Origin: Ignavibacteriae bacterium HGW-Ignavibacteriae-4
Lineage (GTDB): Bacteria; Bacteroidota; Ignavibacteria; Kapaibacteriales; UBA2268
Length of the DNA stretch: 64,000 bases
Reading direction: 5' to 3'
Assembly (NCBI GenBank): GCA_002839765.1
Contig: PGYR01000002.1
Span: forward strand, 1-64,000
In this document: positions 1 through 64,000 of the stretch, piece after piece
Position numbering within the stretch: position 1 is the first letter of the stretch
Layout: each line of letters opens with the position of its first letter
Position numbers and translations under genes: made by a program
Notes under the pieces: generated by a model
Database searches by the model: none
The model's input: only the letters and a program-made list of their open reading frames with translations
What the model was told of the DNA's origin: nothing

Positions 1-1276
1 TCCCAGTAATAGTTGAATTACCAGCTCCTAAAGTACCTGTAGTAGCAATATCACCAGTAGCGTCAGCAACAGTAAATACTCCATCAACATCTAAACCACC
101 GTCTGCCGATAATAAACCAGTTACATCTAATGTTCCACCAACAGTAGTATTACCATTAGTTGGATCAACAGTAGTTGTACCAACTGTTAAGTTAGCTCCA
201 GTAATATCTAATCCAGCAGTTGCATCAACATTACCATTTAAAGTAACCTGACCAGCAGAAACAGTTAAGCCACCACCTAAAGTAGTAAGTCCATTACCAA
301 CAGTAAATGTCTTAGTACCTGTTACAGAAACATCACCGTTTAGAGTCGAAGTCCCACCTACGATTAAGTTACTTGTGGTTGGGTCAATAGAAGTAGTACC
401 TACTTGAAGTGCTGAGTTAGTTACTGTAGCCCCAAGAACTGTTAGAGAACCACCAACTGTCATATCACCACTTTTCTTGATGATAAATGCATCAGATCTA
501 TTATTCGAATCTATGCCATTACCGATTACAAAGGCTCTATCTGCATTATCTGGTGCAGCAGTGTTAGCTACTGAATAAGTAGTATTGTAACTACCGATAG
601 CAACTTCACCGTAAGACGGTGCAGTAGTTCCTTCACCAAATGCAACAGCACCTTTACCGCTAGCTTTATTATCTTTACCAGCAGCGAATGAGAAGTCACC
701 TAAGTTTGCTTCATTCCAACTTGGAGTGTTTACTTTACCAGTTCTGAACGCAGCTTTGCTATGGTCAAAGAAGAACTTAGTTTCTTCTACATTTGAAAGT
801 CTATTTAATTTAACTGAACCAAATACAAAATCGTTTGTTAGATTTGTTGTATCTGGGAAAGTAACACCTTCAGCAGAACTGAAACCATCATTCAAGATAT
901 TACCGTTACCAGTTGATGCTTGAGTAGTTATCATATCTAATAAATTGAATTGTGCTACTAAATTACCACTAACTTTAATGTCAACAATTACGTTAGGGTT
1001 GATAGCATTAGGTTGTATTCCACCCCAATCCGGATCACCTTCACCTACTACGAAAGAAACTACACCAGATGTGTTGGGTGTTAAAGTTTTTTCAAAATTG
1101 GGCTTTAATGGTAATGGAAATTTCTTAATTGGATTATTTGGATCTGTGTAGTCGTTTAATTCAACTTTGAAAGTTGCTCCTGTTGGATAGTTTAGACCAA
1201 TACGAACTGGTTCTAATGCGGTACCGCTAACATATAGCAGAAACACCGTTGATATTAATAGAATAATTTTTTTCAT
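1..1276 (-). CDS. Partial secreted fibre-like protein (C-terminus off left edge): signal peptide, YadA-like head motif, then repetitive stem
   Basis: Absent from the ORF track because no stop lies inside the window. Reverse strand from ATG at 1276 reads MKKIILLISTVFLLYVSGTALEPVRIGLNYPTG..., then LGDFSFAAGKDNKASGKGAVAFGEG (S-x-A-x-G...A-x-G head motif), then repeats such as LTVGTTTVDPTNGNTTVGGTLDVTG, open to position 1. Confidence 0.85.
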   Translation of the reverse strand, partial: MKKIILLISTVFLLYVSGTALEPVRIGLNYPTGATFKVELNDYTDPNNPIKKFPLPLKPNFEKTLTPNTSGVVSFVVGEGDPDWGGIQPNAINPNVIVDIKVSGNLVAQFNLLDMITTQASTGNGNILNDGFSSAEGVTFPDTTNLTNDFVFGSVKLNRLSNVEETKFFFDHSKAAFRTGKVNTPSWNEANLGDFSFAAGKDNKASGKGAVAFGEGTTAPSYGEVAIGSYNTTYSVANTAAPDNADRAFVIGNGIDSNNRSDAFIIKKSGDMTVGGSLTVLGATVTNSALQVGTTSIDPTTSNLIVGGTSTLNGDVSVTGTKTFTVGNGLTTLGGGLTVSAGQVTLNGNVDATAGLDITGANLTVGTTTVDPTNGNTTVGGTLDVTGLLSADGGLDVDGVFTVADATGDIATTGTLGAGNSTITG

Positions 1277-1513
1277 AGCACACCATATTAAAATTGATTT
1301 ATAAATTTTTTCAATTTAACTATATTCTTAGAAATATTCTAAGATTATAGAAATTTTATAAGTCCAATAATTATGCCAAATAAGGAGTTTTTATTAAAAT
1401 TAGCCTATATGCGAAACATTCGATACAAAAAATAGTATTTATAAAAGTGATAATAGACAGTCACAATAATATTTATTTTAATAATAATAATGATATTTTA
1501 TGAGAGGTAAGTA

Positions 1514-3034
1514 ATGAAAAAACAAATGGTCAGATCATCATTATTAATTGCTTTTGGTATGTTTGTTGGAGTTTTATTAATCTCCAATTTCTCTCCAAGT
1601 AGCATAGGTGATATATTCGCATCTACTAAAAAATTCGGTGCAGACAATCCCCCTGTAACACAATCTGATGCTATGAGGACACTGAATACCGCTTTTACTA
1701 GTGTATCGGAAGCAGTCCTACCTAGCGTAGTTAGTATTGAGGTGACATCTTCTAGAAAGATTACTCGTGGACAAGAGTTTTTTGAGTTTTTCCGACCTCG
1801 TGATAATGGCGGGGCAGAAGAGGAAAGCTTGGTTAAAGGGAATGGTTCAGGAGTTTTTATCTCTGCTGATGGTTATATAGTAACTAATAATCACGTAGTG
1901 GAAGATGCAAAAGAGATAAAAGTAACAACTTACGACAAACGTACATACAAAGCGACTTTAGTTGGGGCGGACCCTTTAACTGATCTTGCCGTTCTAAAAC
2001 TAGAAGGCGGTGGAGATTTCCCTGCTGCACATTTTGCTGATATAAGTTCTGTGAAAGTCGGCGAATGGGTAATGGCTGTGGGTAATCCACTAGGGCTAAC
2101 TTCAACCGTTACTACTGGTATAGTGAGTGCAATAGGTAGAGGACAACTAGGAATGAGCAAAAGTAGTTACTCGGTGGAATACTATATTCAAACCGATGCG
2201 GCTATTAATCCTGGTAACTCTGGTGGTGGATTGTTCGATATGAATGGCTCGCTAACAGGTATCAATACTGCAATAGCAACTAGTACTGGTAATTATATTG
2301 GATATGGTTTTGCTATTCCAGTAGATTTGGTCAAATCAGTTGTTGATGATCTAATAGATGACGGTGAAATTAACCGTGGATATATTGGTGTTAGCATTAA
2401 TAGTGTTCGTGACGAAGTCGAAGCAAAAGCTTTAGGTTTGGACGGTGTATATGGTGTAGTGGTAGGAAGTATTCTTAATGGAAGTGCGGCAGAAGATGCA
2501 GGTATTGAGGCAGGCGACGTGTTGCTAGAACTAGAGGGTGAAAAATTATTCTCTTCTGGAGAGCTACAAAGTAGAATAGCACAGAAAAGAGCAGGTGATA
2601 AAGTTAATGTTCTAATACTTAGAAATGGTAAGAAATTAACTAAGACTGTTAAGCTACGTGCTAGAGACGAAGATAATAAAGGGTTTGCTGATAATAGCAA
2701 GCAAGAAGCAGAAACTGGAGTAAGTAAAAACTCACCTGTTAATTTCGAGAAGTTAGGTTTCAAAATTGAAAAGCTAACCGACAAAATCAAAAAGGAATAT
2801 AGTACCGATCACGGTGTACTAATAACTGAGGTTAAGCGATTCAGTGCTGCGTCTGACAGGGGAATGTTTCCCAATGGAGTAATAGTAGAAGCGGACAGAA
2901 AAGATGTCAATACTACTAGAGATCTGAAAGACATAATTGACGATAAAAAACCTGGTGATGCTATGCTAATTAAGGTGAAGTATCCGGAAGTAACAAGAAT
3001 TATCGCAATTCAGATTCCAGAATCAGAAGGTTAG
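1514..3034 (+). CDS. degP: HtrA/DegP-family periplasmic serine protease (S1C) with PDZ domains
   Basis: Catalytic triad context TNNHVV / LTDLAVLKL / NPGNSGG; PDZ region GYIGVSI...GVVVGSILNGSAAEDAGIEAGDVLLELEG; N-terminal signal anchor. Confidence 0.95.
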   Translation: MKKQMVRSSLLIAFGMFVGVLLISNFSPSSIGDIFASTKKFGADNPPVTQSDAMRTLNTAFTSVSEAVLPSVVSIEVTSSRKITRGQEFFEFFRPRDNGGAEEESLVKGNGSGVFISADGYIVTNNHVVEDAKEIKVTTYDKRTYKATLVGADPLTDLAVLKLEGGGDFPAAHFADISSVKVGEWVMAVGNPLGLTSTVTTGIVSAIGRGQLGMSKSSYSVEYYIQTDAAINPGNSGGGLFDMNGSLTGINTAIATSTGNYIGYGFAIPVDLVKSVVDDLIDDGEINRGYIGVSINSVRDEVEAKALGLDGVYGVVVGSILNGSAAEDAGIEAGDVLLELEGEKLFSSGELQSRIAQKRAGDKVNVLILRNGKKLTKTVKLRARDEDNKGFADNSKQEAETGVSKNSPVNFEKLGFKIEKLTDKIKKEYSTDHGVLITEVKRFSAASDRGMFPNGVIVEADRKDVNTTRDLKDIIDDKKPGDAMLIKVKYPEVTRIIAIQIPESEG

Positions 3035-3062
3035 AATCGTAGAAGTAGATATTTAAAACTAG

Positions 3063-3098
3063 AATGCCATTCTCTTAAGTTGAGGATGGCATTTTTTA
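3063..3098 (+). terminator. Rho-independent terminator after degP
   Basis: Inverted repeat AATGCCAT (3063-3070) / ATGGCATT (3086-3093) followed by a T-run. Confidence 0.7.
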
Positions 3099-3150
3099 TT
3101 TTAAACCCGATTTTCTATATCCTTCTTTTTATCTCAAAGTCAGTGCTGGG

Positions 3151-3549
3151 TTAGAATCCCGTTGATTCTCGCTCTGCTGCTTCGTTTATTCTAAATAGGA
3201 AATTCCTTGCTATCATCTGAGCTCGAGCCATTGCTTCCTCGGCTCTCACACCTTCGAAAAGTTCATCTATCGTTTCGCCGAAAAGTCGTAGCCATTCCGC
3301 AAATTGTATTTCACTCATCTGAGTTTTTTTACTTAGAACTATGTGCTTTAGCATAGGGTTACCTCTGAATTGGTTCTCGCCGAATAGTATTCCTGCCCAG
3401 AAATTGTACATGTGGGGTAGGTGTGTATCCCAATCAATTGCAGCTATATCGTTGAATATAAACCCAAGTATTGGGCTTGCCTGTACTTTACCATAGAAAG
3501 TATCGACCATCAGTTTTATATCTTCTTTGTCTCTTATATCGTGTTTCAT
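3151..3549 (-). CDS. Group III truncated hemoglobin
   Basis: 132 aa; DIRDKEDIKLMVDTFYGKVQASPILGFIF...HLPHMYNFWAGILFG...GNPMLKHI pattern typical of group III truncated globins. Confidence 0.88.
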   Translation of the reverse strand: MKHDIRDKEDIKLMVDTFYGKVQASPILGFIFNDIAAIDWDTHLPHMYNFWAGILFGENQFRGNPMLKHIVLSKKTQMSEIQFAEWLRLFGETIDELFEGVRAEEAMARAQMIARNFLFRINEAAERESTGF

Positions 3550-3802
3550 TTTATTTTTTCATTGTAAAGGAAAGTATCGGAATTAAACATCGGACTATTT
3601 AGTCTTTTATTGTAGAGCTATTTAATTAAATTTAGTTTTTTAGAAAAGAATAAGGTTATTTTATATTAGTAACTGTACAGCTAATGGCTGGCAGTAAGGG
3701 CTTTGGAATTTTCGAATTACTATTTATCGACTTTAGCTTGCATACCAAGGCAAAAGAATGATTGGTATTGCACTCCTGTTAGAACAATAACATTCGACAA
3801 CT

Positions 3803-5152
3803 TTACCCAATCACGGGCAGCTTGAATCGCTTAGTTGGTGTTCGTTTGACTTCAGTTCGTAGCTCGGTCAGTTCACCGAATACACGGCTTTCTATCATAT
3901 TGTTGATTTGAATTTTGTGAGGTACTTGAGGTAAATCTGCAGGAGCTGGGAATATGACATTCACATAGTTCTCCGTCCATCCTCGCCACATACCGTTTTG
4001 TTCATTGTACATTTCTGGAATTACTACTCGCTCTGTTCCTACTTGAGATTCATCAAACTCTAATCGCTTTCTGTCTGATAAATCACGAAGTTGATGAGTT
4101 CTCTCTTTACGAACATCATGAGGAACAACTCCATCGAAGTTAATCGCTTTAGTGTTCTCACGTTCGGAGTAAGTAAATACGTGGAGATAAGAAATTGGCA
4201 ATCCATTAAGGAAATCATAAGTTTCTTGAGCTAATTCGTCCGTCTCACCTGGGAAACCGACTATAACGTCAACTCCTATACAGCAATGTGGCATTACTTC
4301 TTTTATACGTAATACCAAATCGTGATAATACGTTGCCTTGTAGCGGCGTTTCATCATTCGCAATAGCTCTTGCGAACCAGATTGTAGTGGTATATGGAAA
4401 TGCGGTACTATATTCTTCGAATTCGCAACTACTTCTAGTACTTCTTCCGTCAAAAGATTTGGCTCTATGGAAGATATACGAATACGCATATCACCTGATT
4501 CTTTGTCTATCAACTTCAGTGCGTCAACGAATTTCATTCCGTCATCAGTCTTATAATCACCGAGGTTTATACCTGATAACACTACTTCGCGGTAACCATC
4601 ATCTATTAATCCTTGCATCTCTTTCGCTATCTGGTCATAAGGCATACTACGGCTATGACCACGAGCAAGCGGGATAGTGCAGAATGAACAATGATAATCA
4701 CATCCATCTTGGATTTTCAGCACAGCGCGGGTACGACCTGTATTGTCTGAAACCGCTGATGTGTGGAATGGAGCATCATCTAAATCAGAGACAAATATCT
4801 CGGTTTTAGTATTCTTATTAAAATTTTCTATTAGGTTCGGAATTTCAAATTTATGCTTCGTACCTATAACAGCATCTACACCTTCTATCTTAGCCAGTTG
4901 TTCAGGTTGCAGTTGTGCATAGCATCCCAAAACACCCACGAAAGCGTTAGGCGAACGGCGAAGAGCACGGCGAACAATCTTCCTACAATCGGCATCTGCT
5001 CTATGAGTTACAGTGCATGTATTCACAAGCACTATATCAGATTTCTCTTCGAAATCAACTACATTATGCCCTAACTCCTCGAATTGTTTTGCTATACGAG
5101 AGATGTCGGCGAGATTGACTTTGCAGCCCAGATTATAAAAACTAATATTCAT
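3803..5152 (-). CDS. mtaB: tRNA (t6A37) methylthiotransferase MtaB (radical SAM)
   Basis: UPF0004 N-terminus YNLGCKVN...VNTCTVT; radical SAM CDYHCSFCTIPLARG; C-terminal TRAM-like region. Confidence 0.9.
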   Translation of the reverse strand: MNISFYNLGCKVNLADISRIAKQFEELGHNVVDFEEKSDIVLVNTCTVTHRADADCRKIVRRALRRSPNAFVGVLGCYAQLQPEQLAKIEGVDAVIGTKHKFEIPNLIENFNKNTKTEIFVSDLDDAPFHTSAVSDNTGRTRAVLKIQDGCDYHCSFCTIPLARGHSRSMPYDQIAKEMQGLIDDGYREVVLSGINLGDYKTDDGMKFVDALKLIDKESGDMRIRISSIEPNLLTEEVLEVVANSKNIVPHFHIPLQSGSQELLRMMKRRYKATYYHDLVLRIKEVMPHCCIGVDVIVGFPGETDELAQETYDFLNGLPISYLHVFTYSERENTKAINFDGVVPHDVRKERTHQLRDLSDRKRLEFDESQVGTERVVIPEMYNEQNGMWRGWTENYVNVIFPAPADLPQVPHKIQINNMIESRVFGELTELRTEVKRTPTKRFKLPVIG

Positions 5153-5285
5153 TACTTTGTACGATTTTAATTCATTGCATTCAAAAGAACTACCAAATTA
5201 CGAGATTATTTTGGAATAAGGAAAGAAAAAGGGATTTTGGATAGTAGAGACGTATCGTTAACGACTCCAAACATCTTGTAATCAT

Positions 5286-5335
5286 GTCATTGCGATGACA
5301 CTGAGCAAAGCGAAGTGGAGGTGGCAATCTCAGGA
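5286..5335. repeat. Dispersed intergenic repeat, GTCATTGCGA...GGCAATCTC type
   Basis: gtcattgcgatgacactgagcaaagcgaagtggaggtggcaatctcagg, resembling widespread short intergenic repeats. Confidence 0.55.
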
Positions 5336-5488
5336 TTATTTATTCTAACACAAATCCACAGGCATTAAAATAGTCCAAGAAGAATAAGAAGGTCATGCAA
5401 GTCCATCCTTGAGGAGGGATTTAGGGAGGTGTCAACTATATCTAAGTATTATTAATTACTTTGAATCCCCCAAACCTCTTATTCTCCC

Positions 5489-5526
5489 GTCACTCAGAGC
5501 GGAACGAAGTGGAGTGAAGAGTCTAG
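5489..5526. repeat. Dispersed intergenic repeat, GTCACTCAGAGC...GAAGAGTCCAGG family, copy 1
   Basis: gtcactcagagcggaacgaagtggagtgaagagtctagg; related copies at 53313-53350 and, inverted, 60993-61021. Confidence 0.65.
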
Positions 5527-5677
5527 GTTAAATACACTTGACTATAATTATATATAAATAAATACAAACCCTCATTACCTATTAAAACTTATATACTTAA
5601 CCGCTATTTCATCAAGTTTCACCCAAAAAAACTTTGTATTTTGTGAGACGTTTTTCGTGTTCATGTGTCTATATAGT

Positions 5678-6913
5678 ATGAAGAATTACATTTTTGCAAT
5701 AATATTTATTTCCTCTCTTAATCTATTCTCAATGGAATATGATTTAGATGTTATCACTTTGCCCTATGACTCGTTGAATATCGAGGACATAGTAGTCTCG
5801 AACTTCACTATACTAGCTCGGTCTGGCAATACTATATATAAGTCCACTGATGATGGTACAACTTGGAAAATAGCCTTCGATTCGGAGCTAAAAGTCAACC
5901 AACTTTATTCCAAAGACCCACATACTATATTATTAGTAGGTGAAAAAGGAATGGTCTATAGAACTATGGACTACGGAGAAACTTGGCTGGATGAGAGAGT
6001 GGAAGATAAGTATGATATAAATATGATAGCTGCTAAAGATTATACTAATTATTTTGCAGTATCAGGTCACCAATGGTTTTTTTATAAAGAAAGTCTTAAT
6101 TCAGATTGGCAAACTTTATATTATGAAAGCCCTGTCTATTTATCGACTCTTGCTTATGGTAATGGAAGATATTATTTTGGAGGTGGTAGCACTTCCCGTA
6201 ATTATGAATATCGTAATGAGCAGTATTATGAATTTTCTTTGAAAATATACACATTCTATGGAACTGGATTCGGTAGATTAGAGATTGGTCATGAATGGGG
6301 AGGAACCAATCATGTTCAAATACGTGAAGCAGATTCTTTAAGATTATTCAATAGTGATGATTCTCTATACTATTCCGTAACTGATTTTGGAGATTGCTAT
6401 GTAACATACGAAGATGATTTTCAATTTGGTTATGAAAAATATTACGATTTATACAAGCTTAAAAGTGATGTTGCCGTTGGATTATTAGATTATTCAGATA
6501 CTTTATATATTTTTTCAAGAAAAGGTAAATTAGAGATAATTCAGAAAAAGAATATTCCAGAAAATGGATTAATTAAGGATATTTTCGATTTGAATATTGA
6601 CCTAGTAAATCAACTTAATAATCCATACCGGAGGGTAATTTATATAGCTTCAAACAACTCTCGAATTTACAAGATGAGTATATATGAACCGATATCATCG
6701 ATACAAGTTGAGACAAACAATTTGATAAAGCAGTATAATGAGGTCCTTTGGATAGATGATGAGGTTGAACTCTTAGGAATCTATAATTATATTGGGCAAA
6801 AAGAATTATTGAATTATCAATCAGAAAACAGAATTATTCTGAAAAAAGGAATATATTTTATAAGTTATTTATTTAAAAACAACTTTTTGACATCTAAAAT
6901 ACTGGTGAACTAA
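5678..6913 (+). CDS. Secreted YCF48/BNR-like protein with T9SS-like C-terminus (paralog A)
   Basis: Signal MKNYIFAIIFISSLNLFS from ATG at 5678 (preferred over 5657); IYKSTDDGTTWK and YRTMDYGETW BNR-like repeats; C-terminus IYNYIGQ...LKKGIYFISY...KILVN. Confidence 0.75.
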   Translation: MKNYIFAIIFISSLNLFSMEYDLDVITLPYDSLNIEDIVVSNFTILARSGNTIYKSTDDGTTWKIAFDSELKVNQLYSKDPHTILLVGEKGMVYRTMDYGETWLDERVEDKYDINMIAAKDYTNYFAVSGHQWFFYKESLNSDWQTLYYESPVYLSTLAYGNGRYYFGGGSTSRNYEYRNEQYYEFSLKIYTFYGTGFGRLEIGHEWGGTNHVQIREADSLRLFNSDDSLYYSVTDFGDCYVTYEDDFQFGYEKYYDLYKLKSDVAVGLLDYSDTLYIFSRKGKLEIIQKKNIPENGLIKDIFDLNIDLVNQLNNPYRRVIYIASNNSRIYKMSIYEPISSIQVETNNLIKQYNEVLWIDDEVELLGIYNYIGQKELLNYQSENRIILKKGIYFISYLFKNNFLTSKILVN

Positions 6914-8140
6914 ATAAAAACTTTATTATTCATATTAGCATTCTCCTCTCTTAATCTATTCTCAATGGAATATGATTTAGATGTTATCACTTTGCCCTAT
7001 GATTCGCTGAATATCGAAGACATAGTTGTCTCGAACTTCACCATACTAGCTCGCTCTGGTAATACTATATACAAGTCCACAGATGATGGTACAACTTGGA
7101 AAATCGCATTCGAATCGGAGCTGAAAATCAACCAGCTATACTCCAAAGATCCACATACTATACTATTAGTCGGTGAAAAAGGAATGGTCTATAGAACTAT
7201 GGACTATGGAGAAACTTGGCTGGATGAGAGAGTGGAAACTGATAGCACATTAATCAAAGTAGCAGCTAGAAACTATCAAGACTATGTTGCCCTTGCAGAA
7301 ACTCGATGGTTATATCATAAGTTTAGTCCTGATAAGGATTGGCTTGCAGTCAATACAAGAGCGGCTGTATATCTTTCAACATTAATTGAATATCAAGATT
7401 CTTACTATTATGGTGGTGGTTTTCTAGAGAGTGACGAATCAAGGGGAAACGACCATATGTATAATTTCTCTCAACCAAGATATAAATACACCTTTGGAGA
7501 AATAATAACTTCTGACCCAATTAATAAGATTTTTAGTTCTAATAAAAGTGAACGAGACAATTACAGAACTGATTCTTTGAATTTATTAACTTCAAACAAT
7601 ATCCAATATATAACAGTAAAACATAATGATTATAGTGCAATTAGCTCTTACTACGCTTTAGTAATAAACCTAATTCCTTCTTTATCAATAAAAAGTAAAG
7701 TCACAGGAATTGAGAATATAAATGATACAGTTTACGCAATTGGTAGGAGCGGAGAAATAGTTGTTGCAAAAGAAAGTGACTTTGGAGTAAGTTACAAAAC
7801 TAAAATTGATACTAAACAACTTGGTTTCATTGTTAATAGTGTCGTTAGACCTTATAGAAAGGCACTTTACCTAGCTTCAAATAACTCTCGAATTTACAAG
7901 ATGAGTATATACGAGCCAGTGTCATCAATACAAGTAGAGACAAACAATTTGATAAAGCAATATAATGATGCGCTTTGGATAGATGATGAGGTTGAACTCT
8001 TAGGAATCTATAATTATATTGGGCAGAAGCAGAACATTAATCGAAGTTCAAATAACTATCTTGAGTTCAAGCATGGTATTTATTACTTATCATATAAGTA
8101 CAAAAATAAAATCTACAACCATAAAGTAATGGTAAACTAA
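6914..8140 (+). CDS. Secreted YCF48/BNR-like protein, tandem paralog B; ATG at 6965 but in-frame signal peptide begins at ATA 6914
   Basis: Near-identical to paralog A at both ends. Codons 6914-6964 read IKTLLFILAFSSLNLFS, directly after the TAA of paralog A and in the same frame. Confidence 0.7.
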   Translation: MKTLLFILAFSSLNLFSMEYDLDVITLPYDSLNIEDIVVSNFTILARSGNTIYKSTDDGTTWKIAFESELKINQLYSKDPHTILLVGEKGMVYRTMDYGETWLDERVETDSTLIKVAARNYQDYVALAETRWLYHKFSPDKDWLAVNTRAAVYLSTLIEYQDSYYYGGGFLESDESRGNDHMYNFSQPRYKYTFGEIITSDPINKIFSSNKSERDNYRTDSLNLLTSNNIQYITVKHNDYSAISSYYALVINLIPSLSIKSKVTGIENINDTVYAIGRSGEIVVAKESDFGVSYKTKIDTKQLGFIVNSVVRPYRKALYLASNNSRIYKMSIYEPVSSIQVETNNLIKQYNDALWIDDEVELLGIYNYIGQKQNINRSSNNYLEFKHGIYYLSYKYKNKIYNHKVMVN

Positions 8141-8141
8141 A

Positions 8142-9764
8142 ATGAAAATCAAACTTATTATTATACTTTTTATGTTTCCTGTATTAGTTCAGGCAGCGAG
8201 TGTATTGGACTCCATTGTGATAGAAGACATCAACACAGTTTGGACCGACGGAGATGGCTATTCTACCAGTAATATAAAGATGGGTGTAGGTGGTACTATT
8301 CGTGAGTATGACAATCAATATTTCTACAAAAATGGCCATACTGGTTATCATATAAATAAGTCCGATGGGAGTACATACAGAAAGACAACCATGAAATATG
8401 TCAAAGGTGATAAATACAATTGGAATAATAAAGGAAGTTGGGATATTTCAACTGAAGATTTAGATAAAATAATAATGGTTGATTTCAATATCGATAAATA
8501 CTTAAATTTTGAAATGACTTCTTTGAAAAATGGAAAAGTAGATTCAGTTTTTAGTTACACGAGTGCTAGAGATAACAATTTGTATAATATTCCAGCTGCA
8601 GATTTTAGAGTTTATAGTATTAATAAAAATCAGTTCCTATTGTACTACGACTATTTGATAAATGAAGGACCAAGTTTATCTCCTCGTATTGGTTCTGTTT
8701 TTGTTGATATAGAATCAAATTATGTCTTTAGAAGCCCACATGAGTTATTGTTACCGAATTTAAATGTGAATAGTAATAATAGCATTTTCTTAACTACTGA
8801 CCCTAATATTTACGAAGGATCTTATGAATATAAAGATGGTGCAGACACACATGATTTTTTTGAACTCAAAAACGATACATTTCAGCTAATAGCTAAATAC
8901 ACTGCTCCAGAAAATATGAAAAGTTGGTTCAAGGAAATACTCAGTGATTCTCTTTCGACAATCATTATTCGAGATTCGATTATGGTCTTTAACTTCCGTA
9001 ATAAAACCGTTCCAAAATCCTACTTCCTCGATGCTGAAGATAAGGTAATAGCGAAATATCACTTCGAAGATAAAAACATAATTGCTCTGATAATCAAGCA
9101 AGCTGATGGTGATAAGAGAGTTTTCGCATTCCATTATCCATCGTATAAAATACTAATTGACAAAATTGACAATGCACCATATCTGGGTGAGCTCTTGGGT
9201 GAGTTGAATGACGGCAACTTGCTGACAATTGGTGATGCGAGTACCCTATATAAGCACAAGTGGCAATACGACTTTAATGTAGCTCTAGCTGAGTTCGAGT
9301 ACAAACTCATAGATGATAATAAGATTGAATTCGGAGATTTATCAGAAGGTCCTATAAAGAGTTGGAGCTGGGACTTTGGCGATGGTGCTTCATCACAAGA
9401 GAGAAACCCCACTCACCAGTACGCAAGTAGCGGTAAATATTTTGTAATACTTACTGTCACTAATGAATATGGTAAAGTGCATCAAATTTCAAAAGAAGTA
9501 GAGGCTAAAGGTGTTTTGAAGTCGAATTTCGAGTTTACTGTCAACCAAGATGGGGGAGATAGAATAGTAGAGTGCACTAACCTTTCACCAGATAAAGCTG
9601 TGCGATATATATGGAATTTCGGTGATGGAACTTTCTCGAACGATAAGAATCCGATACACACATATAATTTTCCAGGGAAATACTATATTTCACTTACTGC
9701 ATTCGACAGTGATGGGAAATACAAAATATACCTGAAAGATGAGATAATAGAAGTAGTGAAGTGA
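8142..9764 (+). CDS. Secreted protein with two C-terminal PKD domains
   Basis: Signal MKIKLIIILFMFPVLVQA; PKD motifs IKSWSWDFGDGASSQERNPTHQY and VRYIWNFGDGTFSNDKNPIHTY. Confidence 0.85.
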   Translation: MKIKLIIILFMFPVLVQAASVLDSIVIEDINTVWTDGDGYSTSNIKMGVGGTIREYDNQYFYKNGHTGYHINKSDGSTYRKTTMKYVKGDKYNWNNKGSWDISTEDLDKIIMVDFNIDKYLNFEMTSLKNGKVDSVFSYTSARDNNLYNIPAADFRVYSINKNQFLLYYDYLINEGPSLSPRIGSVFVDIESNYVFRSPHELLLPNLNVNSNNSIFLTTDPNIYEGSYEYKDGADTHDFFELKNDTFQLIAKYTAPENMKSWFKEILSDSLSTIIIRDSIMVFNFRNKTVPKSYFLDAEDKVIAKYHFEDKNIIALIIKQADGDKRVFAFHYPSYKILIDKIDNAPYLGELLGELNDGNLLTIGDASTLYKHKWQYDFNVALAEFEYKLIDDNKIEFGDLSEGPIKSWSWDFGDGASSQERNPTHQYASSGKYFVILTVTNEYGKVHQISKEVEAKGVLKSNFEFTVNQDGGDRIVECTNLSPDKAVRYIWNFGDGTFSNDKNPIHTYNFPGKYYISLTAFDSDGKYKIYLKDEIIEVVK

Positions 9765-9770
9765 AACTCC

Positions 9771-10205
9771 CTACTTCAACCATCCTCTTTTGGTAACAGA
9801 GTCAGCATACCAAACAAGGAAAAAGCCTACTATAACTATCATCACTGGCATAATCAAAGCTGTTACACCTTTGACAGCCATAGTATTACTGAAAAATATG
9901 TTGTAAGTCATCTGAGGTACAATGCCAACAAGAGAGATAATGAAAGCAACTTTAGCCCATTTCTTTCTCATTAGTAAACCGATACAACCTATAATTCCGC
10001 CAAAGACTGCAATTGCAAATACAATATAAGTCCAAAAGGGAAAGCTATTGTAAAGTTCCTGCTCGGCTAATGGTAATGCCTCCATCATTTGATCTTTCAT
10101 TATAGTTAGGCTTAAAAAAGAGACTAAACCCATTAGATTCCACAAAAGAAAGATAACAGCTGCAACCCAATACCAAGAAGGTACTTGTATAGATTGGTTT
10201 CTCAT
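9771..10205 (-). CDS. Conserved small integral membrane protein (about 4 TM)
   Basis: 144 aa with four hydrophobic segments; no catalytic motif recognised. Confidence 0.65.
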   Translation of the reverse strand: MRNQSIQVPSWYWVAAVIFLLWNLMGLVSFLSLTIMKDQMMEALPLAEQELYNSFPFWTYIVFAIAVFGGIIGCIGLLMRKKWAKVAFIISLVGIVPQMTYNIFFSNTMAVKGVTALIMPVMIVIVGFFLVWYADSVTKRGWLK

Positions 10206-10366
10206 AGTAATTGCTCCAAATATTGTTAATCTGTAATTAATAATATTCCTAATATACTATAATCTATCAAATTACAATGCTTTATCATTTATTTTTTAGG
10301 TTGATAGAAGTAAATTAATTTATCCAAATCTTATCCATATTTTATCTGAATAATCTTATAACAAAA

Positions 10367-11179
10367 TTACTTAGTCAATTTTTTACTGATTTTTAACCAC
10401 AATTTAGAGGGTAACATTGGTTCTATTAATTGTCCGAAGTAATTAGAAGAAGTTTTTTCACCAATACCAAACTTCTCTGGTTCATGGTTAGGGCATTTAT
10501 AAGTACCAAAAATGATGTCCATCAGAGGAGAAATATTTGCATAATTACCTCCCCTTCTATCTAAATCATGATGCCAATGGTGAAGCTCAGGTGCACCTAT
10601 TATTTTTTTAATTGGTCCAATAGGTAACATTACATTAGAATGAATATATATTGCCCAAATCCCACGAAAAGCAATAACTCCAGCAATAGATTCTAACGGA
10701 AATCCCATAACAAAAGCTGGTAAATTAATCAGCCCTATTGTATAAATTGAATCTAATGGATGCTCTCTATGAGCGGCTAGCCAATCCAAATGCTCTGCAC
10801 TATGGTGCACTTTATGGAACCTCCAAAGGAAATCAACTCTATGCTGTAATCTATGCCCCCAATAGATTAGCAAGTCACTAAGCAATAATACCTCGATTAC
10901 TTGCAACAAGAAAGGCTGAGATTGAATTGCTGTTTGAAACTCAATTGGAATAAATGATGTTAGTGAATCACCAAAATAATCCAATGTCCATAAAACTAAA
11001 CTACTCCATAGTAAATATTGGCCTAAGAAAAAGCAGAAGTCAAGAAACCAATAGGGTCTAAATACTTTCTGTTCTTTTTTTGCTGGAAAGACTTTTTCCA
11101 TAGGGATAAATACTAAAGAAAGAAACAACAAACTAAGAATGGCTACTTCTAAAAGTTCATATAATTCAACAATATCCAT
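10367..11179 (-). CDS. Sterol desaturase / fatty acid hydroxylase family membrane protein
   Basis: Histidine clusters HRLQHR, HKVHHSAEH, HHWHHD. Confidence 0.9.
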   Translation of the reverse strand: MDIVELYELLEVAILSLLFLSLVFIPMEKVFPAKKEQKVFRPYWFLDFCFFLGQYLLWSSLVLWTLDYFGDSLTSFIPIEFQTAIQSQPFLLQVIEVLLLSDLLIYWGHRLQHRVDFLWRFHKVHHSAEHLDWLAAHREHPLDSIYTIGLINLPAFVMGFPLESIAGVIAFRGIWAIYIHSNVMLPIGPIKKIIGAPELHHWHHDLDRRGGNYANISPLMDIIFGTYKCPNHEPEKFGIGEKTSSNYFGQLIEPMLPSKLWLKISKKLTK

Positions 11180-11586
11180 TAATCTATTATAGTATCAGTG
11201 TATTTAGCATCTTCTATTAGTTGTCTTAATTTACTAGGCGTAGAAAGTATTAAAGATTTCGAACTTGATATACCTGGATCTACATTATTCCTATTTGTCG
11301 AATCTGAAACTTTGTATTGTGCTGTTTCATAGGCCTTTACTATTCTGTTCTTTAAAAATTGTGATTCTTCTTTTGCAATATTTGCTTTGCTAATTTTAAT
11401 AATATTATTTTTTTTGATTGTATCTCTTTGAGAATTTTTGGTCTGATTATTCAATGCACTACCATTTGGACTTACTGGTACACTAGATTTTTTTCCTCCA
11501 AAATATCCCGACCTAAAAGCAATAAATATTGTTATCAATGATAAAAATAGTATGATTGTTGCTGATTTTATAATTATCTGTTTCAT
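11179..11586 (-). CDS. Hypothetical single-TM protein
   Basis: N-terminal hydrophobic helix then polar low-complexity region; 1-nt overlap with the desaturase gene. Confidence 0.5.
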   Translation of the reverse strand: MKQIIIKSATIILFLSLITIFIAFRSGYFGGKKSSVPVSPNGSALNNQTKNSQRDTIKKNNIIKISKANIAKEESQFLKNRIVKAYETAQYKVSDSTNRNNVDPGISSSKSLILSTPSKLRQLIEDAKYTDTIID

Positions 11587-11654
11587 TTTATTTTTGCTTT
11601 ATCCTTTTTACCTTACTAATTTAATAAATTATTATAACTAAAACCAACATAACC

Positions 11655-12212
11655 ATGCCACATATAAAGATTATAAGACACGAAGACGCAACAGGAGAAC
11701 TCAAAGTTGCCTACGACAATCTGGTAGGAAGTAGAGGCAAAGTATCGAATGTAATGGCTATCCATAGCTTATTGCCTGAGACTATGACGGCTCATCTGGA
11801 ACTATACAAGTCAATCCTATTTAATAAAAAAGGGATAGATAGAAAGTTAGCTGAGATGATAGCCGTTACAGTATCTAAATCAAACAAATGTGAATATTGT
11901 ATTCATCACCATTTGGAAGCATTGTCTCATTTTTTGAAAGATGAGGTAGAATTGGAGAAGTTTTTGGCAGACCCAACTTCGGTGGAAGATGAGAAATTGA
12001 AAGTAGTTGTTAGATACGCACAGAAGCTGACATTGCATCCAAGCGAGGTTATCAAAAATGATATTGATGAGCTTTTGGGATTGGGATATACAGACACAGA
12101 AGTGCTAAATATTGTTCTTACAATAAATTATTTCAACTTTGTAAATCGAAATGTTTTAGCATTGGGAGTAGAGTTCAACCAAGAAGAACTAAAAGGTTAT
12201 AAATATTCTTAA
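11655..12212 (+). CDS. AhpD-like / carboxymuconolactone decarboxylase family peroxidase-related protein
   Basis: CEYCIHHH CxxC...H motif in an AhpD-like helical fold; about 185 aa. Confidence 0.85.
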   Translation: MPHIKIIRHEDATGELKVAYDNLVGSRGKVSNVMAIHSLLPETMTAHLELYKSILFNKKGIDRKLAEMIAVTVSKSNKCEYCIHHHLEALSHFLKDEVELEKFLADPTSVEDEKLKVVVRYAQKLTLHPSEVIKNDIDELLGLGYTDTEVLNIVLTINYFNFVNRNVLALGVEFNQEELKGYKYS

Positions 12213-12342
12213 GGGCAAACGATAATGGTGTAACTGAAAGTAGTCTGAATATCCTTAAATTCGGTGAATTCTGATTCAGACAAATAGACTTTTTGGTCGC
12301 TATGCTCCCTCTGACTTTTACAAGAGGGACGAATTTCATCTA

Positions 12343-12906
12343 TTAACTCAGATTTGCTTTTATTACTTGTTCTAGATCATTGAATGCTGTTTGCAATACA
12401 TCATTGAGGATAGAGTGATCGAATAGCTCTTTGTATTCAAGCTCTTCTTTTGCTCTCTCTAGTCTGGTGTTTAGCTCTTCTGGGCTTTCTGTACTTCGTT
12501 TTTCTAATCTACGTTGTAGCTCTTCGAAGCTAGGTGGATAGATGAATAATAGAAGTGTATCATCAGGGAAGTTTCTTCTTAGAGACACAGCTCCTTTAAC
12601 ATCTACGTCGAATAGTATAGAGTTGCCAGAGTTTATATGCTTTTTGATTTCTGATTTCAGAGTCCCGTAGTAATTGCCAAATATTTGCTCGTATTCTGCA
12701 AATTCACCGTTCGCTACTTTTTCTTCGAATTCCTCTTTTGTGAGGAAGAAATAATCTTTACCATTAACTTCTCCTTCTCTTATCTTGCGAGTAGTGCAAG
12801 ACACTGAGAAACGAATCTCTGGATACAAAGTCATCAGATAATTGGCTAATGTAGATTTGCCACCACCACTAGGAGAAGATAGAACTATAAGCTTTTTCTT
12901 AAACAT
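12343..12906 (-). CDS. gmk: Guanylate kinase
   Basis: P-loop LSSPSGGGKSTL; VSCTTRKIREGEVNGKDYFF. Confidence 0.95.
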   Translation of the reverse strand: MFKKKLIVLSSPSGGGKSTLANYLMTLYPEIRFSVSCTTRKIREGEVNGKDYFFLTKEEFEEKVANGEFAEYEQIFGNYYGTLKSEIKKHINSGNSILFDVDVKGAVSLRRNFPDDTLLLFIYPPSFEELQRRLEKRSTESPEELNTRLERAKEELEYKELFDHSILNDVLQTAFNDLEQVIKANLS

Positions 12907-14846
12907 TATCCTTCCGCTTCTTTCTCGCCACCCGGCTGGTTGAGCTGTGCAAATAGCTCCATTATCTCAGTTATAGTGCCAGTACCTACGTCGCCTTTTG
13001 TGTGCTGACGTATAGAAACTGTTTCGCTTTCTTGCTCTCTATCGCCTATTATCAAAGCGTAAGGTATTTTAGCTTGTTCGGACTCGGCTATTTTACGACC
13101 TACACCTTCCGAACGATTATCGAATTTCACTCTATAGCCAGAAGCTAATAGTGAGTTAACAATTTTTTCAGCGAAATCATTTTGTCTATCAGTAATAGGT
13201 AATACGCTAACCTGCACAGGTGCAATCCAAAATGGGAAATTCCCTGCATAATGCTCTATAAGTATAGAGATAAATCGCTCCATAGACCCGAATGGTGCAC
13301 GGTGTATGATAACTGGACGGTGTGGTGCATTGTCTGAGCCAATGTATTCTAACTCGAATCTCTCAGGCATTACATAATCCACTTGCACTGTACCCAATTG
13401 CCATTTTCTACCAATAGCATCACGTACGATGAAATCAATTTTTGGACCGTAGAAAGACGCTTCACCTAATCCAATGAAATAATTCAATTCCAATTGGTCA
13501 GCGACTTCTTTTACTACTCTTTCTGATTTTTCCCATCCTTCTTCGTCGCCAGCATATTTGCCTTCTTGGTCATCACGGAATGATAGACGTGTAGTTACTT
13601 CCATATCGAAAGTCTCGAACACAAGCTGAGTTAGCTCTATACAGTTGATTAGCTCATCTTTTAGCTGCTCTTCTGTACAGTAAATGTGTGCATCATCTTG
13701 AGTAAATCCACGCACGCGCGACATACCGTTCAACTCACCCGATTGCTCGTAACGATAAACAGTACCGAACTCAGCTATACGCACTGGCAAATCACGATAA
13801 GAACGCTGCTCTGAGCTATATATCTGATGGTGATGAGGGCAGTTCATAGGCTTTAGCATATACTCTTCTTCTTCCACGCTCATTGGTGCGAATTGGGATT
13901 CAGAATAATAAGGATAGTGACCAGAAGTTTTGTAAAGTTCTAAGTTCCCAATATGTGGTGTGATTACCTCTTGATAACCACGTTTTAATAATTCTTCTTT
14001 TATAAACCCTTCTAATTTACGACGAAGTATAGTACCATTAGGTAACCAAACTGGTAATCCACGACCAATTTTCTGGCTTATCATATAGATGCCTAACTCA
14101 GGGCCTAATTTTTTGTGGTCACGTCTTTGTGCTTCGGCTCTCATTTCCAAAAACTCATCTAGCATAGACGCTTTCGGGAATGTAATACCGTATATACGAG
14201 TTAATGTTGCATTGTCGCTATCGCCTCTCCAATAAGCTGAAGCTGTTGATAGTAACTTGACTGCTTTGATTTCGCCTGTGTTTGGTATATGACCACCACG
14301 ACATAAATCTTTGAAATTACCTTGAGTACAGAAAGTTATTGGCTGACCTTTTAGTCCATCCAACAAGTCCAACTTGTACTCGTTTCCTTTCTCTTTGTAA
14401 AATTCATAAGCTTCTTCCCAAGTAGATTTAGACATTACAAAGTCCGATTTTAACTTAGCAAGTTCTTTCATTTTGCTTTCTATTTTCGGGAAATCATCTG
14501 ATGATAATGTCTCTTCACCGGGCATATCTATATCATAGTAAAATCCACTTTCAATAGATGGGCCTATACCGAATTTCACCCCAGGGTATAGCTCTTGTAG
14601 TGCCTCTGCTAGTAAATGGGCAGACGAGTGCCAGAAGAAATCTTTCCCCTCATCGTCATTAAAGGTTACAAATTTAATAGTGCTATCTTCATTGATAGGG
14701 CTATGGAGTTCATATTTTACATTATTGTTCAAGACAATGCCTAATGCATTGCGGGCTAAGCCGTGAGATATAGATTTTGCTATCTCGTAGCCATTAGTGC
14801 CTTGAGGGAATTCCTTTACGTTGCCATCTGGAAATGTGATTTTCAT
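12906..14846 (-). CDS. thrS: Threonyl-tRNA synthetase
   Basis: TGS domain start; HSSAHLLAEALQELYP; class II motifs MNCPHHHQIY, RVRGFTQDDAHIYC; TAATG overlap with gmk. Confidence 0.97.
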   Translation of the reverse strand: MKITFPDGNVKEFPQGTNGYEIAKSISHGLARNALGIVLNNNVKYELHSPINEDSTIKFVTFNDDEGKDFFWHSSAHLLAEALQELYPGVKFGIGPSIESGFYYDIDMPGEETLSSDDFPKIESKMKELAKLKSDFVMSKSTWEEAYEFYKEKGNEYKLDLLDGLKGQPITFCTQGNFKDLCRGGHIPNTGEIKAVKLLSTASAYWRGDSDNATLTRIYGITFPKASMLDEFLEMRAEAQRRDHKKLGPELGIYMISQKIGRGLPVWLPNGTILRRKLEGFIKEELLKRGYQEVITPHIGNLELYKTSGHYPYYSESQFAPMSVEEEEYMLKPMNCPHHHQIYSSEQRSYRDLPVRIAEFGTVYRYEQSGELNGMSRVRGFTQDDAHIYCTEEQLKDELINCIELTQLVFETFDMEVTTRLSFRDDQEGKYAGDEEGWEKSERVVKEVADQLELNYFIGLGEASFYGPKIDFIVRDAIGRKWQLGTVQVDYVMPERFELEYIGSDNAPHRPVIIHRAPFGSMERFISILIEHYAGNFPFWIAPVQVSVLPITDRQNDFAEKIVNSLLASGYRVKFDNRSEGVGRKIAESEQAKIPYALIIGDREQESETVSIRQHTKGDVGTGTITEIMELFAQLNQPGGEKEAEG

Positions 14847-14981
14847 AATAGTTAAGCTAGTTTTGGTCTTAAAATAGACTACAAATATAAAAACTAATGA
14901 GTAAATAATCGTAATAATATGTAAGTCTCGTATAATTCATTATTTTTGTAGTTGATATATTAATTAAAAATCGGAGAAGCA

Positions 14982-15755
14982 ATGAAAAGAATATTATTAC
15001 TAATGTCGGTACTTATGTTACCGATGTTCCTAACGGCACAAGACGACGAAATAGATAACCTACCTTTCGATAATGAGCCACTAAGAGATGACGCTCGTAC
15101 ATATTTCGTATTAGCTGGTGGTGTTACTTATGACTATCTAATGATTAACGAAGATAATTTGAATTCATTTTTGAATAACTCAGACGATTTAAAACTATCT
15201 GGACCGATGCAGTTAACAGGTGGTCAAGGAGTACTAGGTGTTCCTTGGGTAAAAAATCTAAGATTAGGAGTGTTTGGTTATGGTGGGAGTATAGAGTCAG
15301 ATATATCTAAAATACCAGGAAAAACGGAATCGGGTGAAGACATTATTAATAACTTGCAAACTAACTTAACAGCAAGTATGTTTGGGTTTAGCGCTCATTA
15401 TGGCTATGTACCTTTTGAACATTTCGCAATATTAGGTGGAGTTAATGCTGGCTGGGGAGATGTTACGTATGAAAGTCACTTTTCAACTGATCAACTACAT
15501 GATTCATTTAATCTAGCTGGGACAGGTAATAATAAATTAGAAAAGAACTTTTTCTTTGTCATGCCTAATATCCAATTAGAATATGCTATTACTAGCTATA
15601 TTATATTGAGAGCTGACGCAAGTTATAATATGACAGTAGGGCAGGATACGGATTGGACTCAAAATACTCTAGGAACAAACACAGTAAACCCAGACTTCAA
15701 TTTAGATGGTATGAAAGTTGGATTTGGGGTAATGATTGGTCTAGCTAATTTCTAA
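14982..15755 (+). CDS. Outer membrane beta-barrel-like protein, paralog 1
   Basis: Signal MKRILLLMSVLMLPMFLTAQ; alternating hydrophobic strands; followed by a tandem paralog. Confidence 0.75.
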   Translation: MKRILLLMSVLMLPMFLTAQDDEIDNLPFDNEPLRDDARTYFVLAGGVTYDYLMINEDNLNSFLNNSDDLKLSGPMQLTGGQGVLGVPWVKNLRLGVFGYGGSIESDISKIPGKTESGEDIINNLQTNLTASMFGFSAHYGYVPFEHFAILGGVNAGWGDVTYESHFSTDQLHDSFNLAGTGNNKLEKNFFFVMPNIQLEYAITSYIILRADASYNMTVGQDTDWTQNTLGTNTVNPDFNLDGMKVGFGVMIGLANF

Positions 15756-15770
15756 TATCAAGTTTAAAAT

Positions 15771-16544
15771 ATGAATATGAAAAAAATATTATTACTTATG
15801 TCGGTACTTATGCTTCCGATGTTCCTAACGGCGCAGGACGATGAAATGGACTTGCCTTTTGAAAACGAACCATTAAAACAGGTGTCTCGAGATTATTTCG
15901 TATTAGCTGGTGGTGTTACATTTGATTGGCTAATGATAAAAGAAGATAATCTGAATTCGATCTGTGATTGTCCAGAACTACTACTCTCGGCACCAATTCA
16001 GTTGACAGGTGGCCAAGGAGTTACTGGTATTCCGTGGGTGAAAAACCTAAGATTAGGTGTTTTCGGTTATGGAGGTAGTTTACAGTCAGATCAGATTGAT
16101 TATCCAATGTTAACTGCTCAGGATTCAGTAATATTTGGGAAAAAGCAAGTGAATTTAACTGCAAGCATGTTTGGGTTTAGTATGCACTATGGATATGTCC
16201 CATTTGAGCACTTTGCAATATTAGCTGGTGTTAATGCTGGTTGGGGTGATATTACTTATGAAATATTTGCCTCTTCAACTACAATTGATGATGTTAAACA
16301 AGTTGGTGCTTTTGGGACTGATAGATTTGAGAAAAATTACTTTTTCGCAATGCCCAATATCCAGTTAGAATATGCTCTTGCAAATTTCATTATACTAAGA
16401 GCTGATGCTAGTTACAACCTAACAATAGGCCAAGATACAAAGTGGACGCACAACACAATTGGAACTTCAACAATTAACCCCAATTTCGATATATCTGGAT
16501 TGAAAGTCGGATTTGGAGTAATGGTTGGTTTAGTAAATTTTTAA
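15771..16544 (+). CDS. Outer membrane beta-barrel-like protein, paralog 2
   Basis: Same length and about the same sequence as 14982-15755; ends in KVGFGVMVGLVNF. Confidence 0.75.
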   Translation: MNMKKILLLMSVLMLPMFLTAQDDEMDLPFENEPLKQVSRDYFVLAGGVTFDWLMIKEDNLNSICDCPELLLSAPIQLTGGQGVTGIPWVKNLRLGVFGYGGSLQSDQIDYPMLTAQDSVIFGKKQVNLTASMFGFSMHYGYVPFEHFAILAGVNAGWGDITYEIFASSTTIDDVKQVGAFGTDRFEKNYFFAMPNIQLEYALANFIILRADASYNLTIGQDTKWTHNTIGTSTINPNFDISGLKVGFGVMVGLVNF

Positions 16545-16557
16545 TTAAATTTTTATA

Positions 16558-16587
16558 TTTGGAATTAAAAAAATATTCTTATATTTG
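16558..16587 (+). promoter_or_regulatory. Bacteroidota-type promoter upstream of the tRNA gene
   Basis: TTTG (16558-16561), 18-nt spacer, TATATTTG (16580-16587); matches the TTTG / TAnnTTTG consensus. Confidence 0.65.
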
Positions 16588-16624
16588 AAACTCTGTTATA
16601 AACAGAAATGGAATAATAGAAAAA

Positions 16625-16698
16625 GGGCTCATAGCTCAGTTGGTTAGAGCAACGGACTCATAATCCGTTGGCCGGGGGTTCAAGTCCCTCTGGGCCCA
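16625..16698 (+). tRNA. tRNA with CAT anticodon (Met, or Ile2 if lysidinylated)
   Basis: GGGCTCA/TGGGCCC acceptor, anticodon loop CTCATAA, T-arm GGGGGTTCAAGTCCCTC; no encoded CCA. Confidence 0.93.
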
Positions 16699-16735
16699 CA
16701 ACTTATGATGTTACTTGACACATCATGAGACAATT

Positions 16736-16784
16736 AAACCCCATTTGAACGCCGTTATAGGCTAATAGATGGGGTTTTTTTATT
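16736..16784 (+). terminator. Rho-independent terminator downstream of the tRNA
   Basis: AAACCCCAT (16736-16744) / ATGGGGTTT (16769-16777) plus T-rich tail. Confidence 0.7.
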
Positions 16785-17137
16785 TTGCAATGTGTCATGC
16801 TGTTTCACTACATTTCACGATAAATAACACGATTTCTAGCACGATTCATTTTCTCACCCAATTCTTCACTATTTCAAATAACATTTACTAAATTTGAATA
16901 ATCATCTCTATTTCATTTGTTACTCCATAAACTTGGCAATTGATTCAGTACTCCTTTTTCTTCTTCCTTTTGAAGTATTGTACTCAGGCTGTGGTTACAT
17001 CTTAGTATAAATTAAAGTAAAATAAACTGATAATTTTTTAATAAAAACATAATAACTATTATTGTATAATAGTATGGAATTAAGTAATTTAGAACGTATA
17101 AAAAAAATACAGTTTTCAATAATTATTAGGAGTATTT

Positions 17138-20100
17138 ATGAAACATTCTCATACAAGTTTTAAAAACAAGGGCAAAATCATCAATTACCTTTTGGTCTTG
17201 ATGATATTTTTCAACTTCCCCAATATTACAGATGCACAGGAAAATCCGATTGTAAAAGTAGTTGTTTCTGCAAAAGAAGGCGATAAAAATCCATTTATTG
17301 AAGTTAAATATGTTTTACGTGAATCAACATTTATTCAAATTGACAGAATTGAAATAATTGATCAGGATCTTAATTTTTACGAATTGAAAGAAAAGGATAT
17401 AAGCGATGCTGACCTAGACGGTGATATCGGTTATACTGAAACTGCTAGTCCTTCCACAAAGACTTTCAATTGGTACTATGAGCCTACACTTACTGACAAT
17501 GATATATCAGGTAAATTAAATGTTAAGATATACCTTAGTGCAAAATCATCCCAACCTGCATCTATAAAGATTCATCTGGGTGATGTTATGCCACAATATG
17601 AAAATCAATCAGGCCCTGTTATCCTGAGAAATTCTGAGGGTCCTACTGATAATTATCAACCATATACAGGACTTTCACCGTTGGGAAATTGGCATAATAC
17701 TTTGCCAGATGCAGCTAAATTCTATGCAATTGGTTCAGTAACGGATTTCCCTGTTTACAGACATAGTTCAAGTAATTTTAATGGAAGGCCTACTTTGCCA
17801 AGTGGTTCTTCATTTTTTGCATTTAATGATGAAACAAAAACAAGACAGATATGGATAAACGCAGCAGCTGGTAAAATGCAGGGACTACCCGGGTCTCAAA
17901 AATTATGGGATTTCCAAATACATTATACCGGTGATGAAAAGTCAGGTACTGCAATTGTAGGTATAGCAAGCGACGGAAGTCCAGATTTAGCATCAACCTC
18001 AACAACTGAGGCCACACTGGAATTAGAATATTCTTCATCTGAAGCTGTGGCTTCAAATGAAATTGAAATAGATAAAAAACCTGCACTTAAGCTAATAGTA
18101 ACTGCGGATAAGGATTATATTGAAAAGCCGGTTGCCCCTAAAGATTCGATACTTTTAAATATAAAAGTAGATAAACCTGACGATAAAGGTGTTTTTAACC
18201 CCGCAGAAGGTGCAAAAGTATTCGTTAGAAATGAGGTAAATAAAGATAATAAATTTGTTGAACTAGGAGGGAAAACTGATGCAAATGGCGAGTTAGTGTA
18301 CTTATACATAATTCCTGATAATACTGAATTTGGTTTATACAGTATTCAAATTTATGCAGAAACTAATGATAGTGATGCACTTAAATCTAAAACAGTAAAA
18401 AGCGTAATAAAAGTTGCACCGGAGCCGGATTTAGAGATTACCTCTGATGAAGAATCATACAAAATATTGCAGGAAGAAACAGTTGAAATAGATCTTATAG
18501 TACGAAATAAAGACGGTGAAATAGTAGAAGGTGCAAGAGTCACTGTAATTAATCCTATTAATCAAGCTGGTTTTGAGGAATATCTTGGAAAAACAGATGC
18601 TGGTGGAAAATTATTATATAAATTTCCTATTCCAAAAGAAACAAAAGATTCAGCTTATGAATTTACTTTCTATGCAAATGAATCACTGGATGAATCTCAA
18701 AAATCTACGCCATTAAAAGTAAGAGTTATAGTTGGTAAAATACCAATTCTGTTGATTAACATAACTCCTAACACTGACTACAAGCTGAAACCCAATGAAT
18801 CGGAAAAAATTGATCTTACAATTACAGAAAACAAAGAGGGTGAAATAGTTCCAGTTAAAGATGCTCAAATATTTATACAAGACGGTTTGAATGGAGATAA
18901 GTCTTTCAGATTTTTGGGAGTAACAAATGCAAATGGAGTAAGGCCGTATGATATTCTGGTTCCCGAAGAAAAAGAAAAAGGTGAATATGAAGTAAAATTC
19001 TATGCTTCAAAGGATAAATACGTTGATTCTGAGAAATCTATTGTAAAAGTTGAAGTAAGTATTGACTCCTGCTGGAAACAAGGCGCTTTGGAGTTCTGTA
19101 CCAAAAGCGGATGGGAAGAGAAAGAAGGAGATCCAATTATAAAATCAAATGGAGAAGTTCTTATAAACAACTTGATATCTTTTAGCGGAACAATGGAAAT
19201 AAATAAAGAAACTCTGAAACTCAAAGCAAATGGTACTTTCTCAGTAAAAGACGTTCCACTTCCTGGAGGCGGTAAAGGGAGCATCACATTAATGAGTGGT
19301 AATCTGGTTGATATTGAACTATTAGGTGCAAATGGAAGTTTTACGAATTTATTGAATCAATCGCTTTCCGCGGCACCAAAAATATGCGGGGTGCAAGTTG
19401 AAAAAATAACAGATATTAAGTTGATAGGTGGTACAAATGCAACAGGTGTTGAAATCAGTGCATCAATTAAAATCCCGGGATTCGCTCCCGGATGTGATGA
19501 AGATGGTAAGAAACCGGTTGATACGGGCATAAAGGTAACTGGTTTAAAGATACAAAGAAATACAGGTATGTATTTTGATGGTTTTGAAGTTACTAATTTA
19601 TCTCCTGCACCAAAATTCTGCCTTAACAAATTAACTTATAACTACGATCAGAAAGCTGACAAACTTGATCTAGGAGCTGAATTCACTGTACCATTTATGA
19701 AAGTTGGTGCAGGTGCGTCATTCAGAAATGCAATGCTTGACAGTGTCGGATTCAAAGGTGAACTGGCAAAAGGAATACCAATTGGAAATACAGGAGTATG
19801 TATATTAGGTTTAGAAGGGAAAGCTCATGGACTTGCATTTCCACCACTTGAACTTACATTTGGCGGGACAGTAAATAACTGCCTTAACAAAGACCTGATG
19901 GAGATAACAGCAAGAGCAGGCTACAAAGCACCATCTACTATATATATCAATGGTGAGGCAAACTTTATGAAGTTGCCGAGTACTACTTATTGGCAAATAA
20001 CAGGTACTCCTGAAATTAGGTTTGACTATAATAATGCATTATTGAAATTGACCTCGCAACTAAAGTGTGGTACTTTTGACGGGAAAGCTTATGTGCTAAA

Positions 20101-21586
20101 TGGAGCATTCGACATGGGATACAAGGCAGATGAAGGTAAATTTACCGGAAGAGTAAATGGTAGTCTGACTTTGCCAGAACTAGCATTTAAAGGATTTCCT
20201 TATGATATTATCAAAGCAAGATTAAAGCTTCCTTATACAGCATCAATGAATGCTTTGATAAATATGTCAGAAAACACCCGTCATATATACACAGAATGCA
20301 ATTTTGCAGAACTTGGAAAATTTAATTTCCAGTTAGATTTGACAAAATCGAGCAACGACACAGAATTCTTTACTTATAACAAAGGTCAACAATATATACC
20401 ATCTATTGTTCCAATAGGTAAAATAAGCAATGATGGAAATTCAATACAAGCAGATATAGAAAAAAGCATCAACATACCCGCAAATTCGGAGTGGATGTAT
20501 GTTAGAATTAATAGCGAGGTACATGCTCCTGAAAGCAAATTGATAATGCCTGATGGAACTGAGTTGACCGGACCTGATGAAGATGCAAATGTATTGCACT
20601 TTAATTCTGAAGATGGCTTAACTTCATTCTGGTCAGTTGAAGCTCCAATGGAAGGAAAATGGAAGATAGTATTATTAGATGGTGATGTGAAGGATATTGT
20701 TGAAGTTTACTTAACAGAGAGCGATACTCCTTTTTCAGTTTCTGCTAAACAGGTAGATAATAAAGTTACATTATCGTGGAATACAGATTCTTTTGAATCG
20801 ACAGATAATATAGAATTCTATTTAGATGACAATGGTGATGGATTTGATGGTTATAAATTTGCTGAAGTTCGTGCTACTCAGGCAGAATATATATTCACAA
20901 TGGCAGATACTTTGGGTTACTGCAGCAACTACATATATGCTTATGTGCAATCAGTGGATGAAGAGTTGCTTGCTACCGGCTATGCCGACGCACCAGTAGT
21001 TAATGGGAAAAATTCATTACCTCCGCCACACGACATGACCGCGGTTTACTACACAACAGGAAAGCTGATGACAGTTGAGTGGATGCCGAATAACATGGAA
21101 AAAGTAGTAGGGTATTACGTTATTGTTACTGACAAAGATGGAAATGATTCCACATATGCTATAGTTTATGCAAATGACCATAAAGTTCAGTTCAATTTGG
21201 AAGATAATAAAGGCATAACTATAAGAATGGCAGCAATTGATGCAGACTACAGAAGCGGATGCCCATCAGCACCAATTGATATTGTTACTGATGTAGAAAC
21301 AGAACCTATAACAGGTTTGGTTTTCGATGAAAGTAGAATCGCAATTGTGCCTAATCCTGTTACTGATCAAACTAATATATCATTCAAGTTGAATAATAAC
21401 TCTTACGTAAGATTAGCAATATATGATATGTTTGGAAACCGTATAACAGTTCTTGCAGAAGGTTACTACCAATCAGGTGTAATAAATAGCAAGTGGAATT
21501 CACAAGGACTGGCTGCAGGTACTTATTTGGTAAAACTAGAAGCTGAGGACATTTACACAACTCAGAAGCTAATTCTAATCAAATAA
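17138..21586 (+). CDS. Giant secreted Ig-like repeat protein with T9SS type-A sorting domain
   Basis: 1482 aa; three roughly 105-aa tandem Ig-like repeats; C-terminus IVPNPVTDQTNISFKL...YDMFGNRI...GLAAGTYLVKLEAE...KLILIK. Confidence 0.88.
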   Translation: MKHSHTSFKNKGKIINYLLVLMIFFNFPNITDAQENPIVKVVVSAKEGDKNPFIEVKYVLRESTFIQIDRIEIIDQDLNFYELKEKDISDADLDGDIGYTETASPSTKTFNWYYEPTLTDNDISGKLNVKIYLSAKSSQPASIKIHLGDVMPQYENQSGPVILRNSEGPTDNYQPYTGLSPLGNWHNTLPDAAKFYAIGSVTDFPVYRHSSSNFNGRPTLPSGSSFFAFNDETKTRQIWINAAAGKMQGLPGSQKLWDFQIHYTGDEKSGTAIVGIASDGSPDLASTSTTEATLELEYSSSEAVASNEIEIDKKPALKLIVTADKDYIEKPVAPKDSILLNIKVDKPDDKGVFNPAEGAKVFVRNEVNKDNKFVELGGKTDANGELVYLYIIPDNTEFGLYSIQIYAETNDSDALKSKTVKSVIKVAPEPDLEITSDEESYKILQEETVEIDLIVRNKDGEIVEGARVTVINPINQAGFEEYLGKTDAGGKLLYKFPIPKETKDSAYEFTFYANESLDESQKSTPLKVRVIVGKIPILLINITPNTDYKLKPNESEKIDLTITENKEGEIVPVKDAQIFIQDGLNGDKSFRFLGVTNANGVRPYDILVPEEKEKGEYEVKFYASKDKYVDSEKSIVKVEVSIDSCWKQGALEFCTKSGWEEKEGDPIIKSNGEVLINNLISFSGTMEINKETLKLKANGTFSVKDVPLPGGGKGSITLMSGNLVDIELLGANGSFTNLLNQSLSAAPKICGVQVEKITDIKLIGGTNATGVEISASIKIPGFAPGCDEDGKKPVDTGIKVTGLKIQRNTGMYFDGFEVTNLSPAPKFCLNKLTYNYDQKADKLDLGAEFTVPFMKVGAGASFRNAMLDSVGFKGELAKGIPIGNTGVCILGLEGKAHGLAFPPLELTFGGTVNNCLNKDLMEITARAGYKAPSTIYINGEANFMKLPSTTYWQITGTPEIRFDYNNALLKLTSQLKCGTFDGKAYVLNGAFDMGYKADEGKFTGRVNGSLTLPELAFKGFPYDIIKARLKLPYTASMNALINMSENTRHIYTECNFAELGKFNFQLDLTKSSNDTEFFTYNKGQQYIPSIVPIGKISNDGNSIQADIEKSINIPANSEWMYVRINSEVHAPESKLIMPDGTELTGPDEDANVLHFNSEDGLTSFWSVEAPMEGKWKIVLLDGDVKDIVEVYLTESDTPFSVSAKQVDNKVTLSWNTDSFESTDNIEFYLDDNGDGFDGYKFAEVRATQAEYIFTMADTLGYCSNYIYAYVQSVDEELLATGYADAPVVNGKNSLPPPHDMTAVYYTTGKLMTVEWMPNNMEKVVGYYVIVTDKDGNDSTYAIVYANDHKVQFNLEDNKGITIRMAAIDADYRSGCPSAPIDIVTDVETEPITGLVFDESRIAIVPNPVTDQTNISFKLNNNSYVRLAIYDMFGNRITVLAEGYYQSGVINSKWNSQGLAAGTYLVKLEAEDIYTTQKLILIK
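18085..19060 (+). repeat. Three tandem Ig-like domain repeats within the 17138-21586 protein
   Basis: Repeated pattern ...G(A)xVFVRN/VTVINP/IFIQDG...LGGKTDANGELVY / LGKTDAGGKLLY / LGVTNANGVRPY...Y-x-FYA. Confidence 0.7.
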
Positions 21587-21609
21587 TCAACTGATTACTA
21601 CTAAAATAC

Positions 21610-21648
21610 AAATCCCGATATTTGTAGAAAGTATCGGGATTTTTTTAT
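21610..21648 (+). terminator. Rho-independent terminator
   Basis: AAATCCCGATA / TATCGGGATTT plus T-run. Confidence 0.8.
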
Positions 21649-21731
21649 TTAGTTTCGAACGAGGGGGAGTTGTCTTCTTTTTTCGGCATTTATTTATGAA
21701 AATAATTCACATAAATATTCATTATGCTGAA

Positions 21732-21790
21732 ATTCCCCTTTTTTTAAAAAGGGGTGGCAGACAACGCACCAGCGTTGACTGACGGGGTAT
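21732..21790 (+). repeat. Two-hairpin REP-like element, copy 1
   Basis: attcccctttttttaaaaaggggtggcagacaacgcaccagcgttgactgacggggtat; inverted partner at 21876-21940. Confidence 0.65.
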
Positions 21791-21875
21791 TTACATATCT
21801 ACGGAATTTGTTATTATCTGATTCTTCAGACTAATTGTATACTTTTTTCTCTATATGGTCTTTCTGCTTTTTTGA

Positions 21876-21940
21876 ACACCCCGTCTCACGCCTTTGGCGT
21901 GATCCACCCCTCTTTCGCGTTGCTTAAAGAGGGGAATATC
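21876..21940 (-). repeat. Two-hairpin REP-like element, copy 2 (inverted)
   Basis: Reverse complement attcccctctttaagcaacgcgaaagaggggtggatcacgccaaaggcgtgagacggggtgtt has the same layout as copy 1. Confidence 0.65.
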
Positions 21941-22079
21941 ACCGCTGATAACTTATCATATAAATAAACAGATAACCAATAGGGATTGTTGATATATATA
22001 AAAATTTCTTCAGTATAGATTTATTTAATTTCATTGTAATACTTTTTACTTTAATGCTTTTTCTAATAATATCCGATAC

Positions 22080-22691
22080 TTAGCGCTTTATTAATTCATC
22101 CTTAATTGCAGGAATTTCAATTATTTGTAACCTTTTATTATCATTACCAACTCTATTGGTATCTTTTTTTATATCATTTACAACTTCGAATAATATTTTT
22201 CTTATGTTTTTATCATATTCTTCAGAAAAGGAAGTGAATTTATCTTTTTCTTGAATACCAGGAGGCCAACTGAACATAAACGATGTTGGAGTTAAATAAA
22301 AGTAAAAGAAGTCACGTATAAAATCGTTATCTTTTTCTTTTAAAATGTTAATTATTTCAATATTGTTCTCACTAACAAATGAGCTTACTTTGTTAGCAAA
22401 CATATTCTGTCCATCATATGCCCAAAAGCTATTGACTCTTCTCGCACCAGACTGTGCAAATTTCTCAACAATTGACTCGACGCTTATACAAGATCCGTTA
22501 AAAATGCTATCAATATACATACTAGAGTTTATATAATCCTCAGATTCAGCGTAATGTCCATAGATATCAAGAGGAAGTTCATCAAAATAATTTTTAACTT
22601 CATTACAGCTTATCAACGACGCACTAACATTGAAAGAGTAAATAAAGAAAAATAGTGTTGTCATAATTTTACTTAATTGCAGGAATTTCAT
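22080..22691 (-). CDS. Secreted hypothetical protein, tandem paralog 2
   Basis: MKFLQLSKIMTTLFFFIYSFNVSA signal; about 200 aa; strongly similar to 22669-23262. Confidence 0.7.
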   Translation of the reverse strand: MKFLQLSKIMTTLFFFIYSFNVSASLISCNEVKNYFDELPLDIYGHYAESEDYINSSMYIDSIFNGSCISVESIVEKFAQSGARRVNSFWAYDGQNMFANKVSSFVSENNIEIINILKEKDNDFIRDFFYFYLTPTSFMFSWPPGIQEKDKFTSFSEEYDKNIRKILFEVVNDIKKDTNRVGNDNKRLQIIEIPAIKDELIKR

Positions 22692-23262
22692 TTATTTGTA
22701 ACCTTTTATTATCATTACCAACTCTATTGGTATCTTTTTTTATATCACTTACAACCTCGAATAAAATTTTTCTTAAGTTTTTATCATATTTTTCAGGGAA
22801 CTCCGGAAATTTATCTTTTTCTTGAATACCTGGAGGCCATCCTTCAAAAAATTTCATTGGAGTTTTAATAAAATAAAAGAAGTTATATATAAAATCTCTA
22901 TCTTTTTCTTTTAAAATATTGATTATTTCAATATTATTCTTTTCAACAAACAAAGTTAATTTGATATCAAACATATTCTGTTCATAAGTTGGCTCAAAGC
23001 TATTGTATCTTCTTGCACCCGATTGAGCAAATTTCTCAACAATTGACTCGACGCTTACACAAGATCCATTAAAAATGCTATCAATATACATACTATAGTT
23101 TGTATAATCCTCAGATTCAGCGTAATGTCCATAGATATCAAGAGGAAGTTCATCAAAATAATTTTTAACTTCATCACAGCTTATCAACTTCGCACTAACA
23201 TTGGATGAAAACATAAAACAAAATAGTATTGTGATAATTTTACTTAATTGCAGGAATTTCAT
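22669..23262 (-). CDS. Secreted hypothetical protein, tandem paralog 1 (overlaps paralog 2 by 23 nt)
   Basis: MKFLQLSKIITILFCFMFSSNVSA signal; shared CDEVKNYFDELPLDIYGHYAESEDY core. Confidence 0.7.
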   Translation of the reverse strand: MKFLQLSKIITILFCFMFSSNVSAKLISCDEVKNYFDELPLDIYGHYAESEDYTNYSMYIDSIFNGSCVSVESIVEKFAQSGARRYNSFEPTYEQNMFDIKLTLFVEKNNIEIINILKEKDRDFIYNFFYFIKTPMKFFEGWPPGIQEKDKFPEFPEKYDKNLRKILFEVVSDIKKDTNRVGNDNKRLQINEIPAIK

Positions 23263-23267
23263 TTATT

Positions 23268-23738
23268 CTATCGTTTATTATAATAAGGGTTTTTTTTACC
23301 GACATAAAAATCAGGTGGTGAAGTTCTAAAAGAAAAGGATAAATCTATTTTTCCATCATTTTCTTTTGCACGTATTACACAATATTCTGTAGAACGAATA
23401 TCTTTAAATATTAGGTTTGTTAAATTACTAACTTCAATAATAACATCATTATAAATTGCTGTTTTAACATCGATTACTTTCAGAACTATATTTTTGTTTG
23501 TTTTTCCATTTTTAATTATATCATTTTCTATAACAGAGTCTTTATTATTTACTTTATTTTTTATTCTTATTTTTGCTTCTAAATCCAGCTTTTCGAAATC
23601 AACAAAATAAAAATTTATTTCTTCTATTCTTTTTCCATCAATTGACTCGCAAATCTCTATGTTGCCAACCTTATTACTTGTATTTGAACAAGATTGAAAA
23701 GACAGAATGAGTGACAATATTAATAATTTCTTTATCAT
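23268..23738 (-). CDS. Small hypothetical lipoprotein
   Basis: Lipobox-like MIKKLLILSLILSFQSCSN. Confidence 0.6.
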   Translation of the reverse strand: MIKKLLILSLILSFQSCSNTSNKVGNIEICESIDGKRIEEINFYFVDFEKLDLEAKIRIKNKVNNKDSVIENDIIKNGKTNKNIVLKVIDVKTAIYNDVIIEVSNLTNLIFKDIRSTEYCVIRAKENDGKIDLSFSFRTSPPDFYVGKKNPYYNKR

Positions 23739-23858
23739 TTCATTTATTTATCCTTTTTCTTATTTCTAGAATTTCTTTCATAATTATCTTGCCCTTAAGG
23801 CTCTTTGCAATGAAATTAACAAATCTCTTCTTATTTCAATTTATACCATTTTACTCTC

Positions 23859-26800
23859 TTACTTCACTATCACCAAGCGAGTGTAATATATAATCTCTCC
23901 TGATTGCAAAACCACAGAATAGTTACCAGAACCAAAATCATTGGCATCAAATTCTATTAAATGCGTTCCTTCAGTTAGATTCTTGCTTATATTTTTTATC
24001 TCATTGCCGAGAATATCAAATATCGTGATATTTACAACTCTTTCCTCTTTCAAGTATAACTCAAAGTAGCCAGTATTATTCACCGGGTTTGGTCTGATGT
24101 TTAATACAACATTGGAGACGTCAACTAATCTCTTTTCAAATGCGCAACACTCAGCTATTAGCTTCCCGTCTCTTGCATTTACTCTTGAATAACCATCAGC
24201 AAAATTGTCTATTTGTAAATCAAGCGGTGTCTCGAAATCGTCACCAAGCAGTACTTCAGCATTCAGTACAGCCAGTAGTCCTTCTTGGTTAAGATTACCA
24301 TTAGAAGTAACATTTATATGATCTGGGAATATAGTCAGAGTTTCATTCCCTGCTATATAGCCTTCATTTACTGGTGTGTTGTTAAACCGTGCAATTCTAA
24401 AGTTGTGATATATTGAAAATTCAATACTTGTCTTATTAGCATCATTCATCAACTGAGCAATATCCTGTGTGGTAAGCCTTGTCCCTTCTTTCGGAGTTAT
24501 TCTGACTGGAATATCAACATTCGTTCCAACAATACCGGTTACACTCTGCACAGAAATATCAGCACAGATAATGCCTCTACCTCTTATCAGAAGTGTATCA
24601 GGCCCTGCCAGCCAGTCTCCATTACTTTCAAAATAAATTTTCTTTTCAAAATCTCCAATTTGTTGCGGGGTGAAGTTAATAGCAACATCTTTGCTACTAT
24701 CCACTTCTATTGTAATTGGTAATCCAGCATTTACATTTATATTCCCTGCACCTGTTTCTGATACAGATAATACATCCAAATCACCATTTCCAAAGTTCCT
24801 AATAACTGCTGTGGTGTCTATAGACTCTCCAATACAAACGTCACCGAGAAAGATAGAGTTTTCTCTAATGTTTATAACGGGTCTGAATCCGCGGCCTGTG
24901 AGATCAGTATTCTCCGGCTCTTCACATATTGCTTTATCGTTCATAACATAGTCAAGAAATGCTGACCTGTTTTCTATATCTTGTGGATCAAATTGGATAT
25001 CAAATACCTGATTCTCTCCCGGAGAGAGATATATAGGATAAGTAACTCCAGCCGGCAGATTAACTGTATAATCATTCGGATGTACTCCTCTGATTCTTAT
25101 ATTATCTATCTCTACACCTGCTGATCCTGTTGAAGTAACAACCGCCTGCAATGTAGAAGAATTTCCTATTCTTACATCACCAAAACCTTTTGTCAACTCA
25201 GTAACTAATGAACGTGTTGCCACAACAGCGCTAATATTTCTGGTAATCTCAAATCCAGTAGTAGTTCTAATTGTAACAGTACCGGTGTAGGTTCCTTCAT
25301 TGGTAAATTCGGCAACTATATTAGCATTAGCACTACCATTAGATGGTATGGTGAATTTTACAGGATTTACTGTAAACGCATTACTGGTTGATGTAATGAA
25401 AACCGTATCTATATCCACAACACAAGCTGTTGGATTATCCAATTTAAGACTGAAAGGATATTTTGTACCCGGACATATAGTATCAAAAGCTACTTCAGTT
25501 TGCTGTATCTCAAATATCGGCAAATCGCCTCTGCCAATTACAACAAGAGTATCAAATCCGGGGGCAGACGGGCTTTCTATTACCAACAGAGTGGTATCCC
25601 AGCCCTGAGTGTTTGGAATGAACTGAATCAAAGCCCTGCCTATGGAGCCATCATCTGCTTTTGGTATTACCAAAGGATAATCGGTAGCATTTGCAAGTGA
25701 AAACTGATTCAAGAAATTTCTGTAAAAATTATAATCACGAATTGTTACATCACAACCTCCGCGGTTGAGTATAGCCCATTCGAATGTAGCAGTATCTCCA
25801 ATACATACAGCTCCCAGATCAAGTGTGTCTTTTTTATCAGCAAAGTAAAATTCTTCGCTTTTACCCGTGCCTGATATAACTGATGTATCTCTAACGATTA
25901 AAGTGTCACCACCGGGGAAACCGTCAAAATCTCTTATTTCCACTATCAGGTTTACCTGATAATTACCTAAAGCTCCGGGCTGGAAATGTATGTCAAGTGG
26001 TGTTGCAATATTGGGCTGTAATGTTCCCGGTAAAGTTTGTGCGATTTTGAAATAGTTTATATCAGGAGTATTCCCCTCTATATAAATATCTACAACATCA
26101 CGGCATCTAACATCTTTTAGAAATACACGGGCTGACATTGTATCCGCTGTTGACGGACAAACAAAACCGAAATCCATATCAGGTATAGAGTCTCTGCTAA
26201 GAATTCCCGGTACTGTGATGCATAACTCATCTATTGCAAGCGTATCATTTGCATTACCCATTAGTCTTATCGGCACTTTCAAATCAGCTGTGTATAATCG
26301 CGGATCTGCATAAAATGAGGCAACTCCTACAGCAGAAGTATTTTCCACGAGCATATTAGGTGTAATACTGTTTGAAGTCGCAACTGTATATAGTCCTGAA
26401 GGAAGAGCGTCTATTTCTATTCTTACATTATTGAAAGTGTTGTCTTTTGTGTTTGTAATTATGAATAAAACATCTAAAGTGTCCGGGTAATAAGAGTGGT
26501 AATTCGGGTCATTACAATCTGTCTGATGCAATGTATCAAACGGAACGCATCCATCTGGTCTTGCATAGAAAATACCGTCACCTGCACCTCCTGACGGCCC
26601 ACCACCAGTTGTTGAACCTGCATCGATTACTTCAAGAGAGTCAACTATACCAATTTCAGTTGAAGCAAGGACTTTCTTCTGCCCGGCTCCTACGGATTCC
26701 TCATCCCATATTAATAATACGGCACTATCTGTATAAGTAAGAGTGTTATCAGCATTTCGATCTTTCCATAAGAATTTTCCAAGACCTTTCAGTGTATTCT

Positions 26801-27557
26801 GCCCAGTATAATCTGCCCAGTTCCCAAACATAAAAAAGTCAGGTGCCAACAGCCCTTGTTCTTTCAAATTACCTCTTGCAGTCAACCCTGGTTGAACTGT
26901 ACTTCCTTCCAAGGCCAGCCAAAATTCAGGTATTCCAGGTGCCACAGCATCGGTAAATTGTTGTTCTGAGTTATAATATCCATAAGATGTCACGATCGGC
27001 GTTCTATCATTGTTACCGATTTTGGTATCTATAAGTAAAAGTACTCCAACATCATGAGCTTTAGAAGAAGTATCCGCAGAAACTGACATCTTAATAAATC
27101 CACCGCTTGGTCTTTTACTCGGCTCCATTGAAAATGTAAATCTAACTTTTTCACCATCCGGCATATTGGCTATTAATTCCGAATTTATCCTCGGTTTTCC
27201 GTTCAATGTGTCTCTGAACAATCGAGAAACAGTCAAAGGGTTTTGAGGGGGTGGCATTTCTGTATTAGGGTCTTCCTCAAATGGCAATTGGAATATAATA
27301 TTGTCTATCATCAAGTGAACATGAGAAGTAAAGTTTGGTGGTGTGATTCCATTACCATCTTCATTATATATTAAAGATTTTGGATCAATAGTCGGATCCA
27401 GATAAGATGTATTAATATAAAAATGTCCATTCTTCAAAACAACCGCATCCAGTAAGTAAGGAGGTAGCATATCTTCCAGTTTCAACTCTTGCTGTGCCGG
27501 TAGCAATGATGGTGTAATAATCAATGCAAGTAGGAATATTTGAAAAATTCTTTTCAT
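23859..27557 (-). CDS. Choice-of-anchor-D protein with T9SS type-A sorting domain
   Basis: Repeated DLGAVCIGDTA / FLGDVCIGESIDTTAVIRNFGNGDLDV modules; C-terminus LNIRPNPVNNTGYFELYL...IFDILGNEI...GNYSVVLQSG...RLVIVK. Confidence 0.88.
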   Translation of the reverse strand: MKRIFQIFLLALIITPSLLPAQQELKLEDMLPPYLLDAVVLKNGHFYINTSYLDPTIDPKSLIYNEDGNGITPPNFTSHVHLMIDNIIFQLPFEEDPNTEMPPPQNPLTVSRLFRDTLNGKPRINSELIANMPDGEKVRFTFSMEPSKRPSGGFIKMSVSADTSSKAHDVGVLLLIDTKIGNNDRTPIVTSYGYYNSEQQFTDAVAPGIPEFWLALEGSTVQPGLTARGNLKEQGLLAPDFFMFGNWADYTGQNTLKGLGKFLWKDRNADNTLTYTDSAVLLIWDEESVGAGQKKVLASTEIGIVDSLEVIDAGSTTGGGPSGGAGDGIFYARPDGCVPFDTLHQTDCNDPNYHSYYPDTLDVLFIITNTKDNTFNNVRIEIDALPSGLYTVATSNSITPNMLVENTSAVGVASFYADPRLYTADLKVPIRLMGNANDTLAIDELCITVPGILSRDSIPDMDFGFVCPSTADTMSARVFLKDVRCRDVVDIYIEGNTPDINYFKIAQTLPGTLQPNIATPLDIHFQPGALGNYQVNLIVEIRDFDGFPGGDTLIVRDTSVISGTGKSEEFYFADKKDTLDLGAVCIGDTATFEWAILNRGGCDVTIRDYNFYRNFLNQFSLANATDYPLVIPKADDGSIGRALIQFIPNTQGWDTTLLVIESPSAPGFDTLVVIGRGDLPIFEIQQTEVAFDTICPGTKYPFSLKLDNPTACVVDIDTVFITSTSNAFTVNPVKFTIPSNGSANANIVAEFTNEGTYTGTVTIRTTTGFEITRNISAVVATRSLVTELTKGFGDVRIGNSSTLQAVVTSTGSAGVEIDNIRIRGVHPNDYTVNLPAGVTYPIYLSPGENQVFDIQFDPQDIENRSAFLDYVMNDKAICEEPENTDLTGRGFRPVINIRENSIFLGDVCIGESIDTTAVIRNFGNGDLDVLSVSETGAGNINVNAGLPITIEVDSSKDVAINFTPQQIGDFEKKIYFESNGDWLAGPDTLLIRGRGIICADISVQSVTGIVGTNVDIPVRITPKEGTRLTTQDIAQLMNDANKTSIEFSIYHNFRIARFNNTPVNEGYIAGNETLTIFPDHINVTSNGNLNQEGLLAVLNAEVLLGDDFETPLDLQIDNFADGYSRVNARDGKLIAECCAFEKRLVDVSNVVLNIRPNPVNNTGYFELYLKEERVVNITIFDILGNEIKNISKNLTEGTHLIEFDANDFGSGNYSVVLQSGEIIYYTRLVIVK

Positions 27558-27564
27558 ATTATAA

Positions 27565-29610
27565 TTAGCGTTTTAATGGTGTTGTGATCTCTACTATAAC
27601 TGTTCTGTTATAAAACCTGCCTTCCGGAAGGTCATTATCATATATCAGTGTTTCTCCAACCCCTTTACTGAATATTTTTTCAGGAACTACTCTTTCTTTG
27701 ATAGCTTTCTCCACTGATTTTGCCCTGTCAATGGAAAGCTGATTGTTGTACTCATCAGTTCCCAATTTATCAGTAAATCCGGTAATACTCACAGATGAAT
27801 TTGTGTTTATTCTGTTTAAAATTGTTTTAAATGTAGTCTCATTTTCTTTATTTATCAAAGGCATATCATAGTCAAAGAAAATTAGATTGTATCTTTCAAC
27901 GACAGAATCCTTTACTATTTCGCCATCATAATATTTTGATTTTTTTTCATAAAAGATAGGTATTGCTGTGCTTGCTTCGTCCGTATTACCTTCATTGTCA
28001 ACTACTTTTAATTTCACAGAAATATGATTTCCCTTCTCATCTTTTCTAGCCAGTTCTATCATTTTATTTCTGTCTAATTCCCACTGCATTGAACTTGAAG
28101 GAGATCCATTTCCACTTTTCTTCCATAATTGAGTGTTGTCGATATAATTTGCTTCTATATCCCAACTTTTTAGATTTTCATCATACTTGACATTAGGTTG
28201 CAGTACAATTGACTTAGGGCTTACTTCACTATTATGCGTAATAAGTCTTACCGGTTCCAATATATCAGAACTGTTTGAACTTAATTCAACTCTTCTGTTC
28301 TCTTCTCTTCCCTCGGCAATTTTCCTGTTTGAAATTTCCTCAGGTAATTCACGTGATTGCGTAATAATCCTCTCGGGCTTAATTCCCCATATATTTACCA
28401 AATAATCTTTTATTCTGAGTGCTCTTGAGGAAGCAAGTTTATTCTGATTACCACCGTCATCTAACGGTTCTAAGCACCCTGTTAAAGTAATATTTGCATT
28501 AGTGTTTTTCAGCATTCTACTACCTACAATATTCAGTATATTATGATATACTGCAATTACAGAATCTTGCAGAGTTGACTCATCAAAGTTATTCATCTCA
28601 GAGCTATTAAGTGTTATATATCTGCTTTGTAGTTCTGAATCTCCAGCGTCAAAGAATATATAAGGTAGGATTGGAACATAATTGTTATTATTTTCTTCTG
28701 TCACTGTTACTTGCGCAAACTCCAGCGTTGTACCATTTTCCAATAGACCCTTGGCCTTAATCGATGCAATTGGACTAGGAGTAAACTTAGGTTCTGTAAC
28801 CGTCTCAGGTGCAGTTATAGGAGCAGGTTCCTTGATTATCACTTTTTCAGGAGTACCTAATTCATATTTCAGAACCAGTCCTGCATGGAGTGTGCTTACT
28901 GACCAATCATTATCACTTAGAACATTAGTAAAAGGGAATATGTATCCTGCTTCAGGACTTAAATATAAATTTTTAGTTATTGGGAAATCTGCACCAATCA
29001 ATGCGTGAACATTTATTCTTAGATTTGTCTTTGTGTTCGGATTATCATCAAAATTTGCTGAAGCAATCTGCCTGGTGCTTTCACCGTTTCTGAATGTTAT
29101 TCCGAATGGTTGTTGTATCTCTTCAACTTGCGTATAGGATGCATGTGTAGGGATAGCCACTCCCGGGCCAAGCGCCACATAGACCTTATCAGTTACATAG
29201 TAAGCTCCCAATGCCTCAATCTGGACATAATCTAAAGATACGTCTAACTGATGCTCAGTTGTCAGGTAAACTAAGGTACCGTCATCCAGAGAAACTCTTG
29301 GCTGATCTTTTGGGATACTCTTAAAATCACCATCAGCTTTATGAAAGAAAGCCCTTCCAAAAAATGAAAAGTTAGTGCCGAATGGTACTTCAATGCTGTT
29401 GCCAGCCATCCAACCAATTCCACTTCCATCCTCGAAAGTGCCACAAATAAGCATACCATCATAGCTACTGAACTGACCCGAGTGCATATTCAAAGCTCCT
29501 GCGCCAAACATTCCTATTCGGATATTTCTTTCTGATGGTTTCTCTTGGGAAAACAAAGAGTTTCCCGCTATTAATACAATAGCCGTTATAATTAGTATAG
29601 TCTTTTTCAA
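27565..29610 (-). CDS. OMP with beta-barrel-like N-terminus and two OmpA-like domains
   Basis: Domain 1 NITLTGCLEPLDDGGNQNKLASSRALRIKDYLV...EENRRVEL; domain 2 VSITGFTDKLGTDEYNNQLSIDRAKSVEKAI...NRTVIVEI. Confidence 0.85.
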   Translation of the reverse strand: MKKTILIITAIVLIAGNSLFSQEKPSERNIRIGMFGAGALNMHSGQFSSYDGMLICGTFEDGSGIGWMAGNSIEVPFGTNFSFFGRAFFHKADGDFKSIPKDQPRVSLDDGTLVYLTTEHQLDVSLDYVQIEALGAYYVTDKVYVALGPGVAIPTHASYTQVEEIQQPFGITFRNGESTRQIASANFDDNPNTKTNLRINVHALIGADFPITKNLYLSPEAGYIFPFTNVLSDNDWSVSTLHAGLVLKYELGTPEKVIIKEPAPITAPETVTEPKFTPSPIASIKAKGLLENGTTLEFAQVTVTEENNNNYVPILPYIFFDAGDSELQSRYITLNSSEMNNFDESTLQDSVIAVYHNILNIVGSRMLKNTNANITLTGCLEPLDDGGNQNKLASSRALRIKDYLVNIWGIKPERIITQSRELPEEISNRKIAEGREENRRVELSSNSSDILEPVRLITHNSEVSPKSIVLQPNVKYDENLKSWDIEANYIDNTQLWKKSGNGSPSSSMQWELDRNKMIELARKDEKGNHISVKLKVVDNEGNTDEASTAIPIFYEKKSKYYDGEIVKDSVVERYNLIFFDYDMPLINKENETTFKTILNRINTNSSVSITGFTDKLGTDEYNNQLSIDRAKSVEKAIKERVVPEKIFSKGVGETLIYDNDLPEGRFYNRTVIVEITTPLKR

Positions 29611-29621
29611 TTCACATCTGC

Positions 29622-32600
29622 TTATTTTGTGAGAATTATTACTTTATTATATAACACCTGTGAACCATCTTTTAATCTAATCACGTAAGTACCATTAGAT
29701 AGATCTACGGTGTTTATTTTAAACTCAGCTGCAGTTTTACTGCTTACATTTAAATTATTTTGATATACTCTTTTTCCAATTTGGTCATATATTTCAATTT
29801 CAAATTCTTTATCCTCTTTGTCATAAAGTAGAATATTCATTTCATTCCCTACTGGAAGAGGATATACGTTAAATATAGTAGCATTTTCTGTAAGAATTTG
29901 ACTGTCTCGCCCTCCGCAAAGACCTTCCACGTAAAATTCAGCATTATTTCCTGATAGGCATACATTCTGTAAAGTTTTATCTTCAATTCTGATAGTGGTA
30001 AAGTGTGAGTTGCCTCTAAGTACTTCATACTCAACACCAAATGCTGCACCATCTGCAATTAAACCATTTTGCCATACGATCGTCATTTCAGCATTATTCA
30101 CATTTCTTGATGTAATATCTGTATTTGCTTGATCCAGCGCTACTCCTCCATTTAACTCTACAATTCTAAGAGGGTATAGCATAGTTGAATTATAGCTAGT
30201 GGTCACTTCAATATTTGTTAAAGGATTCCCCGCATCAACTCCACTGATATCATAAGGGACAATAAACCTTTCGCCGGGGTCGTAATAATGCCTGATAACA
30301 CTTGGATTTATAACTATGTTAGGTAGTATTTCAGCTTTCACTGGGATATCTGTACTGCCAAATGATCCTCTAATTTCGACTATTTCGTTTACACTACCTG
30401 AATTATTCCCCTTAATTGAAACAGTCAGAGTCATTGACTCCCTCGGATTCAATGTTGTATCAATTGAATTTGGTATTATTATCGGGGATGAAGGGTCTTG
30501 CTTTTTAATCCTGTCTATTGTCATTGTTTCAAAACTGCTTGGATTCTCGATAAGAATGACTTTTGTTAAAGAGTCCCCGGAGCATATGGTTCCGAAATCT
30601 AATTCAGAAACTGAGTATTTTATATTCTTTGATCTTACTACATAACATAAAGGTATAATTACTGTAGAATCCTGATTTCCGTCGTGCTCAAATTGAACAT
30701 CTATTTTGAAAGTACCTTCGGCAATAGGGGTGAAATTGACAAATATCTCATCATCTCGACCTTTAGCTATATTAAAGGGAAAGTTATTTGTTATACTATA
30801 AAGATTAACATTACCACCAATGAACTTATATCCAGTAACAGTAATATCTCTATCTCCAGGGTTTTTGAGTATTATCGATGTTTGATATGTATTTCCTTCT
30901 GTATAGAGTAATGTGTCACACCCGTTCGGACCATATCCGCTTAAATACTTCAATAATCCTGTTCCCGAAAGTCCGCTAGGATATGCTCCATCAGCGATGT
31001 GTACTAATGTACTGCTAAGTATTCTGCCTCTTTCAGCAGGATTAAATCTTACACAAATTTCAAGAGTGCTGTCCGGCGGTATATTTACCCTTCCTTTTGG
31101 ACTGACTACTGTGTAGTTACCACGAGGTGAGATTGAAATTGAGTCAATGTAAGTAGTATCAGTTCCATTGTTTCTTATTGCTTCAAAGCAGATTGTAGTA
31201 TCAGTTCCAACAAAAACATCCCCGAATTCTTGTGAATTAGTAATTATTTCAATTGAAGATTTAATACCTGTTCCTGCAAGTTTGACCGTATCTGTTAGGT
31301 AGCCAATATCAAATAGTACAAAACCACTACGATTACCTTCAGCAGAAGGTCTAAACCACGCATTTATTCTACGAGATTGCCCCGGTTTCAATACAAAATC
31401 AGATGTGTCGCCAGTAAAGAAAAATTCTCCAGGGTTGCTCATTCTAAAACCATTTACTTTTACAGGCAAAAGCCAACTATTTGTGATTGTTATTGGGATA
31501 CTGTCAGATATTCGGCCGACTTCCTCGGGGCTGAATGTAGCATCATTGGCTGACAAAGGCTGATAAACTTCAACACCGTTCATAGCACCATTAGAATTAT
31601 TCTTTCCACCGAATACCAGAGCTAAATTATTACCATCTATAGCTACTTCACGATTAGAGCCTGATTCAACTAGGTCTCCTAGTTGTGACCAAATACCTGT
31701 GGGGGAAGAAGTAGTCGGAAGAGTATAATACTCTGTTTCCTTTATAGCACCAGATGAATTATTCCCACCAACAGTCAAATATGAACGAGACGAATCAGTA
31801 ATTCCACCTATAAAAGTGACGTCAGTTTCAGCCCTTGGTCGAAACATACTAGCTGTGTATTTCCAGCCAGATTTTACATCATACCACTCGCAAGTATTAT
31901 GGATAGCACCATTTTCGTCATAACCGCCTATAACTCTAGCAATACCACCTATATCAACAAAACTGGCACCCAAATATCTGTATTCTCGAGGAGCAAAGGC
32001 ATGGGAACTCCAGTTATTATTTTCAAAAAGTTCTGTTGTGGTGGTAGTGCCTTGTTCTCCTCCTGCTGTAATTACCAAATCATCACCATTTGCATCTAAA
32101 ATGGTACCAAGAAAGTGACCAGCTCTTTCTTTTCCCATATTAGGTAATGAAAACAAGCGGTTTGTAGAAATTTCAATATATTCAGATGATGAAACTTTAG
32201 AACCACTTCTTAGCTGTCCCCCAGTTTGCAAAATACCACCATTAATGATTATCCTATTAGATTTGTCCCAGGTAGCTCTGCAGTCGCCTCTTCCGATATC
32301 CATATCATCCAAACTGATCCAGTTAATATTGACCTGTCCATTTTGATAGGTTACTTTTTCAACTGACCTTACTGATCTGTAGTTTCCCGAGCTTCCTGAG
32401 TATCCGCCAATCACAAAAATACTTGCACCGTTATTTTCAGGTATTACTACAAGTGAATGATATGCTCTGGATGATGACATTGAAGCTACTTTTCTGTAAT
32501 CACCCGTTTTATAATTGAAAAAATAAGCTGAGTTTACGGCATTCCCTAAAGAGTTAATACCTCCACTGATCAATATGTTTCCATCAGGTAGAAGTATCGA

Positions 32601-32723
32601 ACTGTGACCATGAAGAGCTTCGGGAAATGGTGGTAATGATTGCCATTCTGGAATTGTGGATTGGCTATAATTCGTATGAATCATAAAAAGACAAGTGATA
32701 AAAAATAGTAGTATTTTTTTCAT
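29622..32723 (-). CDS. Kelch-repeat / choice-of-anchor-D protein with T9SS type-A sorting domain
   Basis: N-terminal kelch-like repeats (GHSSILLPDGNILISGG); QEFGDVFVGTDTTICFEAIRNNG; C-terminus VYPLPVGNEMNILLYD...NGTYVIRLKDG...KVIILTK. Confidence 0.87.
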   Translation of the reverse strand: MKKILLFFITCLFMIHTNYSQSTIPEWQSLPPFPEALHGHSSILLPDGNILISGGINSLGNAVNSAYFFNYKTGDYRKVASMSSSRAYHSLVVIPENNGASIFVIGGYSGSSGNYRSVRSVEKVTYQNGQVNINWISLDDMDIGRGDCRATWDKSNRIIINGGILQTGGQLRSGSKVSSSEYIEISTNRLFSLPNMGKERAGHFLGTILDANGDDLVITAGGEQGTTTTTELFENNNWSSHAFAPREYRYLGASFVDIGGIARVIGGYDENGAIHNTCEWYDVKSGWKYTASMFRPRAETDVTFIGGITDSSRSYLTVGGNNSSGAIKETEYYTLPTTSSPTGIWSQLGDLVESGSNREVAIDGNNLALVFGGKNNSNGAMNGVEVYQPLSANDATFSPEEVGRISDSIPITITNSWLLPVKVNGFRMSNPGEFFFTGDTSDFVLKPGQSRRINAWFRPSAEGNRSGFVLFDIGYLTDTVKLAGTGIKSSIEIITNSQEFGDVFVGTDTTICFEAIRNNGTDTTYIDSISISPRGNYTVVSPKGRVNIPPDSTLEICVRFNPAERGRILSSTLVHIADGAYPSGLSGTGLLKYLSGYGPNGCDTLLYTEGNTYQTSIILKNPGDRDITVTGYKFIGGNVNLYSITNNFPFNIAKGRDDEIFVNFTPIAEGTFKIDVQFEHDGNQDSTVIIPLCYVVRSKNIKYSVSELDFGTICSGDSLTKVILIENPSSFETMTIDRIKKQDPSSPIIIPNSIDTTLNPRESMTLTVSIKGNNSGSVNEIVEIRGSFGSTDIPVKAEILPNIVINPSVIRHYYDPGERFIVPYDISGVDAGNPLTNIEVTTSYNSTMLYPLRIVELNGGVALDQANTDITSRNVNNAEMTIVWQNGLIADGAAFGVEYEVLRGNSHFTTIRIEDKTLQNVCLSGNNAEFYVEGLCGGRDSQILTENATIFNVYPLPVGNEMNILLYDKEDKEFEIEIYDQIGKRVYQNNLNVSSKTAAEFKINTVDLSNGTYVIRLKDGSQVLYNKVIILTK

Positions 32724-33162
32724 ATTATGAATCTTAAACGAATTTTAAATAATTAATTTACCTAAAATAACACTTATTTCCATATTATAAAATAATATTT
32801 GATATAATATTATAATTACTTTGTATTGAATATTAAATGCTAAATGATTGAAGGTATTACCTAGTACAGGAATTAACAGCCAACGGGGTTTGATAAAAAG
32901 GTGATACTTATTGCAGGGCTGGATTAATAGCACTAAAAGTTGGTCGATTAGTTGATTGGATTACTTAACTGCCTTACTGTATAGTTATGATGGTGTGTAG
33001 CACTTTGGGTAGCCTTTCTATCTAGTTTCTTCAATTGTATTCACTTCTTTGTCTTAATTTACACATTATATCATATAATTAATGACTTTCATTTAGTAAT
33101 GTTATGCGGGTTTATTATATTACAGAAATTAAAATTTAACAATATCACTTTTGTACTAAAAT

Positions 33163-33597
33163 ATGAGCAATGACATCAGACTAAATTCGGACAAAGCACC
33201 TGAACCCGTTGGATTGTATCCGCACGCTAGACAAGTAGGTAATCTTCTTTTCCTATCTGGCGTGGGGCCAAGAGAGCGTGGAAAAAAGGAAATTCCGGGT
33301 GTAACTTTGGACGCTTCCGGTAGTATAGAAAGCTACGATATAGAGACCCAATGTCACTCCGTTTTCAATAATGTAAAGCTAATTTTAGAGGCTTGTGGTA
33401 GCGATTGGTGTAACTTAATCGATGTTACTGTGTTTCTTACTAATATGAAGGACGATTTTCCAATTTATAATAAGATTTATGCTGAGTATTTCAAAGATAA
33501 TCAGCCTGCGAGAACGACTCTAGGTATCCATAGTTTGCCTACTCCTATCGCAATCGAACTAAAATGTATAGCAATAATAGAAGATTCAAAACAATGA
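33163..33597 (+). CDS. RidA/YjgF-family protein, possibly 2-aminomuconate deaminase-like
   Basis: GLYPHARQVGNLLFLSGVGPRE...FLTNMKDDFPIYNKIYAEYF...PARTTLG...IAIELKCIAI. Confidence 0.87.
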   Translation: MSNDIRLNSDKAPEPVGLYPHARQVGNLLFLSGVGPRERGKKEIPGVTLDASGSIESYDIETQCHSVFNNVKLILEACGSDWCNLIDVTVFLTNMKDDFPIYNKIYAEYFKDNQPARTTLGIHSLPTPIAIELKCIAIIEDSKQ

Positions 33598-34292
33598 AAA
33601 AAATAATAATAGTACTAATAGCAATAACAATGTATGGATGTAAGACTACTGGATTCCAACCGCCATGCACTGATTTCCAAGACAAAGGTCTTTCCTCTAT
33701 GTATTTCCCTATCGAGGCTGGTAATAGCTGGACTTACGATGTAGTAAAAACGGAAGATGGCGAAGAGATAAAGGAAGAATACAAATTAGAGCTTTGCGAT
33801 TTGGACACTATATACTATGTCCAAGATGGTAAAAGAATTCCTTTCGAAGCATATAGAGCTTGTCGTGATGGCAAAAAAAGCATGAATTTCTACTTTGTGA
33901 AATGTGAAAATGGGACTCATTTACTTACAGTTAATGATTGGTATTACAAAGAATTGCAATCGGGTTGGGTAGTACCTAATAACCCCAAAGAGGGCGAGCA
34001 AGTTGAAAACAAAGAAGGTTTTATTTGGCGAGGACAGCAAACTATAAAAGTTCCTAAAGGTGAATATCAAGTTTGGGTACTTGAGGAATTGCGGGAGCTT
34101 AATAAACGTGAATTGAAAATATATAAAGATAATAGAATAGATGGTAATAAAACTGTGCGAACTAGATACTATTTTGCAGAGGGAATCGGGCTAATAAAAA
34201 CTGAACAATTCGGTGCACCGGGTGAACTTTTGTCAACTATGCAAATGAAGGATTTTAACGTGAAAAACAGAACTGGAGGCAAAGCAAGATAA
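33594..34292 (+). CDS. Hypothetical lipoprotein
   Basis: ATG at 33594 overlaps the upstream TGA (ATGA); lipobox MKKIIIVLIAITMYGCKTTG; tracked start 33564 less likely. Confidence 0.75.
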   Translation: MKKIIIVLIAITMYGCKTTGFQPPCTDFQDKGLSSMYFPIEAGNSWTYDVVKTEDGEEIKEEYKLELCDLDTIYYVQDGKRIPFEAYRACRDGKKSMNFYFVKCENGTHLLTVNDWYYKELQSGWVVPNNPKEGEQVENKEGFIWRGQQTIKVPKGEYQVWVLEELRELNKRELKIYKDNRIDGNKTVRTRYYFAEGIGLIKTEQFGAPGELLSTMQMKDFNVKNRTGGKAR

Positions 34293-34729
34293 TGTCAAAT
34301 CCCAAAGAGAAAGAGCCAAAGGTTGTAGGCATAGGCGGAATATTCTTCAAAAGTGAGAGTCCAGAGAATATGAGAAATTGGTATTCCGAAAAACTTGGCT
34401 TAGTCACTAACGAATATGGCTCACTATTCGAATTCAGAGATTCAGATAATCCTGAACAAAAGGGATATCTGCAATGGAGTCCATTCGAAAAAAATACGGA
34501 GTACTTCGCTCCTTCCGAAAAGCAATACATGATAAATTATCGTGTCCAAAACATTGAAAAGTTAATAGAAAATCTTCGTGTTGATGGCGTACAAATAGTC
34601 GGTGAAATAGAGACATTTGACTATGGTAAGTTTGCTCATATCATAGACCCCGAAGGCAATAAGATTGAATTTTGGGAACCAATCGACGAAGTATTTACTG
34701 AGCTTTACGAAGATAAGACTACGAAATAA
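34292..34729 (+). CDS. VOC (glyoxalase/bleomycin resistance) family protein
   Basis: GIGGIFFKSESPENMRNWYSEKLGL...FAHIIDPEGNKIEFWEP. Confidence 0.9.
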   Translation: MSNPKEKEPKVVGIGGIFFKSESPENMRNWYSEKLGLVTNEYGSLFEFRDSDNPEQKGYLQWSPFEKNTEYFAPSEKQYMINYRVQNIEKLIENLRVDGVQIVGEIETFDYGKFAHIIDPEGNKIEFWEPIDEVFTELYEDKTTK

Positions 34730-34738
34730 GGTCATAAA

Positions 34739-35998
34739 ATGACCAAAGATTCAACTATAGAAAACCAAATAGATCATCTTTTCAGGCACCAATCTGGGAA
34801 GATGATTTCTGTTATTGTACGTATAATCGGTTATGATAAAGTAGATGAAGCAGAGGATATAGTCCAAGATACTCTCCTAAAAGCAATGCAAATATGGGCT
34901 ATAAAGGGAGTGCCTGAAAACCCAGAAGCTTGGCTCTACTCAGTCGCTAAGAACAAAGCAATAGACGAAATCCGCAAAAATAAGAACAAAGTGAAATACG
35001 AGTCAGAAGTTTCTAGCTTCCTGTATTCTGATATGAGTCTTATCCCTACCATTGATAAGATGTTTTTAGATAATGAGATTGAAGATTCGCAACTAAGAAT
35101 GATATTCGCATGTTGCCACCCCGCTCTTGCTATAGAATATCAAATAGCACTCGTTCTAAAAATATTAGCCGGATTTAGCTCGAAAGAAATATCGAGAGCA
35201 TTGCTGACAAATGAAGAGACTACGAACAAAAGAATATTCAGAGCTAAAAAGAAATTAGCTGAGCAGAACAAAGAGCTATCAGTACCCATAGGCGAACAGG
35301 CTGTAGAACGTATCCACTCCGTAAACCGTGTGATTTATCTTATATTCAATGAGGGGTATAACGCTACTACTGGTGACCGAATACTCCGCGAAGATTTATG
35401 CTTCGAAGCAAAGCGATTAGCCGAGCTACTAACGGCAAGCCAACGATTCAGAAATGATTATACAACTAGCCTATTAGCGCTTATCAAATGCCATTTATCA
35501 AGGAATAAAGCTCGCTTTGATTCAGATTATAAACTAATAACCTTAGATAACCAAGACAGAAATAAATGGGATAGAGAAATGATGGAATCTGCTTTCAAAG
35601 ATATGCAAAAAGTCACTATCAGAACTACTAACAAGTACTTTCTCGAAGCGTCTATTTCGGCGACTCATTGTGTTGGTCCTTCTATAGAGAAGACTGATTG
35701 GGCTATGATTATTTCGCTATATGATAGTCTATATAAGCTGGAAAAATCGCCTTATATTCTGCTAAATAAATTCATAGCAATATCATATTACAAGTCAATA
35801 GAAGAAGCTATAACATTGATGAAAGGAATAACAGAGCTAGAAAATTATTATCTTTTTCACTCCACATTATCCCATCTTTACAAGAGAGCTGGGGATAATG
35901 AAATGGCTATCAAATCACTTGAAAAAGCAGTTACCCTAACCGAAAACAAGCAGGAAATAGAGCATTTACGAGGGAAGATAGAGAAGTTGAAATCTTGA
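34739..35998 (+). CDS. ECF sigma factor with C-terminal extension (ECF42-like, DUF6596)
   Basis: Sigma2 DEAEDIVQDTLLKAMQIW...NPEAWLYSVAKNKAIDEIRK; signature VIYLIFNEGYNATTGD. Confidence 0.88.
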   Translation: MTKDSTIENQIDHLFRHQSGKMISVIVRIIGYDKVDEAEDIVQDTLLKAMQIWAIKGVPENPEAWLYSVAKNKAIDEIRKNKNKVKYESEVSSFLYSDMSLIPTIDKMFLDNEIEDSQLRMIFACCHPALAIEYQIALVLKILAGFSSKEISRALLTNEETTNKRIFRAKKKLAEQNKELSVPIGEQAVERIHSVNRVIYLIFNEGYNATTGDRILREDLCFEAKRLAELLTASQRFRNDYTTSLLALIKCHLSRNKARFDSDYKLITLDNQDRNKWDREMMESAFKDMQKVTIRTTNKYFLEASISATHCVGPSIEKTDWAMIISLYDSLYKLEKSPYILLNKFIAISYYKSIEEAITLMKGITELENYYLFHSTLSHLYKRAGDNEMAIKSLEKAVTLTENKQEIEHLRGKIEKLKS

Positions 35999-36008
35999 TA
36001 ATCACAAC

Positions 36009-36698
36009 CTACCCCTTCTTGTTCGTTAATTCTTCCAAATAATCCAGTTGTAGCTTTTGTATATCGATTAATCTTTGATTTTGGTGGATTATCAAATGGT
36101 CTATTTTTTCATTCAGCAAACGGATTTCTAATTCTGCTTTTAGATTTACTTTGTATTCGTATTCTGCTTTTTTTCTATCTTTTTCTTCTTTCCTGTTTTG
36201 ACTCATCATTATTATAGGAGCTTGTATAGCAGCCAAACAAGATAGTATCAGGTTAAGCAATATGAATGGATATGGATCGAATGCTTCTGCTGATAAATAT
36301 ACTATATTTATTGCCATCCAGACAATGAGGAAGAAAAAGAATATTGATATAAATGTCCAGCTACCACCGAAAGAAGCTATACGGTCGGCTAGCTTTTGCC
36401 CTACGGTCATCTGAGCATCTATTGTAGGTTCTAACAAATCAGACAAAATAGAATTTTCGTGGATGGCTCTTACGACTTCTATCTCTAGTTCACTTAGCTC
36501 ACGATTCTCTTGTCCTAGTAAGGATTCCAGATAAACTTTTCTGTATTCGTTCAGCTTCTCATGTGAGATACTATCGGAAGTATTGAAATCTGGATAATCA
36601 TTTTTTATAAGCACGAGTATATTAGGATTAATATATGTATAATTTACTAGGTCTTTACTAGGTAGATGTTTTTGAGTTATAAAGCATTTGTTTTCCAT
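36009..36698 (-). CDS. DUF1003 membrane protein
   Basis: VGQKLADRIASFGGSWTFISIF...DPYPFILLNLILSCLAAIQAPIIMMSQNR; ATG at 36698 preferred over GTG 36704. Confidence 0.88.
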   Translation of the reverse strand: MENKCFITQKHLPSKDLVNYTYINPNILVLIKNDYPDFNTSDSISHEKLNEYRKVYLESLLGQENRELSELEIEVVRAIHENSILSDLLEPTIDAQMTVGQKLADRIASFGGSWTFISIFFFFLIVWMAINIVYLSAEAFDPYPFILLNLILSCLAAIQAPIIMMSQNRKEEKDRKKAEYEYKVNLKAELEIRLLNEKIDHLIIHQNQRLIDIQKLQLDYLEELTNKKG

Positions 36699-36700
36699 TA

Positions 36701-37994
36701 TCACTCCTTTATTATCTTATAAGTCACAGGTTCCTTGCAGTTGATAGTCAGGAAATAAACCCCAGTTGGATAAGCCGAGAAATCAATTTGAAGACTCCCA
36801 AACTGATTTGCGATAGTTGTCTGCGAGACGCTCGCACCATTTATATCAGTTATCTGATAGTCCACCAACGGTTCAGAGCAGTTCAAATCTATATTCACAA
36901 TACTGCTTGTTGGGTTGGGGGAGATGGTGGTTTGGCTTTTAAGTGTATTCGTTTCAACTGAAGATAATGTAACTGGATGTAATAATAGATAACCTTCTAC
37001 ACTTCCAATCATTAAATTTTTATTATTTGAAAGCTTATATTGACCATAAGTCGTACCTGTATTGAAAGAAGCATAAATTTCATCAATTTCATAGTTAAAT
37101 ACATTAATAAATTCGCCATAAGTTAAACTCATTAACTTGTCATCGTTATTAAACTCAATGTCATTAACCACAGAAAAATCATTCCTGAAGAATTTTTTAT
37201 AAAATCTTTTTTGAATTCACATTATAAAAAGTAATTTCACCACCTTTATTATTCCAAGCCAAATTAGTTCTGTCATTCATAACAACCATCTTATCCACGT
37301 GGTTATAATTTTCAAAAGATACTTGAAATGCAAATAAAGAGTCAACCAATTCTTTTGTTTCTCTATTATATATTAAATAACTAAAATTATCAATTTCATA
37401 TTTAGGCGGTAATCCTGGTGTTTTTGCATTATTATCATTTATTCGGACATAAAAGAATTCATCATTATTACCTACAAAATCATATTCATGTATAGACCTT
37501 CCCCATTTTTGATTATCTTTCTCAAATTCTTTAGTTATTTCAAAACTATCTAGTATTTGCTTCTGATTAATATCCCAAAAGTATATAACTTTAGGGTAAT
37601 CACCTTTTGTAGCCATAAATTCATTTTTCGATTTAGCCGTTTTTATTCTTCCTATAAAAGTTTCTTCCTTTTGAAACCCTTCAATTACTTCTTTTGTTTC
37701 CCAATCTAAAAGTCTAGGAGTACTATCTTTTGCAAAGACTAAATATTGTTCATTATAGTTATAATCACCAACAGCTTTGATATCTATTGGTATTGAAAAT
37801 TCCTTTACACCTTTTTCGACTTCCCAAAATTCAATTGCATTAGTCCAAGCAATTACATATTTATCATCTGGTGTAAAATCTAGTTCCTGGACTCCAGCTC
37901 CGGCTATTCTAAACCAAAGGGTATCTATCTCTATAGCTTTGGCTGTTGTTGTAGCTATTATAGTTAGTAATATAATTAATATTATTTTTCCCAT
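36701..37994 (-). pseudogene. Frameshifted WD40-like T9SS-secreted protein (ORFs 37197-37994 and 36701-37171 are one broken gene)
   Basis: N-part ends NVNSKKIL*. Another frame continues as KRFYKKFFRNDFSVVNDIEF into the ORF carrying the sorting domain; the switch must fall near an A6 run. Intact paralog at 37999-39297. Confidence 0.75.
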
Positions 37995-37998
37995 TCTC

Positions 37999-39297
37999 TC
38001 ACTCCTTGATTATTTTATAAGTGGTGGGGACATTGCAATTGATAGTAAGAAAGTAAACCCCAGTTGGATAAGCTGAGAAATCAATTTGAAGACTCCCAAA
38101 CTGATCGGCGATAGTTGACTTCGAGACGGTCGCACCATTAATATCAGTTATCTGATAGTCCACCAACGATTCAGAGCAATTCAAATCTATATTCACAATA
38201 CTGCTTGTTGGGTTGGGGGAAATGGTGGTTTGGCTTGTAATACTTTCAACTGAAGTTGTAGTCCAAAATGTCTTTAGACATAATAACCCTTTCTCACCAA
38301 AACCAATAACCTTAGAATCATCTTTTGCAATAACCATTGCAGAAATATTATTGACATAGTTATAAATCTCATTTTCATTTGAATAATCAAATATGTATGC
38401 TTTTGCACCTAAACTAATAAGAAGTTTAGAATTGTTTGTTTGTGAGAAAAATACATCATATGCCGATCTCCCCAAAAGATTAGATTTAATTTCATTTGTA
38501 TTTAAATTATAAATTATTAAGCTATTGCCAGATATTGATGAGAATGTATTTTCAATTGAACTAAATGAAATTTCTTTTCTATCATAATTATTTATTAGAA
38601 TGTTTTTAATTTTATAATCGCTTGTCTTATAAACATAGACCGAATCTAATACAACTTGTCCATTTTGACGATCCCAATTAACTCCTAGTTCAGTTACTAA
38701 ATATTCTCCACTTGGAGAAAACTCTGTTGACACCCATTTGGTACCATAATAGACCCCATTTATGTTATCATAAATATTTCTTAACTCTGATAAGATAGCC
38801 TCTTCCGTTTCCAAATCAAACACAACTAGTTCCGTAACTCCTGCTGGTTTTATTACTGCTATTGCTGTTAATTTACTCCCATCTGGCGAAATTGAAACTG
38901 ATTTCCAAGTAAATGCGGAGTCACCATAATAAACTATTTTTGAAATTTTCTTATATTCTCGTTTATTTTCTAAATCCCAAATAACTAAATTTGGGCCATC
39001 TCCAGACATTGCTAAATATTTATCGTCATTTGTTATAGATATTTTATCAATGGAATTAAAATAATTTTTCATATTAATTGAATCTAAAACTAACCCGTTT
39101 TCAATATTTCTTATCTGAATACTTGGATAACTAGAATTATAGGTATTAATGAATGTATTTTGTGTATTAGTTACAATAATATCACCAATACCATTCCCTA
39201 CACCCTCTAATTCCCAAACGACTTCTTCGTTCGCAGCATTGCTTATACTTGGAAAAATTAAAATCATTCCAATAATGGTTAATAGTATTTTTTTCAT
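37999..39297 (-). CDS. WD40-like secreted protein with T9SS type-A sorting domain
   Basis: Propeller-like repeats; C-terminus TISPNPTSSIVNIDLNCSESLVDYQITDINGATVS...YPTGVYFLTINC...KIIKE. Confidence 0.85.
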   Translation of the reverse strand: MKKILLTIIGMILIFPSISNAANEEVVWELEGVGNGIGDIIVTNTQNTFINTYNSSYPSIQIRNIENGLVLDSINMKNYFNSIDKISITNDDKYLAMSGDGPNLVIWDLENKREYKKISKIVYYGDSAFTWKSVSISPDGSKLTAIAVIKPAGVTELVVFDLETEEAILSELRNIYDNINGVYYGTKWVSTEFSPSGEYLVTELGVNWDRQNGQVVLDSVYVYKTSDYKIKNILINNYDRKEISFSSIENTFSSISGNSLIIYNLNTNEIKSNLLGRSAYDVFFSQTNNSKLLISLGAKAYIFDYSNENEIYNYVNNISAMVIAKDDSKVIGFGEKGLLCLKTFWTTTSVESITSQTTISPNPTSSIVNIDLNCSESLVDYQITDINGATVSKSTIADQFGSLQIDFSAYPTGVYFLTINCNVPTTYKIIKE

Positions 39298-39493
39298 AAT
39301 ATTTCTTCGAAGTAATTTCTTTTCTAACCGTAAACGTATAGATTTTTAGTGGATTTAACAAGAATTAATTTGTGATAGTTGTATTCGTTGAGTCATTATT
39401 TGCCTTTTGTTGCTAAATCATACCCCCAAATATGGAAAATACTTACGTTTTGATTAATTTATTCGATTAAATTATTACAAATCTGAACTTTTT

Positions 39494-39925
39494 ATGACTG
39501 ACCAAAAAACTGCTGAGAATGTTTTTCATCAAATGTACGATAATGACCCATTTAGCAAATGGCTTGGGATAGAGCTTGTAACTATAGAGCGGGGCTTATG
39601 TCAATTGCGAATGACCGTTCGCAAGGAAATGCTAAATGGATTTGATATTATGCATGGTGGCATTTCGTACTCTCTTGCTGATAGTGCATTTGCATTTGCT
39701 TCCAATTCCTACGGCAAAAAAGCTGTTTCCACTTCCGTTATTATGCAATACCCTAAGGCAACAAAGGAAGGCGAGATAATAACAGCTACAGCTAGGACAA
39801 TATCGCTTTCTCCCAAAACAGCAATACTGGACGTAGAAGTAAAAAATCAGAAAAATGAGTTAGTCGGACTTTTCCGTGGAACAGCATATAGAACAGATAA
39901 AGATTGGATAGAGGAATCTGAATGA
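39494..39925 (+). CDS. PaaI-family hotdog thioesterase
   Basis: GFDIMHGGISYSLADSAFAFASNS; about 143 aa; 4-nt overlap with the next gene. Confidence 0.87.
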   Translation: MTDQKTAENVFHQMYDNDPFSKWLGIELVTIERGLCQLRMTVRKEMLNGFDIMHGGISYSLADSAFAFASNSYGKKAVSTSVIMQYPKATKEGEIITATARTISLSPKTAILDVEVKNQKNELVGLFRGTAYRTDKDWIEESE

Positions 39926-42900
39926 AAAAAATAAGTATATTATTAGCACTTTTGTTACTGCCCATAGTAGCAATATCACAAAAAGTAGATCTAAGTAAAT
40001 TCAAAGAATTAGCCCCTAGGAACATTGGTCCAGCAGGTATGAGCGGTAGAGTTACCGCCATAGACGTGAACCTAAGTAAACCCAGCGATATATATGTGGG
40101 TACGGCTTCTGGTGGTTTGTGGTATTCTCCGAATGATGGTATTACTTGGCAACCAATAACAGAGGAATTGCCGACTCAATCAATCGGTGACGTTAAGATA
40201 CAACAATCGAATCCAGATGTTATATGGCTAGGTACAGGCGAGGGCAACCCTCGTAATAGCCAATCAAGTGGGAATGGTATCTACAAAAGTATTGACGGTG
40301 GTCGCACTTGGAAACACTTAGGTTTAGAAAACTCAAGAAATATACATAGAATAATAATCAATCGTGATAACCCAGATATAGTTTACGTTGGTGCACAAGG
40401 CCCAGCATGGGGCGAAACCGAAGAGAGAGGAGTATTCCGAACTACTAATGGTGGTAAGACTTGGGAAAAAGTCCTATATGTAAATGAAAAAACAGGAATT
40501 GCTGACCTAATAGTTGACCCAAGTAATCCGAATAAAATGTTTGCAGCTATGTGGGAATTCCGCCGTTGGCCGTGGTTCTTCAAATCTGGTGGCGAAGGCT
40601 CAGGATTGTACATGACCCTCGACGGTGGTGACACTTGGAAGGAATTGACTGATGAAGATGGTCTACCAAAAGGCGAGTTAGGAAGAATAGGGCTTGCTAT
40701 TAGTCCAAGCAATCGCGATATAGTTTATGCTCTGGTAGAAGCGAAAGACAATGGATTTTACAAAAGTACAGACGGTGGCTTTACTTGGAAAAATCAGAAT
40801 ACTGAGAACATAGGTGGTCGCCCATTCTACTATGCTGATATAAGAGTTGACCCCAAAAATGAAAACAGAATATACAATGTTCACTCCGTAATTGATAAGT
40901 CTGAAGATGGTGGTAAATCATTCCAGAATATGATAGCATATTATGCAGATGGTGTTCACCCCGATCACCACGCATTTTGGATAAACCCGAGCAACCCAAA
41001 TCATATAATAGAAGGAAATGACGGTGGTTTGGCAATATCAAAGGATAGAGGAGCAAATTGGAGGTTCGTGGAGAATCTACCAGTGGCCCAGTTTTATCAC
41101 ATAAGCGTAGATAACGAAGTACCATATAGAGTATATGGTGGAATGCAAGATAATGGCTCTTGGATTGGCCCCTCATCTGTTTGGAGAGAAGGTGGTATTC
41201 GTAACTCTTACTGGGAAGAGCTAAGCTTTGGCGATGGATTTGACGTAGTACCTGACCCAAGCGATAAACGCTATGGATATTCTATGTCACAAGGAGGAAA
41301 TGTAAGCCGATACGACTTAGAGACTGGTGGTACTAACTTCATAAAGCCAGTACACCCTGTCGATTCTATTAATCTTAGATTCAATTGGAACGCAGCTATT
41401 TCTGCTGATCCTTTTGATACAAAGACAATTTACTTTGGCTCACAATATTTACACAAAAGCACAGATAAAGGCGAAAATTGGGAAGTAATCTCACCAGATT
41501 TGACAACAAATAATCCTGAATATCAAAAACAAGATTCCAGTGGTGGACTAACATTTGACGCGACTGGAGCAGAGAATTATACAACTATATTGGCAATAGC
41601 ACCAAGTCCCCTAAATGATAAGATGATATGGGTAACTACTGATGATGGGAACATACAGTTAACTACAGATGATGGTAAGAGCTGGCAAAATAAGACTGGT
41701 AACCTAGGTGGAGCAGCTAGCGGTTCTTGGATTCCACAGATTCGCCCATCTACTTACAATGAATCAGAATGCTATGTAGTAGCCAATGATTACAGAAGGA
41801 ATAACTGGGAGCCCTACCTACTATACACTAATAACAAAGGTGCAAGTTGGACTAATATTCTAAAAGGTAAAGGTATTGGTTCTTTTGTAAGTTCATTCAT
41901 CCAAGACCCAGTAGAACCAAATCTTATGTTTTTAGGAACTGAATTTGGACTATATATAACATTCAACCAAGGAAAAGATTGGCAAAAATGGACAGAAGGT
42001 TATCCTAATGTTCCAACTTTAGATATGGAAATACAAGAGAGAGAGAACGATTTAGTAATAGGTACTTTCGGTCGAGCAGCATGGATATTTGATGATATTA
42101 CGGCTTTCAGAGAAGTAGCAAAAAGTGGCTCTGATATACTAGAGAAACCATTGACACTTTTCCCTGTAAATACTAGTTATATGGTATCAACAAAGCAGCC
42201 TGCTGGTAATAGATTCGGGGGTAAGTCAATATATGATGGTACTAATGAGAGAATGGGTGTCCGATTCACATTCAATATTAACAAACCTGAAGAAAATAAA
42301 AAGGATAAAAAAGACGAGAAAAAGGATGAAGTTGCCGACAAAAAGAAAGACAAAGGCCCATCGAAAGACTCACTGACAGTTAGAATATATGATATGACTG
42401 GTACAGAAGTCAGAACAATTTTCATAAAAGTAGATACTGCTATCCAAAGATATTATTGGGGATTCGAGACAAATGGGGTACGAAACCCAGGTTCGAAAAA
42501 ACCAGATAATGAGACAACTCCTCCGGGTGGTATAACAGTATTACCAGGGAAATATAAAGCTGTGTTCAGATATATGAATACAAGCGATTCTGCTGAATTC
42601 GTAGTTGAACATGACCCTAGAGTCAAATATAATATGAGCGATTTGGTAGCAGTTCAAAAGCTTTTCAATGAACTTGAAGGTAATATAGGCAATGCTACAG
42701 AAGCTATGGACAAAGTAAACGAGGCAGAAGAGAAAATCGGCATTTACGAAAAGCTAATGGAAGCTAACAAAGAGTTAGAAAAAGATAGTTTGAGTAAACG
42801 CACTAAAGCTATCAAAGATTCTATTGAGACTATCAAAATATATCTGAGAGGTAAAGGCGGTCTAAAAGGAATAGTAAGAAATGAGGATACATTCAACCAT

Positions 42901-43110
42901 CACTCTGGTTATGCTCAGTATTATCTTGGCTCGGCTATGGCAGCCCCAAATTCTACTCAACGTACTATGGCAGAGAGGATAGGGCGTATGTCATCAGAAT
43001 TAGTGACAAAAGTAAATAGCTTTTTGGAAAATGAATGGACTGATTATCAGTCTTATATCCAGAAATTAGATTTCGAATTATTTAAGAAAATAGAAAAAGT
43101 AAAAAAGTAG
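39922..43110 (+). CDS. Secreted VPS10/sortilin-like BNR-repeat beta-propeller protein
   Basis: Repeated Asp-box motifs YKSIDGGRTWKHLG, FRTTNGGKTWEKV, YMTLDGGDTWKEL, HKSTDKGENWEVI; signal peptide. Confidence 0.9.
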   Translation: MKKISILLALLLLPIVAISQKVDLSKFKELAPRNIGPAGMSGRVTAIDVNLSKPSDIYVGTASGGLWYSPNDGITWQPITEELPTQSIGDVKIQQSNPDVIWLGTGEGNPRNSQSSGNGIYKSIDGGRTWKHLGLENSRNIHRIIINRDNPDIVYVGAQGPAWGETEERGVFRTTNGGKTWEKVLYVNEKTGIADLIVDPSNPNKMFAAMWEFRRWPWFFKSGGEGSGLYMTLDGGDTWKELTDEDGLPKGELGRIGLAISPSNRDIVYALVEAKDNGFYKSTDGGFTWKNQNTENIGGRPFYYADIRVDPKNENRIYNVHSVIDKSEDGGKSFQNMIAYYADGVHPDHHAFWINPSNPNHIIEGNDGGLAISKDRGANWRFVENLPVAQFYHISVDNEVPYRVYGGMQDNGSWIGPSSVWREGGIRNSYWEELSFGDGFDVVPDPSDKRYGYSMSQGGNVSRYDLETGGTNFIKPVHPVDSINLRFNWNAAISADPFDTKTIYFGSQYLHKSTDKGENWEVISPDLTTNNPEYQKQDSSGGLTFDATGAENYTTILAIAPSPLNDKMIWVTTDDGNIQLTTDDGKSWQNKTGNLGGAASGSWIPQIRPSTYNESECYVVANDYRRNNWEPYLLYTNNKGASWTNILKGKGIGSFVSSFIQDPVEPNLMFLGTEFGLYITFNQGKDWQKWTEGYPNVPTLDMEIQERENDLVIGTFGRAAWIFDDITAFREVAKSGSDILEKPLTLFPVNTSYMVSTKQPAGNRFGGKSIYDGTNERMGVRFTFNINKPEENKKDKKDEKKDEVADKKKDKGPSKDSLTVRIYDMTGTEVRTIFIKVDTAIQRYYWGFETNGVRNPGSKKPDNETTPPGGITVLPGKYKAVFRYMNTSDSAEFVVEHDPRVKYNMSDLVAVQKLFNELEGNIGNATEAMDKVNEAEEKIGIYEKLMEANKELEKDSLSKRTKAIKDSIETIKIYLRGKGGLKGIVRNEDTFNHHSGYAQYYLGSAMAAPNSTQRTMAERIGRMSSELVTKVNSFLENEWTDYQSYIQKLDFELFKKIEKVKK

Positions 43111-43117
43111 AGAAAAA

Positions 43118-44323
43118 ATGAAAAATGCATTTATTGTAGATTCGATAAGAACACCCGTTGGGAATTTCAAAGGAACATTGGCAGCAGTACGACCTGACGA
43201 TATGGCGGCTATGACTATTGCTGAATTGGTAAAGCGAAATCCTAGCTTAGACACAAAGAACATAGGCGATGTATTACTCGGTAACGCAAATGGTGCCGGT
43301 GAAGAAAACCGCAATGTTGCTCGTATGTCTGCACTATTAGCTGGATTGCCTTACTCTGTACCGGGTGAAACTGTGAATAGACTTTGCTCATCTGGGCTAG
43401 CTTCTGCTATACACGCATCACGTTCGTTAATCTTAGGCGATAGCAACGTAATGATAGCTGGTGGTGTGGAAAGCATGTCACGAGCACCTTATGTGGTTTC
43501 CAAATCATCTGACGCGTGGGGGAATAGTGCCGAAATGTTCGACTCTGCATTCGGATGGAGATTTGTTAATCCCAAAATGCAAGATATGTACGGCACTGAA
43601 GGAATGGGTAATACCGCTGAGAATCTAGTCGATATGTACGGCATAAGCAGAGAAGACCAAGACAAATTTGCATTCTGGTCGCAATCAAAAGCCGCTAAGG
43701 CAACCCAAAACGGTAGATTAGCAAAAGAGATAATGCCAGTTGTCATTCCACAAAGAAAGAAAGACCCGATTATATTTAGTCAAGATGAGTTCATCAGACC
43801 AGGTACTTCGCTGGAAGGACTAGCAGGATTGAGACCAGCTTTCAAAAAAGATGGTTCGGTAACAGCTGGTAACTCTTCTGGGTTGAATGATGGTGCTTGC
43901 TCTGTACTATTAGCTAATGAAGATGGATTAGAGCAAAATGGCTTAATCGCTAGAGCTAAGATAATCTCATCAGCTGTAGTTGGTGTAGAGCCACGAATAA
44001 TGGGTATAGGCCCAGTTGAAGCTTCTAATAGAGCATTAGCAAAAGCTGGATTAACTTTCGCTGATTTAGATGTCATTGAACTGAACGAAGCATTCGCAGC
44101 TCAAGCTTTAGCTTGCACTAGAGCATGGGGAATTGCAGACGATGATGCTCGACTTAATCCAAACGGTGGTGCAATTGCTATCGGTCATCCGCTTGGAATG
44201 ACTGGCGCTAGATTATTAGGGGCCGCTACTATTGAGCTTGTAGAGCAAGGGAAAGAATTCGCACTAGTAACTATGTGCATCGGAGTTGGTCAAGGATACG
44301 CCGCTGTGATACAGAGGGTGTAG
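43118..44323 (+). CDS. Acetyl-CoA C-acyltransferase (thiolase)
   Basis: NRLCSSGLASAIHASRSLILGDSNVMIAGGVESMSRAPYV; NPNGGAIAIGHPLGMTGARL; CIGVGQG. Confidence 0.95.
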   Translation: MKNAFIVDSIRTPVGNFKGTLAAVRPDDMAAMTIAELVKRNPSLDTKNIGDVLLGNANGAGEENRNVARMSALLAGLPYSVPGETVNRLCSSGLASAIHASRSLILGDSNVMIAGGVESMSRAPYVVSKSSDAWGNSAEMFDSAFGWRFVNPKMQDMYGTEGMGNTAENLVDMYGISREDQDKFAFWSQSKAAKATQNGRLAKEIMPVVIPQRKKDPIIFSQDEFIRPGTSLEGLAGLRPAFKKDGSVTAGNSSGLNDGACSVLLANEDGLEQNGLIARAKIISSAVVGVEPRIMGIGPVEASNRALAKAGLTFADLDVIELNEAFAAQALACTRAWGIADDDARLNPNGGAIAIGHPLGMTGARLLGAATIELVEQGKEFALVTMCIGVGQGYAAVIQRV

Positions 44324-44344
44324 AATCCTATAATATATTTGATT

Positions 44345-44382
44345 AAAAAGAACGCTTATAATATTACTAAGCGTTCTTTTTA
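44345..44382 (+). terminator. Rho-independent terminator after thiolase gene
   Basis: AAAAAGAACGCTTA / TAAGCGTTCTTTTT hairpin with T-run. Confidence 0.8.
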
Positions 44383-44443
44383 TTTATATTTGTAACTATT
44401 TTATTTTTGAAAACGTCTTAAAGCAAAATTTTCAAGGGACTTT

Positions 44444-47400
44444 GTGAAAAAATTATTTTTCCTACTGATCGTATTATTTCCAACATTGCTACTATCTCAA
44501 CCTGTTTTGAGTATTAGGAATATCGACTACCAGAACTTTCCAGTGATGAAAGCGGAAATCAGAGCCGTACACAATTCCCAATTAGTAACAATCAATCAAA
44601 ATAATTTGTTGTTCCTAGAAGGGTTTTTCTCACATAGAGATTTCACAGTAACTTCACCCGATGCTGATGGCTGGCAAAATATAGATTGGATACCTGATCA
44701 CAATGCAATAGAAGAGACTGCTTATGTAGCTAATCTAGTATTAACTCATGAAAAAGAATCTGGATTTCTTCCAATCCAAATTTCCAATATAGAAGACAAA
44801 ATAGGTACGTTTGTTTTTAAAAATGCCTCAGGTGAGAGGATATTTGATTTACAATTCGTCGAAACAGCAATTGGCGATACCTCGCTTAGATCTATAAGTT
44901 GCGAATATTTTTATAACCTACTTACTCCCGATAAATTAATAAAATCGATTAGAGTTGATTCTATCAATATTTCAAACGATAACTTTATAGTAGAATGGCG
45001 TGGTAACCAATTTAATAATAATCCACCACCAACTAATGTTCTATTTACTTCCAATCAAGTATTAGTGAGATTTGCTCCTTACGAAGAGGGTGCTCAATCT
45101 GCAATAATTAAGGTATTTTATAACCGAGGAGCAGTCGTTTACCTCCGCGTACAAGGTAATAAAAAGAAAGTAGTAGCTAAAACTAATCTAAAACTTAATT
45201 TCCCGAATGGGGGAGAGACATTCACTCCTTGCCAAGACACATTGATAACATGGGAAGGGAATGTAAAGAATATTTATACTAAAGCTGAGTTAAGCTACAA
45301 TGATGGTAAGACTTGGGAGAAAGTCGACTCAGCTGTTGCTGATAGTATGGAATGGAAAGTACCAACTAAAAAGACTTCATTAACTGCAAAGATGAGAGTC
45401 AGTCAAGATTTCACTAAGCAACCACCGCATAATTTCCCAATTGGCAGTAGTGTCTATTCAGTTGATTATAACTTCAAATCAACTAAAGCTATTTCATTTT
45501 CAGTCGGGTCTATCTCAGAATGGGATTTGGTTAAGTTAGATAACTCACGAATAGAATATAACCTGAATTCAAGAAATAGTGGTCAACTTCCTATATCAGC
45601 TAAGTATATTTCAGAAGACAGATTTGCGGCAATTTATTCTGTTGGTAATTTTGATACTCTTGCTATTTTTCAAGTAGGAAATACAACGGCAATAGAAAAA
45701 ATAGATATTTCAGATTTCAATCCCAAACAAATATATACTCTACGAGATAAAAATGAATTTTTAATTCTGCCGAGTTTCGGCAATTTTTTCAGGGTTTATA
45801 ATAGTAATACTCTTGCAGTCAAACAAGAGGTGGTTTACCAACAGCCTATAACGGATATGGGTATTGCAAACGACTCAACTATAATGGCCGTAAGTTGTCT
45901 GGATGGTAAAGTCCTAATAGTATCAAAATCAGATTTCCAAACAAAAGACAGTATTGAATTCTACAGAACTCCTGTTATTGCAAAATTGAACATATCACCT
46001 GATGGGAAATTAGTTGGTCTTAGCTCACTTGCTCGTGCTAATGAGGGAAGAACAAACTCTATGATTTGGGATTTGGAAACGAAAAACATAGTAACATCTG
46101 TTAATATTAGTGGTTCGGATCCAGTAGAAATCGGATTTAGTCCTACTGGTAATATGGCGATATTCGCTTATCAGTATCAAAATCAGATTAATATATATGA
46201 TTTGGTGAAGGGTGTCCAAAATGGAATTATTGAGACTTTCTCTGATGCTATGCAATCTCTAGCATATTCAAGTGAGAATAACTCGTTCTTAGTTTCAAGC
46301 GTGGGAAGTGGTAATTTCAAATTGAAACAATACTTCTTTACATTTCCCGAAACTGATGAATCAGATGGTTCATTTAGAATTATTAATCCAATCATTGAGA
46401 AAGAACCATTCGTTTTTGGTGACGAGTATATATTCAATGACGAAAAGAAATCGTTCAGTTTAGAGTTCTGTAACAAAGGCGAAGTACCGTTATTCATAGA
46501 AGATGCCCACTTCCAAAACCAAGTGCATTTTTCTGTAGATAATTTCGCATTGCCTGATACTTTATTACCAGGTGAATGTATAGATATTTCAATAATTTTC
46601 AATCCTAAAGACACAAGTATCGTTACGGACTCACTTATACTTTCTTCTTGTAATCTTGAATATGCCGTTTTCGTATCTGGGAACGGTTTAAATAGAAATA
46701 TTGTATTCAATAAAAGCATTATTGATTTAGGTGAAGTTTGTATCCAAGATACGACTTATGTTACTGATAAAATCTTCACTAATGGCGACCCAGTGCCGCT
46801 TAGATTCAATAAATTCCAAGTGGATAGTGCTGATATATTTGCATTCGAAAATTACAAGCGTGACACTATATTAGCACCGGGTGAATCTATAATGGCTACT
46901 GTCAGAGTAGTTCCGAATAAAGTAGGAATTATTACTTCTGACTACTATGTTATGCATAGTGACCAAGAAAAATATAAAGCTGCCGCTAAGCTCCAAGTTA
47001 AGGGTATCGGTACTTTTGTAGAGATTAGTCATACTACCTTACCATTTATACCAGAGCAAAAAGTACGGATACTGACAATAAAGAACGTTGGTACAGACCC
47101 CGTTGAGATTACTAATGCGATACTCAACCCAACAACAGATTTCAAAATAAATACTCCTACTCCTATTTTTATCCAACCGGGAGAAACTAAGGAAATAGAA
47201 ATAGAATGGATTGGCACCGACAATAATATAAGTGCTACTTTAGAGTTGGAAGCTGTGCCTTGTCTGACTCAGAGGGTAATTGAAATTATAGATTATCATG
47301 CAGAATCATCTATGAAAATAGAAGACACTAATGCTGATCCTCTTGATACTACATCTATAGCTATAACTTTTTACAATAATGAAAATGCTAGTTATAAAGG

Positions 47401-47986
47401 AATTAGAAAGTTTGAAGCTTTTGTGACTATTAACCCTAAGATATTTATTCCTGAGTACGCTGTCTCCGAATACGGAGATGCCACTATTGAGAATGTAGGA
47501 ATAGAGAATGGCAAGCGATTGATGAAGCTAACGGTCAACGGTGATTTCCCAGATAGAGGTACTTTGGCTAAGATAATTGGCTATCCAGGTTTGAGTGAAG
47601 AAACTACATCGACTATGCTCTTCGATACAGATAAATCTATATTCTGGGGAGAGAGTACTAATGAGTCTATGAGATCAGGATTGTTTACATTACTACTGAC
47701 ATGCAATGATCAATCGATAATTCATTCTGCTACTGAAATACAATCAGTATCTCCTAACCCAGTGAACAGCACTGCTAATATTCAAATCTACTCTAATGAA
47801 AATGAAGAATTTGATTTGGTTGTTCTTGACCCTAGAGGGGAAGAGATGTACAAAGAGAAAATAAAATTACAAATTGGTGAGAACATTGTACAATTTGACT
47901 CGAGTGGCTTCTTGTCTGGTTCTTATTATATTGTGCTGAAAAGAGATAGAATAATTAGTTCCAAAAAAATACTGATAGTTAAGTAA
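44444..47986 (+). CDS. Choice-of-anchor-D / WD40-like protein with T9SS type-A sorting domain
   Basis: FNKSIIDLGEVCIQDTTYVTDKIF anchor-D-like repeats; C-terminus SVSPNPVNSTANIQIYSNENEEFDLVVLDPRGEEM...SGSYYIVLKRD...KILIVK. Confidence 0.87.
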   Translation: MKKLFFLLIVLFPTLLLSQPVLSIRNIDYQNFPVMKAEIRAVHNSQLVTINQNNLLFLEGFFSHRDFTVTSPDADGWQNIDWIPDHNAIEETAYVANLVLTHEKESGFLPIQISNIEDKIGTFVFKNASGERIFDLQFVETAIGDTSLRSISCEYFYNLLTPDKLIKSIRVDSINISNDNFIVEWRGNQFNNNPPPTNVLFTSNQVLVRFAPYEEGAQSAIIKVFYNRGAVVYLRVQGNKKKVVAKTNLKLNFPNGGETFTPCQDTLITWEGNVKNIYTKAELSYNDGKTWEKVDSAVADSMEWKVPTKKTSLTAKMRVSQDFTKQPPHNFPIGSSVYSVDYNFKSTKAISFSVGSISEWDLVKLDNSRIEYNLNSRNSGQLPISAKYISEDRFAAIYSVGNFDTLAIFQVGNTTAIEKIDISDFNPKQIYTLRDKNEFLILPSFGNFFRVYNSNTLAVKQEVVYQQPITDMGIANDSTIMAVSCLDGKVLIVSKSDFQTKDSIEFYRTPVIAKLNISPDGKLVGLSSLARANEGRTNSMIWDLETKNIVTSVNISGSDPVEIGFSPTGNMAIFAYQYQNQINIYDLVKGVQNGIIETFSDAMQSLAYSSENNSFLVSSVGSGNFKLKQYFFTFPETDESDGSFRIINPIIEKEPFVFGDEYIFNDEKKSFSLEFCNKGEVPLFIEDAHFQNQVHFSVDNFALPDTLLPGECIDISIIFNPKDTSIVTDSLILSSCNLEYAVFVSGNGLNRNIVFNKSIIDLGEVCIQDTTYVTDKIFTNGDPVPLRFNKFQVDSADIFAFENYKRDTILAPGESIMATVRVVPNKVGIITSDYYVMHSDQEKYKAAAKLQVKGIGTFVEISHTTLPFIPEQKVRILTIKNVGTDPVEITNAILNPTTDFKINTPTPIFIQPGETKEIEIEWIGTDNNISATLELEAVPCLTQRVIEIIDYHAESSMKIEDTNADPLDTTSIAITFYNNENASYKGIRKFEAFVTINPKIFIPEYAVSEYGDATIENVGIENGKRLMKLTVNGDFPDRGTLAKIIGYPGLSEETTSTMLFDTDKSIFWGESTNESMRSGLFTLLLTCNDQSIIHSATEIQSVSPNPVNSTANIQIYSNENEEFDLVVLDPRGEEMYKEKIKLQIGENIVQFDSSGFLSGSYYIVLKRDRIISSKKILIVK

Positions 47987-47987
47987 T

Positions 47988-49919
47988 ATGAAATATATAG
48001 CAATAGTATTTATAATATGCAGTAGCTTACTAATAGCTGGCGAAAGAACAGGAACTAAGTATTTTCTGAATGCTGGGCTGAACTACAATATGCACACTAC
48101 TGACATCAAAGGATTCTCTGGAACAGAAAATTGTTGTGATGGCTTTACTGGTGGTAACTTCCTCGACCCAACTTTTGGCTTCGGTATGGAGCTGGCTATG
48201 GGGAATCTCATATTCGATTTGCCAGCAAGCTATGTTTTGCAGCTTAACTATAATGGTTTGAGTAGCGAATATAGTGAAGAGCGGTTAAGAGGGTATAAGT
48301 TAAGTGAATTCGATAAGCAGCCAATTATGGTGGAGCATCAACTGAACCCAACTATTAAGCTATTATCAATTGGGAACTCAATTTATTCAGAGTTATTCAG
48401 TGGCTTCTCGTTCGGATTGGGTGCTGATATTGGCTTTGTCATGACCTCTGATTATTCTCAAAATGAAATTGCTCTTAGCCCAAATGATTTCACGTTCTCA
48501 AATGGAAGCCGTGAGATAAATACTGGTGAAGGAACTATTAAGGAGATGAATTCTCTCATCGTTTCTCTATTTGCAGGAATTAGATATGACCTTTATGATT
48601 TCAATGATTGGACTATCAGACCCGAAGTAAAGTATAATTATATTCCGGGTAGTTTATTAGATGGAAAAGATCTTTTTGCAACGCAATTATCGGGCTCTAT
48701 TTCATTCGTTTATAATATGACATCACCAGAGCCAAAGGCTCCAGCTCCTCCACCTCAACCAGAACCGAAGGAAATAGAAGAAGTTGTAGTTGCTCCTGCA
48801 CCTCCTTATATTCATGTTAATCTGACTTTGAAAGATGATAAAGGTAATGAAATAAAAGATGGTCAGAAGTTAACTATCCCTATTTCGGTTTATGAGACTA
48901 AACAAGAGTATGCTCTAAGACCAGTCGTTTTCTTCGATAGTGCTGATTATAACTACAAGAAATATAATATCGAAAGTTTTACGAACTCTGATTTCGATGT
49001 TCAAACTGAGATGATAAACTCAATAGCAAGAAAGATGAAAGAAGATAAATCTTTGACTCTTACTTTGACTACCTATGATTTGGGTGATGAGCCTAAGAAT
49101 ATGCCAGAAGAACGGTTGTATAATATAGAGCAAAAACTAAAAGATGATGGAGTTGATTTATCACGCGTAAAAGACAAGACCCTAACAGTCGATAAAGATT
49201 TCAAATATAATGAACTAAAAGAAGAGTACAGAAAAGTTGAATTTGCTCTTTCTGATAATTCGGAATTGATAAAGAGTATTTACGAAATAGATAGTAGAAT
49301 AGAATTCGACAAAATGTCATTCACTCCTAAAACAAATATCAATTCATCTGAAGATGAATACTACAGAGAAGCAAACCTTTATGTAAACGAAAATCCTACC
49401 AAAAAAGAGAATAAAGACTTTACATTCACAATAGATGATTCTTACACAAAAGAATTTGAAAAAAATGAGCCCGTGAAATTCAATTATATTTCTAATGCTG
49501 AAGTTTCTGGTATATACTCCGCAGCAAATGTGTCTTTCACAGTAGCTCCAACTGTCAAGAATGTAAACCAGACTATCAATACTATCAATGATGGTACAAA
49601 AACTACTGAACAACATATCCTCGCTTATACTGAATTCGATAAATCTAGCTTCAAATCAGTTGACCAAGACGTATTGAAATTAGTCAGAAAAGCATTAGAG
49701 CAAAATAGAAAAGTAACTATCTTCGCATCTACTGACAATCTAGGAAACGAGGAATATAACAAAGCCTTAGCCGAAAGAAGAGCCAATACTGCAAAAAGTA
49801 TAATAGGTGGCAATAGCAATAACCTACAAGTTATTTATCCAGAACAATACCTATTCTCAAATGAACATCCGTATGGTAGAATGCTGAATAGAGCAATAGT
49901 TGTTCGTATAGATAAATAA
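47988..49919 (+). CDS. OMP with barrel-like N-terminus, Pro-rich linker and OmpA-like C-terminus (second module)
   Basis: PEPKAPAPPPQPEPKEIEEVVVAPAPP linker; VTIFASTDNLGNEEYNKALAERRANTAKSII...NRAIVVRIDK. Confidence 0.85.
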   Translation: MKYIAIVFIICSSLLIAGERTGTKYFLNAGLNYNMHTTDIKGFSGTENCCDGFTGGNFLDPTFGFGMELAMGNLIFDLPASYVLQLNYNGLSSEYSEERLRGYKLSEFDKQPIMVEHQLNPTIKLLSIGNSIYSELFSGFSFGLGADIGFVMTSDYSQNEIALSPNDFTFSNGSREINTGEGTIKEMNSLIVSLFAGIRYDLYDFNDWTIRPEVKYNYIPGSLLDGKDLFATQLSGSISFVYNMTSPEPKAPAPPPQPEPKEIEEVVVAPAPPYIHVNLTLKDDKGNEIKDGQKLTIPISVYETKQEYALRPVVFFDSADYNYKKYNIESFTNSDFDVQTEMINSIARKMKEDKSLTLTLTTYDLGDEPKNMPEERLYNIEQKLKDDGVDLSRVKDKTLTVDKDFKYNELKEEYRKVEFALSDNSELIKSIYEIDSRIEFDKMSFTPKTNINSSEDEYYREANLYVNENPTKKENKDFTFTIDDSYTKEFEKNEPVKFNYISNAEVSGIYSAANVSFTVAPTVKNVNQTINTINDGTKTTEQHILAYTEFDKSSFKSVDQDVLKLVRKALEQNRKVTIFASTDNLGNEEYNKALAERRANTAKSIIGGNSNNLQVIYPEQYLFSNEHPYGRMLNRAIVVRIDK

Positions 49920-50070
49920 AAATCTTTTCAATAAATATTTAGAAATGATATTATTTTCATATATTATCGCTTCTAAAAATGAAGACTCGGAAAATAAATT
50001 GAACCTAATACGGGTTTGAGTATTTTCCTACGCTTTGAGTTTATATCAAATCGAAATAAAGGAATCAAGT

Positions 50071-51468
50071 ATGGAAAAAAGAGAAGAACTCTGGGGCCAC
50101 CCCAAAGGACTATATATCCTGTTTTTCACAGAAATGTGGGAACGATTTAGTTACTATGGTATGCGAGCTATATTAATATTGTTTTTGATTAGTACAGTCA
50201 CTAATGATAACCCTGGATTTGGCTGGACAGAATCAGACGCATTATATTTATATGGTTGGTACACAGCATTAGTGTATATTTTATCTATAGCTGGTGGATG
50301 GGTAGCCGATAAGTATTGGGGACAAAAAAGAACCGTCCTCATTGGAGGTATTCTTCTCTGTTTTGGTCATGGTGTTTTAGCCGTTGAAGCTCTTTGGGCA
50401 TTTTATACTGGTCTAGGACTAATAATTCTTGGTGTTGGTGGGTTGAAACCGAATATTTCTACAATGGTTGGTGGGCTATACGGTCCCGGTGATGATAGAA
50501 GAGATAAGGGTTTCACAATATTTTACATTGGTATAAACCTAGGTGCTTTCCTTTCAGCTCTTATTGTTGGTTATGTTGGTGAGGAAATTGGATGGCATTA
50601 TGGCTTTGGATTAGCTGGTATCGGTATGGTATTAGGTCAGACCGTATTTATGCTAGGCCAAAAATATCTTACTGGTGTAGGTGAAGCAACTAAAGATTTA
50701 ACTCCTGCCGAGATGGAAGCTAAAAAACGTCCTCTTACGAATATAGAAATTGATCGTGTTAAAGTCATGTTGATATCATTTGTATTGATTATCGTTTTCT
50801 GGGGAGCTTTTGAGCAAGCTGGTGGATTGATGAGTATATATACAGCACAGAAAACAGATTTGAGTTTAGGGTTCACTATTCCACTACTTGGTTTAGATGC
50901 TGTACCGGCATCTTGGTTCCAATCTGTAAATGCACTATTTATTATCTTATTCGGTGTTCCTATCGCTGCTTTTTGGTACAAATGGAAAGTCAAAGGCAAA
51001 GAATCATCTTCACTATTCAAAATGGCAATTGGTATTATCATAATGGGACTTGGATTCTTGTTTATGTCTGCTGCTTCATTACAATTCGAAGCTAATGGTC
51101 AATCAGCAATGTATTGGTTAGTCTTAGCATATCTTTTCCATACAGTCGGTGAGCTATGTGCATCACCAGTTGCACTTTCATTTATAACAAAGTTAGCACC
51201 ACTGAAATATGCATCTATTATGATGGGTGCTTATTTTGCTGCTACAGGTGTGGGTAATAAAGTTGCAGGTATGGTTGGGGAATGGTCTCAATCAGCGGGT
51301 GAGTTAGAAATATTCACAGGTATAGCTATTTTCTGTACTATAATTGGATTACTAGTTATTGCATTACTGAAGCCATTGAAGCGATTAACTCATGGTGCAG
51401 AAGATAAACAAGCAATTGATCCTGCTGAGCAAGAAGGTTACGAAATAGCTGAATCTGACAAATTATAA
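50071..51468 (+). CDS. POT/PTR family proton-dependent oligopeptide transporter, paralog 1
   Basis: HPKGLYILFFTEMWERFSYYGMRAILILFL; ATG at 50071 preferred over TTG 50035. Confidence 0.93.
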   Translation: MEKREELWGHPKGLYILFFTEMWERFSYYGMRAILILFLISTVTNDNPGFGWTESDALYLYGWYTALVYILSIAGGWVADKYWGQKRTVLIGGILLCFGHGVLAVEALWAFYTGLGLIILGVGGLKPNISTMVGGLYGPGDDRRDKGFTIFYIGINLGAFLSALIVGYVGEEIGWHYGFGLAGIGMVLGQTVFMLGQKYLTGVGEATKDLTPAEMEAKKRPLTNIEIDRVKVMLISFVLIIVFWGAFEQAGGLMSIYTAQKTDLSLGFTIPLLGLDAVPASWFQSVNALFIILFGVPIAAFWYKWKVKGKESSSLFKMAIGIIIMGLGFLFMSAASLQFEANGQSAMYWLVLAYLFHTVGELCASPVALSFITKLAPLKYASIMMGAYFAATGVGNKVAGMVGEWSQSAGELEIFTGIAIFCTIIGLLVIALLKPLKRLTHGAEDKQAIDPAEQEGYEIAESDKL

Positions 51469-51506
51469 CAAACATATTATTATAAACTCTTTATAAATGG
51501 AACAAT

Positions 51507-53180
51507 ATGGATTTAAGTTTAATTATACTAATTGTCTCTTGGATATTTGTACTGATATGGGTTCCCATTATCATATTTAGTAATCGTAAATTACATCCAA
51601 AAGCATTATTCATTCTTTTCTTCGCGGAAATGTGGGAACGGTTCTCATACTACGGTATGCGTACACTACTTACTTTGTATATGGTAAAAGAACTATTCGC
51701 ACATCTTTCTCAAGGTGAAGCAGATAGTATGGCTTTGGGCATATATGGCTCATACACGGCCATGGTGTACCTTTTCCCAGTAGTGGGTGGTATATTCGCT
51801 GATAAGATATTAGGATTCCGTAAGGCAATTCTATTTGGTGGTATTCTGATGATGGCTGGGCACTTTGCACTGTCACTTCAAGGTATGTATTTGCCTGATA
51901 GTATGAATCTGTTTTTCTTATCACTAGCATTTATTATAATTGGTAATGGCTTTTTCAAACCGAATATCTCTAGTTTATTAGGGAATTACTATGGAGCTAA
52001 TGATAGCCGTAAAGATGGCGCTTTCACTATATTCTACATGGGAGTAAATATTGGTGCCTTGCTTTCAATTGTAACTTGTGGTTACGTTGGTGAGCAAATT
52101 AGCTGGCACTATGGCTTCGGTCTTGCTGGTATTGGTATGATGATAGGTTTACTAGTTTTCTGGCTTGCTGGTGACAAGTATCTAGGGAAAAAAGGGAAGA
52201 ATCCAAGTTCGATGGAAGATTTCCCAGAAGTAGATGAGACAGCAGATAGAAAATTGTTGGGTGGTTCTCAGGAAGATCGTGATGCTGCTATGAATTTGGA
52301 AGCAACTAACTTCACTGATATGACTACAACTAGTTTGAAAAGAAAACAATGGTTGACGTATATTGGAACATTATTATTTATTCCAATATGTTCGTTGTTC
52401 TTAAATTTAAGCGATGTAGTTACTTGGATACTTATAGCATTAAGTGTTGGTATTCTAGGTGTACTATTTATGATGAGTACAAAAGAAGATAAAGTTGGTG
52501 GACAAAGGTTATGGGTAGTAATTGTGCTATTCCTATTCCACTCTATGTTTTGGGCATTGTTCGAACAAGCGGGTGGATCTATCACTTTATTCACTGCTAG
52601 AAACGTAGATAGATTAGTGATGGGGTCTGAGATTCCAGCATCTATCTTCCAATTCTTTAACGCATTCTTTATAATGTTACTTGCTCCAGTCTTTTCTTGG
52701 ATTTGGATTCGATTGAGAAACAAAGGAAATGAACCTTCTACGCCGATGAAGTTTGTTCTAGGACTTTCACAACTTGCCGTTGGTTTTGGTGTCATTGTAA
52801 TTGGTGCTAAATTCTTCGCATCTTCAGAAGGGCTAGTTCCTATTATTTTCCTTGTAGTTATGTATTTATTCCATACAACTGGTGAGCTAAGTTTATCACC
52901 TGTGGGTTTATCTATGATAACCAAACTATCACCTAAGAAAGCCGTGGGGTTTGTAATGGGTGCATGGTTCTTGTCTATCGCATTAGCGAATAAGATGGGT
53001 GGTCTAATCGGAGAGTTAACTGCATCGGAAAGTGTAGGAGAAAACTCCTCAGCGTTGGATACACTAATAGTTTACTCGGATACATACCTTATGTGGGGTG
53101 TATTAGTTGTGGGCGTAGCAGCGTTGTTGTTACTCACATTAGTTCCTACACTCAAGAAATGGATGAACGGAATACATTAA
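51507..53180 (+). CDS. POT/PTR family proton-dependent oligopeptide transporter, paralog 2
   Basis: HPKALFILFFAEMWERFSYYGMRTLLTLYMV; FWALFEQAGGS. Confidence 0.93.
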   Translation: MDLSLIILIVSWIFVLIWVPIIIFSNRKLHPKALFILFFAEMWERFSYYGMRTLLTLYMVKELFAHLSQGEADSMALGIYGSYTAMVYLFPVVGGIFADKILGFRKAILFGGILMMAGHFALSLQGMYLPDSMNLFFLSLAFIIIGNGFFKPNISSLLGNYYGANDSRKDGAFTIFYMGVNIGALLSIVTCGYVGEQISWHYGFGLAGIGMMIGLLVFWLAGDKYLGKKGKNPSSMEDFPEVDETADRKLLGGSQEDRDAAMNLEATNFTDMTTTSLKRKQWLTYIGTLLFIPICSLFLNLSDVVTWILIALSVGILGVLFMMSTKEDKVGGQRLWVVIVLFLFHSMFWALFEQAGGSITLFTARNVDRLVMGSEIPASIFQFFNAFFIMLLAPVFSWIWIRLRNKGNEPSTPMKFVLGLSQLAVGFGVIVIGAKFFASSEGLVPIIFLVVMYLFHTTGELSLSPVGLSMITKLSPKKAVGFVMGAWFLSIALANKMGGLIGELTASESVGENSSALDTLIVYSDTYLMWGVLVVGVAALLLLTLVPTLKKWMNGIH

Positions 53181-53203
53181 TCGTATTAATATAAATTATT
53201 TTA

Positions 53204-53235
53204 CAAGCCCTGTCATTCGATGGGGCTTTTTTTTG
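53204..53235 (+). terminator. Rho-independent terminator
   Basis: AAGCCC...GGGGCTTTTTTTT. Confidence 0.65.
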
Positions 53236-53312
53236 TGGGAAATTCTCCGAATCAGGGATGAACGGTTTACTCTGATTATATATAATTTTAACTCAGATTT
53301 CACAAAGAACTC

Positions 53313-53350
53313 GTCACTCAGAGCTAACGGAGTTAGCGAAGAGTCCAGGA
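53313..53350. repeat. Dispersed GTCACTCAGAGC...GAAGAGTCCAGG repeat, copy 2
   Basis: gtcactcagagctaacggagttagcgaagagtccagg. Confidence 0.65.
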
Positions 53351-53383
53351 GAAGTAGTACCTCTAGCATTGTTCAAATAATTC

Positions 53384-53420
53384 ACAAAAAAGAAGGCATA
53401 TAAATTAATATATGCCTTCT
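53384..53420 (-). terminator. Rho-independent terminator downstream of metK
   Basis: Reverse strand AGAAGGCATATA / TATATGCCTTCT followed by TTTTTT. Confidence 0.75.
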
Positions 53421-53448
53421 AAATTTTCGTCTAATTTTTATGTTTTGA

Positions 53449-54591
53449 CTAAGCTAATTCGCGTTTGATTTGTTCTACTAAGTCTAAACTTTCCCAGGAG
53501 AAAATATCTCTACCGAAATGACCATAACTAGCAGTCTTTTGGAAAATTGGTTTTGTCAAATCGAATTTTTGAATGATTCCTCTAGGAGTTAGATCAACGC
53601 TTTTCTGTATCCATTCAGATATTTCGAATCTATTATGCTTAGAAGTGCCATGAGTATCAACGTAAATAGAAAGTGGTCTATCTACACCAATAGCATACGC
53701 TAGTTGAATAGTACACTCGTCAGCTACACCAGCAGCTACTAAATTTTTAGCCACATAACGCGCTGCGTAAGCTGCTGATCTATCTACTTTCGTAGCATCT
53801 TTACCAGAGAATGCACCACCACCGTGTGGAGCCTTTCCGCCATAAGTATCAACTATTATTTTTCTACCCGTCAGACCAGTATCACCGTGTGGACCACCAA
53901 TTATAAATTGACCGGTTGGGTTTATATGGTATTCTGTGTCTTGTAGCCATTCTTTTGGTATAATCTCATTTACAACATTATTAATAACGTCTTCTTGGAT
54001 TTGTCTACTAGTTATACCCGGATCGTGTTGAGTAGAAAGCACTATATTGTGTGCTCTAATAATCTTATTATCCTCGCCGTATTCTAATGTGATTTGTGCT
54101 TTAGAATCTGGACGAAGGTACGTCATTATCTGTTTTGCTTTTCTGATTTCAGCTAACTTTAGAAGTAATTTATGCGAATACATAAGTGCAGCTGGCATTA
54201 ACTCTTCGGTCTCACGAGTAGCGTAGCCAAACATTATACCTTGGTCACCAGCTCCGCCAGTGTCCACTCCCATTGCTATATCTTCTGATTGTTTGTTTAG
54301 TACATTGATTACGCTACATGACTCTGCGTCGAATCTGTATTCACCTTTCGTATAGCCAATGTCTCTGATTACTTGTCGTGCGACTTCTGTGATGTCTATA
54401 TAAGAATTAGTGGTTACCTCGCCACCTACGACCAACATACCAGTAGCAGCAAAGCACTCACATGCTACACGAGCATTTGGGTCTTCTGTTAATACTGCAT
54501 CTAATACGGCGTCACTTACTTGATCACAAACTTTATCGGGATGTCCTTCTGAAACTGATTCGGAGGTAAAATGATAAACATTTTTACTCAT
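53449..54591 (-). CDS. metK: S-adenosylmethionine synthetase
   Basis: [60 protein letters not shown]. Confidence 0.98.
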
Positions 54592-54626
54592 TAATATTCC
54601 TTATTCTTTTTATACCGCTATTATTA

Positions 54627-56930
54627 TTATTGAATTCTTACCTTTTGTCCAACGCGGATTTTATTTGGATTCAATCGGCTATTAACTTTTACTATACTTT
54701 GTACAGTCACACCAAATTTATTAGCTATAGCAGCAAGAGTTTCGCCTCTGCGCACTTTATAGTATTTAGGTGCTATTTTTACTGTCTTAGGAGTAGAAGA
54801 AGAGCTACCTTTACCAAAAGATTCGTTAGTAACTTTCAAAGAAGTTCCTGTATATACAGTGTTTCCTTTTATTTTACTTTCGTTGATTGATTTCAACTCT
54901 CTTTCAGTCATTCCATATCTAGCAGCGATAGTACTTATTGTTTCGCCTCTTCTTACTTTATGGAATCTTGTTTCTTCTTTTACAGTTTTAACTTCGTCTC
55001 TTTTTGCTATCGCAGTATTGTTGTAAGTTCTAACTTTTAGGATTTGACCTGGGTAAATATTAGTACCATCTAGTCTATTTAGTTCTTGCAAATCAGCAAT
55101 CGATGTAGCATAATCGCCAGCTATTCTTCCTAAAGACTCACCTTTCTGAACATTGTGTCTAACTATAATTGTCTGAGATGCTTCTTGAGATTTGCCCTCA
55201 GCTAGATTCTCTACAGTTTTGTGTGCTACTATTAATTGTTGACCCACATTAAGGTTATCATCATGGCTAGACAATCCGTTCAATTCTTTTAGATAACTAA
55301 GTGAAATACCATATCTTCTAGCTATGCTGTATAGTGATTCACCCTTTCTTACCTCATGTGTTATATCTTTCGTACCGTCCATAGGATAGTAAGTGCCGGT
55401 TTTCTCTGAAGATAAATTCACTTCAGCATATCTCTCTGCAGAAATTGGAATTTTCAAATTGCTACCAGCAGATAGTTTAGCTTTCGAATTTCCTAAATCA
55501 TTCAGTTGAACTAAATCTTCTGTTGTTACACCATATTTAACTGAGATTTTAGATAATGTCTCATATCTATCAACTGTGTGAGTTACCCAAGGTTGTTTTT
55601 CCGAGTCTTTCAAATTTGCAAAGTTCTTAGAAAATAATTCTGTTGAACCTTTTGGAATCTTTAATTCATAAGAAGCTACATCTGGAGGTGTACATCCCTT
55701 AATTAATTCGGGGTTAAGTGCTTGTAACTGTTCTTCCGATATATTAGCACATTTAGCTAATACATCTAAATTTACAGGCTCGAAAGTAGTATAAGTATCG
55801 TAAAGAAATTCTTCTTCTAGTTCTAATTCATCTATGTTATAACCGTATTGCTCTGGATTCATTGCTATAACTGCAGTAGCTATATACAATGGTACATAGT
55901 GTCTAGTCTCTTTAGGTAGTCTCTCTCTAACTTCCCAATAATCAGGATTAGTTTTTCCAGTTCTTCTTATTGCACGTCTAACTCGTCCTTGACCGCAATT
56001 ATAAGAAGCTAATGCTAAATGCCAATTACCGAATTCTGCGTGCAATTCTTTTAGATATCGCATTGCCGCTCTTGTAGATTTCTCAGGGTCTCTACGTTCA
56101 TCCACCCAATAAGAATCATTGTCATTTAGTCCAAAATCACGACCCGTTGCTCTCATAAATTGCCATAAACCAACTGCTTTAGCTTTTGATAACGCATTAG
56201 GATTCAAGGCACTTTCTATCATAGAGAGATACACAATTTCTTCTGGCATATTCTCTTCGGCTGCGATTCTTTTCATCATCTTAAACCATTTACCAGAACG
56301 TTCTAACCATTTGCTGAAGAATTTTTTTGCTTTAGTTTGAGTCAACCACTGTATATTTTTTTCTACGTATTCATTCATATCCATCGGTACGAGCAATGAA
56401 TCAGGACCTACAAAAGGTAAAGTTCCATTATTTTCAGATACAAAATCGATAACAGGCAAATCTAATAATTCAACACCTGTCATAGTCTGATCGTTTTCTA
56501 AATCACTAATCATTCTATCACGGATGATAAATAGGGGTGCGTCTGCTTCTAATTTTGCAAAATCTGTAATGTAGTATTCGAAATCTTCGATGATAGCATT
56601 AGATAACTCGATGAAATCATCATTATATTCTATACCTGGGTAACTAGCAATTTTATTCAACTCATCTAATGATTGAGAGAAAAAATCTGCGGATTTGGTT
56701 GTGTCTTTTCTTTGTATATAAATTAATGCCGTAAGATATTTTCTTCTAGAACTTTCTAGTGAATTTTTTATACCTTTTTCATAATTTTCTTTAATTATGG
56801 GATATTTGTCGAGAACCGAATACTCATCTGGAAATAAGTAAATTTTGTTCGCGCTGGGGACAGCGGCAGTTGCCGTGACCGAAAGCCCTGCTATCAGGGC
56901 AGCTGTAAAAAAGCTGCAGATAAATCTCAT
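54627..56930 (-). CDS. mltD: MltD-like lytic transglycosylase with five LysM domains
   Basis: SLT ESALNPNALSKAKAVGLWQFM...ALASYNCGQGRVRRA; five LysM segments (HTVDRYETL, HEVRKGESL, HNVQKGESL, HKVRRGETI, YKVRRGETL). Confidence 0.93.
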   Translation of the reverse strand: MRFICSFFTAALIAGLSVTATAAVPSANKIYLFPDEYSVLDKYPIIKENYEKGIKNSLESSRRKYLTALIYIQRKDTTKSADFFSQSLDELNKIASYPGIEYNDDFIELSNAIIEDFEYYITDFAKLEADAPLFIIRDRMISDLENDQTMTGVELLDLPVIDFVSENNGTLPFVGPDSLLVPMDMNEYVEKNIQWLTQTKAKKFFSKWLERSGKWFKMMKRIAAEENMPEEIVYLSMIESALNPNALSKAKAVGLWQFMRATGRDFGLNDNDSYWVDERRDPEKSTRAAMRYLKELHAEFGNWHLALASYNCGQGRVRRAIRRTGKTNPDYWEVRERLPKETRHYVPLYIATAVIAMNPEQYGYNIDELELEEEFLYDTYTTFEPVNLDVLAKCANISEEQLQALNPELIKGCTPPDVASYELKIPKGSTELFSKNFANLKDSEKQPWVTHTVDRYETLSKISVKYGVTTEDLVQLNDLGNSKAKLSAGSNLKIPISAERYAEVNLSSEKTGTYYPMDGTKDITHEVRKGESLYSIARRYGISLSYLKELNGLSSHDDNLNVGQQLIVAHKTVENLAEGKSQEASQTIIVRHNVQKGESLGRIAGDYATSIADLQELNRLDGTNIYPGQILKVRTYNNTAIAKRDEVKTVKEETRFHKVRRGETISTIAARYGMTERELKSINESKIKGNTVYTGTSLKVTNESFGKGSSSSTPKTVKIAPKYYKVRRGETLAAIANKFGVTVQSIVKVNSRLNPNKIRVGQKVRIQ

Positions 56931-57168
56931 ATATAGATTCCGCTTTGTTAAGTAAATTCTTTCTATGCTCTATACTTCAAGATTTAATTTAAAACAAAAG
57001 TTTCTAAAAACCAACATCATTTTTTTTGCAGTAGAGCATTTTTAAGTACGATAGTGTCTATAAAAAGTTTTAATAATCTTTGGTATAATTAATGCTGTGA
57101 ATTTTAATTCATAAATAGTATTAATTATTTATGTTTTTAATTTTAATTTTACTAAGTTTGAGTACTTT

Positions 57169-60084
57169 ATGATTAGATTTTCATTTTACATATCACTATT
57201 GTTAATATTCTTGCTGAATTCCACTTCTAATAGTGTGTTCGGGCAATCGGCAGCTAGTCCATCTAATTGGCTATTCCCTAATGGAAATTACGCTGCTACG
57301 CAGAATAATCATAGGAAGTCATTCGATCAGACCATTAGTAATTTCAAAATTAAGATTGTCAATAACAGAATATCAGGCGATTTACAACCATTGATCGGTA
57401 ATATGGTTGATAATGATAAAATTACTTCTGCCTTCCCTTACGCTCCTAACGAGATAGTTGTGGTTTCTGGTAGAGACATAATAATACTAGATGGTGCTGG
57501 TAGAGTATATACTAAAACCCTTGATAATAGTATATTACCTATAAAAGGTGTTTCGTTTCTATTCGATTCACTAGCTACTGGGTACAAACAAGACGTAAAC
57601 TCTCACGTTATAATGGCATTAGAAACAATAGAAAGTGTTAGCGATGATTCTCTTGCACATAGCTATTTAGCGGGGTACGATAACAAAAAAAGTGAGCTAG
57701 TTCTTCACAAAAGATTAGCAATTGATATGAGAGATTACCCTGATAATATTTACAATTCAATTAGACCCTTTTTCGGAAAATTAAGAAATAATAATATTCA
57801 AGTGTTTTCTACTTTAGATATCTATAATCCAAATGTAATAGACACACTTGCTGTTGATGCTCCTTATCTAAGAGGGTTGACGCATTTTAATTCGGCTATC
57901 GAATTCCCGAACTTCCCTTTGCCAGACATTGGGGACGATACTACAAACAGAATAGAGTTAGCTAATAGAATAGGTATAGACCAACCGTCTATCACACAAT
58001 TAGCAAGTGGTACTACTCTGGCCTTTATGCCTACTGTACCCGACACTTCATTGAATCTGAATATCACCAATAAACTTGGCGGTACTACAAACGCGTCTAA
58101 TAGTTATTTATATAGCTTTGATATAACAGGTGCTGCAATTTCTAATAATTTCGCACCTATTAATATATCGGACAGCTTGAATGGTATTAAACCTTTCACT
58201 AGACCTTATATAGTAGAGCTGAATAATGGTAGTCTTACACCTCAGAAATATATATTACAAACTGAGCAATACCAAGGAGACGAGGGCTCAGAAGGTATAT
58301 CTAAACTACATTTACTCGATATGAATGGTAATTTCATAACTTCTCCCAATGGAGCAATACCCTCATTTGTTGGTGATAGCAACCACTTCTGGTCAATCGC
58401 TGTAGGTGATTTGGACGGAACGAGCAATGAGTGGTTACCTTTCTTCCCAAATAATCCTGGTAAAGAGATAATCGCAACACAGAGCTCTAGAAATTTTGCA
58501 CATGCGAATAGTAGAATATTTATTCTAAAATATGATGACACAAAAATTATAGATAAGCCTACCCCTCCTAATACTCAGTTATTCCCTTTCGATACTATTG
58601 CAGCAGCAAGAATAAACGGAAGAGTAGTAGCTGTTAACGATATGGATAATGCTCCAGATGAGAAAGAGGAAATAGTAATAGTAGATGGCTCGAAGATAAT
58701 GATATTGGGACTTAGAAATTACGAAGATCCAATGTACAGAGCTGGCAATCCGATGGATACTCTTTATTACAAGGATTTTGATAAAGAAGATATATATGCG
58801 GTAGAAGTAGCAGATATGGATGGTGATGGACTAAATGACTTAATAGTCACTACATTCAAAGCTACTTATATAATAGGTACTCCACTTAAAAATGTGTTGA
58901 CTTTATTAGAGCCAACAATCCAGATGACACCACCGCAAGAGTATTGCCCCGGAGATAGCGTTGAGCTAGTATGGGAAAACAAAATATTAGGTATTGGTAC
59001 AATTGACATTGACTTCATTGATATGACTGACACTTCAGCTATTGATACTTTTGTAGTTAGAACATTAGTAATGAATGATAAAGATACTGTTTCTACTATG
59101 ATAAGTTTGGATAGTACTTTTATTGGAAAGACTGGATATTTCATAATTAAAAGTACAATAGAGCCAGATGAGTTAAGAGATTCTTCTGCTACTATTAGCA
59201 TATTAGATTTCGGATTAACTAATTTTATGATGTCCGATACAGTACTTACAGTAGGCGAGACTCTTACTTTTGGTGGTGAAATCAATTGTTTCGATTCAGT
59301 AATTGTTGAAACTAGATTCCTAGATTCTACTTGGCAGTATCTGGCAACAATAGGCTCTACTAATGCTCCTATTTTTGGATATATGGACACTATACCGTGC
59401 TTGCCTATATTCAGTTGCGATGCTATGGATTTGGATAGTATTTATCACTACAAGATAACAGCTTACAAAAGTATGTACAGCAAGGAATTGACAGAGTTCT
59501 CAATTAAAGTGCGACCTGCTCCTTTCCCTATAAAAATAGAAGTAGAAAATACAGTTGACCCAACACAGAGATTCAGTTGGGATCCACTAGACTTCCCTTA
59601 TCCTTGCGATACTATTAGTATAATGAGAAGCTATAACAATGGACTAAGTTTTACGTTAGAAGCTAATGTAAGTCTATCATCAATGAGCTACAGATGGCAA
59701 ATACCACTAGATGCTCCTGATGATGTTGTTTTCAGATTTTGCTGCGAAAGTTCATGTATGAGAATAGATACTTTGCTATCGGATATAGAGCCAAACTACA
59801 TAAACGTAGTAGCTCCGAACCCATTTGACCCAAGCAGAGAGGAAGTAAAATTTGTATATAAAGTACCGAAATCGGGTGATATAACTATCAAAATACTCGA
59901 TGAGTCAAATAGAGAAGTAGTAACCATTGCGAATAAGCAATTTAGGGATGAATCATTCGCTCACGTAGATACGTGGAACGGCAGGATGCCAAGCGGAGAC
60001 TTTGTTGCAAATGGATTATATTATTTATACATAGAGTTTCCTGATGGGAAACGCGAGTTTTACCCAATATATGTAAGAAGATAA
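57169..60084 (+). CDS. Large secreted protein with FlgD/T9SS-like C-terminal domain
   Basis: Signal MIRFSFYISLLLIFLLNSTSNSVFG; FG-GAP-like VADMDGDGLNDLIV; C-terminus VVAPNPFDPSREEVKFVYKVPKSGDITIKILDESN...ANGLYYLYIEFPDG. Confidence 0.8.
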   Translation: MIRFSFYISLLLIFLLNSTSNSVFGQSAASPSNWLFPNGNYAATQNNHRKSFDQTISNFKIKIVNNRISGDLQPLIGNMVDNDKITSAFPYAPNEIVVVSGRDIIILDGAGRVYTKTLDNSILPIKGVSFLFDSLATGYKQDVNSHVIMALETIESVSDDSLAHSYLAGYDNKKSELVLHKRLAIDMRDYPDNIYNSIRPFFGKLRNNNIQVFSTLDIYNPNVIDTLAVDAPYLRGLTHFNSAIEFPNFPLPDIGDDTTNRIELANRIGIDQPSITQLASGTTLAFMPTVPDTSLNLNITNKLGGTTNASNSYLYSFDITGAAISNNFAPINISDSLNGIKPFTRPYIVELNNGSLTPQKYILQTEQYQGDEGSEGISKLHLLDMNGNFITSPNGAIPSFVGDSNHFWSIAVGDLDGTSNEWLPFFPNNPGKEIIATQSSRNFAHANSRIFILKYDDTKIIDKPTPPNTQLFPFDTIAAARINGRVVAVNDMDNAPDEKEEIVIVDGSKIMILGLRNYEDPMYRAGNPMDTLYYKDFDKEDIYAVEVADMDGDGLNDLIVTTFKATYIIGTPLKNVLTLLEPTIQMTPPQEYCPGDSVELVWENKILGIGTIDIDFIDMTDTSAIDTFVVRTLVMNDKDTVSTMISLDSTFIGKTGYFIIKSTIEPDELRDSSATISILDFGLTNFMMSDTVLTVGETLTFGGEINCFDSVIVETRFLDSTWQYLATIGSTNAPIFGYMDTIPCLPIFSCDAMDLDSIYHYKITAYKSMYSKELTEFSIKVRPAPFPIKIEVENTVDPTQRFSWDPLDFPYPCDTISIMRSYNNGLSFTLEANVSLSSMSYRWQIPLDAPDDVVFRFCCESSCMRIDTLLSDIEPNYINVVAPNPFDPSREEVKFVYKVPKSGDITIKILDESNREVVTIANKQFRDESFAHVDTWNGRMPSGDFVANGLYYLYIEFPDGKREFYPIYVRR

Positions 60085-60105
60085 AATCAAATTAATAGGT
60101 TTGCA

Positions 60106-60828
60106 ATGAGAGTTTTAATAATCGAAGATGAAATAAAGATAGCAACGTTCATGAAGAACGGCTTGAAACAAGAAAGATATGAGGTAGATCTAGAAACAAA
60201 TGGGCGTGATGGTTTGGATTTAGCTATGAATACCCAATATGACCTTATACTATTGGACGTGATGTTACCCGGGATGAATGGGATTGACATACTAAAAGAG
60301 CTAAGGGCCAATAACTATAATGTACCAGTAATACTTATATCTGCACTAGATTCGACAGAAGATAGAGTAAACGGATTGGATTTCGGTGCAGATGATTATA
60401 TCTCAAAACCCTTTAGCTTCGATGAGTTAGCCGCAAGGATTAGAGCAATTCTACGTAGAACTCAGAAGCACAAATCTACTAAACTCCACGCTGGAGAAGT
60501 AACACTAGATACAGTTACTCACCTAGCTTACAGAGACAACAAGGAAATAGAGCTAACTACTAAAGAGTATTCACTACTTATGTTCCTTATGATTCATAAG
60601 AATAAAGTATTGACGAGAAACTCAATTACTCAGAATGTATGGCGAGAAGATATAGACAAAGATTCGAACGTGATAGATGTATATATCAAAAAACTCCGTA
60701 GTAAAATAGAGAAGAAAGGAACAAGGCCAACTATACAGAGTATCCGTTCGGTCGGCTACAGGCTAAGAGACGACTCAGCTTTGGAAGAGTTCAAAAACAA
60801 AGATTCCAAAGACAAAAAAGATAAATAA
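60106..60828 (+). CDS. OmpR-family response regulator
   Basis: MRVLIIEDEIKIATFMKNGL...YDLILLDVMLPGMNGIDIL...KPFSFDELAARIRA; winged helix RSKIEKKGTRPTIQSIRSVGYRL. Confidence 0.95.
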   Translation: MRVLIIEDEIKIATFMKNGLKQERYEVDLETNGRDGLDLAMNTQYDLILLDVMLPGMNGIDILKELRANNYNVPVILISALDSTEDRVNGLDFGADDYISKPFSFDELAARIRAILRRTQKHKSTKLHAGEVTLDTVTHLAYRDNKEIELTTKEYSLLMFLMIHKNKVLTRNSITQNVWREDIDKDSNVIDVYIKKLRSKIEKKGTRPTIQSIRSVGYRLRDDSALEEFKNKDSKDKKDK

Positions 60829-60833
60829 TAATG

Positions 60834-60866
60834 AAAGCCATCGGTACTAATCGATGGCTTTTTTGT
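60834..60866 (+). terminator. Rho-independent terminator
   Basis: AAAGCCATCG / CGATGGCTTTTTTG. Confidence 0.8.
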
Positions 60867-60905
60867 TTTATTAGATAATGGTTAAGTTTTCTTCCCGATG
60901 TATTG

Positions 60906-60925
60906 CCGTTGGCTTTAGCCAACGG
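60906..60925. repeat. REP-like palindrome CCGTTGGCTTTAGCCAACGG
   Basis: Near-perfect 20-nt inverted repeat in non-coding DNA. Confidence 0.6.
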
Positions 60926-60992
60926 ATTACAGTCAGACCTAAACCTAAGCGGATTTTAGTCCCATTAATATTGAACTACTACACAGAGTTCA

Positions 60993-61021
60993 CCTGGACT
61001 CTTCGCTTCGTTCAGAGTAAC
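60993..61021. repeat. Dispersed repeat, copy 3 (inverted)
   Basis: cctggactcttcgcttcgttcagagtaac; reverse complement matches the 5489 and 53313 copies. Confidence 0.6.
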
Positions 61022-61176
61022 GTTTTTACATGGTTGATGGGGGATTTGAGCCGTATAACATCGGATTCGTTCAGCACAGGCACTCCCGTTCAGTATGACG
61101 AGGCTGTCCTCTACTACCTTCTGTGGCACAGGCGTATGAATGATTTGAAAAGTACAAAAAAAAAGAATCAGCGGTA

Positions 61177-62529
61177 TTATACCACTTTCCCAGTTAGCTT
61201 CTTCGAATAATGAAGAAACCTCAGATATAGAAATAATCCAGAGAAGCTAAGACCAGCGAGGTAGCCATACCAAACACCAACAGCACCCATACCCATTGTA
61301 AAGGCAAAGATATAGGATAATGGGATACTTAGTCCCCAATAAGCTATCACTACGATTATAGTCGGAATTTTAACATCTTCTAATCCACGTAATACTCCTA
61401 AGCCAACGGCTTGTGCACCATCTACTATCTGGAAGAACCCAGCTATCATTAGCAATTGTGTTGATATTGCTATTACCATCTCATCATTAGTGAATATCAT
61501 TGATATTTGACGTCCGAGGAAAATAAAGCACAATGCTGTGAATATCATAAGTGCCATACCCATCACATAAGCAGAATTCCCAGCGTCACGCATCTTATGG
61601 TATTTCTCGTTACCAAGGAAATTACTAACTCTGATAGTAGCCGCAGTAGCTATACCAGTAGCAGCTAGAAATGCTAACGCTGATAAGCTTATGGCAATTT
61701 GATGTGCAGCTAGTGGATATACACCCAACCAACCCATCATAATAGTACCAGCTACAAAAGCACTAACTTCGAGTACAAATTGGAAGCCAATTGGTACACC
61801 AATTTTCAGTAGGTTTACTATACTTTCTCGACGGATTTTTAGTCGTTTTGCTGCTCGTAAATACTTCTGTACGCGCTTATCGCGGCTAAGGATTAAAAAT
61901 AGAAATACGGCCATCAATGACCTAGCTATAGTTGTAGCAACTCCAGCACCGAATAGTTCCCATCTAGGGAATCCAAACTCACCATATATCAGAAGGTAGT
62001 TCAATATTATATTTATAATATTACCGGCTAGACCGGCCCACATAGCAGGCATAGTTAGGGTTACTCCCTCGGCAAATTGTTTGAGAGACATATAATACAT
62101 AAATGGCACCATCGAGATAGATAGTGTCAAAAAGTATGGTATTGCAAGCTCCACAACTTCTGGCGGTTGATCCAATTTATCAAAGAAATAGGATGCCACC
62201 CACATAGCTATAGTAAGTAACAATCCAGTCCAAAGATAAATTATTTTTCCATTTTTCAAGTAAGATGCTATTTGACCATGCTTCTCATTTCCATAAGCAC
62301 GCCCAACGGCAGGGGTAAGCCCAATAGATAGTCCAATTCCAAAAATATAAATCATTATGAATACTGTATTGGCAAGGGAAGAAGCGGCAAGTAGTGTACT
62401 ATTGATGTTACCCACCATAGCATTATCTACAAGCGATGTCATCATGTGTCCAACTTGACCCATGATAACAGGAAACCCTATTCTCAGATTCTCTTTGTAA
62501 TGATTTTTATAGTCTTGTGAAAATATCAT
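61177..62529 (-). CDS. MATE family efflux transporter
   Basis: 450 aa, about 12 TM; GFPVIMGQVGHMMTSLVDNAMVGNINSTLLAASSLANTV. Confidence 0.93.
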   Translation of the reverse strand: MIFSQDYKNHYKENLRIGFPVIMGQVGHMMTSLVDNAMVGNINSTLLAASSLANTVFIMIYIFGIGLSIGLTPAVGRAYGNEKHGQIASYLKNGKIIYLWTGLLLTIAMWVASYFFDKLDQPPEVVELAIPYFLTLSISMVPFMYYMSLKQFAEGVTLTMPAMWAGLAGNIINIILNYLLIYGEFGFPRWELFGAGVATTIARSLMAVFLFLILSRDKRVQKYLRAAKRLKIRRESIVNLLKIGVPIGFQFVLEVSAFVAGTIMMGWLGVYPLAAHQIAISLSALAFLAATGIATAATIRVSNFLGNEKYHKMRDAGNSAYVMGMALMIFTALCFIFLGRQISMIFTNDEMVIAISTQLLMIAGFFQIVDGAQAVGLGVLRGLEDVKIPTIIVVIAYWGLSIPLSYIFAFTMGMGAVGVWYGYLAGLSFSGLFLYLRFLHYSKKLTGKVV

Positions 62530-62539
62530 TGGCTTTAAA

Positions 62540-62568
62540 AAATAAAAATCCCTCTTTTAAGAGGGATT
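62540..62568 (-). terminator. Rho-independent terminator downstream of fbaB
   Basis: Reverse strand AATCCCTCTTAAAAGAGGGATT followed by TTTATTTTTT. Confidence 0.8.
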
Positions 62569-62596
62569 CAGAATAATATTCAGGTTACGTTTTTTA

Positions 62597-63664
62597 TTAT
62601 GCTATAGTTACTTCTTTGCTCAAGTAAACATCTTGTATAGCATTAAGCAATTCAACACCTTCATTCAGTGGTCTTTGGAATGCTTTTCTACCAGAGATAA
62701 GCCCCAATCCACCAGCACGTTTATTGATAACAGCAGTTGCAACAGCTTCTTGCATATCATTAGCTCCAGAAGCACCACCACTATTGATTAGTCCTGCTCT
62801 TCCCATGTAGCAATTAGCTACTTGTAATCTAGCTAAGTCTATCGGGTGATCAGATACCATTGTTTCATACATGTTCTTATCATATTTGCCATAGCTAGTT
62901 CCATTCGAATTAATTGCAATATAACCGCCATTATTAGTTGGCAATTTCTGCTTGATTATATCTGCTTGGATAGTTACACCAAGGTGATTAGCTTGTGAAG
63001 TCAAATCAGCAGATGCGTGATAATCAACGCCATCTACTTTGAAATCATTGCTTCTTAGATAGCACCAAAGTACAGTTGCCATACCTAGTTCATGTGCTCT
63101 CTCGAATGCTTCAGCTACTTCTACAATCTGAGCTGTGCTTTCTTCGGAACCGAAGTAAATAGTAGCTCCAACTGCAGCTGCTCCCATATCATAAGCTCTA
63201 TCAACGCTGCCGAACATAATTTGGTCGAAAGTGTTAGGAGACGTCATTAGTTCATTATGATTGATTTTCACGATGAAAGGTATCTTGTGAGCATATTTAC
63301 GTGCTACCATACCCAATACTCCAAAAGTAGATGCAACTGCATTACAGCCACCTTCTATAGCCAATTTCACGATATTCTCAGGGTCAAAGTAATCAGGATT
63401 CTTTGTGAAACTTGCACTTCCACTGTGCTCTATACCTTGGTCAACTGGTAATATTGACATATAGCCAGTATTTGCTAATCTACCAGTCTGGTACATCCAC
63501 TCCAGACTACCCAATACTCTGTTGTTTCTATCAGATTGAATGAATATATCATCTACAAAATTAGGAGATGGTAAATGCAATCTATCCTTGCTGATTTTTG
63601 GAGTGTTAAACTCTAATAAATTTTTTGCTTGGTCGCCTAGGCGTTCCGTAATTTTATCTATCAT
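62597..63664 (-). CDS. fbaB: Class I fructose-bisphosphate aldolase (FbaB type)
   Basis: [57 protein letters not shown] at 63664 preferred over 63715. Confidence 0.92.
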
Positions 63665-63720
63665 TTTTCTGCTCTTTGAATAAAATAACTTGTCAAAAAT
63701 AATACATTTAGTCACATAAA

Positions 63721-63750
63721 AAAAGCGGGTTTACTATAACCCGCCTTTTT
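63721..63750 (-). terminator. Rho-independent terminator (possibly bidirectional)
   Basis: GCGGGTTTACTATAACCCGC flanked by A-run and T-run. Confidence 0.75.
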
Positions 63751-63774
63751 AATTTACAACAATTGAGAAAAAGT

Positions 63775-64000
63775 CTATTTAACTTTTACAAAAGTTTGAC
63801 TTTTCACGAATGGTCCACTAATAAATCGTAGCATATAAACACCTGATGGGATATCACTTACATCAAGACTCTCGGTGCTAATACCAAAATTAGCAGTACC
63901 GTCTTTCACAACTTTAGTCAATTTGCCAGTCGAGTTATATAATTCTATACGAATGTTATTTTCGTATGGAAGTTCGTATTTTACATTCAATATATCATTC
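63775..64000 (-). CDS. C-terminal fragment of a T9SS type-A sorting-domain protein (N-terminus off right edge)
   Basis: Frame stays open to 64000 (NDILNVKYELPYENNIRIELYNSTGKLTK...SDIPSGVYMLRF...QTFVKVK); ORF-track start is a TTG. Confidence 0.8.
   Translation of the reverse strand, partial: NDILNVKYELPYENNIRIELYNSTGKLTKVVKDGTANFGISTESLDVSDIPSGVYMLRFISGPFVKSQTFVKVK

Follow-up and report, generated by a model that had tools for sequence, protein, structure and literature searches.

Two adjacent genes on the minus strand of a 64,000-nucleotide stretch of Ignavibacteriae bacterium HGW-Ignavibacteriae-4 (contig PGYR01000002.1, positions 1 to 64,000; hereafter the window) encode paralogous proteins and are joined by a short sequence that closes the first gene and, read one base further on, opens the second. 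This raises the question of how such a seam came about, and whether it lets a gene array expand and contract with a start and a stop restored every time, as a first-pass annotation of the locus had suggested. On the minus strand the order of the elements is R1, copy 1, R2, copy 2, R3, preceded by an upstream gene:

23268 to 23738, minus strand: upstream gene, 156-aa lipoprotein-like protein
23240 to 23267, minus strand: R1, 28-mer with the copy 1 start, TAA ATG AAA TTC CTG CAA TTA AGT AAA
22669 to 23262, minus strand: copy 1, 197 aa, signal-peptide-like N-terminal stretch (by eye), no family match
22669 to 22696, minus strand: R2 (the seam), copy 1 stop (NEIPAIK and stop) and copy 2 start (MKFLQLSK), shifted by one base
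22080 to 22691, minus strand: copy 2, 203 aa, 79% identical to copy 1, no family match
22101 to 22125, minus strand: R3, 25 bp with one mismatch, near the copy 2 end

The 28-mer TTACTTAATTGCAGGAATTTCATTTATT is identical at 22669-22696 and 23240-23267 of the window, which confirms the repeat as first annotated. The degenerate third copy reported with it is present as well, but it spans only 22101-22125, where 24 of 25 bases match, and it lacks the ATG: its mismatch turns the A of ATG into T, the start codon is gone and the last gene copy reads IEIPAIKDELIKR before its stop. Consecutive copies are spaced by 571 bp both times, so that the same short repeat (25 bp, 24/25) bounds the array on either side and forms its junction, with a period of 571. 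The window contains three exact occurrences of the 19-bp core of R, where 0.06 would be expected, and with up to two mismatches allowed the core is absent elsewhere in the 3.36-Mb genome, all three occurrences lying around the paralogous units. From base composition, a 25-bp repeat with at most one mismatch within one 632-nt gene is expected by chance about 8e-7 times, and the longest exact repeat across 500 shuffles was 14 nt, compared to 19 nt observed. That the repeat is fortuitous or an assembly artefact is hardly conceivable to us: the genome is a draft in 110 contigs, but the repeat far exceeds chance expectation, and with 80 differences between the copies over 591 positions an assembler could not have derived one from the other.

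Reading of the frames established a tandem gene pair in which one copy ends and the next begins within the seam. In one frame of the minus strand, R2 reads AAT GAA ATT CCT GCA ATT AAG TAA (NEIPAIK and stop), the end of the ORF at 22669-23262; one base on, it reads ATG AAA TTC CTG CAA TTA AGT AAA (MKFLQLSK), the start of the ORF at 22080-22691. The two genes thereby overlap by 23 nt. An in-frame TAA inside R immediately precedes both ATGs, and a start further upstream is therefore impossible for either ORF. A codon-usage test of the native frame of R gave log-likelihoods of -22.3 for the frame of the 3′ end and -23.6 for the start frame, values too close to favour either.

The flanks of the three repeats indicate how the junction was formed. 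The left flank of R2 equals that of R3 (GATAATAAAAGGTTACAAATAA…) and its right flank equals that of R1 (…TAAAATTATNACAANAC), while identity does not continue past R in the outer flanks. Because identity extends only into the upstream flank of R3 and the downstream flank of R1, R2 has the composition of a hybrid tandem-duplication junction. We consider it probable that an orphan gene in an often refilled slot was once duplicated in tandem, long ago, through a 25-bp near-repeat present at both of its ends, and that the copies then diverged while undergoing some gene conversion. The ancestral gene would have encoded a small secreted or periplasmic product and carried the near-repeat at its start (R1), where it covered the start codon, and at its end (R3), where it fell within the final codons; the frames of these two positions differ by one. 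Slippage or unequal exchange between R1 and R3 would then have produced the order R1, unit, R2, unit, R3 with R2 as the hybrid junction. As the two end positions of R differ by one frame, this junction would double as the stop of copy 1 and the start of copy 2. Gene conversion would have acted afterwards at conserved blocks. The direct observations are the layout of three repeats around two units with its 571-bp period, the pair of reading frames, and a divergence that is old and mosaic; that R1 and R3 predate the duplication, that they recombined in this manner and that conversion followed is what we infer from them.

The duplication also explains the identity of R1 and R2. The first-pass annotation had taken the repeat at 23240, which begins copy 1 with no paralog before it, as a sign that an upstream copy had been lost. 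R1=R2 follows from any tandem duplication, since the start of copy 2 derives from the start of copy 1, and a lost gene is not needed. Beyond the 5 bases that precede the ATG, the region before R1 does not significantly resemble a copy end (alignment score 5; 503 of 4329 local controls scored as high). R1 directly adjoins the stop codon of the lipoprotein-like gene, whose one clear relative, located elsewhere in a congener (G003; 30% identity, E 9e-15), ends normally and is not followed by a paralog or a paralog pair. We also considered whether the end of the upstream gene (…YYNKR and stop) could be what is left of a lost copy's tail (…DNKRLQ), fused to it, and rejected this, as the likeness is not significant and the G003 relative has a K-rich tail of its own.

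The likeness of R1 and R3 over 25 bp (AATAA[A/T]TGAAATTCCTGCAATTAAG) goes beyond both simple duplication and chance and needs explaining. A 25-bp repeat at exactly both ends of a gene is improbable unless an earlier event made that repeat; it is either a pre-existing repeat that seeded the duplication or the leftover of an earlier array since shortened at one end. A selection effect speaks for the former, because duplications arise where repeats are: in Salmonella, spontaneous duplications have junction homologies of 11-27 bp (PMC3411829). According to the latter, a first duplication occurred without a pre-existing repeat, the array grew in register and a terminal copy was then deleted, either upstream, with R1 as the rest of its end, or downstream, with R3 as the rest of its start. 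This would account for the likeness of R1 and R3, which chance does not, and the sequence TTG AAA TTC CTG CAA TTA AGG ATG AAT TAA at R3 could be the fossil start of a third copy. Set against it, no remnant of a further copy beyond the R sequences is found in the window or the genome, nothing upstream of R1 is significantly like a copy end, and R1 directly follows the upstream gene's stop codon at a spacing normal for operons, where a random deletion would have ended only by luck. As R1 abuts that stop codon without copy-end likeness upstream, a downstream loss is easier to picture. At least two extra events are required in any case, and we regard a trimmed longer array as possible yet unlikely. 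The alternative that we prefer remains a duplication seeded by the near-repeat.

The two copies have diverged considerably. They share 86% identity at the DNA level (larger aligned block) and 79% at the protein level with a dS of 0.25 and a dN of 0.13, which makes the duplication old. Both reading frames are open and both copies appear, from these substitution rates, to evolve as proteins. The differences are distributed about evenly over the codon positions (24, 26 and 30), which points to weak purifying selection. They are clumped along the genes (longest run, p ~0.001): codons 81-165 show a dS of 0.45 and a dN of 0.24, compared to a dS of about 0.11 in both flanking blocks, and identical in-register runs of 72 nt (zero-based offset 88) and 56 nt remain. 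The clumping includes synonymous changes (Fisher p 0.015; the contrast for non-synonymous changes gave p 3e-7). The pattern is consistent with conversion or exchange in conserved blocks flanking a variable middle; uneven protein constraint could contribute to the clumping.

The mosaic is also what a live gene accordion would leave, in which the seam persists because copies come and go and a start and a stop are re-created each time. The longest exact in-register tracts of 72 and 56 nt, within 86% overall identity, and the 28-nt seam are direct repeats that may suffice for RecA exchange, and arrays of Staphylococcus aureus and streptococci with conserved blocks and variable middles behave in this way (PMC7360770, PMC9484751). 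At this locus there are only two copies, 86% identical and neither of them recent, and exchange would use the longer homology within the genes rather than the seam; we therefore hold a live accordion to be improbable. Nor would the seam need upkeep. As the unit measures 571 bp (3n+1) and every copy brings a start and a stop of its own, the genes stay intact after any in-register crossover, and starts and stops survive at whichever register-matched point it falls. The special role in expansion that had been ascribed to the seam is accordingly not borne out: the identical tracts of 72 and 56 nt within the genes exceed the 28-bp seam and are the better substrate, and since crossing over is safe at any in-register point the seam has no privileged role. 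The stronger version, that the seam is a selected, reusable joint providing an acceptable C-terminus in one frame and a signal-peptide start in the next, so that the array grows and shrinks by exchange there without breaking a gene, appears very improbable to us.

Both copies and the upstream lipoprotein-like gene lie in a strip of distinct composition:

21667 to 23756, no strand: AT-rich strip, GC about 0.24-0.31 over most of its length compared to 0.34-0.41 in the flanks

It is enclosed by two conserved genes, both encoding large proteins that bear secretion tails (Por_Secre_tail). Two congeners have the same flanking genes (82-93% protein identity) with unrelated genes between them (congener slots L011 10359-12489 and L012 5848-6371): G003 carries an Imm11-like gene, DUF6984, DUF7674 and another ORF, and G001 one unrelated ORF. 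In a third congener the 1232-aa flanking gene is present and the 1482-aa gene does not adjoin it. Of the Imm11-like gene, an 86-bp piece of the start (94% identity) persists at positions 23757-23842 of the window, and because this remnant survives, the present content has replaced, or stands in place of, an Imm11-like cassette. Judging from these gene orders, the strip appears to be a slot whose content is swapped among close relatives.

Other repeats and paralogs were noticed in this genome. A dispersed element of about 230 bp, at 21690-21960 of the window, matches 27 places in the genome and contains G+C-rich palindromes with GGGGTGG...GACGGGGT around them; the palindromes vary between copies. 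On contig C15 (locus L039) it is found at 3709-3918, 5506-5644, 9259-9456, 10074-10288 and 10898-11119; several copies there share the same orientation, being located downstream of small orphan genes for secreted proteins or lipoproteins and on either side of a DUF559 gene (PF04480, E 7.6e-30). It is possibly a small DUF559-type mobile element or a terminator-like repeat. We rejected it as a cassette boundary, as it is absent from the other border of the strip. On contig C15, the final 56 bp of a helicase-like gene (1862-1917) recur 643 bp further on at 2505-2560 (95%), enclosing a small toxin-antitoxin-like pair (1989-2514, by eye) with the gene end re-created. A second tandem paralog pair in the window (14982-15755 and 15771-16544; 257 aa each, 67% identical, membrane-protein-like by eye) is separated by an ordinary short intergenic gap and, in contrast to the pair studied here, has no dual-frame seam.

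A further possibility is that a site-specific recombinase inserted cassettes at R, as in an integron. The alternation of site and cassette at the locus has the corresponding layout, the strip content is swapped among the congeners, and the genome has other small modules with direct repeats at both ends, such as the one enclosed on L039. The two units are nevertheless paralogs rather than unrelated cargoes, and the same site was not found beside unrelated cargoes. R itself lies within coding sequence, shows no inverted-repeat core by eye and occurs nowhere else in the genome. Cassette insertion of this kind is, in our estimation, most improbable, and the duplication between near-repeats stays the preferred reading.

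Searches for homologs identified the proteins as orphans. In their own genome, relatives of either protein comprised only the pair itself. No relative was found in 101 related genomes, in 396 genomes of the phylum or 393 of the class, in two pattern scans of 85,462 species genomes, or among viral contigs, plasmids and phages; the complete return from 124 genomes of the order contained no relative, single-copy or other. The copies had no match in Pfam, NCBIfam, PADLOC or the PDB sequences, and PHROGs yielded weak matches only (best E 0.015, a family of unknown function). The structure model predicted from the two sequences was weak (pLDDT 59), and searching with its fold matched nothing (E of at least 0.86); the same family and fold searches placed neither protein in an immunity or toxin-linked family. 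Weak profile matches (E 8e-4 to 0.007) were judged to be chance, and the one inspected (L019 of genome G254) was by eye a sugar-nucleotide epimerase. From their context in a swap-prone strip, we favour the view that the two are diversifying variants of a secreted accessory protein, immunity-like or other; "immunity-like" refers to the neighbours in other genomes and not to a match of the proteins themselves.

The kind of event is largely known: an ordinary tandem-duplication scar with a neat dual-frame junction. As in the Salmonella duplications (PMC3411829), a short repeat flanks the unit and forms the junction. Here, however, both ends of a gene carry the repeat, so that coding at the junction runs in two frames, and the pair is old and diverged rather than transient. 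With gene accordions and tandem lipoprotein arrays such as csa1 of S. aureus (PMC7360770) the locus shares head-to-tail paralogs for exported proteins (export being predicted here) and exact tracts that may suffice for RecA, and in Helicobacter pylori it is flanking CHA repeats that make the first duplication of cagA possible (PMC5358911); in contrast to the csa1 and cagA accordions, our pair has only two copies, 86% identical. The tandem esaG and tipC immunity genes (PMC9484751) are likewise small accessory genes with conserved blocks at the 5′ end, middle and 3′ end around variable regions, and the alternation which this type requires is found in our pair. The differences are that our pair has no sequence relation to immunity families, no cognate toxin identified nearby and only two members.

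The locus offers a clean example of a duplication with breakpoints in coding sequence that yields two intact overlapping genes at once. In this one case, which is without relatives, the end of a gene was recycled as the start of its own copy. If relatives with other copy numbers exist, the seam may illustrate the origin of frame-shifted overlaps between paralogs and would provide a short diagnostic sequence for counting copies.
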